From positions 1 to 33,135 of the forward strand of contig JAVZMI010000012.1 in NCBI GenBank assembly GCA_038883335.1: 33,135 nucleotides of DNA, read 5' to 3'. Below are positions 1 to 33,135 of this stretch, in pieces. Source of the DNA: Candidatus Bathyarchaeia archaeon. GTDB lineage: Archaea > Thermoproteota > Bathyarchaeia > Hecatellales > Hecatellaceae. A program made the translations under genes and the position numbers. Numbering within the stretch: the first letter of the stretch is position 1; each line of letters starts with the position of its first letter. Below the pieces are notes generated by a model, which saw nothing but the letters and a program-made list of their open reading frames with translations, had not been told where the DNA came from and ran no database searches.

Positions 1-1802
1 GAGTTACCGCTAAAATTTACCTAACCAACTCACCCTTCACGACCTCGATGGGAGGGTCTGAAGCTATAGCTGGAGTTACTTCGATCTCGCCCGGAGACAG
101 TGCAACTTTAACCTTCACATTAGATATAAGCCCAAATGCTGAGCTCAAAACTTACAATCTCGAGATGGATCTCACCTCGACAATCAGTAGGTATCCAGCT
201 GGCGTCACCTCTAAGACGACGGTCTCAGTTCCGCTTCTTGGGGAGGTTCGATTCTCAGCAAACCTAAGCCCTAAAACTATATACTCGGGGCCCAACATAG
301 TCACATTGAATCTTACAAATGAAGGTAGTGCCACAGCCTCAGCTGTCGAGGTTGTCATATCCGTCCCATCCCCGCTAGTAGCGGTGGCTGAAGATACTCT
401 TTGGCGGTTCTCTCAAGTCAGGCCCTCAGAGAGCCTTACAGTTAATATGGAGTTGTATGCCCCTTCATCATCCAAAGGGAGCGCATACACGATCTCAGCT
501 ACTCTTTCATATAGTGATGGCTACGGGTTTGAAAGGAGTAGCTCTGTATCCGCTGGTGTAATAGTTGAAGATCCGGTAATAAAGCCCATTATGACGATCA
601 AACTCGAAGATGGAGAGATCGCAGCTGGAGTAGTAAATAAAGTTAACTTTACGTTAGAGAATGAAGGGTTGAGTGACGCGAGGGATGTAAGCGTCACTTT
701 AACTCTGCCCACTGGCAGTGCGTCCTTAGCTCAAACAACCACGACCTCGCCTCTAATATTGGTTGGAGAGGATAACTTCTGGCACTTCGACCTGATCAAA
801 TTCCAGACCTCAACATATTTCCCAGCCTACATAACTACAGGTAAAGACATTGTAGGGACATACAGAATAGACTTAACCCTAACCTATAAGGACGTGAGAG
901 GTCAGCTATACACCGAGACAAGGAGCGTTGGCTTAGAGGTATTCCCTAATGTACCCAGCTCAAACATAAACCTCGAATCGTATAAAATCAGCCCAGAGAT
1001 AGTCTATAAAGGTGATATCTTCACATTGACCCTAAATCTGAAAAATTTCGGCGATTTTGGGGCGCAATCTGTCACAGTGGGTCTCCAGCCTCCAGAGCTT
1101 TTCGCAGCTATAAGCCCCTCAGTCGTGAACTTAGGTGGTTTAGCGCCTAACTCAACCAAGTCGGTTGAGTACACACTGATGGCTTCACCTACCGCTAACT
1201 CTGGCGTGGTGCACGTCTTCAAAATCGACATCAGCTATACTGACCGTTTGGGTGTCAGGCAGGCTACGACGAACTATATCGGTGTCCCTCTCCATGGGAG
1301 GGTGGAGTTGGTAGTGTACGATGTCTCTACCAGTCCTTCCCCAGCTGAAATTGGGAACGAGTTTACGCTCTCATTCACAGTATTAAACCGTGGCACAGCC
1401 CCTGCCATGTACACTAACGTCTCGGTCATCCCAGAGTTTCCGTTTCAGCAAGCTCTAGGCGGTTTCCCATACATAGGTGAACTTGACCCAAACGCGCCAG
1501 CACCTATCTCACTAACGGCCATCGTAAGCCCCGAAGCAGGAGAAAGGGATTACCCATTGAAGCTTTCAATCTACTACCGCGATGAGTATAACCAACCCCA
1601 AACCGTTAACCAGACAGTCAATGTCCGCGTGGCTCCACCACTTCAGATAGAAAAGGAATCTGAGGCTACACAAACCAGTAGCGGTCTTCTACCTATAGCG
1701 GTCGCAGCCGTCGCCACAGTAGTAGTACTCGCTCTAATAGCATCTCGACTGAAGGGGAGGCGCAAACATTCTACCCCGACTCGAAAAAATCAGCCACTTT
1801 AG
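1..1802 (+). CDS. CARDB/S-layer-type surface protein, C-terminally membrane anchored (5' end outside window)
   Basis: The frame is open to the left edge: in-frame codons run from position 3 into the first ATG at 48, and the residues before that ATG continue the same beta-sandwich pattern, so the gene starts upstream and 48 is probably not the true start. The protein is a string of roughly 100-residue Ig-like modules of the CARDB / COG1361 type, with recurring openings such as SPKTIYSG, SPEIVYKG and SPSPAEIG followed by alternating hydrophobic strands and N(E/F/R)G turns. It ends with one hydrophobic helix (about residues 547-566 from the ATG) and a basic tail (RLKGRRK), the arrangement of an archaeal protein facing outward and anchored at its C-terminus. 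In archaea such genes often sit beside MacB-type ABC permeases; a related permease lies at 15812-17071 but is not adjacent. Ligand and role are unknown. Confidence 0.8.
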   Translation, partial: VTAKIYLTNSPFTTSMGGSEAIAGVTSISPGDSATLTFTLDISPNAELKTYNLEMDLTSTISRYPAGVTSKTTVSVPLLGEVRFSANLSPKTIYSGPNIVTLNLTNEGSATASAVEVVISVPSPLVAVAEDTLWRFSQVRPSESLTVNMELYAPSSSKGSAYTISATLSYSDGYGFERSSSVSAGVIVEDPVIKPIMTIKLEDGEIAAGVVNKVNFTLENEGLSDARDVSVTLTLPTGSASLAQTTTTSPLILVGEDNFWHFDLIKFQTSTYFPAYITTGKDIVGTYRIDLTLTYKDVRGQLYTETRSVGLEVFPNVPSSNINLESYKISPEIVYKGDIFTLTLNLKNFGDFGAQSVTVGLQPPELFAAISPSVVNLGGLAPNSTKSVEYTLMASPTANSGVVHVFKIDISYTDRLGVRQATTNYIGVPLHGRVELVVYDVSTSPSPAEIGNEFTLSFTVLNRGTAPAMYTNVSVIPEFPFQQALGGFPYIGELDPNAPAPISLTAIVSPEAGERDYPLKLSIYYRDEYNQPQTVNQTVNVRVAPPLQIEKESEATQTSSGLLPIAVAAVATVVVLALIASRLKGRRKHSTPTRKNQPL

Positions 1803-2113
1803 TAGATATCGCATTAAATTGTATCGCAAAAGTCTAGCATAATACTCTTTTTACGTACATACCAGACGTACTGGGCTCTCTATGTCTACTGCCCAGTCAA
1901 AATAAAGCTGGACTGAAAAGTATAGAATTAAATTCGAGTTAAGCCAAGGCCTATTCAGTTAGAGAAGCATTCTTCATAAACCAGATCTAAAGATAAGATG
2001 TAACACTAACCTTAAACACGATTGTATGCGGCTCATGCGAGATAGACTCGATAGTACCCTCAAGGAGGGTGAGACATTTTGGATCCCGATGGAACAGCAA
2101 TTTACCCCCGGTT
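1803..2113. other. Convergent intergenic region with T-run and small hairpins
   Basis: About 310 bases separate two converging genes. A T5 run at 1848-1852 just after the surface-protein stop fits an archaeal U-tract terminator. A 7-bp inverted repeat (ACTGGGC 1870-1876, GCCCAGT 1891-1897, 14-nt loop), a 5-bp hairpin (2056-2070) and an 8-bp repeat (TCCCGATG 2084-2091, CATCGGGA 2129-2136) are present. I see no tRNA, no convincing ORF and no repeat array. Confidence 0.4.
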
Positions 2114-2887
2114 TCACTGGGAAGTGAGCATCGGGACTGTAAATTTCACATAAGTCAGAGTAACCATGGCGAATATCGCCAACCCTGAAACGAGGTAATC
2201 CATATTTTTAAACTTCAACTCATAGAGGCTTGTTCGACGCCTACTCAGCCCATAGCCTCTAGCCTCCATAACCTCCGCAAGCTCCCAACTCCTTCTAATC
2301 GAATTTGCTACCAATGGGAACAGTACGGGAACATAGTTTTTTACCCGAGAGATGAATCTGCCTCTGTCAAGTTCTAGGCCCCGTGCCCGTTGAGCATCTA
2401 AGATAAATTGAGTTTCCATTGCCAACAACGGTACAAATCTTACCGCCATAGTGAAGGCAAAGCAAAGTTCGAAGGGAATCCGAATTTTTTGTAAGGCTAC
2501 GCTGAAGTCATCTGGCGAAGTAGAGGTGAGGAAGATAGAGAAAGACCCTACTATGATAATGAATTTGAGAGCCATAACAGCTGAAGTCTCCAAAGTCTCG
2601 CTCGTAATGATATAACCATGAATGGAAAGGTTAGAGAGAAGATGCGCCGTAAAGATTACCGCGCTGAAAACGGTAATGCTCCTCAACACTCTAACCCACT
2701 CCCTTAATAATTTCCCAACGATCACGACCGGAACGGTGGACATAAAAATTATGGTAAGAGGTAGCAACCTATCAAAGATCATAGCGCCTAAAAATATTGT
2801 GGCGGCCAGAAGAAATTTCACTCTAGGATCAAGATTGTGGAGAGGTGAGGAAACCCTCTTAAACTTTAAACCTCCATAAATCTTCAT
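2114..2887 (-). CDS. ecfT: ECF transporter transmembrane component EcfT (biotin module)
   Basis: EcfT is the membrane scaffold that couples the two EcfA ATPases to the substrate-binding S component, here most likely BioY. The 257-residue protein has several hydrophobic segments and both hallmark Ala-Arg-Gly motifs in its C-terminal half (RARGLEL and EARGYGL), which contact the ATPases. It is the last gene of a four-gene minus-strand operon. The stop of ecfA2 overlaps its start: the sequence reads TTGATG, so either TTG at 2890 (overlapping TGA by three bases) or ATG at 2887 (overlapping by one) initiates. I prefer the ATG. Length and motifs match the family. Because archaeal ECF modules can be shared, EcfT might also serve other S components, but none other is encoded here. 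Confidence 0.9.
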   Translation of the reverse strand: MKIYGGLKFKRVSSPLHNLDPRVKFLLAATIFLGAMIFDRLLPLTIIFMSTVPVVIVGKLLREWVRVLRSITVFSAVIFTAHLLSNLSIHGYIITSETLETSAVMALKFIIIVGSFSIFLTSTSPDDFSVALQKIRIPFELCFAFTMAVRFVPLLAMETQFILDAQRARGLELDRGRFISRVKNYVPVLFPLVANSIRRSWELAEVMEARGYGLSRRRTSLYELKFKNMDYLVSGLAIFAMVTLTYVKFTVPMLTSQ

Positions 2888-3717
2888 CAACCTCGATGGC
2901 TCTCCAAGATTTTTCGAGTGATAAAATCTCTAGCCTCTTGGATCCCTACAATGTTGGGCGGGAAGCCTAAATCTATGAGTGACTGGAACACCTCAGTAAC
3001 TTGGGGTAGGAGTAAAGCTGCTTTTTTCACGAGGGCCGCATCTGTTAGTATCTCGTCTGCGGCTCCATCGGCTATTAGCCTACCCGCTGTCATTAAGCAA
3101 ACTCTACATTGGCACCTCACGGCAAACTCAACGTCATGGGTAACGATTATGACGGTTCTACCGTCACGGTTCAGTGTTTTGAGAAGTTCAAGTAGCCTCT
3201 TCTTATGGCTATAGTCCTGCCCTAGGGTAGGTTCATCCACCACTAAACATTTTGGATCCCAGGCTAGAACACAGGCTAGAGCTACTCTCTTCTTCTCTCC
3301 TTCGCTGAGAAGAATTGGGGATGTATGTCTATGCTTCTCGATGCCGAGGAGCTCTAAAACCCAATCGACCCTCCTTTTGATAGTAGGGGGGTCGAATCCG
3401 AAATTTTTCAAAGCAAATGAAATCTCGCTCTCTACATCATCACAGAAGAGCTGGTGATTCGGGTTTTGGAACACTATGCCCACCTCTCTTGAAAGCTCAG
3501 CAACGGAACGCCTAGTTGTCTCTACGCCGTCAATTAAGACTCTTCCACTCGAAGGCTTAAGAAGCCCGTTAAAATGCTTTATAAGCGTCGTCTTACCCGC
3601 ACCATTCTCACCCATCAGAGCTACGAATTCACCATTGGCGATCTCTAGTGAAATTCCTCTTAGTGCGGGTATGTTAGGTGGATAAGAGAAAGAAACATTC
3701 TCTGCCTTGATCGTCAA
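2887..3717 (-). CDS. ecfA2: ECF transporter ATPase EcfA2
   Basis: Second ABC ATPase of the biotin ECF transporter. From the chosen start it has Walker A GENGAGKTT (residues 36-44), a Q-loop in FQNPNHQLF, an altered signature LSEGEKKRV instead of LSGGQ, Walker B CLVVDEP and an intact H-loop histidine (VTHD). The open frame extends upstream to 3837, but that would overlap ecfA1 by over 120 bases and add an unconserved 40-residue leader. TTG at 3717-3715 overlaps the ecfA1 TGA stop, follows a GAGAGG-like ribosome site, and places the first beta strand (TIKAENVSFSYP) at residue 2, giving 276 residues, normal for EcfA. It is therefore translationally coupled to ecfA1. The changed signature faces the partner ATPase site, which itself lacks the H-loop histidine. 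Confidence 0.9.
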   Translation of the reverse strand: MTIKAENVSFSYPPNIPALRGISLEIANGEFVALMGENGAGKTTLIKHFNGLLKPSSGRVLIDGVETTRRSVAELSREVGIVFQNPNHQLFCDDVESEISFALKNFGFDPPTIKRRVDWVLELLGIEKHRHTSPILLSEGEKKRVALACVLAWDPKCLVVDEPTLGQDYSHKKRLLELLKTLNRDGRTVIIVTHDVEFAVRCQCRVCLMTAGRLIADGAADEILTDAALVKKAALLLPQVTEVFQSLIDLGFPPNIVGIQEARDFITRKILESHRG

Positions 3718-4550
3718 CTTAGGGCGCCTCTCAGCTTTCTTGAAAGCTCTTCTGCGGATAAGGAAACTGGAAGGGTGAGGATTTTCTCTTGGGCGAGGAT
3801 GCAGTGGAGTCTCGTAAATTTCGGTATATCCAAGCATTCAAGCTCCTTTAAACTCCGAGCTAGGACTGTTCTGGGGGCCCCATCTGACTTTATTCTTCCA
3901 TCTAGCATCACTAGAATCCTTGTGGCATATTTGGCCACCAAGTCTAGGCGTTGTTCAACCAATATGACTGTGATTCTTTGCTCTCGATTTAGTCTTCCTA
4001 TGACCTCCAAGATACTTTTAGCAGATAGTGGATCGAGATGCGATGTGGGCTCATCTAGGATCATTATTTTAGGTTTCATGGCAATAACGCATGCCAGTGC
4101 AACTTTCTGCTGCTCCCCACCCGAAAGCTCCTGAGGTGATCTCTCTCGAAGATTTGAAATGCCTAACACTTGTAGTGCCCAATCTACCCTGCGTCTAATC
4201 TCATCCCGCGGGGTAGCTAGGTTCTCAAGTCCAAATGCTACATCTCTCTCAGCGGAGAGTGAGAAAAGCTGGTTTTCCGGGTTCTGGAAGACGAATCCTA
4301 CGTGTTGGGATAACTCATTTGTGCGGTGGGCTGAGGTATCTAAGCCAGCAATACTCACCGAACCATTAATTACTCCTCCATAGAAGTTGGGGATCAGCCC
4401 GTTTAGACATCTGCAAAGAGTTGTTTTGCCACAGCCGCTGGGACCTGTTAAGATGACAAACTCTCCTTCCTCAATCCTCAAGTTAATGTGGGAGATGGCG
4501 GGGCTTTCAGCTCTAGGGTACGTATAAGTTAAGTCTCTGATCTCTATCAT
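3714..4550 (-). CDS. ecfA1: ECF transporter ATPase EcfA1
   Basis: First ABC ATPase of the biotin ECF transporter (278 residues, ATG start). Walker A GPSGCGKTT is at residues 36-44, the Q-loop at FQNPENQLF, the signature LSGGEQQKV at about 142-150 and Walker B KIMILDEP at about 161-168. The H-loop position, usually histidine in ILVEHRLD, is glutamine (VEQRLD, Gln200; codon CAA read on the minus strand near 3952). The composite site built from this subunit's Walker and H-loop elements and EcfA2's altered signature therefore looks degenerate, while the opposite site looks intact. The gene follows bioY by 5 bases and overlaps ecfA2 through TTGA, so the operon is tightly coupled. Confidence 0.92.
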   Translation of the reverse strand: MIEIRDLTYTYPRAESPAISHINLRIEEGEFVILTGPSGCGKTTLCRCLNGLIPNFYGGVINGSVSIAGLDTSAHRTNELSQHVGFVFQNPENQLFSLSAERDVAFGLENLATPRDEIRRRVDWALQVLGISNLRERSPQELSGGEQQKVALACVIAMKPKIMILDEPTSHLDPLSAKSILEVIGRLNREQRITVILVEQRLDLVAKYATRILVMLDGRIKSDGAPRTVLARSLKELECLDIPKFTRLHCILAQEKILTLPVSLSAEELSRKLRGALS

Positions 4551-4555
4551 GACTA

Positions 4556-5119
4556 TTAAACCCGATGAGCTTGTATGGGTAGAAGACTCGGGAAGATTCT
4601 TCTAATCTTTAGCGATATCAAAGAGGCTAGAATGATCTTCACGATGTCACCCGGCAGGAAAGGTAGAACCCCTATCATAGTAGCTACACCCACCTCCAGC
4701 TTCAACCACCACGAAAGTTGCAGAACCCCTAACAGGTATACAAATGCTGAGCCAACCAACATTGAGGCGATAGATATTGAGAGACCAGAGCTGCGGTCTC
4801 TTGCCTCAACTAACTTACCAATAATATATGCGCCAACCACAAAGCCTGCCAGATAGCCGCCTGTCGGGCCAAATATGACGCCTACGCCAGCTTTTCCACC
4901 AGAGAAGATAGGTAGCCCTACGGCGCCTAGGAGAATATAAGTCAGCTGACTCAAGGCGCCTCGCCGGCTTCCGAGGCAGGCACCTGAGAGGTATACGAAT
5001 AAGGTCTGCATGGTGATAGGTACAGGGCTAAAAGGCAGGGGTATGAATATGTAGGCACCTATGGCCGTGAGGGCAGCAAAAAGGGAGGTTAGAGTTATGT
5101 CTAACGCTGTAAGTCTCAT
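4556..5119 (-). CDS. bioY: Biotin ECF transporter substrate-binding protein BioY
   Basis: BioY is the integral membrane S component that binds biotin. The 187-residue protein matches the family in length and features: several hydrophobic helices, the early PLPFSPVPITMQTLFVYLSG-type loop, GLPIFSGGKAGVG, and GPTGGYLAGF. It heads the operon bioY-ecfA1-ecfA2-ecfT, a complete four-part ECF transporter. The ATG at 5119-5117 lies about 26 bases from the centre of the palindromic TATA box at 5142-5149, so the mRNA is probably leaderless or nearly so. A BirA operator sits just upstream of that TATA box, implying repression when biotin is plentiful. Confidence 0.95.
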   Translation of the reverse strand: MRLTALDITLTSLFAALTAIGAYIFIPLPFSPVPITMQTLFVYLSGACLGSRRGALSQLTYILLGAVGLPIFSGGKAGVGVIFGPTGGYLAGFVVGAYIIGKLVEARDRSSGLSISIASMLVGSAFVYLLGVLQLSWWLKLEVGVATMIGVLPFLPGDIVKIILASLISLKIRRIFPSLLPIQAHRV

Positions 5120-5141
5120 ATAAGTTATGAGGCGGATAAGG

Positions 5142-5149
5142 TTATATAA
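5142..5149. promoter_or_regulatory. Palindromic TATA box shared by bioY and birA
   Basis: TTATATAA is its own reverse complement and lies between the divergent bioY and birA genes. Its centre is about 26 bases from the bioY ATG (leaderless spacing) and about 38 bases from the birA ATG (about a 12-base leader), so one TBP site could serve both directions. Confidence 0.6.
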
Positions 5150-5150
5150 A

Positions 5151-5178
5151 GTTAACCAGCCTAATATTGTAGGTTAAC
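5151..5178. promoter_or_regulatory. BirA (biotin repressor) operator
   Basis: Perfect inverted repeat GTTAACC (5151-5157), 14-base spacer, GGTTAAC (5172-5178). This matches the known BirA operator form GTTAACC-N14-16-GGTTAAC of Gram-positive bacteria and some archaea. It lies between bioY and birA, covering the expected birA transcription start and abutting the shared TATA box. The adjacent birA product keeps its DNA-binding domain. This predicts joint biotin-dependent repression of biotin uptake and of birA itself. Confidence 0.85.
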
Positions 5179-5183
5179 AGTTT

Positions 5184-6158
5184 ATGGCTGAAGTGCTGGA
5201 AAATATAATTAAAACGCTTAAGGAGAAAAAAGATGATTATACTTCTGGTGAAGAGTTAGCGAAACAGCTCAACATTTCTAGAGTAGCTGTCTGGAAGTAT
5301 ATCCAGAAACTGAAGAGTGAAGGGTATCACATAAAGTCGGTACCGAATAAAGGGTACTGTCTGCTGGGCAACTCAGACCTATTGTTGCCGTGGGAGATCA
5401 AAGCTAAGCTACAAACAAGCTTAATAGGACATGAGATCCACTACTTCAAGGAGGTCAACTCCACACAAGATATAGCGAAGAGGCTAGCGAGTGAGGGTGC
5501 AAGAGAGGGGACTATAGTTGTTGCTGAGAGGCAGACCAACGGCCGGGGGCGTATGGGTCGAGATTGGTTCTCACCATCGGGGGGCGTATGGTTATCCATA
5601 ATATTAAGGCCACGTTTTAATCCCCGCATCCAAGGGCTCACTTTATTGGCGGGTGTAGCCGTAGCCAGAGCTATTAAACGGCTCTACAATTTGGAGGCAA
5701 AGTTGAAGTGGCCCAACGACGTGATACTTAACGGCAAGAAGGTTTGCGGCATACTCGCTGAGGTCAATGCTGAGATGGATTTGATCAATTACCTAGTTAT
5801 CGGCATCGGTGTGAATGTAAACGTTGACCTATCTTCTGAAAAGAGACTACGTGAAACTGCCACCTCGATTAAAGAGGTAATAGGAAAGGAGTCCTCTAGA
5901 GTAGATTTCCTGCAAATACTGCTGGAAGAGTTCGAGCATTTATATAGGCTGTTCGCCGTAGAAGGGTTCGGATCGATTCTAAATGAGTGGAGAGGGCGCT
6001 CGGAAACTCTTGGAGCTTTGGTTAGCGTTACCTCTGTCGATGAAGAGTTCGAGGGGCTGGCTTTAAATGTGGACGGTGAAGGGTTTCTAATCGTTAAGCT
6101 TAGAGACGGCTCTTTGAAGCGTGTAGTCGCTGGAGACGTGCGCATTATGAAGGCTTAG
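5184..6158 (+). CDS. birA: Bifunctional biotin-protein ligase / biotin operon repressor BirA
   Basis: BirA activates biotin as biotinyl-AMP, attaches it to the carrier lysine, and in this two-domain form represses biotin genes. Residues about 20-62 form a winged helix (SGEELAKQLNISRVAVWKYI). The catalytic domain follows with the biotin/ATP loop GRGRMGRDW (120-128), KWPNDV (175-180) and CGILAE (188-193), then a small C-terminal SH3-like domain (about 270-320). The length of 324 is typical of the bifunctional class. ATG at 5184 follows the BirA operator by five bases. Its likely local target is the biotin carrier at 9827-10042, the only protein in the window with an EAMKMEN site. Confidence 0.96.
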   Translation: MAEVLENIIKTLKEKKDDYTSGEELAKQLNISRVAVWKYIQKLKSEGYHIKSVPNKGYCLLGNSDLLLPWEIKAKLQTSLIGHEIHYFKEVNSTQDIAKRLASEGAREGTIVVAERQTNGRGRMGRDWFSPSGGVWLSIILRPRFNPRIQGLTLLAGVAVARAIKRLYNLEAKLKWPNDVILNGKKVCGILAEVNAEMDLINYLVIGIGVNVNVDLSSEKRLRETATSIKEVIGKESSRVDFLQILLEEFEHLYRLFAVEGFGSILNEWRGRSETLGALVSVTSVDEEFEGLALNVDGEGFLIVKLRDGSLKRVVAGDVRIMKA

Positions 6159-6182
6159 AAAGCATAAATGGCAATCTTCATG

Positions 6183-6206
6183 TTTTTAAAGGCATCTCAC
6201 GTTTTT
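6183..6206 (+). terminator. Probable U-tract terminator after birA
   Basis: Two T5 runs (6183-6187 and 6202-6206) lie 24-48 bases after the birA stop, the usual form of an archaeal intrinsic terminator. There is no strong hairpin. Confidence 0.35.
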
Positions 6207-6293
6207 CTAAGAAGTTTCGAGTTTATTATTGAGTAGCACGGTTGTGATTTTTCATGAGGTGGAAGTGTGATTGAGTTTTGTAAATTACCAACG

Positions 6294-6309
6294 ATTATAA
6301 TGTATAATG
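6294..6309 (+). promoter_or_regulatory. Tandem TATA-like promoter of the carboxyltransferase operon
   Basis: An AT-rich element containing two directly repeated TATAATG units (6296-6302 and 6303-6309) lies about 50-55 bases upstream of the ATG at 6355. Transcription would start near 6325-6332, leaving a short leader that contains the GGTGG ribosome site at 6341-6345. Confidence 0.4.
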
Positions 6310-6354
6310 TACATGTTGGCTCGATAATGATTGTCTACCTGGTGGAATGTTTTG

Positions 6355-7332
6355 ATGAACTCAGCAGTATTCTCCGAAGCTATAATTGATCGGCTTGCCG
6401 GAACAGCTTATAGGCCAGAGGTCGTCTATCGGCTTGCGGGTGATCGCTATATACTTGTGGAGTATGGCGAGATGAAACTTAACTTAGAGTATACTTTCCG
6501 AGTATATGCTCTGGATCAAGAAATTAAAAAAAGGAAAATCAATGGGTTAATCGAAACTGCGCCAGGGGTTCGCTCACTACTTATACACTACGACAGCCTT
6601 AAACTGCCTACGCAAGAACTTATCGCACAGTTAAAGGAGGCAGAGGAGAAGATCCCGTACCTTAAAGAACTCATGATACCCTCCCGCTTCATAAATCTTC
6701 CTATAGCTATCCATGACAAGTGGACAAAGGAGGCTATACGCAGATATATGGAGACGGTAAGGGCTGATGCGCCAAACCTACCAGATAATGTAGAGTTTGT
6801 GGCAAAATGTAACGGGCTAAAAGGCGTGGAGGAGGTCAAGGAGTACATATCTGCAACTCAGCATCTCGTGATCGGTCTGGGCGACGTTTACCCTGGCGCA
6901 CCCTGTGCAGTGCCACTTGACCCCCGTTATAGGCTGGTTGTTCCCAAATACAACCCCGCCAGGATGTGGACCCCTGAGGGGGCTGTTGGGATAGGCGGAG
7001 CATACATCTGTATATATTCGATTGAGTCACCGGGCGGGTATCAGCTGATCGGCCGTAGTGTCCAGATATGGGACGCCGAGCAGAAGCACCCAGCATTCAG
7101 AGAAGCTCCTTGGTTACTGAGACCGTTTGACAGGATACAGTTTACGCCTGTAACTGAAAGCGAGCTAGAGGAGATTCGGCGGCAGATTTCGGATGGGATC
7201 TATAGATTCAAGATAAATCCCTACGAGGTTTTTAATGTTAAAGGGTATTTCGACTTCTTGGATTCTATCCGCGAGGAAGCTGACGCGTTCAGAAAGAGGC
7301 AGCAGGAGGCAAGCAAAGATATAATCATATAA
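6355..7332 (+). CDS. Urea-carboxylase-type carboxyltransferase subunit, CT_C_D (AHS1) domain
   Basis: Stand-alone protein of the AHS1 / CT_C_D family. Conserved blocks are GLGDVYPGAPCAVPLDPR, then KYNPARMWTPEGAVGIGG, then SPGGYQLIGR, and near the end PWLLRPFDRIQF. From family knowledge these resemble the carboxyltransferase part of urea/guanidine carboxylase more than KipI/PxpB, which has PGFPYLGG-type motifs. In urea carboxylase this part, with CT_A_B, moves a carboxyl group between carboxybiotin and urea or guanidine. TTG at 6331 also opens the frame, but ATG at 6355 has GGTGG nine bases upstream, giving 325 residues. The partner CT_A_B gene follows 18 bases later, then oadG and oadB. No biotin carboxylase domain is attached or nearby. 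A 5-oxoprolinase role (PxpB) is the main alternative; no PxpA is present. Confidence 0.88.
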   Translation: MNSAVFSEAIIDRLAGTAYRPEVVYRLAGDRYILVEYGEMKLNLEYTFRVYALDQEIKKRKINGLIETAPGVRSLLIHYDSLKLPTQELIAQLKEAEEKIPYLKELMIPSRFINLPIAIHDKWTKEAIRRYMETVRADAPNLPDNVEFVAKCNGLKGVEEVKEYISATQHLVIGLGDVYPGAPCAVPLDPRYRLVVPKYNPARMWTPEGAVGIGGAYICIYSIESPGGYQLIGRSVQIWDAEQKHPAFREAPWLLRPFDRIQFTPVTESELEEIRRQISDGIYRFKINPYEVFNVKGYFDFLDSIREEADAFRKRQQEASKDIII

Positions 7333-7350
7333 TCTCCGGAGGCTAGTTAT

Positions 7351-8352
7351 ATGTTCGAGGTTATAGAAGGTGGAATTCAAACTACTGTTCAAGATTATCC
7401 GGGCAGAATAGGTTACTGGAACATCGGTATTCCCCCTTCTGGACCTATGGATCCCTTAGCCTTCAGGCTGGCTAACTTATTGGTTGGCAACTTCCAAGGT
7501 GAGGCAGGACTTGAGATCACTGCTGTTGGGCCGAAGCTCAGATTCCTGGAAGATGCTGTCGTAGCTGTGACTGGACCGAAACTTAGACTTGAGGTTGATG
7601 GAGAGCTCATCCCCATGTGGGAGTCAGTAAAGGTGAAAAGGGAGTCAATATTGTCCATAGGCTTGATAAAGGAGTATGGTTTCAGGGCATACTTAGCTAT
7701 CGCTGGTGGGATAGATGTCCCTATTTTTCTAGGCAGTAAGTCCACTATGACACCACCAAGACCGCCATTTCTACCTTATGGCCATTTAGGCGGATTTGAG
7801 GGGAGACCCCTGAAGAGGGGTGACGTCCTCAAAACTAGCAGGCCAAACAAGCTGTTAGCTGAACTTGTTGGGAGGAAGTTAAAAGCTAGCGCTATGCCAA
7901 CTTATCAGAGGGTGTGGGAGATCGGGGCTATCCCTGGTCCTCATGCCGACCCAGACTTTCTTACACCTGAGGACATGAAGATGTTCTTCAATTACGACTG
8001 GAAAGTACATCGAAACTCGAATAGATTAGGATACAGGCTTAGCGGTCCAAAGCCCCGATGGGCTCGGAATGATGGGGGTGAGGCTGGGAGGCATCCTTCA
8101 AACATACATGACTGCGCCTATGCTATAGGCACCGTAAATATGACAGGCGATATGCCTATAATTCTAACCGTTGACGGGCCTAGCCTTGGAGGGTTCGTCT
8201 CCAACGCCACAATCGTCAGCGCCGAACTCTGGAAGGTTGGGCAAGCTGTGCCTGGCGTTGACATTATGAGGTTTAGGAAGCTTACCCTAGAGGAAGCTGT
8301 GAAGCTTAGAAAGGAGCAGGAAAAATTGATAGCTACATCCATTAGCGGCTAG
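7351..8352 (+). CDS. Urea-carboxylase-type carboxyltransferase subunit, CT_A_B (AHS2) domain
   Basis: Stand-alone AHS2 / CT_A_B protein, 333 residues, the partner of the preceding gene. It opens with TTVQDYPGRIGYWNIGIPPS and GPMDPLAFRLANLLVGN, and later has PGPHADPDFLTPEDM, the block DWKVHRNSNRLGYRL, DGGEAGRHPSNIHD and TGDMPIIL..DGPSLGGFV. The GGEAG-HPSNIHD and NSNRLG blocks are, as I recall the family, features of the urea/guanidine carboxylase carboxyltransferase rather than of KipA/PxpC. A strong GGAGG site (7338-7342) lies eight bases before the ATG. The two subunits probably form one carboxyltransferase module that exchanges a carboxyl group between biotin on the carrier protein and an N-carboxylated substrate. 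Confidence 0.9.
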   Translation: MFEVIEGGIQTTVQDYPGRIGYWNIGIPPSGPMDPLAFRLANLLVGNFQGEAGLEITAVGPKLRFLEDAVVAVTGPKLRLEVDGELIPMWESVKVKRESILSIGLIKEYGFRAYLAIAGGIDVPIFLGSKSTMTPPRPPFLPYGHLGGFEGRPLKRGDVLKTSRPNKLLAELVGRKLKASAMPTYQRVWEIGAIPGPHADPDFLTPEDMKMFFNYDWKVHRNSNRLGYRLSGPKPRWARNDGGEAGRHPSNIHDCAYAIGTVNMTGDMPIILTVDGPSLGGFVSNATIVSAELWKVGQAVPGVDIMRFRKLTLEEAVKLRKEQEKLIATSISG

Positions 8353-8390
8353 TTGCATGTAATCTACCAAAAAGGAGGCAAAGCGGACTT

Positions 8391-8582
8391 TTGGAGTGGT
8401 TTGGGTTCGAGAGTGGTGTTACGGTAACTCTCATTGGTATGTTATTCACCTTCCTCTTTTGCGGAATAATAGGCATTGTAGTTTGGTTCATAAGTCTGGT
8501 TATCCCTAAAACTGGAAGGTTTGAAGTGAAGGAGCAGGGAAAGCCTTCAGGAGAGAAAAATAAGGAGGGTAAAAGCAATTGA
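8391..8582 (+). CDS. oadG: Small single-span membrane protein, OadG-like gamma subunit of a Na+-pumping decarboxylase
   Basis: A 63-residue protein with one hydrophobic helix (about residues 12-38, TLIGMLFTFLFCGIIGIVVW) and a charged lysine-rich tail. This is the build of OadG/gamma subunits, which stabilise the decarboxylase complex in the membrane and link carboxyltransferase to OadB. Sequence identity in this family is low, so the call rests on size, topology and position. TTG at 8391 is preceded by GGAGG (8374-8378). Its TGA stop overlaps the TTG start of oadB (TTGA), so the two are translationally coupled. The short tail lacks any carrier domain. Confidence 0.65.
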   Translation: MEWFGFESGVTVTLIGMLFTFLFCGIIGIVVWFISLVIPKTGRFEVKEQGKPSGEKNKEGKSN

Positions 8583-9712
8583 GGGGATTTCTTGAAGAGA
8601 TACTAGCCTTCCTAACTACCACTGGCTACGCCAACCTCACAGTAGGGCATGTTATAATGATAGCCTTCGCCTTGGCTCTCATCTACTTGGGTGTAGCCAA
8701 AAAATATGAGCCGCTTCTCCTAGTTCCCATAGGGTTCGGCTGTGCTCTAGCAAATGTACCTCTTGGAGGCATGTCGGATACTCACGGGCTTCTTTACAAC
8801 ATCCGTCACTTCCTCATCGATACAGAGGTTTTGCCTATCCTCATCTTTATCGGTGTAGGTGCTATGACCGACTTCGGGCCCATGCTGGCAAGACCGCTTC
8901 ACGCCCTACTTCTGGGAGCAGCAGGTCAACTTGGCATTTTCCTAGTCTTCCTCGCATGCCTTTTAATAGGTTACACTCCAGCTGAGGCGGCTGGTATAGG
9001 TATCATCGGCTCAGCTGACGGGCCGACTATCATATACGCGAATACGAAACTAGCACCGCACCTCCTCGGCCCCGTTGCTGCGAGTGGTTACCTCTATATG
9101 GCAATGGTTCCGATAATACAACCACCTTTGGTATATGCTTTAACAACAGCGAAGGAGCGCGCGGCCTATATGCCGCCCATGATTAGGAAGGTTTCAAAGC
9201 TTGAAAAGATCATCTTTACAATCGTTTTGGTGGTTGTTGCGTCCATGCTCGTTCCTGCAGCGACTCCGCTGATAGGTGCCATAGCGGTAGGTAACCTCTT
9301 CAGGGAAAGTGGTGTTACTGAAAGGCTTGCCCGCACCTCGGAGAATGAATTAATGAATATATGCACTATACTGGTAGGTTTGGGTGTTGGTGGGACTCTC
9401 ACAGCTGAGGTCTTTCTCAAGCCTCCAGTACTCCTGATCTTCGCCCTAGGTGTTGCAGGGTTTGCCGGCGGAACCGTCGGCGGGCTACTGTTAGGTAAGC
9501 TCTTCTACGTAATCTCAAAGGGAAAATATAATCCAGTCATCGGTGTCGCCTCAGTCTCAGCCGTGCCAATGACGGCTAGAGTCAGCCAAGTTATCGTCAG
9601 TAAGGCAAATAGCCGGTGCTATGTGTTGATGCATGCTATGGGTCCAAATATAGCGGGCGTGATAGCTTCAGCCCTCGTGGCGGGTTACTTTATAACCCTC
9701 TTAGCGCCCTAA
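8579..9712 (+). CDS. oadB: Sodium-translocating carboxybiotin decarboxylase, OadB-type beta subunit
   Basis: OadB family membrane protein (377 residues) that decarboxylates carboxybiotin and exports Na+ in oxaloacetate, methylmalonyl-CoA, glutaconyl-CoA and malonate decarboxylases. Diagnostic segments are KYEPLLLVPIGFG near residues 42-54, FIGVGAMTDFGPML (90-103), the conserved GSADGPTIIYA region (144-154) with the Asp required for Na+ transport and catalysis, and the C-terminal MHAMGPNIAGVI. Around nine to eleven hydrophobic segments are visible. It starts with TTG at 8579 overlapping the oadG stop, with GGAGG at 8564-8568. No classical carboxyltransferase alpha subunit lies in the window; the neighbouring carboxyltransferase is of the urea-carboxylase type, so the complex may have a new substrate. 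Confidence 0.94.
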   Translation: MRGFLEEILAFLTTTGYANLTVGHVIMIAFALALIYLGVAKKYEPLLLVPIGFGCALANVPLGGMSDTHGLLYNIRHFLIDTEVLPILIFIGVGAMTDFGPMLARPLHALLLGAAGQLGIFLVFLACLLIGYTPAEAAGIGIIGSADGPTIIYANTKLAPHLLGPVAASGYLYMAMVPIIQPPLVYALTTAKERAAYMPPMIRKVSKLEKIIFTIVLVVVASMLVPAATPLIGAIAVGNLFRESGVTERLARTSENELMNICTILVGLGVGGTLTAEVFLKPPVLLIFALGVAGFAGGTVGGLLLGKLFYVISKGKYNPVIGVASVSAVPMTARVSQVIVSKANSRCYVLMHAMGPNIAGVIASALVAGYFITLLAP

Positions 9713-9732
9713 ACCTCAACAAACATAGTTCC

Positions 9733-9738
9733 TTTTTT
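9733..9738 (+). terminator. T6 run after oadB
   Basis: Six T residues about 20 bases after the oadB stop, consistent with an archaeal U-tract terminator. The biotin carrier gene converges from the other side. Confidence 0.4.
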
Positions 9739-9826
9739 AAACACTTGCCTACAAGTCGATCTTATATGTTGTTTAGAATATGGAGAGAGCAAGATTAAAG
9801 GGAGAGGCGACAGCGTTTCCCTCTTT

Positions 9827-10042
9827 CTACTCGATTATAACGAGAGGGTCGCCGATCTCTACGAAGTCGCCGGTTGAGACTTTAAGCTCCTTGACAACGC
9901 CGTCTCTCGGTGCAAAGATCTCGTTCTCCATTTTCATAGCTTCTATTGTGAGTAGGACTGCGCCTGCACTAACTTTATCTCCTATTTTAACGTTCACCGA
10001 GAGGACCTTACCGGGAAGTGGAGATTCCACTGTTTCTTGCAT
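9827..10042 (-). CDS. Minimal biotin carboxyl carrier protein (biotinyl domain only)
   Basis: A 71-residue protein made of a single biotinyl/lipoyl domain: SPLPGKVLSVNVKIGDKVSA, then the biotinylation motif EAMKMEN with target Lys37, then a mirror-image half ending GDFVEIGDPLVIIE. It lacks the N-terminal extension and Pro/Ala linker of usual BCCP or OadA carrier regions. It would carry the carboxyl group from the carboxyltransferase to OadB and be modified by BirA. It converges on oadB with 114 bases between the stops, so it is in a different transcription unit from its presumed partners. ATG is preceded by GGTGAAGAG. It might also serve an acyl-CoA carboxylase encoded elsewhere. Confidence 0.93.
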   Translation of the reverse strand: MQETVESPLPGKVLSVNVKIGDKVSAGAVLLTIEAMKMENEIFAPRDGVVKELKVSTGDFVEIGDPLVIIE

Positions 10043-10069
10043 TGGAACTCTTCACCGCCTAGCGGGTTA

Positions 10070-10155
10070 ATGCTTCATTGCATTTAGGCAACTTTAATAT
10101 TTGTGATTTATAAAAATAAATCACACAAATAAAAAAGTGAAAGGCATTGAAGCAT
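10070..10155. promoter_or_regulatory. Nested palindromic divergent promoter between the biotin carrier gene and the zinc-ribbon gene
   Basis: An inner perfect 10-bp inverted repeat TGTGATTTAT (10102-10111) / ATAAATCACA (10116-10125) with a 4-base centre contains TATA-like TTTATAAA on both strands. An outer 12-bp arm, ATGCTTCATTGC (10070-10081) against GCATTGAAGCAT (10144-10155), one mismatch, shares nearly the same centre, and intervening bases pair partly. It lies between two divergent starts and probably holds both promoters and an operator. Confidence 0.5.
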
Positions 10156-10180
10156 AGTGTAGCTGGGTGGTTTGAAGGGC

Positions 10181-11128
10181 GTGGTAATTCTTAAGGCTGA
10201 ATCTGAAGAGGTATCATCCAAGTTTAAGAACACCTGTCCTCTCTGCAGAAATATAGTAAGTTTTGCAGTCGAGAAGGATGGCGTATTTGCTCCTGCTCGC
10301 TTCGGCTGTGGGAAGTGTGGGGCTATCTGGGAGTACTGGGAGGACTGGGAGAGGCGTGCCGCGATGAGGGGGGCTAAGCTGGTAGAGGCAGGTGGGAGCG
10401 GCAGAGGTAAGGAACTCCTTGGCGCATACCTTGAAGCGGCTTTCTGGCAGAAGCTACTGGAAGACGACGGTGTCATCGACATGTCTCAACAGAGTATTCC
10501 TCAAATTGGGGATATAAAAGTAAAATATAAAAGCCAAAGTCTCTCGTGGATGAGACTAAAACGAAGGCTCAAGTTTGGGAAGGCAACCCCAGCCGAACGT
10601 TCATCAGAAACCCCGGCGACAATACGTTATTCAATGTATAATCTGGAAGTATATGTCCCGCCCGGTTGCCGAGTTGTAGGGGAAAGACCGAATCTTAAGT
10701 GGGAAGGGAGAATGGATCTTCAAACGCCGCACGGGTTCAAGATAAACATCATCTGGAGCCCCCTAGTTAATGTGAGAGATAAATACGCGACACCGTCTGC
10801 TTTCGTAGACGCAGCCATAAAAGAGATTGAAAAGAAGAGCGATGTGAAGTCTCTTATAGTGGAGGAAAGAAAGACCACTGAGTTACCTGGGCACGCTATG
10901 GACTTTTGTCACTTCTCGGTGATACACGAGCAGCGAAAGGGCTTTTTTGGGCTTAGGCGAAGACAGGCGGTTGGCGGCTGTTCCGCGCATATGGTTGCCG
11001 TTATCTACTGTGAGGAGGGTCTAAGATACTTCATAATCTATGCGGAGACTGAGCTTGAAGGTTCAGAAAAGTTAGGCGAGACCTTTAACCAAGTTTTACA
11101 ATACTTTAAGTGTCATCTATCGGCTTAG
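10181..11128 (+). CDS. Zinc-ribbon protein with uncharacterised C-terminal domain
   Basis: I do not recognise a named family. An N-terminal zinc ribbon is clear: CPLC (Cys19, Cys22) and CGKC (Cys43, Cys46) from the chosen start, followed by aromatic WEYWEDWE. A variable linker follows, then a C-terminal domain from about residue 150 (YNLEVYVPPGCRVVGERP) with a beta-rich pattern vaguely like PsbP/DUF1795-type proteins; this resemblance is weak. There is no signal peptide or membrane helix. TTG at 10172 also opens the frame, but GGGTGG at 10165-10170 is ten bases from GTG at 10181, so I chose that (315 residues). Its 3' end overlaps trmB by 23 bases, convergently, and it is divergent from the biotin carrier gene. 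Confidence 0.75.
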   Translation: MVILKAESEEVSSKFKNTCPLCRNIVSFAVEKDGVFAPARFGCGKCGAIWEYWEDWERRAAMRGAKLVEAGGSGRGKELLGAYLEAAFWQKLLEDDGVIDMSQQSIPQIGDIKVKYKSQSLSWMRLKRRLKFGKATPAERSSETPATIRYSMYNLEVYVPPGCRVVGERPNLKWEGRMDLQTPHGFKINIIWSPLVNVRDKYATPSAFVDAAIKEIEKKSDVKSLIVEERKTTELPGHAMDFCHFSVIHEQRKGFFGLRRRQAVGGCSAHMVAVIYCEEGLRYFIIYAETELEGSEKLGETFNQVLQYFKCHLSA

Positions 11129-12407
11129 CCTTTTCCCATAATGCTTCAAATGATCTGTGGAGCATAGTGACAACTGCGTCTGATCTGATCCATGTCGTAT
11201 TGCCAGTGGCTGTAGCATTATCATATGTGTCATGTACGATCTCACCAATGATGGCTTCGTCTAGATCTTTAATATACATGTACATATATTGAGGGGGGAT
11301 AGCTCTTACCTCGGCAATTTTTAATAACTTGCGTGAAACCTCGGCATTCTCCTCATCGCGTTGTGTCAAAATACGAATCTCCACACTCCTCTCAAATTTA
11401 GCCTTCACCAAGTCATCCATTACCACCTTCTCAAGTCGGAGTAGTCCCTTCGAGGTTGAAGTTATGATCGCAATGTAGCGGGTTGCATTTTTTACAATTC
11501 CTATAGTTTTATCGCCAATGAACTCCCAGCCGTAGCCCGCCTTAATAACACAGGGAGCTTCCCCTGCGAGGATCTCTTTGAGTTTTACTTCCGCGTTGGT
11601 GGCGCTCTTCCACATCTCGTTGAACAGGTCCATTGTGCAACCAAATAACACATTCTCCCTGCAGACTACAAGTTTATCTAGATTGCTAAGAGGCTCTCTT
11701 GCAATGTTCATTGCGGAAGCAACATCTGAGTTATCGGTTATAATTAGTAAGCTGGGGGTCATCTGATCGAGATGTTTAACAGGGCAGAATCTCGAAATGG
11801 TTTGAATCGAATCTAGATGCTTCTCCTTAACCTCTGTTAGAATTTTTACATCTACACCTCTCCTCCGCGCATTCCTAACCAGAGGCAATAAGTCGCTTAG
11901 AAGCTTGTCCAGTATTTCTGGCGAAATAACTATCGCTAGGGAGGACTTAGAATGCTTGATAAGCCATGCGAGCTGCGACCATGTCGCCTCCCGCCCTTCG
12001 ATCAGCTCTATCCTCATATCGGGCTGATTTTCTTTATTGTTTTTGTCTATCCAATTATCTTTCAGCTCATTTAATTTTGATATAATCTGTTGCCGGTTGT
12101 TTCTAAGCTCCTTGATACGTTCCTCCTCTTTTTTCACTAACAGATTAAGAAGCTCGGTTGGCTGTATACAGTGATAGATCCGAGGGTGACTTAAATTCTC
12201 CTTCACCACACCTAGCGTTTTTAGCCTCTTCAAGATGCGATATAACTCTTCTCTCGGAATACCGGTAGCTTCGGCAATAGGTTTGACAGGCGCTGCACCT
12301 AATTGCAATAGGCCCAGATATGTTATTGCTTGCCGTTTTGAAAGCCCATATCTAACCAAGTACTCGCTGAGCTCCCAAGTTTGGTTAACAATCACAGAGG
12401 AAGTCAT
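11106..12407 (-). CDS. TrmB-family transcriptional regulator
   Basis: Archaeal TrmB-type regulator, 433 residues from the ATG at 12407. Residues about 14-75 form a winged helix (YGLSKRQAITYLGLLQLGAA, then IAEATGIPREELYRILKRLK), followed by a charged coiled-coil and a large C-terminal effector domain with PLD-like features (RRGVDVKILTEV). The frame opens at GTG 12467, but that start would be only about 20 bases from the likely TATA centre (12486), too close for a transcript start; ATG 12407 leaves a leader of about 50 bases. It is divergent from the creatininase-permease-amidohydrolase operon and shares a palindromic TATA with it, so it most likely regulates that operon, sensing a substrate or product instead of the sugars typical of the family. 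Confidence 0.88.
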   Translation of the reverse strand: MTSSVIVNQTWELSEYLVRYGLSKRQAITYLGLLQLGAAPVKPIAEATGIPREELYRILKRLKTLGVVKENLSHPRIYHCIQPTELLNLLVKKEEERIKELRNNRQQIISKLNELKDNWIDKNNKENQPDMRIELIEGREATWSQLAWLIKHSKSSLAIVISPEILDKLLSDLLPLVRNARRRGVDVKILTEVKEKHLDSIQTISRFCPVKHLDQMTPSLLIITDNSDVASAMNIAREPLSNLDKLVVCRENVLFGCTMDLFNEMWKSATNAEVKLKEILAGEAPCVIKAGYGWEFIGDKTIGIVKNATRYIAIITSTSKGLLRLEKVVMDDLVKAKFERSVEIRILTQRDEENAEVSRKLLKIAEVRAIPPQYMYMYIKDLDEAIIGEIVHDTYDNATATGNTTWIRSDAVVTMLHRSFEALWEKAKPIDDT

Positions 12408-12482
12408 CTTCGTGGTACAACTATGGAAAGAGCCATTTAAACATGGTTGCTTCTTGTAATTAACCACTGCAAATCACATATG

Positions 12483-12490
12483 AATATATT
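12483..12490. promoter_or_regulatory. Palindromic TATA box shared by trmB-type gene and creatininase operon
   Basis: AATATATT is self-complementary and lies between the divergent TrmB gene and the amidohydrolase operon. It gives predicted start sites near 12460 (minus) and near 12512 (plus, about 17 bases before the ATG). Confidence 0.5.
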
Positions 12491-12528
12491 TGGTATGGCT
12501 TTAAATGGGATAGAGGTCACCTCAGAAT

Positions 12529-13305
12529 ATGGTTCTGCCGAAGAAGGGAAAAGCGATTCTTTGGGATGAGTTGAGCTGGAAGGACATCCAGCAACTCACA
12601 GAGAAAATGAAGATGGCTATCCTGCCAACCGCATCAATAGAGCAGCATGGCCCCCATCTGCCGCTCTCCGTTGATACTATAGACTGCTACGAGGTCGCCA
12701 AAAGAGTGTCTGCTAAGACAGGCGTTCCAGTAGTTCCGCCATTATGTTATGGAAGCTCCGGAAGCCACGGTGATTTCCCAGGAACGCTATCAATCAGCCC
12801 TGAAACCATGATGAGGATGATAGTTGAGATCAGCGGCTGGCTGTACAAGGCTGGCATAAGAAAGATAATGATCCTCAACGGTCACATGTGGAATTGGGGT
12901 CCCATATATTGTGCAAGGGATATCTTGAGGGAAAAATTCTCAGACCTACAGGTAAGGGTGCAGGACTGGTGGTCTGTTACCGATTCAGTGTTAAAGAAGC
13001 TGGTTAGGGACTGCCCAGAGACTCGTGGTTGGGGGGGCTACATTCACGCAAACGAAGCTGAGACAGCCTGCGTATTGGCGGTAAGACCAGACCTGGTGGA
13101 GATGGATAAGGCTGTTAATGAAGGTGACCACCTCACTTTCTTCGAATATCGATCTGACCGGTACACGAAGAGTGGGGTCATAGGTGTAGCCGCCACAAAG
13201 GCTACAGCGAAATTTGGTGAAGAAATCTTGGAAGAAGCAGCTACAGAGCTTGCCAAATTAGTTGAGAAAGGGCTGAAAGAGGAACTACCAAGTAAAACAA
13301 TCTAA
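12529..13305 (+). CDS. Creatininase-family amidohydrolase
   Basis: Metal-dependent hydrolase of the creatinine amidohydrolase / MftE / ArfB superfamily, 258 residues. Signature elements: PTASIEQHGPHLPLSVD (about residues 33-49, supplying Glu, His and Asp metal ligands), GSSGSHGDFPGTLS, LNGHMWN in place of NGHGGN, and HANEAETA (about 179-186), the family's H-x-x-E-x-E-T motif. The family cleaves cyclic or exocyclic amides: creatinine, formamidopyrimidine intermediates, or peptides in MftE. It is the first gene of an operon with an NCS1 permease and an isochorismatase-like amidohydrolase, so it probably opens or hydrolyses an imported nitrogen heterocycle. Exact substrate is unknown. A GAGGT site precedes the ATG by about 12 bases. 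Confidence 0.9.
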   Translation: MVLPKKGKAILWDELSWKDIQQLTEKMKMAILPTASIEQHGPHLPLSVDTIDCYEVAKRVSAKTGVPVVPPLCYGSSGSHGDFPGTLSISPETMMRMIVEISGWLYKAGIRKIMILNGHMWNWGPIYCARDILREKFSDLQVRVQDWWSVTDSVLKKLVRDCPETRGWGGYIHANEAETACVLAVRPDLVEMDKAVNEGDHLTFFEYRSDRYTKSGVIGVAATKATAKFGEEILEEAATELAKLVEKGLKEELPSKTI

Positions 13306-13321
13306 AAGAGGTGAGAAATGC

Positions 13322-14815
13322 GTGGAAAAAGTTAAAGACGAATTTGCAGATCGCCCTGTTCCGAGGGAAGCGAGACTTGGATTCTGGCCTCCCGCCGTCA
13401 CCGTGGCTGGTTTCGGGTATGCTTATGTTTGTATCTACATCGGTAGCGGAATCTATGCGGGGCTTGGGGCGCCAGCTGCTTACACCGCTGCCATAGCTGG
13501 GGCGTTGTTCCTCTTCACGTACTCCAGCTTTATAGCAGTCAAGTCGTCCCAATACGGCTATAACCTCCCATTGCAGTGTAAAGCAACCTTCGGTAGATAT
13601 GGTTACGTTATCCCAGCATTGCTCTTGGCTGGGCTTGTGAACGGTTGGTTCACATTCCAGGCTTGGTTAGCGGCAGATCTGTTCTGTGGCCTATACGGGT
13701 ATGAATGGTACTCGGGGGCTGCAGGCGGTGGAATGGCACCAGGCGGCCTTGCAGGATTCGGCAATATCCTAGGTCCAACTGGCACCACATGGTTCTGGAC
13801 TATCATATTCGCCGCCATATTCGGGCTATTTGCCATTTACGGTATCAAGTGGATGTACTACTTCGCTAGGTTTGCCATCATCGCCATCACAGGCCTCGTA
13901 ATCTGGATGGTTTACACTGTTCTAGACGCTGTGTTCGTCCAAGGTATAAATCTAATGAGCAGACCACCAATAGGGCCTGAGATACCGTGGGCTCTGGGGA
14001 TGACTATGTCTGTAGGAACTTTCGTTAATAGCTCAACTATGACAGGCGACTTCAATAGGTGGACTAAAAGTACTAAAGAAGCGTTAGGTGTAACTGCTGT
14101 CTGGTTCCTAGGCACCAATAACGCCATGGTTGTAATGGGTTGCCTATATTCAGCCGCGGCATTAAAGCTTGATTGGTTCTATGGGCTGGCAACTGTAGGC
14201 GCAGGAATACCGATAATGGTCATGCAGTGGGCGAGCAACGGGACGACCTGTGACTCGTGCCTATACAACTCGACCAACGGTTATGTCAACGTATTTCAAG
14301 GTCTAGGTGGTAGGGGAAGGTGGTTCACTTGGAAACGGGCTTCAGCAATAGGGATGCTTGGAGGCATAATTGTGGGCGCCTCGGGTATAATGAGCAGCCT
14401 CGTAGGTTGGCTGACAACACTATGCGTCTTCGTACCAACTGTAGGCGGAGTCATTATTGGGCACTTCTGGATTGTAGCACGACACCTGAATGATGAAGAG
14501 ATGCTCGCCTTGACCACGAAGAAGGTCAATACGCCCGCCCTTGTAAGCTTCGCTGGAGCAGTAGCAACCGCGTACTACATGGCCTTTATGACACCCGAGC
14601 TTACTCCTGCCATCGCAGGAATTATCTGGGGTGTGATAGTGTACCCGATCTTATGGAAGGTGTCAAGAGCCAAATTACTCCCCGAAGGGTTCAAGCCTTC
14701 CAAGCCATCTGAACCTGCAGCCGCCCCAAAGGTGTCAAAGGTTGCGTCTGTCATATTGGATGAGGCGTTGACGGATCTGCTGCCGAGTAGGAGGATTAAC
14801 TATGCAAAGATTTAG
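13322..14815 (+). CDS. NCS1-family permease (cytosine/purine/hydantoin/allantoin type)
   Basis: Integral membrane transporter of 497 residues with about twelve hydrophobic segments. Family features include the N-terminal RLGFWPPAVTVAGFGYAYV region, repeated small-residue helices (GSGIYAGLGAPAAYTAAIAG), FGRYGYVIPALLLAG, and the cytoplasmic GDFNRWTKS loop equivalent to the D(F/Y)xR motif of CodB/Mhp1-type permeases. NCS1 proteins import nucleobases, hydantoins, allantoin or thiamine with Na+ or H+. GTG at 13322 follows GAGGTGA (13308-13314) by seven bases and the creatininase stop by 16, so they are co-transcribed. The link to two amidohydrolases implies a catabolic N-heterocycle. If it is Na+-driven, the nearby OadB pump could energise it. 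Confidence 0.92.
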   Translation: MEKVKDEFADRPVPREARLGFWPPAVTVAGFGYAYVCIYIGSGIYAGLGAPAAYTAAIAGALFLFTYSSFIAVKSSQYGYNLPLQCKATFGRYGYVIPALLLAGLVNGWFTFQAWLAADLFCGLYGYEWYSGAAGGGMAPGGLAGFGNILGPTGTTWFWTIIFAAIFGLFAIYGIKWMYYFARFAIIAITGLVIWMVYTVLDAVFVQGINLMSRPPIGPEIPWALGMTMSVGTFVNSSTMTGDFNRWTKSTKEALGVTAVWFLGTNNAMVVMGCLYSAAALKLDWFYGLATVGAGIPIMVMQWASNGTTCDSCLYNSTNGYVNVFQGLGGRGRWFTWKRASAIGMLGGIIVGASGIMSSLVGWLTTLCVFVPTVGGVIIGHFWIVARHLNDEEMLALTTKKVNTPALVSFAGAVATAYYMAFMTPELTPAIAGIIWGVIVYPILWKVSRAKLLPEGFKPSKPSEPAAAPKVSKVASVILDEALTDLLPSRRINYAKI

Positions 14816-14835
14816 CTCCCTAGGCCAGAATCGCT

Positions 14836-14877
14836 CTTTTTTTCTTATTTTCTTTTTTTCCTCTAAAAAAGAAAATA
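14836..14877 (+). terminator. T-tracts and 13-bp AT hairpin between permease and amidohydrolase genes
   Basis: A T-run at about 14837-14843 is followed by a perfect 13-bp inverted repeat, TATTTTCTTTTTT (14846-14858) / AAAAAAGAAAATA (14865-14877), with a six-base loop. The 3' arm abuts the GGTGGTG start region of the next gene. It could be a partial terminator that lowers expression of the third gene, or hide its ribosome site. Confidence 0.45.
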
Positions 14878-14878
14878 G

Positions 14879-15655
14879 GTGGTGGTGAAAATTAGCGCGA
14901 TAAAGCATGTCTATGAGGTTCCACCCCCAGTTCTTGGGAAGAAATTCTCAGTGAAAGTTTTCGACTGCCCAAACTTCGGAGACACTTCAATCTTAGAGTT
15001 CGACTCTAAGAGAACGGCTTTCGTCGTAATCGACATGCAGACTGACTTTTGCGGTAAAGGTGGATACGTGGACGTGATGGGCTACGACCTCTCCTTAACA
15101 GCTGCACCGATCAAACCGATTAAAAACTGCCTAGAAACTGTGAGAGGTACCGACATCACCATCATCCACACTAGGGAGGGCCATAAGCCTGACCTATCCG
15201 ACTGCCCCCCCAACAAGATCCTCAGAAGCAAGATCATAGGCAAAGGTGTGGGTATAGGGGACGTACCTAAAGGCGGAATGGGTAGACTGTTAGTGCGGGG
15301 GGAGAAAAACTGGGATATAATCCCAGAACTCTACCCCACCCCTGGCGAGTTCATAATCGACAAACCTGGAAAAGGATCATTTTACGCCACAGACCTCGAC
15401 CTAGTCCTACGTAATAGAGGCATAACCCACTTGGTCTTGACGGGAATAACCACCGACGTCTGCGTTCATACAACGATGAGAGAAGCCAACGACCGAGGCT
15501 ACTGGTGTCTACTCCTCGAAGACTGCACAGGGGCAACTGACTACGGGAACTACCTAGCAGCAATAAAGCAAATCAAGATGCAAGGCGGAGTCTTTGGATG
15601 GGTCTCCAGCTCTACTGAGTTCATAGCCGCCCTCAAGAAAGCTAAGCTGAAATAG
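14879..15655 (+). CDS. Isochorismatase-family cysteine amidohydrolase (biuret/ureidoacrylate hydrolase-like)
   Basis: Cysteine hydrolase of 258 residues. The catalytic triad is visible: Asp52 in VIDMQTDF, Lys162 in IDKPGKGSFYATDLD and Cys195 in TGITTDVCVHTTMREAND, followed by a non-proline cis-peptide region (GITTD). This family includes RutB, N-carbamoylsarcosine amidase and biuret hydrolase, all acting on ureido or carbamoyl C-N bonds; the tail IKMQGGVFGWV resembles those amidohydrolases. Three consecutive GTG codons (14879, 14882, 14885) are possible starts; the first is used here without strong preference. It follows the NCS1 permease by 63 bases that contain T-tracts and a hairpin. If it acts on biuret it would yield allophanate, a plausible substrate of the carboxyltransferase at 6355-8352; that link is inference. 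Confidence 0.88.
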   Translation: MVVKISAIKHVYEVPPPVLGKKFSVKVFDCPNFGDTSILEFDSKRTAFVVIDMQTDFCGKGGYVDVMGYDLSLTAAPIKPIKNCLETVRGTDITIIHTREGHKPDLSDCPPNKILRSKIIGKGVGIGDVPKGGMGRLLVRGEKNWDIIPELYPTPGEFIIDKPGKGSFYATDLDLVLRNRGITHLVLTGITTDVCVHTTMREANDRGYWCLLLEDCTGATDYGNYLAAIKQIKMQGGVFGWVSSSTEFIAALKKAKLK

Positions 15656-15672
15656 CAACCCCAACAGCCCGA

Positions 15673-15736
15673 ACCCTAAGCTCTCAAAAAGACGGTTCCT
15701 CCACAGTTAGCTTGAGAGCTTAGGGTCCTATTTTTT
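15673..15736 (+). terminator. Strong hairpin-plus-T-run terminator
   Basis: A perfect 15-bp inverted repeat, ACCCTAAGCTCTCAA (15673-15687) / TTGAGAGCTTAGGGT (15712-15726), with a 24-base loop, is followed by CCTA and T6 (15731-15736). It begins 18 bases after the amidohydrolase stop. This looks like a bacterial intrinsic terminator, unusually strong for an archaeon. Confidence 0.75.
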
Positions 15737-15811
15737 AGCTATGTGTTATACTTGATTTATAATGCTTGTTTCGGCATTTAAGTTTACGGGGTGGCTCAGC
15801 TCTATCTAACT

Positions 15812-17071
15812 CTATTCCCTTCTCAACGCTACTATGGGGTCTAAGCTGGATGCCCTCCACGCAGGGTAAAATCCTGCAATTATACTGGTAATCAGAGCGA
15901 AACCCCAAACGAATAATATGTCGCCTGCAAAAAAGACCGGCTTTATCTCACCGAAGAAACCTTGCTGCGGCGTACCCGCCAAAAGCATGCTTAGCAGAGA
16001 TGCACCTAATCCCATCCCTAAAAGTATACCGACACTCGCACCTATGGCACCTATCAAAGCAGCCTCGCTCAGGAACAGCAACATGATCAGGCTATCTTTA
16101 AAACCTAAGGCCTTAAGAATCCCGATCTCTCGAGTACGCTCCATCACCGCTGTTAACAACGTGGTCACAACACCTACTGCGGCGACAATCATTGATATAG
16201 CCGCTATTGCTGACACGAAGACTGAGAAGCCAGATACGAATCCCTGTATTGTCTCGACGATCGCTTTCGGTGTAGTTATGCCGATATCTTCACCGTATAT
16301 CTCTCTAATTCTCTCTTCGACTTGGGGGTTAAGATCAGCCGATCTAGTTACAATATATACCGCATCATATTCCCCGCCGGTCTTGAAGAAGGTTTGAGCA
16401 GCAGATAAAGATACCAAAGCTATGTCGTTCATCTGGATGAAGCTACTGGCCCCGAGATCCTCTATTGAACCTCTAACTATGAACGACCTCTTCACAGTGA
16501 CTGGCTTCTGCGTGGAACCAGAGCCCTCCAAAACTGTGTATTGCGCGGTTAGACTTTGCCCAAGTCTGGCGAAGGGTTGAGTTTGTCCAGGCGGGTATTT
16601 TATATCATGTCCCACTACTACACCGACAGAGTCGAAAGGTGATACAAGTTGTCCCTCTTCCAACTTGATGTTCGGAGCGATGTAGTGCGCCTTAGTTTGA
16701 TCCATACCAACCATCATCACACTTATTGTAGACCCGCCAGACCGCAGCTCTACGTTGCGTGCGATTATTGGGGAGACATCTAAGACTCCTGGAATCGACC
16801 TGAGCGTGTTGACTGTAAGTGCGTTAAGCTCAACTGGATTGCTCTGCGCGCCTCCAGCTCCCATTATCACTGGCGCAGGTGTAACAATTATAATGTTTGG
16901 GGCTAGGACGCTGAACTGTTCCTCTATGAAGACATTCATGCCAGCGCTCATACCATCGAGTGAAATTATTAAGCTAGCTCCAATGACTACCATTAGGATA
17001 GTTAAGGCAGCCCTTACCTTCCTCTCTCTTAATGCGTTCAGGGAGAAACTGAAGATCTCTAATACGTTCAA
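15812..17071 (-). CDS. MacB/FtsX-type ABC transporter permease
   Basis: Permease of the MacB/LolC-like family, 419 residues. An N-terminal helix (about 20-40, AALTILMVVIGASLIISL) follows the typical RERKVR; a large extracytoplasmic domain (about 45-270) and three C-terminal helices follow, the first two joined by the conserved RTREIGILKALGF loop. Family members work with a LolD-like ATPase to move or mechanically transmit across the membrane; no ATPase or partner gene is adjacent, so it appears orphaned here. TTG at 17071 follows GGTGAGGG by several bases, and a TATA box (17105-17112) stands about 37 bases upstream. A CARDB surface protein of the kind often paired with such permeases lies at 1-1802, but far away. 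Confidence 0.9.
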   Translation of the reverse strand: MNVLEIFSFSLNALRERKVRAALTILMVVIGASLIISLDGMSAGMNVFIEEQFSVLAPNIIIVTPAPVIMGAGGAQSNPVELNALTVNTLRSIPGVLDVSPIIARNVELRSGGSTISVMMVGMDQTKAHYIAPNIKLEEGQLVSPFDSVGVVVGHDIKYPPGQTQPFARLGQSLTAQYTVLEGSGSTQKPVTVKRSFIVRGSIEDLGASSFIQMNDIALVSLSAAQTFFKTGGEYDAVYIVTRSADLNPQVEERIREIYGEDIGITTPKAIVETIQGFVSGFSVFVSAIAAISMIVAAVGVVTTLLTAVMERTREIGILKALGFKDSLIMLLFLSEAALIGAIGASVGILLGMGLGASLLSMLLAGTPQQGFFGEIKPVFFAGDILFVWGFALITSIIAGFYPAWRASSLDPIVALRRE

Positions 17072-17104
17072 CCACTACCCTCACCAAGCTAACCTACATA
17101 TGAG

Positions 17105-17112
17105 ATATAAAA
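17105..17112 (-). promoter_or_regulatory. TATA box of the MacB-like permease gene
   Basis: Read on the minus strand the sequence is TTTTATAT, about 37 bases before the TTG start at 17071, predicting a leader of roughly ten bases containing the GTGAGGG ribosome site. Confidence 0.45.
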
Positions 17113-17192
17113 ACATTAGAAGTAGTAACTTTATCTATGCAATCTTCTCTTAGGGGCTTAAAAAATTTTACAAGGCAATATTTGTGTCTGGG

Positions 17193-17744
17193 TTACGCTT
17201 TCCACCATTTGAAGATTAGATAGGTTACTCCCTTCTTGCGGTTAGGTATAGCGATGAGGAAGCGTTTACGGACGGTTGTGGCAAGGCGCCCAGCTCTCAC
17301 AATCTCTACAGCATCCATCTTATCTCCTCGCCGCTTAACCTGAACGAGGAAAGGGGCGTGGTCGATCCCCGGTCCCTGCTCATAGACCGCAAAGTCGCAG
17401 CCGAATTTTATCCCAGGTTGCACTATAAGGTTCTTCTCTCTAAGATCCCGGTATACGGCGTACTTCAGTGGGAACTCCTCATATATCTGCCCTGCTTTCT
17501 TGATTAACTCTTTTTTAGATACTCTCTTTCCTTTCTCAAAGATGATTAACTTTCCTTTTTCGAAGAGGTATAGCCCCTCCATAAGATCTAGGAGGAGAGG
17601 AACCTTGAAGTCGATGACCTTAGGCTTCGGTATGCCTAGGGGCTTCCCGTAATACCCTACACCATATAGTTCAGTCCCTTCTTTTGGATCCCAGACAACC
17701 AGTCGGTTCTCCACCAACTCAGCTTGTATCTTCTCAGCCTTCAT
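17193..17744 (-). CDS. endA: tRNA-splicing endonuclease EndA
   Basis: Archaeal tRNA intron endonuclease, which cuts bulge-helix-bulge structures in pre-tRNA. At 183 residues it is the single-domain alpha type that forms homotetramers. The catalytic triad is present: Tyr121 in CDFAVYEQG, His129 in DHAPFLVQV and Lys160 in VRKRFLIAI. The N-terminal half is the usual small alpha/beta domain. ATG at 17744 is chosen; GTG at 17750 is an in-frame alternative adding two residues. It follows the DUF47 gene by about ten bases on the minus strand, so the two are probably co-transcribed. Confidence 0.95.
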   Translation of the reverse strand: MKAEKIQAELVENRLVVWDPKEGTELYGVGYYGKPLGIPKPKVIDFKVPLLLDLMEGLYLFEKGKLIIFEKGKRVSKKELIKKAGQIYEEFPLKYAVYRDLREKNLIVQPGIKFGCDFAVYEQGPGIDHAPFLVQVKRRGDKMDAVEIVRAGRLATTVRKRFLIAIPNRKKGVTYLIFKWWKA

Positions 17745-17757
17745 AACCACTACAAGC

Positions 17758-18432
17758 TCAGAGGGTTATAGCCAGTATCTTCGCGGTGTCGTTGGCTGTC
17801 TCGCTCATATCCGCTATTTCTTCAAGGAAGTTAGCGACATCCCGCAACATTAGTATGAGAGGTAGCTCCATCTTGCTGGTTATGATCTTGAGGTCAACCT
17901 TCCTATAAATGTCGTCCACAATCCTCTCAGCCGACTCAACATTCTTGGCTACCTCAAGGGTCTTCTCCCCCCCGTAAATCAACGAGAGGATAGTCTCTCT
18001 TAGTCTTCCCACACAATTCAGTGAAGCCTCTGCGAGGCTTCCGATATCTTTAGCGACATCGTTGCTAACGTACCACTTCCGGTTGGAAAGCTCCATCAAT
18101 CTAAAGGAGATACCGCCACAATAATCGGCGATCGTGTTTGTTTCAGATGAGAGGCGGATAAAGTCCTCGCGGCTGAGGAGCACCATGCCTACCTCCGCTA
18201 CCTCCCTCATCAAGGTCTTCTTAATCTCCGAGGCCTCCTCCTCGCACTTACTCACGTTCTTGTAATGTTGAACTACGAGGGGGTCGTTCCTGTCGCCGTA
18301 GGCAGATATCATCAGGCAGACTTCCCGGAAGGTTTCGAGAACTTTTCTCATATGCTCTTGGCATACCTCAAGGAGTCTCCTCCTAGTCTGCTCCGCCGAC
18401 TCTAATGGAAGTGTCATTCCCTCCACCCGCAT
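17758..18432 (-). CDS. DUF47 / PhoU-like protein
   Basis: All-helical 224-residue protein of the DUF47 (PhoU-like) family, typically next to low-affinity phosphate transporters of the Pit type or acting as an accessory regulator. Helical repeats carry acidic metal-binding motifs such as ESAERIVDDIYRKVD (about 167-181) and FLEEIADMSETANDTA (about 202-217). No phosphate transporter is in the window; the neighbour is endA, a purely positional association. ATG at 18432 is used, though ATG at 18417 is also possible because GGTGGAGGG lies just before it. Confidence 0.8.
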   Translation of the reverse strand: MRVEGMTLPLESAEQTRRRLLEVCQEHMRKVLETFREVCLMISAYGDRNDPLVVQHYKNVSKCEEEASEIKKTLMREVAEVGMVLLSREDFIRLSSETNTIADYCGGISFRLMELSNRKWYVSNDVAKDIGSLAEASLNCVGRLRETILSLIYGGEKTLEVAKNVESAERIVDDIYRKVDLKIITSKMELPLILMLRDVANFLEEIADMSETANDTAKILAITL

Positions 18433-18528
18433 CCTGTTCCCAAGTTAATTGACAAAAAAAATGTGAGGGTAGCTTTAAAAGATTTGGTTATAACTCGCAC
18501 CCTGCGTTATATGAGTTAAAAAGACATA

Positions 18529-18545
18529 GTTTGTAGTTTACAAAC
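18529..18545. promoter_or_regulatory. Palindrome at the expected dinB transcription start
   Basis: Perfect 7-bp inverted repeat GTTTGTA-gtt-TACAAAC about 25 bases before the polymerase IV start. A TATA-like TTATATG (about 18506-18512) upstream predicts transcription starting near 18535, inside the palindrome, as expected for a repressor site. Confidence 0.4.
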
Positions 18546-18569
18546 GGATGAAGGAGAAATAACTGGTAG

Positions 18570-19646
18570 ATGGACACAGTCAGGAGTAGAATAATTTTAC
18601 ACATTGATATGGACCAGTTCTTTGCTGCAGTTGAAGAGAGAGAACATCCGGAAATCAGGGGCAAGCCTGTTGTTATTGGCGCTGACCCAAAGGGTGGGAA
18701 AGGGAGAGGGGTGGTTAGTGCATGTAATTATGAAGCCCGGAAATGTGGCGTAAGTTCAGGTATGCCTATTACCGCCGCATGGAGACTTTGTCCCCACGCA
18801 GTCTACTTACCAGTCAACTATCGCCTCTACGCTGAGGTCTCTTCCAGAATAATGGAGATCCTCCGAGGATACGCTGAAAAGCTTGAGCAGTGGGGTTTAG
18901 ATGAGGCATTCTTAGATGTAAGCACGCGTGTCAGAACATACGAGGACGCTAAGAGGCTTGCCCAAGAGATTAAGAGAGAAATCTACGAAAAGGAGGGGCT
19001 AACGTGTTCAATTGGAATCGGGCCTAACAAGCTTGTAGCTAAGATAGCCAGCGACTTCAAGAAGCCTGACGGTCTAACCGTTGTTGAGGAGGAAGATGTT
19101 CAATCTTTTCTCGCCCCATTACCAGTCGGCAAACTTTTGTGGGTAGGTAAGAAGACAGAGCGTAAGCTCAACGGGCTCGGCATCAAGACTGTAGGTGACC
19201 TGAAACGGTGCGACCCTTCACTGCTCGTAGATAAGTTCGGTGTGGTCGGTACTCAACTGTATCTCTCAGCACGGGGGATAGATCAGAGCGAGGTAGAGGA
19301 ACGGGGTATATCCAAGTCCATTGGGAGATACGTAACGTTTGAAGAAGACACATCCGACTTCCACTTCATATTTTCCACATTAGATAAGCTCTGCGAGGAA
19401 GTTCACACAGAGACTAAGGATCAGAACCTATTGTTCAAGACTGTTACCGTGACGGTCAGGTATGAAGATTTTGAGACTCACACCCACACCAAGACTCTAC
19501 TATTCCAGACAAACCGGCTTGCAGACTTGCTGAAAGTGGCGCATGAACTTATACAGCCATATCTGAGAGCTGAAAGAAAAGTACGGCTCATAGGCGTGAG
19601 AGTTTCAAACCTGTTTTCGCACGAAAAACAGAAAACCTTAATTTAG
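18570..19646 (+). CDS. dinB: Y-family DNA polymerase IV (Dpo4/DinB-like)
   Basis: Translesion polymerase, 358 residues. Catalytic carboxylates are Asp13 (HIDMDQFFAAVEE) and Asp111-Glu112 (QWGLDEAFLDVS, a variant of the usual SIDEAYLD). Phe18 sits at the steric-gate position. The thumb carries GIGPNKLVAKIASDFKKPDG, helix-hairpin-helix residues are in VGKKTERKLNGLGIKTVGDL, and the little-finger domain spans about 240-345. The C-terminus ends EKQKTLI, which may be a shortened PCNA-binding motif. ATG at 18570 is preceded by AAGGAG about 13 bases upstream. It is divergent from the DUF47 gene and monocistronic. Confidence 0.96.
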   Translation: MDTVRSRIILHIDMDQFFAAVEEREHPEIRGKPVVIGADPKGGKGRGVVSACNYEARKCGVSSGMPITAAWRLCPHAVYLPVNYRLYAEVSSRIMEILRGYAEKLEQWGLDEAFLDVSTRVRTYEDAKRLAQEIKREIYEKEGLTCSIGIGPNKLVAKIASDFKKPDGLTVVEEEDVQSFLAPLPVGKLLWVGKKTERKLNGLGIKTVGDLKRCDPSLLVDKFGVVGTQLYLSARGIDQSEVEERGISKSIGRYVTFEEDTSDFHFIFSTLDKLCEEVHTETKDQNLLFKTVTVTVRYEDFETHTHTKTLLFQTNRLADLLKVAHELIQPYLRAERKVRLIGVRVSNLFSHEKQKTLI

Positions 19647-19927
19647 CCCCTTTTCACCGCCTAAAGAGAACTATACAAGTTTCCTCGGCATCGAACAGGC
19701 GTTAACCGTGTATCTTAGGTTTAGTTTCATCCAACTCTTAACTTTATCTATTAATACGGCTTACATATATTTGCCCCTGGGAAAGTCTGCTAAATGCCAA
19801 TTTTTCCCAAGCCGTGTTTGTCCTCGCTTTTCCCAGGGGTGCATCATGCTATTGCCGAGAAAACTTAAATTAGGTTATCTAATTTGGCGAGACTTGAGCT
19901 TAAGAATTGGATGTAGGCTAATGATAA
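19647..19927. other. Intergenic region with alternative inverted repeats
   Basis: About 280 bases lie between dinB and the ThiI-like gene. CCCCTGGGAAA (19774-19784) is exactly complementary to TTTCCCAGGGG (19829-19839), 44 bases apart, and its GGGAAA can also pair with TTTTTCCC at 19801-19808, so two structures compete. A second hairpin is AAATTAG-gttat-CTAATTT (19867-19885). An ATG-led reading frame of about 79 codons overlaps it but looks non-coding. No tRNA fold was recognised; it may be a 5' leader or a small RNA. Confidence 0.4.
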
Positions 19928-21124
19928 ATGAGCACCAAACATTGTAATGTCGCGATTGTCGCCTATTCTGAGATTGGATTAAAGAGCAAGCCAGTGAGAG
20001 CTAAGCTGGAGGACATGCTACTACGACACCTCAGAGCAGCACTGAGAAAGCGGGAAGTTCCATTCGAGTCTATAAGAAAAGAGAGGGGGAGGATCTACAT
20101 CTGTAGCGGAGAGCCCTACGCAGCTGCCAAAGCGGCAAGCCACATCTTTGGTGTAGAGTATTCTGCACCTGCCTGTAAGACAACCATCGAGATGGATGCT
20201 ATAGTAGAAGCGGCGTTGAAGCTGGCGGAATCCACCCTAACCATAGGTGAAAGTTTTGCTGTCGATGCTAGGAGAGTCGGGGTACACCCCTACACCAGCA
20301 AAGATCTAGAGGTGAGAATCGGGTCCGCGGTGCTTGACCATTTGGGACGCGAGAGAGGTCTGAGAGTTGACCTCAAAAATCCGGATAAGACGATCTATGT
20401 AGAGGCTAGAGAGAAGTCTGCTTACATCTACAGCCAGTTCTATGAAGGTTTAGGGGGGTTACCCTATGGAAGCCAGGGAAAGGCTGTGGCTCTCTTGACC
20501 TGCAATGTCTATAGTGCTCTAGCCGCATGGTTAATGATGAAAAGGGGCGTCGAAGTCATCCCGGTATATCTTGAGTTGCAGAACTCTCCAGACCTTAGAT
20601 GCCGCGATGAGGCTATAGTTCTTGCAGAAAGTCTCCGAGAGTTTGTTCCAGTTGGAAGGCTGGAATTACTGTTTATACCATTTGATGGGGTTGTGGATGT
20701 TATCCACAGCATTGCAGCAAATTGCGCAACATTTAAAGTCCTATATGCACGTGCGTCGCACGCAGCCGCGTCTGGTATATGCCGCCTGATAGGTGGTGAG
20801 GGTATAGTGGCAGGATATAGGCCTCACCCCGAGAGAGGTTATCATCCAGAGCTGTTTCTCAGCCTGAGGGAGAGCGCAGATGTACCCATATACTGCCCCC
20901 TGATTGCTCTAAGTGGTGAAGAGGTCTCTAGGCTCATAGGCGTACTTCAGTTGCCAACTGATTTAATGTCGAGTGGCGGTGTAATAGAAGGCGTTACGTG
21001 TACAGAAACTCTGGGTATGAATTTAGAGCGGATAAAGTCATTGGAGGCAAGGTTGGGGCTCCGTAGCAAGGTCTACGAGGCGGTAGAGCGTAGGAGAGTG
21101 GTTGAGATAAGCGGGGCGCCTTAA
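19928..21124 (+). CDS. ThiI-like protein with degenerate PP-loop
   Basis: Homologue of the tRNA 4-thiouridine / thiamine sulfurtransferase ThiI, 398 residues. The N-terminal ferredoxin-like and THUMP domains are well kept (SEIGLKSKPVRAKLEDML at about 14-31; VGVHPYTSKDLEVRIGSAV at about 117-135), as is GGLPYGSQGKAVALL. The ATP-binding PP-loop that should read SGGIDS at residues 191-196 is TCNVYS (bases 20498-20515), followed by a normal-looking AAWLMMKRGVEVIPV. Later, the TGESLGQVASQT-type block is replaced by AGYRPHPERGYHPE. It has no rhodanese domain, as usual in archaea. The frame is intact and unbroken, so this is a retained protein that has probably lost adenylation chemistry. It may be a tRNA-binding paralogue. 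Confidence 0.85.
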   Translation: MSTKHCNVAIVAYSEIGLKSKPVRAKLEDMLLRHLRAALRKREVPFESIRKERGRIYICSGEPYAAAKAASHIFGVEYSAPACKTTIEMDAIVEAALKLAESTLTIGESFAVDARRVGVHPYTSKDLEVRIGSAVLDHLGRERGLRVDLKNPDKTIYVEAREKSAYIYSQFYEGLGGLPYGSQGKAVALLTCNVYSALAAWLMMKRGVEVIPVYLELQNSPDLRCRDEAIVLAESLREFVPVGRLELLFIPFDGVVDVIHSIAANCATFKVLYARASHAAASGICRLIGGEGIVAGYRPHPERGYHPELFLSLRESADVPIYCPLIALSGEEVSRLIGVLQLPTDLMSSGGVIEGVTCTETLGMNLERIKSLEARLGLRSKVYEAVERRRVVEISGAP

Positions 21125-21139
21125 GGGTGTAGCTCACTT

Positions 21140-23089
21140 CTATTTGCTCAAAGCCCTCCTGAGCTCCTCGTAAGCTCTCCTAAGCTCTTCGACGGAAGCT
21201 TCATCTTCAAGAGTACTCAAGTCTCCGATGGGCATATTCAACGCTACAGCTTTAATAACTCTCCGCATAATTTTTCCACTCCTGGTCTTCGGTAAAGTAT
21301 TTGAAAAGTATACGGCCTCAGGATTTATGATTGGCCCTATGGTCTTACGTAGATGCTCCCTAACCTCGTCCACTAGCTCGTTAGAAGCCTCGAAGCCTTC
21401 CTTAAGTACAGCGAAGATAAGAATCGTCTCGCCCTTAATAGGATCAGGTTTTCCTATCACGGCAGCTTCAGCTATAGCTGGATGTCTCACAATGGCGCTT
21501 TCAACTTCCGCTGTTCCAATCCTGTGCCCAGCGATTTTCAGAACTTCGTCTGCTCTGCCAAGCAGCCAGAAGTATCCCTCCTCATCCTTCATAGCGTAGT
21601 CACCGGCGAAGTAGAGACCTGGAAATCTCGACCAATATGTCGACTTGTACCTTTCGGGGTCGTTGTGAATCGTTATTAGCATCCCAGGCCAAGGTCTCCT
21701 TATCACAAGGTAGCCTCTGACCTTGGGAGGACAAGATTTTCCGTCTTGATCCACGATGTCGGCATCGATGCCTGGAAGCGGGTAGGACGCGGAGCCTGGC
21801 TTCAGAGGTACGAGCCATATGCCTGGGCTTGGAGAGATCATCACTCCCCCAGTTTCCGTCTGCCACCAAGTGTCGACTATTGGGCACCGTCCCTTTCCAA
21901 TTTTTTCGAAGTACCAACGCCAAGCTTCCGGGTTTATTGGCTCTCCGACACTTCCAAGAACTTGGAGGCTTCCTAGGTCATGCCTATCGACCCATTCATC
22001 CCCAAACCGCATAAACATCCTCACGGCTGTGGGGCTTGTGTAAAAAATAGTTACGCCATACTTTTCAATTATGGACCACCAGCGGTCTGGGGCCGGGTAG
22101 TCAGGTGCTCCCTCATAAATTACGATCGAGGCTCCATGAGTCAGGGGAGCGTAGACTATGGAGCTGTGGCCTGTAACCCACCCCACATCGGCGGTGCACC
22201 AGTAGATGCTATCTTCCCTGATGTCGAAGACCCACCGGTACATTGAGTGGTTGAAGACGATGTAGCCGCCAGTGCCATGGACTATGCCTTTAGGCTTACC
22301 TGTAGTTCCTGAAGTGTATAATATATATAGAGGGTCGTTGGATTCTACAGGCTCAGGCTTGACGTGACTCTCCGCCGCCTGAAGTAGGTCGTGAAGCCAC
22401 AGGTCCCTTCCTTCCTCCATGTGAACATCGGAGCCAGTCCTCTTAACAACTATGACCCTCTCAACAGTCATAGTTGTTTTTAATGCCTCATCGACAATCT
22501 TCTTTAGGGGTATAATCTTACCTCGCCTATAGCCTCCGTCGGCTGTTACGACGAGTTTAGCCTGAACGTCGTTAACCCTGTCAGCTATGGCTGCGCTACT
22601 GAAACCTGAGAATATAACCGTGTGAGGTGCTCCAATCCTAGCGCAGGCGAGCATGAAGATGGGAAGTTCAGGTATCATGGGGAGGTATAGGGCTACCGTG
22701 TCACCTTTTCTAACACCAAGTCTCCTTAGGGCTGAGGCGACCTTATTGACTTCCCTGTAGAGTTCTGTATAGCTCAGAGTATGTGTATCACCAGGTTCGC
22801 CTTCCCAGTATAGTGCAACCTTATTTCTCCGCCAGCTTTTCATATGGATGTCTAGGCAAACATAGGAAGCGTTGAGCTTACCTCCAACAAACCATTTAGC
22901 GAAAGGTGGATCCCAGTCTAAGACCCTATCCCAAGTTCTAAACCATTCAATTTTTCTGGCTTCAGCATCCCAGAAAGCTTCAATGTCCTTGAGAGATCTC
23001 TCATAAAACTCTAGGTACCTTCTCGTAGGCCAAACTTTCTCCATAAAAGGAAGAGTGACATCCTCGGCCAATGTTTCAAACCCTTGCAT
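21140..23089 (-). CDS. acsA: AMP-forming acetyl-CoA synthetase
   Basis: Converts acetate, ATP and CoA to acetyl-CoA via acetyl-AMP. The 649-residue length is typical. Core motifs: YTSGTTGKPKG (258-268), the WWQTETGG block with the Trp that restricts the pocket to acetate, YFAGDYAMKDEEGYFWLLGR with the hinge Asp, and the C-terminal PKTRSGKIMRR with Lys606, the catalytic lysine also used for acetyl regulation. It converges on the ThiI-like gene with 15 bases between and follows the glycosyltransferase by 84 bases. With the cdhCDE cluster in the same window it places acetyl-CoA at the centre of carbon flow: acetate would be assimilated through Acs and made or split at CODH/ACS. Confidence 0.96.
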   Translation of the reverse strand: MQGFETLAEDVTLPFMEKVWPTRRYLEFYERSLKDIEAFWDAEARKIEWFRTWDRVLDWDPPFAKWFVGGKLNASYVCLDIHMKSWRRNKVALYWEGEPGDTHTLSYTELYREVNKVASALRRLGVRKGDTVALYLPMIPELPIFMLACARIGAPHTVIFSGFSSAAIADRVNDVQAKLVVTADGGYRRGKIIPLKKIVDEALKTTMTVERVIVVKRTGSDVHMEEGRDLWLHDLLQAAESHVKPEPVESNDPLYILYTSGTTGKPKGIVHGTGGYIVFNHSMYRWVFDIREDSIYWCTADVGWVTGHSSIVYAPLTHGASIVIYEGAPDYPAPDRWWSIIEKYGVTIFYTSPTAVRMFMRFGDEWVDRHDLGSLQVLGSVGEPINPEAWRWYFEKIGKGRCPIVDTWWQTETGGVMISPSPGIWLVPLKPGSASYPLPGIDADIVDQDGKSCPPKVRGYLVIRRPWPGMLITIHNDPERYKSTYWSRFPGLYFAGDYAMKDEEGYFWLLGRADEVLKIAGHRIGTAEVESAIVRHPAIAEAAVIGKPDPIKGETILIFAVLKEGFEASNELVDEVREHLRKTIGPIINPEAVYFSNTLPKTRSGKIMRRVIKAVALNMPIGDLSTLEDEASVEELRRAYEELRRALSK

Positions 23090-23173
23090 TCATTCAGTAA
23101 TTACCTGTTTGCATTTATGAGACTGCCAAAAGCTCCAATATAAAGCTTGAACACTCTTCTCGAATGTATAACG

Positions 23174-24358
23174 CTAACGGGAACCAGCGTATGCCACAAT
23201 TCTACTCGTTAGGTCCTCGATGGCGTTGGTCTTGAGCGCTGTCTCCCTAAACTCCCTAGCCTTAGTAGAATAATCTTTAGAGTTGAGGAGTCTATCGGAC
23301 GCGTTGAGTAGGATCTCTGCCGATATCCTTCTCTGGTCAAGCACCTCGGCTACACCAAGCATCAACGCTGTTTTAGCATTCCCGATTTGCTCAGTCTGCT
23401 CTTGGGTTGGGATCAGAATTAGAGGCTTCCCATAAGCTAAACTCTGGACAGTAGTAGTGTGGCCGCCTCTCCCCACAACGATGTCGCTGGCTTTCAGCAT
23501 CTCGAACCGCTGTGGCAGCCAATTGTAAACCTTAACGTTCTCTCCATAATGGCTGTTGTTAGCGTTGTGCGAATTACCCAAGTCCCCCAGAGATACTACC
23601 ACTTGGTAGCGGTCTGGGAACTTTTTGAATGCCTTCAGAAGCTTCTCCCCAAACCACCTTCTCTCCGAGCGTGGGCCGCTTAGGGCGGCGTAGATGAGAG
23701 GTCTGTCGTCAAGTCCAAACTTCTTACGGATCTCACCAACTTCAGGTAGCTCCTCATACCTGACTGGAAGGATTGGGCCGATGAACTTTACCTTTTCCCG
23801 GTATATTTTCGGGATAAGCATGTTTTGTGCCGCAATTGTATATGGTGGTGGAAAGTCTGGAACTATGATTGTGTCGCTCAGACCCCAGAGAGAAGCTACC
23901 ACTCCAAGGCAGAAAGCCTTGGCAAGGTTTGACACAAACCGGTGGTGGACGAAGCCTGGGGCGATAATATATAATTGGTTAAGTATCGTGAGAACTGGCT
24001 TGCCGAGCATCTTCCCAGCTATTATGGAGGATAGACGGGTGTCTGAAACAATAACATCAGGATTAAACGATGCAATATGCGCAATCTCAGAGACTACCTG
24101 CCTGCCAAAGAATATGAGGTTTCTCACCATGAACCACCGGAATGAACGCCAAGGGTCAACCGCCCCATCCGGCCAATTCCAATACTGGAGGCTTGGAGAT
24201 AAGACGGCTCTGAAACCTGCACTTCTCACATAGTCTACAGCATCCGCATAGGTTGAGAAGAGGGTCTCACAGCCACCTCTATCTAACCTTTTGGCGACCT
24301 CGATACAGCGCCCCGCGTGGCCGAGTCCGATTCCGCAAGGTGCAAAGTAGACTCTGAG
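23174..24358 (-). CDS. MurG/GT28-like glycosyltransferase with disrupted or unrecognised start
   Basis: GT-B fold sugar transferase. The C-terminal half has the nucleotide-sugar site (DIVVGRGGHTTTVQSLAYGK) and IPTQEQTEQIGNA. The first canonical in-frame start is GTG at 24229, but the frame stays open upstream and encodes the essential N-terminal loop (RVYFAPCGIGLGHAGRCIEV) up to about 24358, so the 24229 start would delete the first strand and glycine-rich motif. Between 24358 and the in-frame TAG (24394-24396) there is no ATG, GTG, TTG or CTG. An ATG at 24368-24366 with AGGA well placed upstream lies one base out of frame; removing one base would give M-P-A-A-R-V-Y-F. A recent frameshift, a sequencing indel, or a non-standard start are possible. 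The acceptor is unknown. Confidence 0.75.
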   Translation of the reverse strand, partial: LRVYFAPCGIGLGHAGRCIEVAKRLDRGGCETLFSTYADAVDYVRSAGFRAVLSPSLQYWNWPDGAVDPWRSFRWFMVRNLIFFGRQVVSEIAHIASFNPDVIVSDTRLSSIIAGKMLGKPVLTILNQLYIIAPGFVHHRFVSNLAKAFCLGVVASLWGLSDTIIVPDFPPPYTIAAQNMLIPKIYREKVKFIGPILPVRYEELPEVGEIRKKFGLDDRPLIYAALSGPRSERRWFGEKLLKAFKKFPDRYQVVVSLGDLGNSHNANNSHYGENVKVYNWLPQRFEMLKASDIVVGRGGHTTTVQSLAYGKPLILIPTQEQTEQIGNAKTALMLGVAEVLDQRRISAEILLNASDRLLNSKDYSTKAREFRETALKTNAIEDLTSRIVAYAGSR

Positions 24359-24420
24359 CTGCTGGCATTCTGGAGGTTCCTTCGAGATAACCTATCACCC
24401 CTTAGCCTCAAGCACCACCC

Positions 24421-25050
24421 CTACCGAAGGCTCACCCTCTTGACAGCCCCTTTGGGCGTCTCCTCCATGAAAATTATGGCTTGGAACTTGTAAACCTTAG
24501 TGCCGTTTAGAAGCCATGAGTCCGGAGTTAGACCTGCCTTCATACAGCAGTTAGACAAGAATTCCTCCTCATCCCACCGCCACTCCACAGGAACCTGAGG
24601 TAAGAGAAGCCCCCTGAATCCTCCTCTCTCAACCACCAAACCATCCTCACCGATCCTCACTTGGCGTGGGTAATCTTTAGGGTTCTTCGCTTCTATGAGT
24701 TGCAAAGGCGTCAGGACACTTACCTCCACCAAGATTCGATCTAGCTCTTCAACCGTGAGTGGGTGGAACCTCGGATCGCGGAAGGCCGCATTGAAAGCGG
24801 AGTCTATGGTTGCCTCTGCAAGGGGTAAAATAGCTTCTGGGTAGCCTATACAACCCCTCAGCTCCATACCTTCGTCTGTGATCTTGTTAAGGGTGACAAA
24901 GACTCCACACTCAGTCTTCAACTTGTTGGGTACATCTCCCGGAGGCTTCAGCCTCCTTTTGTTTAGGAGGTATTCGGTTATCGCCGCCCTAGCAAGCCTC
25001 ACTAGGAGTGCTCCCTCCTCGTCTGTGAGTGTAAAATTCAACTTCTCCAC
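24421..25050 (-). CDS. AMMECR1-domain protein
   Basis: Conserved archaeal/eukaryotic AMMECR1 family protein, 209 residues, of unknown biochemical role. The hallmark LRGCIG motif is seen as MELRGCIGYPEAILPL (about residues 62-77), followed by AFRDPRFHPLTVEELDRILVEVSVL and GLLLPQVPVEWRWDEEEFLSNCCMKAGL, all standard family blocks. GTG start at 25050, three bases after the Mut7-C stop, so it is co-transcribed with that gene and dihydroorotase. Confidence 0.93.
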   Translation of the reverse strand: MEKLNFTLTDEEGALLVRLARAAITEYLLNKRRLKPPGDVPNKLKTECGVFVTLNKITDEGMELRGCIGYPEAILPLAEATIDSAFNAAFRDPRFHPLTVEELDRILVEVSVLTPLQLIEAKNPKDYPRQVRIGEDGLVVERGGFRGLLLPQVPVEWRWDEEEFLSNCCMKAGLTPDSWLLNGTKVYKFQAIIFMEETPKGAVKRVSLR

Positions 25051-25053
25051 CGC

Positions 25054-25539
25054 CTAAACATTCTCTAAGTATGAGCGTGCAGCCTTTAAGGTTTGATCTA
25101 TCATCCTCCAATGGCTCCCCTGCCAGTATACCTTCCCACACTTACCGTTAGTGCAAGTCCAAAATTCCCTGTAGCGCTTCAATGTCTCCTGAGGAATCTT
25201 ATCCTTAACTGCGCTCCATTCAACTCTTTTTAAGAGAGAGTTGCATGTTGGGCATCTGGAGGACTCTACCCTTACCCTAAGACTAGCTCCGAATCGCTTT
25301 GAGAACCTTGAGAGCTTTATTGCCTCCTCCTCGCCAACATCTACAAAGTATGCTTCTACTCCTCTGCCTACAGCCCGCCTATAAAGGTCGAGGTCAGAGG
25401 TTAGGAGTATTCGCCCATCTTCCTTTGCTGTATTAATGAGAGTCTCATCTGTAGTGTCAGGTTCATAGACTACGTCGTAACCTAGTAACCGAAGCCACCT
25501 GGTAAACCTGCCTAACATCCCGTCAGCCAAGAACTTCAT
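25054..25539 (-). CDS. Mut7-C family PIN-like RNase with zinc ribbon (DUF82)
   Basis: A 161-residue protein of the Mut7-C RNase family. The N-terminal PIN-like domain (MKFLADGMLGRFTRWLRLLG, then RILLTSDLDLYRR) carries acidic residues expected at a nuclease site; the C-terminal zinc ribbon has CPTC (about 106-109) and CTNGKC (about 139-144). Found across archaea, probably acting in RNA processing or a toxin-like context, but unproven. ATG at 25539 overlaps the dihydroorotase stop by four bases (ATGA), so translation is coupled. Confidence 0.92.
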   Translation of the reverse strand: MKFLADGMLGRFTRWLRLLGYDVVYEPDTTDETLINTAKEDGRILLTSDLDLYRRAVGRGVEAYFVDVGEEEAIKLSRFSKRFGASLRVRVESSRCPTCNSLLKRVEWSAVKDKIPQETLKRYREFWTCTNGKCGKVYWQGSHWRMIDQTLKAARSYLENV

Positions 25540-26900
25540 ACAAACCCACCTGGTGTATGTAGAGTTCCACCTTTCAATATGCTCCCGACACCCCCCTTGC
25601 CTAGGATAGCCCCATCCTCCATGACTAGTTTCCCAGCGACGTAGGTCCTGACTGCCTTACCTTCTGCCTTCCAACCTTCGAAAGGTGAGAACTTGGCCTT
25701 GGAGTAGAAGCTCGCCGTGTCGATTTTATGTTCTCTAGTGGTGTCGATGGCTGTTAAGTCGGCGTCATAGCCTTGCCAAATTTTACCTTTCCGCTCCAGC
25801 TTGAATATTTCTGCTGGTCTCTGAGCAAGTGTCCTTACGAGATCAGCTAATGTGAATTCTCCTTGCCTAATCTTTGTGAGGAGGAGGGGTAGCGTCGTCT
25901 CAAGTCCGGGGATGCCTGGTGAGATCTCCCAGATGTCGGGGTGGTTTTTATCCTCCAGAGTGTGTGGTGCATGGTCGGAGACTAATATGTCGACGGATCC
26001 AGATTGCAAAGCCCTCCAGAGACCTTGCGCCTCTTCTGTGTTTCTCACAGGAGGCGCCGTCAAAGCGAAGCCTCGAAGCCTTTTGAGGGTAGCGTCAGTT
26101 AGGAAAAGATGGTGTGGCGTTACCTCACAAGTGACTTTGAATCCTCTCACTCGCGCATCCATGACCAACTCAAGGGATGACGTCGAGCTTACATGGCATA
26201 TGTGCACTCGAACTCTCCTACTTATGGATCTTAGGATATGAGTTACAGCTTTAACCTCGGCCTCAACGCTGTGAGCTGCTAGATAATCCTCAGGGTTTCG
26301 CCTGCCCTCCGCCTTCAGCCTCTCCTCCATAGATTTAACCGTCGCCTTGTCCTCTGCGTGAAAAGCGACCACTTTACCAAGCCGTGTAGCCTCAGAGGCT
26401 ACCGCTGATAGGACTTCTCCGCTACTCAGGTCAAGCTTTGACCAATCCTTATGCAGGTGGCCTTTAAAGGCAATAGCCCCTTCAACTGCCAAATCGGTCA
26501 TCAACCTAAGATCAGCGGGGAATGAGGCGTAGAATCCGACGTTTACAATTATCTTGCTACTGGCGGTCGCCATCTTCTCCTTGAGATGTTCCCTCGAATC
26601 AGTCATCGGTTTGGTGTTTGGCATATCCAGAACTGTTGTGAAGCCTCCTGCTGCCGCTGCACAAGTTCCAGTGTGGAAGTCTTCCTTAAAGGCAAGTTCA
26701 AGGTCTCTAAGGTGGACGTGAGCGTCTATAAGTCCTGGAAGCAGCACCAAACCATTAAGGTTCTCAACTCGTGAACTTTCCGGCAGGTGTGCCTCCTTCC
26801 CAACCTTCACTATTCTGCCTTCATCGATGGAGACGCCCCCATCGAAGAGCCCCCAAGGGAGGTAGACCTTCGCGCCTAGAAGGTTTAAGTCCACCACCAA
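25536..26900 (-). CDS. pyrC: Dihydroorotase
   Basis: Catalyses the reversible cyclisation of N-carbamoyl-aspartate to dihydroorotate in pyrimidine synthesis. Type I amidohydrolase of 454 residues with metal ligands in DAHVHLRD (59-66), His181 in FHAED, His233/His236 in HICHVSS, and the catalytic Asp309 in SDHAPH; LDMPNT lies at 91-96. Lys146 (AFKGHLH) sits where the bridging lysine is expected. TTG-GTG-GTG codons at 26900 give ambiguous starts; GGGGAT lies upstream. Because hydantoinases share this fold, an allied cyclic-amide role cannot be excluded, but the PNT and HAPH motifs favour PyrC. It is divergent from the inositol-phosphate synthase gene. Confidence 0.9.
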   Translation of the reverse strand: MVVDLNLLGAKVYLPWGLFDGGVSIDEGRIVKVGKEAHLPESSRVENLNGLVLLPGLIDAHVHLRDLELAFKEDFHTGTCAAAAGGFTTVLDMPNTKPMTDSREHLKEKMATASSKIIVNVGFYASFPADLRLMTDLAVEGAIAFKGHLHKDWSKLDLSSGEVLSAVASEATRLGKVVAFHAEDKATVKSMEERLKAEGRRNPEDYLAAHSVEAEVKAVTHILRSISRRVRVHICHVSSTSSLELVMDARVRGFKVTCEVTPHHLFLTDATLKRLRGFALTAPPVRNTEEAQGLWRALQSGSVDILVSDHAPHTLEDKNHPDIWEISPGIPGLETTLPLLLTKIRQGEFTLADLVRTLAQRPAEIFKLERKGKIWQGYDADLTAIDTTREHKIDTASFYSKAKFSPFEGWKAEGKAVRTYVAGKLVMEDGAILGKGGVGSILKGGTLHTPGGFV

Positions 26901-27065
26901 TAGATATCCCCACGCCCTACATAGTTAGGCTTCGATTGAAACGTGACCATACGAGTCTCACGAAAGGAGCCCGGTACCCTAACCTTAGGTTACTGATATA
27001 TAACAAAATTATAACAATTATAACTATTCATTAGTCTATCTTTGAGTATGGAGCGGTGTGCTACA
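26901..27065. promoter_or_regulatory. Divergent promoter region, pyrC / inositol-phosphate synthase
   Basis: The 165-base gap contains TATATA at about 26997-27002 and a direct repeat of AATTATAAC (about 27007-27024), an AT-rich block suited to TBP binding for the plus-strand gene. A short TAACC-tta-GGTTA hairpin precedes it. No RNA gene was recognised. Confidence 0.35.
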
Positions 27066-28133
27066 ATGGGCAAGAAAATACGTACTGCGGTTGTAGGTGT
27101 AGGAAACTGTTGCTCTGCGTTCACACAAGCGGTTCACTATTACGCCCTTGCAGGTAACTCACTTGAGGGTATACCAAACCCCGACATAAGAGGATATAAG
27201 CTTGGTGACATAGAGCTGGTCGCTGCCTTCGACATTGACAAACGAAAGGTAGGCAGAGATTTGAGCGAGGCAATCTTCGCAGCGCCTAATAATTACGATA
27301 AAGTCTGCGAGGTTCCATATGCAGGTGTCAGAGTGGTGAAGGGGCCTGTATTAGATGGTGCCACTGGTATGTTGGCTGGTGCGATACTCCTCTCTGATGA
27401 GCCCGAGGCCGACGTGGTGAGCGTTTTAAAGGAAAGCCGCACGGAAGTTCTGGTCAACCTCCTGCCTGCTGGAGCCGAGGAAGCCTCGAGGTTCTACGCT
27501 GAAGCGTCCCTAAAGGCTGGGTGTGGGTTCATAAATGCGACCCCCACAGCGATAGCCTGTGATCCTCGATATGCAAGAAGATTCGAAGAGGCTGGTCTCC
27601 CACTCGTTGGTGACGACCTCATGAGCCAGATAGGCGGGACTGTACTCCATAAGAAGCTCCTTGAGTTCTTAGTGGAGAGGGGTGTAAAGGTCATGCACAC
27701 CTACCAGTTGGATGTGGGAGGTAGCCTCGAGACCTATAACACCTTGGAACCGTCGAGAAGGGCTTTAAAGAGGGCAGTAAAGACGGATGCCATTGAGAGT
27801 ATACTGCCCTACAACGCTGAGATCGTCGCAGGAACAACCGACTATGTTGACTTCCTCAAGAATTCACGTGTAAGCTACTACTGGATCGAAGGTAGATATT
27901 TTTTGGGCGCACCCTTCGAGATTGATATATACCTCCGTACCGCTGACGCCCCTAACTGCTGTTCAGTGCTCTTCGACTCTATAAGGGGGGTTAAAGTAGC
28001 TCTCGAGAGGAGGATAGGCGGTCCGCTCATAAGCCTCTGCGCCTACGGCTATAAGCGCGCGCCTGTCAAAGGCAAAACCGATGAGGCGCTAAGGTGGTTT
28101 CGCGAGTTTATAGAAGGTAAGAGAGAAAGGTGA
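27066..28133 (+). CDS. ino1: Inositol-1(3)-phosphate synthase (myo-inositol-phosphate synthase)
   Basis: NAD-dependent enzyme converting glucose 6-phosphate to inositol 3-phosphate, the precursor of archaeal phosphatidylinositol-type lipids and of inositol osmolytes. The Rossmann motif AVVGVGNCCSAFTQ starts near residue 6; NLLPAGAEEASRFYAEASLK, INATPTAIACDP and GDDLMSQIGGTVLHKK (about 188-203) are conserved family blocks. Length 355 matches the short prokaryotic form. The frame opens earlier (TTG 27042, ATG 27048), but ATG 27066 has GGTG seven bases upstream and fits homologues that begin M-G-K. It converges on cdhE with 11 bases between. Confidence 0.92.
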   Translation: MGKKIRTAVVGVGNCCSAFTQAVHYYALAGNSLEGIPNPDIRGYKLGDIELVAAFDIDKRKVGRDLSEAIFAAPNNYDKVCEVPYAGVRVVKGPVLDGATGMLAGAILLSDEPEADVVSVLKESRTEVLVNLLPAGAEEASRFYAEASLKAGCGFINATPTAIACDPRYARRFEEAGLPLVGDDLMSQIGGTVLHKKLLEFLVERGVKVMHTYQLDVGGSLETYNTLEPSRRALKRAVKTDAIESILPYNAEIVAGTTDYVDFLKNSRVSYYWIEGRYFLGAPFEIDIYLRTADAPNCCSVLFDSIRGVKVALERRIGGPLISLCAYGYKRAPVKGKTDEALRWFREFIEGKRER

Positions 28134-28144
28134 GATGAGGAGAA

Positions 28145-29560
28145 TTAAGTCGTCGTCCCCTCCTTACCCCATTGCTTATCAAGAAAAGTCTTAACATCTG
28201 CAGAGTCCTTGGGGCCCACTAGGACATCCCAGTTGGTTGCATCTTCGATGTCCCCCTTCAGCCTAGCGGCGAGGCCTGGGATCAGAAGTCTTCGATGCCT
28301 AATCTTTCCTTCCACATTGCTAGTCTTCAACATCTCAGCTATCTTCTCAGCTGTGAACTGCCTCCCAGCCACTGCGACCTCCACCCCCAAACCTCCGGTA
28401 TCTATCACAATAAGGTGACAGTTCACTCCGGATGACTGGAGGTCAGACTCGACTGTGAAGTAGGTTAGAGCGAAGTTTGCGGTTACCAAAAGTGGGGCAT
28501 TCCAGTCAGGCTTACCGATCTCCCTTAACCCTGGGGAGACAGCCACAGGCTTCCTAGGGTCGGTGTAGATGTTCTCCCGGAGCGTGAGGAGTGGAAGTAG
28601 CCCCCACGTCTCGAGAGTGTGGAGGATCTCGAGATCTGCATACTTGACTATTAATGCGGAAGCCAAAGTAAACTCCTTGAAGGCAGTCATCGTAGGGTCG
28701 CTTTCAGGTTTGAGCCATGTTGCCGCCGGGACGCTAAGCAGGGGGAACCCGAAGTCTGGATCCCCCCTCTCGATGGCAGCCCTCCTTATGGCTATATACC
28801 TGCTCAGTGTCTCTTGGAAGCCTCCATCCGGGTTCACCCCGGGGTCAAGAACTAGTTCCTGGAGGCCCATTTCCCTTAAACCCCGTACCACCGATTTGAG
28901 GGTGTTCAGATCGTAGGGAGCCACGACTGCTACTGGAGCATCATATTGGAGGGCAAGTTTACCTACCTCCCGCCAGTTCTCCTCTGTGGCTGCGTATATT
29001 AAAGGTCGTCTCTTCCCAGCCACCTTTAATGCTCCATCCAAGGCGTCGGGGTTAAAAGAGCAGAGGATTAAGGGCATATCTGTGGCTTTCGTAATCTTCT
29101 CAACAACCTCTCCGTAGTGGGTTGGATCGTTGGAAACGGACCTTACAGCTATCAGGTCAAGACCTATGGGATGTGCAAGTCTTGTCACCTGGAAGCTCTC
29201 TATCTCCTTAACTCTCTTGATGAGTTGATCTTCTGTCATAAGGTCGTGAACAGTCACAGCTAGAGCAGTCTTGTTGAAAAAAGCTAGTTCGTGGCGGTAT
29301 AATACTTCCTCGCCACCTATCTTAACGGCTTTATCTCCAACACCGATCACAACCTCCCTCACAGGTGGGGCGAGAAGTTTCTTCAAACTGTTAAGCTTCT
29401 CTTTATTCTGTTCCTCAAAGAGGGGTGGGCAGTCTTGAATTTTAACTGAACGCTCCAGGAGCTTAGCTGCGAACGCCATGCAGGTAGCTTCCCCACATTT
29501 TCTACAATTAGTCTGGGGTAGCAAATTATAGACGTCAATTGTGCCAATCCGCTTAGGCAT
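28145..29560 (-). CDS. cdhE: CODH/ACS corrinoid iron-sulfur protein large subunit (gamma), CdhE
   Basis: Large subunit of the corrinoid/iron-sulfur protein that brings the methyl group from tetrahydropterin to acetyl-CoA synthase. The N-terminal [4Fe-4S] motif is CRKCGEATC...C (Cys19, 22, 27, 44 from the chosen start), used for reductive activation of cobalamin; the rest is the TIM-barrel and C-terminal corrinoid-binding region. The frame opens at 29602 inside cdhD, but ATG at 29560 has a strong GGGAGGG eight bases upstream and gives the family's usual beginning (MPKRIGTIDVYNLLPQTNC). Length is 471. It is the last gene of cdhC-cdhD-cdhE, following cdhD by 20 bases. Confidence 0.95.
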   Translation of the reverse strand: MPKRIGTIDVYNLLPQTNCRKCGEATCMAFAAKLLERSVKIQDCPPLFEEQNKEKLNSLKKLLAPPVREVVIGVGDKAVKIGGEEVLYRHELAFFNKTALAVTVHDLMTEDQLIKRVKEIESFQVTRLAHPIGLDLIAVRSVSNDPTHYGEVVEKITKATDMPLILCSFNPDALDGALKVAGKRRPLIYAATEENWREVGKLALQYDAPVAVVAPYDLNTLKSVVRGLREMGLQELVLDPGVNPDGGFQETLSRYIAIRRAAIERGDPDFGFPLLSVPAATWLKPESDPTMTAFKEFTLASALIVKYADLEILHTLETWGLLPLLTLRENIYTDPRKPVAVSPGLREIGKPDWNAPLLVTANFALTYFTVESDLQSSGVNCHLIVIDTGGLGVEVAVAGRQFTAEKIAEMLKTSNVEGKIRHRRLLIPGLAARLKGDIEDATNWDVLVGPKDSADVKTFLDKQWGKEGTTT

Positions 29561-29580
29561 ATACGTCGCCCTCCCATACC

Positions 29581-30813
29581 TTAGCCTTTCATGGAGACCC
29601 ATTCCTTGTAGGGGAGTGGTTCTGTCTGTTTGAGGCTCATCATCGAGTCAATTATAGTGTTAAGGGTCTTGTAAGACAGGGGATGCATGAGTAAGATCAG
29701 ATCTGCCCCGGCTAGAAGCATCGTGAGAGCGGTTACCGTCTCCCAGAGAGGTCCTCTGAGTTCGACGGGTCCCAGTTCAGGTTTCTTCTTATAGGACTCT
29801 CTAGCTCCCCAAGCGTTGGTTGAGCCTGACATAATTGGCATGTTACAGTCTTTATCGCCATTCAGGGCTGCTAGCCTTAGCCTCTCGAAGACGGTGAAAC
29901 CATACTCTAAGCCATAGCCTAGGGCGCCAGTGTTTGGGTCCATCACTATGTCTTCCCTAGACAATCCAACTTCAGGGTCAAGTAGCTTCTTGTTGAGCTG
30001 CTTCGCGTTGTTGACATCCATCGCGGAGAAGGCTACTACTGCGTGTCCGTGCCTCTTTACAGCCCTCCCTATCCGCTTATAATCATTGTCTAAGGTTGCG
30101 GAATTGATTAGGATTCTTTCACCCTCAGCTACCTCACAGACCTTCTCGAAGACTGCTGGGTCTTTCTCTGGGTTCCCTGAGCCTCCAACCAAGATGGGCA
30201 CATCCACCGCTTGGAGCACATCCTCCACGGTCTTAGCTGCCTCACTCGGGCTGCGGTCTTTGACGAAAGGGTCTGTGCTTACAAGGTGAAGTGAGACCAT
30301 CCTAGCTCCCCACTTCTCCACATAGAGCTTAGCCCACTCAGCTGGATCCTCTAAAACCTCCTTCAGATTTTCTTTAACCGGTTTAGGCAAGGGGACAGGC
30401 GCGTCGAAGAGGTCCAAGGATATTACTGGACCATTGGGGAGAACCCCCTCAAAGCTGCAGAAATGCAGTACCTGCTGGCCACCTAACTTAACTGTGCTAC
30501 CGCGCGTGCCCCCCTCCGACTTCGATGCTCCTATCCTCACCTCAACTATCTTTCCGGGGTACTTATGCACTGGTGGTTCGAACTCCAACCTTGGCAGCGC
30601 CGAAATCTCTTTAACACTGGGTTTTTTGGGAACTTGGGCTGGAGGTAGCCGTGTGAATGGTTGAAATATTAAATGGATCTCATTAGCCGTAATCTTCACA
30701 TTTTGAAACTCCAGTTCCCTGCCAATGTATTTGCCCAGAAGTTCAGAGATAGAGATATGTGTGTTATCTTTGTCACTAAGCTGGGCTTTCTTCTTAGCTT
30801 CTCCCTCTATCAT
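29581..30813 (-). CDS. cdhD: CODH/ACS corrinoid protein small subunit (delta), CdhD
   Basis: Small subunit of the corrinoid/iron-sulfur protein, 410 residues, a TIM-barrel protein that pairs with CdhE. Diagnostic blocks: LGGQQVLHFCSFEG (about 107-120), SLDLFDAPVPLPKP, SLHLVSTDPFVKDRSPSEAA, VDVPILVGGSGNPEKDP and VMDPNTGALGYGLEYGF. ATG at 30813 with GGGTGA eight bases upstream. The cdhC stop is 13 bases before it and cdhE 20 bases after, so this is one operon. Confidence 0.95.
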   Translation of the reverse strand: MIEGEAKKKAQLSDKDNTHISISELLGKYIGRELEFQNVKITANEIHLIFQPFTRLPPAQVPKKPSVKEISALPRLEFEPPVHKYPGKIVEVRIGASKSEGGTRGSTVKLGGQQVLHFCSFEGVLPNGPVISLDLFDAPVPLPKPVKENLKEVLEDPAEWAKLYVEKWGARMVSLHLVSTDPFVKDRSPSEAAKTVEDVLQAVDVPILVGGSGNPEKDPAVFEKVCEVAEGERILINSATLDNDYKRIGRAVKRHGHAVVAFSAMDVNNAKQLNKKLLDPEVGLSREDIVMDPNTGALGYGLEYGFTVFERLRLAALNGDKDCNMPIMSGSTNAWGARESYKKKPELGPVELRGPLWETVTALTMLLAGADLILLMHPLSYKTLNTIIDSMMSLKQTEPLPYKEWVSMKG

Positions 30814-30826
30814 TTAGGTATTCACC

Positions 30827-32335
30827 CTATTTGCCGTTCGCCTTTTTGACTATAAGTTTCTCAGCCACTATGGTGACGTTCTTCAAAATTACCTTGAAAC
30901 CGCCCCCAGCGACTTCCGCCGGCGCCCCGACAATCACCTGTGTGGGCACCTCTAATTCTGGAACCTTAACCGCCTCTTTAGCTTCCACTACTAGCGGTGT
31001 AACCTTCTCTTTCCACCTTTCTACCACTGGATGACTTACCTTGGTTAAGAATTCTTTCAAAGCGTCGATATTATTTGCATCCTTCTCTGTAGCAATCTTT
31101 TCAAGTTTGTTAGGTGGAATATCGTCGGGGAAATCTTTCAGTCTATCTTTCAAGATGCTCGGCATCCAAACCACACGGTCCCATCCTCCATCACGCTGGA
31201 TGAACTTTCTAGAGCGTAGATAGCCGGTTGAGACCCCTATGAACCCTGGGCTTTGGACTCCTCCCCCAGTGACGTTCGCCATGGAAGAGAACGTCAACCC
31301 ATTGACGCATACCTCCTTAAAGTCTCGTGGAACGATGCCCATTCCATCGACCTCAGGGATGTAGAAGACAATGGATTCGAAGCAGCCGCACACCGTGTGC
31401 GGATAATCAAATGCACTGTGAAGGAAGACTCTACTTATGGTCTGGTTTGAACGTTCATAAGCGAACTTGTTGACGCCTTCCCACTCACCTGCAATAGGGT
31501 CCAGGCATCTTCCTTTCTCAATTCTTGTGTTTGGTCCCTTAGGATCGATCTGGCAGGCAACTTTGGCGTCAAACCAGCTAGTAGCCCCGCAAGGAGAGAA
31601 CCTGTCGGGGGTGATCACGCATACGTTATTGGGGGCAAAAGATTGGCAGAGAAGGCAGCTGTAAAACTCAGGGGCCTCTTCATCGGATAGAGCTCTAGCT
31701 CTATCATCCCTCTCCCTATATACCTCCTTAGCCTTGGCGAGCCCCTCTTTAACTTTCTCCTCATCCGTTAGAATGGTTACCTGTATCTTCTCTAGGAAGG
31801 GAAGTTGTGCTTTCAGCAGTTTTATGAGGATCCGCCCGTAGATTTTGAGCGAGTTGAGCCCTTTCCTGTAAGCTTTCTTGCTCACTCTAAGGAATATGGT
31901 ATTCCTCTGGTTCAGGTGCATCATACCCTCTATGAAGCTGGTGCATTCATGAATACGCCGCTCTATGACACCCTCCTGATCTTTCTCCACATTAGCACCA
32001 GCAACCTTAACGAGGATGCCTATAGGGTACTTTCCTCCCTCCTGCATCTGCTGGAGGTCTGGACCCACAACTACCACACTTTCATCCTCGACCTCATTAA
32101 TAGGTTTCACTTGAACTAGTTCAAACTTGTATGGGACCCCATCTCCACCGAGGGAGACATAGGTTTCAGGGGCTCTGATCCTCTCGCCGCTGTACTGGAT
32201 GCCTATGTCCACTGGGAACTTCTCAGCCGCCTTGGCCTCTTCCAAAAGTTTGGCGGCGTGCTCTTCCCCTAACGCGGTAGTCTCCCCAAACATTTTTGCA
32301 TCTCTTTCAGCGGCGGTAATGGGTTCGTCAGTCAA
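30827..32335 (-). CDS. cdhC: Acetyl-CoA synthase beta subunit, CdhC
   Basis: Catalytic subunit that assembles acetyl-CoA from a methyl group, CO and CoA at the Ni-Ni-[4Fe-4S] A-cluster. All six expected cysteines are present: Cys227, Cys230, Cys239, Cys249, Cys316 and Cys318, the last two in a C-G-C motif. Their spacing (3, 9, 10, 67, 2) equals that of the ligands in the Moorella enzyme as I recall them (506, 509, 518, 528, 595, 597). It is the archaeal short form (502 residues), lacking the N-terminal CODH-docking domain. Start is TTG at 32335 with GGGTGG upstream. It is first of cdhC-cdhD-cdhE; cdhA, cdhB and cooC are not adjacent. Confidence 0.96.
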   Translation of the reverse strand: MTDEPITAAERDAKMFGETTALGEEHAAKLLEEAKAAEKFPVDIGIQYSGERIRAPETYVSLGGDGVPYKFELVQVKPINEVEDESVVVVGPDLQQMQEGGKYPIGILVKVAGANVEKDQEGVIERRIHECTSFIEGMMHLNQRNTIFLRVSKKAYRKGLNSLKIYGRILIKLLKAQLPFLEKIQVTILTDEEKVKEGLAKAKEVYRERDDRARALSDEEAPEFYSCLLCQSFAPNNVCVITPDRFSPCGATSWFDAKVACQIDPKGPNTRIEKGRCLDPIAGEWEGVNKFAYERSNQTISRVFLHSAFDYPHTVCGCFESIVFYIPEVDGMGIVPRDFKEVCVNGLTFSSMANVTGGGVQSPGFIGVSTGYLRSRKFIQRDGGWDRVVWMPSILKDRLKDFPDDIPPNKLEKIATEKDANNIDALKEFLTKVSHPVVERWKEKVTPLVVEAKEAVKVPELEVPTQVIVGAPAEVAGGGFKVILKNVTIVAEKLIVKKANGK

Positions 32336-32375
32336 TTAGAACCACCCATAAGGTGTGAATGTGGAATAGATCTTG

Positions 32376-32412
32376 CAATTCTCTAATTTAAATATTTAAT
32401 ATATTATATACG
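32376..32412 (-). promoter_or_regulatory. Promoter region of the cdh operon
   Basis: A very AT-rich stretch upstream of cdhC contains several TATA-like elements (for example ATTTAAATATTTAATATATTA read on the plus strand, about 32385-32405). A TATA near 32385 would start transcription near 32360, leaving about 25 bases of leader with the GGGTGG site. Confidence 0.4.
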
Positions 32413-32429
32413 TCATAATACTGTATACT

Positions 32430-33135
32430 TCATGTATAGAGAACCCTTCCGTCTCCTATCGCCTCTTCTAGACGCCTAATTACAAAATTCTTCTCTAGGG
32501 ATAAAAGGAATGGCGCCAGCCTTGGGCCGTATCTCTTTCCAAGGAAGATCAGGTAGAGCGTCTCAAAGATTTTAGCTCCAACTCCAAAACGTCTGCCCAC
32601 CTCAAAGATTTCATATTGAAGATCTTTCTCGTCCCACTCTCTACTCCTAAACATCTCTAAAACTGTTCTCAGAGCTTTCTTCTCAGCATCTCCAAGCTGC
32701 GATTTCAGTTCCGAGCTTAAAACCTCCGGTATCTGAATTTTTACCTCTTCTGGAGCATAGTTATTAACCCAGTAAGCTGCCTTCTTCAGTCTCCCTTTGA
32801 CAAGTTCCACCTCAAGCTTCGTTAAAGGCCGCCCACCCAACCTCGCCGAAACCTGAATCGCCTTCTTCAAAATCTTCTCTTCTCCCAATAATGGCGCGAG
32901 TTGGGAGAGGATTACGGCGAACCTGTAGGGCAGTCTCACCGGCATGAGGCTTGGTGGCTCATTTGGTATGCACAGCGGGTAGATGGTCTCCACGTTTTGT
33001 GCTTCATCTCGGCTGGCCGCTTCATCGACCTTATAGTATATCCGCTCAGCTCTCTCAAACTCGTCGAGAAGTTGAGTGATCCTCTCCGGCTGGAAGCTTA
33101 TGTGTTTCTTAGGGTCCTCCCTGAGAATCATGTAG
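32430..33135 (-). CDS. lysS: Class I lysyl-tRNA synthetase, C-terminal part (gene continues beyond window)
   Basis: The C-terminal 233 or more residues of an archaeal-type class I lysyl-tRNA synthetase. The visible part covers the C-terminal alpha-helical anticodon-binding region: AERIYYKVDEAASRDE, then YPLCIPNEPPSLMPVRLPYR, then KKAAYWVNNYAPEEVKIQI, and near the end FETLYLIFLGKRYGPRLAPF. The catalytic Rossmann domain with HIGH and KMSKS motifs lies outside the window. The frame is open through the right edge (the ATG at 33131 is internal). It is on the same strand as, and upstream of, the cdh operon with a 94-base AT-rich gap containing the cdh promoter. Confidence 0.92.
   Translation of the reverse strand, partial: YMILREDPKKHISFQPERITQLLDEFERAERIYYKVDEAASRDEAQNVETIYPLCIPNEPPSLMPVRLPYRFAVILSQLAPLLGEEKILKKAIQVSARLGGRPLTKLEVELVKGRLKKAAYWVNNYAPEEVKIQIPEVLSSELKSQLGDAEKKALRTVLEMFRSREWDEKDLQYEIFEVGRRFGVGAKIFETLYLIFLGKRYGPRLAPFLLSLEKNFVIRRLEEAIGDGRVLYT

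Follow-up and report, generated by a model that had tools for sequence, protein, structure and literature searches.

A glycosyltransferase gene of the Hecatellales with a probable AUC start codon behind a strong Shine-Dalgarno site

The window, i.e., the whole analyzed stretch of 33,135 nucleotides from a genome of the Hecatellales (Bathyarchaeia), carries on its minus strand a glycosyltransferase gene with no canonical start codon in front of its conserved N-terminus. We conclude, at a probability of roughly three in four, that this is an intact gene for a GT-B enzyme and that its translation begins at the near-cognate AUC codon at 24388-24386. An unusual start is supported because the codon follows a strong Shine-Dalgarno site, because orthologues with ATC, ATT and ACG were found, and because another gene of the same genome has ATA replacing GTG. 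An earlier note on this DNA had offered an indel, an unusual start or a frameshift as options; it is the unusual start that gained support, at ATC 24388, a codon not named there.

Results

Gene extent and conserved N-terminus

The open glycosyltransferase frame occupies 23174-24391 on the minus strand of the window and runs for 405 codons without a stop. The host genome (G000) comprises 1.22 Mb, is a draft in 18 contigs and is 98.9% complete. The features of the locus are as follows.

24421..25050, minus: AMMECR1 gene directly upstream (PF01871, 183.7 bits)
24393..24403, minus: Shine-Dalgarno site AAGGGGTGATA, forming a duplex of -11.9 kcal/mol with AUCACCUCCU, the genome's own 16S 3' end
24392..24397, minus: in-frame stops TGA-TAG (TGA 24397-24395, TAG 24394-24392), upstream end of the frame
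24386..24388, minus: ATC (AUC), proposed as the start; in frame and separated from the Shine-Dalgarno site by 4 nt
24366..24368, minus: off-frame ATG, basis of the indel explanation, one base out of frame, site of -4.0 kcal/mol
24356..24358, minus: CTC at the usual start position (ATG, TTG or GTG in most orthologues); -0.1 kcal/mol, without a Shine-Dalgarno site
24227..24229, minus: GTG, first in-frame canonical codon, where an automatic call would start; weak site, -3.3 kcal/mol
23174..24388, minus: glycosyltransferase gene when begun at the proposed AUC, 404 codons and a stop, with homologues along the frame

The protein belongs to PF04101, scoring 69.3 bits against a curated cut-off of 22, and matches PF13528 with 40.4 bits (cut-off 25). 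For TIGR00661, the family of the MJ1255/VC2487 glycosyltransferases, 105.1 bits were obtained against a cut-off of 195.9, making the protein a relative and no member by that rule. A structural model predicted from a 24-sequence alignment reached a mean pLDDT of 86.7. Its best fold matches were glycosyltransferases such as OleD, UGT109A1 and CalG1, which we take to be GT-B enzymes.

As the earlier note had stated, no ATG, GTG, TTG or CTG occurs in this frame when reading upstream from GTG 24229 to the TAG, which lies at 24394-24392 and had been placed at 24394-24396 by a small slip. The extension above GTG 24229 reads VISKEPPECQQ-LRVYFAPCGIGLGHAGR... and, again in agreement with the earlier note, includes the conserved first strand and the G-x-G-x-G-H loop. 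Because residues G20, G24, H25 and R28 in LRVYFAPCGIGLGHAGR are invariant in alignments of 15 and of 24 sequences, the extension is, judged from the sequence, real protein. In the model, residues 1-12 are coil, and a strand (13-18) and a helix (23-38) follow within the extension; a start at GTG 24229 would drop both of them together with strand 42-47 and most of helix 49-57. Automatic annotation would shorten genes with near-cognate starts or call them broken, and here 53 residues would be lost, removing the first strands of the enzyme.

The Shine-Dalgarno site and the proposed start

The earlier note had overlooked the strong AAGGGGTGATA site at 24403-24393, which is also designated the GGGGUGAU site and is followed after 4 nt by the in-frame ATC 24388. 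ATG, GTG and TTG are absent from all frames 0-15 nt past this site, so that there is nothing else for it to serve. Its -11.9 kcal/mol were reached by none of the 26 other genes in the window, taking for each the best canonical start within 30 codons, and by 1 of 154 canonical orthologues at their own start. On both strands of the window, 8 of 3134 AUH codons have a site at least this strong at a spacing of 2-9, and among first canonical starts in 332 ORFs of the host genome, the 5% with the strongest sites attain -11.0 kcal/mol. The intergenic stretch is rich in G and contains a second G-rich site, of -11.2 kcal/mol, which ends 1 nt before TTG 24411. With no canonical start upstream of the conserved sequence and a codon at a usable distance behind a site, the gene is a probable member of those with near-cognate starts.

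Searching the genus retrieved the host genome alone, and a single-protein scan of genome contigs returned no relative. The nearest orthologue, from outside the genus, is 52% identical and has GTG at the usual start position.

In the proposed mechanism, the 16S tail would anchor the AUC in the P site so firmly that the initiator tRNA (CAU) could pair with it, matching two of its three positions. We infer from this that initiation would be carried out by the normal initiator tRNA, the AUC being held by the 16S tail. The protein would begin with methionine, and about ten extra residues (M-SKEPPECQQ) would precede the conserved strand. Output of the glycosyltransferase from an AUC start is possibly lower or regulated. 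Loss of the fidelity factor aIF1 was considered as a cause and rejected: a SUI1 (aIF1) match was present in 23 of the 31 genomes searched, G000 included, so loss of that factor is not the cause.

Start codons of orthologues

Orthologues were drawn from searches of 41 and 256 genomes, of which 38 and 148 matched at E-values of 0.001 and 1e-40, respectively, from the best 80 of 159 loci of titled records and from 93 short stretches; together, these 228 loci gave 158 distinct N-termini, that of the window included. L032, L033 and L138 had been omitted beforehand, L032 and L033 being two pieces of a distant homologue in the related genome G001, and four listed places (G100, G221, G236 and the second place of G185) did not enter the survey.

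An ATG, GTG or TTG start in the main frame is present in 154 of the 158 N-termini, and in 124 of these 154 it is the residue directly ahead of R/K-V/I-Y. Comparing the N-terminus among relatives, as the earlier note had suggested, thus left four of 158 without a canonical start and with near-cognate codons: the window gene (ATC), L042 (ATC), L127 (ATT) and L160 (ACG). L042 and L127 are not independent because they belong to one genus; their proteins are 85% identical and have the site AAGGGGGG in common. The window gene and L160 come from two other families. In L042, the ATC sits at the usual start residue, just before R/K-V/I-Y. The proposed AUC of the window gene precedes the usual position by 10 codons. 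Only 1 of the 154 canonical orthologues (L043) has its nearest start that far upstream, an ATG with no site in front of it; this sequence was excluded from the orthologues lacking a canonical start.

Sites of the near-cognate orthologues are stronger than those of the canonical ones, both at the start (one-sided Mann-Whitney p = 0.0006) and over an identical 55-nt region for all (one-sided Mann-Whitney p = 0.006). At the start, each of the four beats at least 148 of the 154 canonical orthologues, and the sites of L042, L127 and L160 are equalled by 5 or 6 of them. When the best site anywhere in the 55 nt is taken, 7, 20, 30 and 30 of the 154 equal the four cases, 7 being the number for the window gene. 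Orthologues starting with TTG have stronger sites than those starting with ATG (p = 0.0013), which agrees with the compensation reported in the available part of PMC5622118.

Probable near-cognate starts in the same genome and in relatives

A scan of G000 beyond the window gene covered 353 kb and 332 ORFs. In the region ahead of first canonical starts, near-cognate codons had a strong site in front of them no more often than the remaining codons did (5 of 255 vs. 34 of 1849, p = 0.52). Taken alone, a strong site preceding such a codon has no diagnostic value; enrichment is seen only in genes whose homology demands an upstream start. One of the five scan hits is an antiporter-D/NADH-dehydrogenase-like gene (G000:C6:32911) with ATA as start candidate, whose best NCBIfam scores lie under their cut-offs. 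Its relative in G001, 68% identical, has a GTG exactly aligned with the ATA. The leaders of this pair are nearly the same, with a site of -11.9 kcal/mol at 4 nt in both, and the change from GTG to ATA comprises two substitutions and zero indels.

The homology-based comparison comprised 139 reciprocal pairs between stretches of G000 and 800 kb of G001 and made use of homology upstream of the first canonical codon. Four ORFs judged from sequence to be antisense to rRNA (L298, L323 and two in L343) were removed by hand from the counts made by rule, here and in the control described below. The rule called for a site of -7.5 kcal/mol or better followed at 3-9 nt by a near-cognate codon, with a minimum of 8 residues. 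With these thresholds, fixed after the candidates had been seen, it singled out 6 of 11 genes needing an upstream start and 4 of 93 others (one-sided Fisher p = 5e-5), or 5 of 10 without the window gene. The remaining 5 of the 11 have no such near-cognate codon.

After curation, 4 firm near-cognate starts and 1 ambiguous one were counted among the 139 conserved genes in G000, and 3 firm and 1 ambiguous in G001. The firm cases in G000 are the antiporter-D-like gene (ATA), CdhA (CTG), a gene without an NCBIfam match which we take to be DUF72-like (CTG), and the window gene (ATC). CdhA, the alpha subunit of CO dehydrogenase/acetyl-CoA synthase (L236:3831, minus; TIGR00314 with 1132.8 bits, cut-off 781.3), has its CTG aligned with an ATG in G001, and ATG, GTG and TTG are absent in every frame from -25 to +20. 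It fails the rule because its site is moderate, at only -6.4 kcal/mol. The glycerol-1-phosphate dehydrogenase of G000 (L240) has an ACG and counts as ambiguous because an ATG follows six codons later; it falls below the 8-residue rule and outside the 11 genes. In G001, the firm cases are a NuoM-like gene, whose ACG is aligned with an ATG of its partner, fibrillarin (ACG) and a presumably NucS-like gene (ACG or ATC). Fibrillarin, identified by a family match (L278:2174, minus), has its ACG behind a site of -11.3 kcal/mol, and its first canonical codon is codon 50. For both CdhA (CTG) and fibrillarin (ACG), near-cognate starts are likely.

Several of the 14 pair listings were set aside: A141, B555 and A200 with a plausible normal start, the presumably Rad50-like B533 as the ambiguous case of G001, one listing as antisense to rRNA, and A68, RNase HII, for another defect. 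In this last gene (G000, L235, minus, ~5540-5500, C6), named RNase HII by us from its sequence, about 31 extra out-of-frame bases lie between GVDDAGR and GPVIGP. A stretch of 90 nt spanning the insert folds at -33.6 kcal/mol; it shows GGGGA...UCCCC pairing, and a 3-nt bulge sits where the 5' joint would be expected, but by eye a cut at the corresponding 3' position would leave the frame off by one. The insert could be an intron, a sign of decay or an assembly fault.

Two single-contig genomes from another family of the phylum, G309 and G350 (194 pairs), were intended as a negative control. Here, the rule singled out 3 of 9 genes needing an upstream start vs. 9 of 136 (p = 0.028), and thus the practice is not confined to the Hecatellales. 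Three genes of G350 (L342, L346) have ATA, ATT and ACG as likely starts and G309 has none; curation accordingly gave 3 firm cases among 194 conserved genes in G350 and 0 among 194 in G309. The 18 listings from these two genomes consisted of 3 near-cognate cases (y25, y31 and y126), 3 ORFs antisense to rRNA and 12 ordinary or unclear ones. Pooling both genome pairs under the same rule gave 9 of 20 vs. 13 of 229 (p = 5e-6). Near-cognate starts hence look like a low-frequency archaeal habit, not peculiar to the Hecatellales and absent in the G309 sample.

Alternative explanations

A sequencing or assembly indel, with one base wrong in 24359-24367, would make ATG 24368 the true start of the glycosyltransferase. 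This codon, off-frame by one base as the earlier note had recognized, is situated roughly three codons upstream of the usual start; 7 of 154 orthologues start at -3 to -5, and the assembly is a draft. Followed in its own frame, it leads to what by eye is a short unrelated peptide. However, homopolymers in 24359-24367 are no longer than two bases, and the 20 other window proteins scanned, each with a Pfam family match, show no visible frameshift or split gene. The ribosome site of ATG 24368, called good in the earlier note, is weak (-4.0 kcal/mol), and the -11.9 kcal/mol site would be left unexplained. L160, CdhA, the DUF72-like gene and fibrillarin, moreover, have no canonical codon nearby in any frame, so that a single indel cannot explain the whole pattern. 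For the glycosyltransferase gene on its own, we retain a one-base indel as an unlikely explanation. A programmed frameshift, the other option of the earlier note, would start at the off-frame ATG 24368 or at TTG 24411 and then shift into the main frame. Both codons are present, and TTG 24411 has the -11.2 kcal/mol site 1 nt before it, but no slippery heptamer or other signal was seen by eye, the shift from TTG 24411 would have to come past the in-frame TAG, and in 154 of 158 orthologues the main frame has a canonical start of its own. The chance of such a frameshift appears very slim.

Gene decay commonly begins with loss of the normal start, and such a start is missing here. Against decay stand the 405 codons without a stop and the invariant residues, which are kept at the N-terminus too. 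Likewise, a short product from GTG 24229 would depend on a weak site (-3.3 kcal/mol) and, according to the model, would be without the opening strands of the fold; we consider decay or such a product improbable. The CTC at 24358, finally, falls where most orthologues start (124 of 154), but it mismatches ATG at two positions and has no Shine-Dalgarno site (-0.1 kcal/mol), which leaves a start at this codon hardly credible.

Discussion

The proposed initiation at the AUC of the window gene has several precedents in single genes. E. coli infC, which codes for IF3, starts with AUU and is autoregulated through start discrimination. It resembles the window gene as a real gene with an AUH start codon, but it is bacterial and autoregulated, and nothing of that kind was seen for the window gene. 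Closer in lineage, the Staphylothermus gene for L12ae lacks a valid start, and ATC was inferred from an alignment (PMC2678158). Like the window gene, it is archaeal and without a canonical start, with ATC inferred; it differs in being a single case from another gene and lineage, with no Shine-Dalgarno analysis in the portion of PMC2678158 available to us. For the Asgard (Kariarchaeaceae) tubulin atubA, an ATT start was inferred (PMC13394414, available portion). As in the window gene, a rare AUH start was spotted through a missing first strand, with a ribosome site at a plausible distance, whereas atubA is a single gene of another lineage, its start likewise inferred. The corresponding portion of PMC8211752 names no archaeal gene with a near-cognate start.

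According to the part of PMC5622118 at hand, weak GUG and UUG starts are compensated by stronger Shine-Dalgarno sites. The present cases similarly combine a weaker start codon with a stronger site, but that work, in the same part, covers AUG, GUG and UUG, in contrast to AUC, AUU, AUA, ACG and CUG here. The window leader has nearly the same layout as the model archaeal leader given in the excerpt of PMC6237735, i.e., GGAGGUGAU, four bases and AUG; the excerpt also reports that Sulfolobus aIF1 favors discrimination against non-canonical starts. Archaeal start selection combines eukaryote-like factors (aIF1, aIF1A and aIF2) with bacteria-like Shine-Dalgarno pairing. Genes starting with ACG, AUA or AUC behind very strong sites would provide natural mRNAs on which to test whether the factors or the pairing determine the start.

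Isolated near-cognate starts are already known; what is new is their recurrence, including in central genes. In the open-licence literature, we found no published account of near-cognate starts across Bathyarchaeia or of their recurrence in central genes. A broader reading, on which we are evenly divided, is that archaea, Bathyarchaeia included, routinely start up to ~3% of conserved genes at AUC, AUU, AUA, ACG or CUG, with strong Shine-Dalgarno pairing taking over start selection in most of them. Central genes (CdhA, fibrillarin and perhaps glycerol-1-phosphate dehydrogenase) would be among these, and callers limited to ATG, GTG and TTG would miss or truncate them.

The AMMECR1 neighbor

The order on the minus strand is AMMECR1 (25050-24421), the glycosyltransferase frame (24391-23174) and an acetyl-CoA-synthetase-like gene; AMMECR1 and the glycosyltransferase are probably co-transcribed. 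The two genes form a conserved pair: of 81 distinct AMMECR1 loci, 67 have the glycosyltransferase next on the strand of AMMECR1, within 42 nt in 59 of the 67 and most often at 4 nt, counted from the stop to the usual start. The distance of 62 nt in the window is not among the 67 distances.

Two further observations concern AMMECR1 itself. In L007, from another Hecatellales genome, and in L039, the AMMECR1 gene has no in-frame canonical start and an ACG 5 nt behind a site of -14.9 kcal/mol. In six other genomes (G019, G022, G043, G059, G060 and G224), AMMECR1 and the glycosyltransferase may share a frame of 600-632 codons with one stop, which is TAG in all six; this stop was seen to part the two genes in L012 (G022) only. 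The single TAG in these frames may reflect chance or readthrough.
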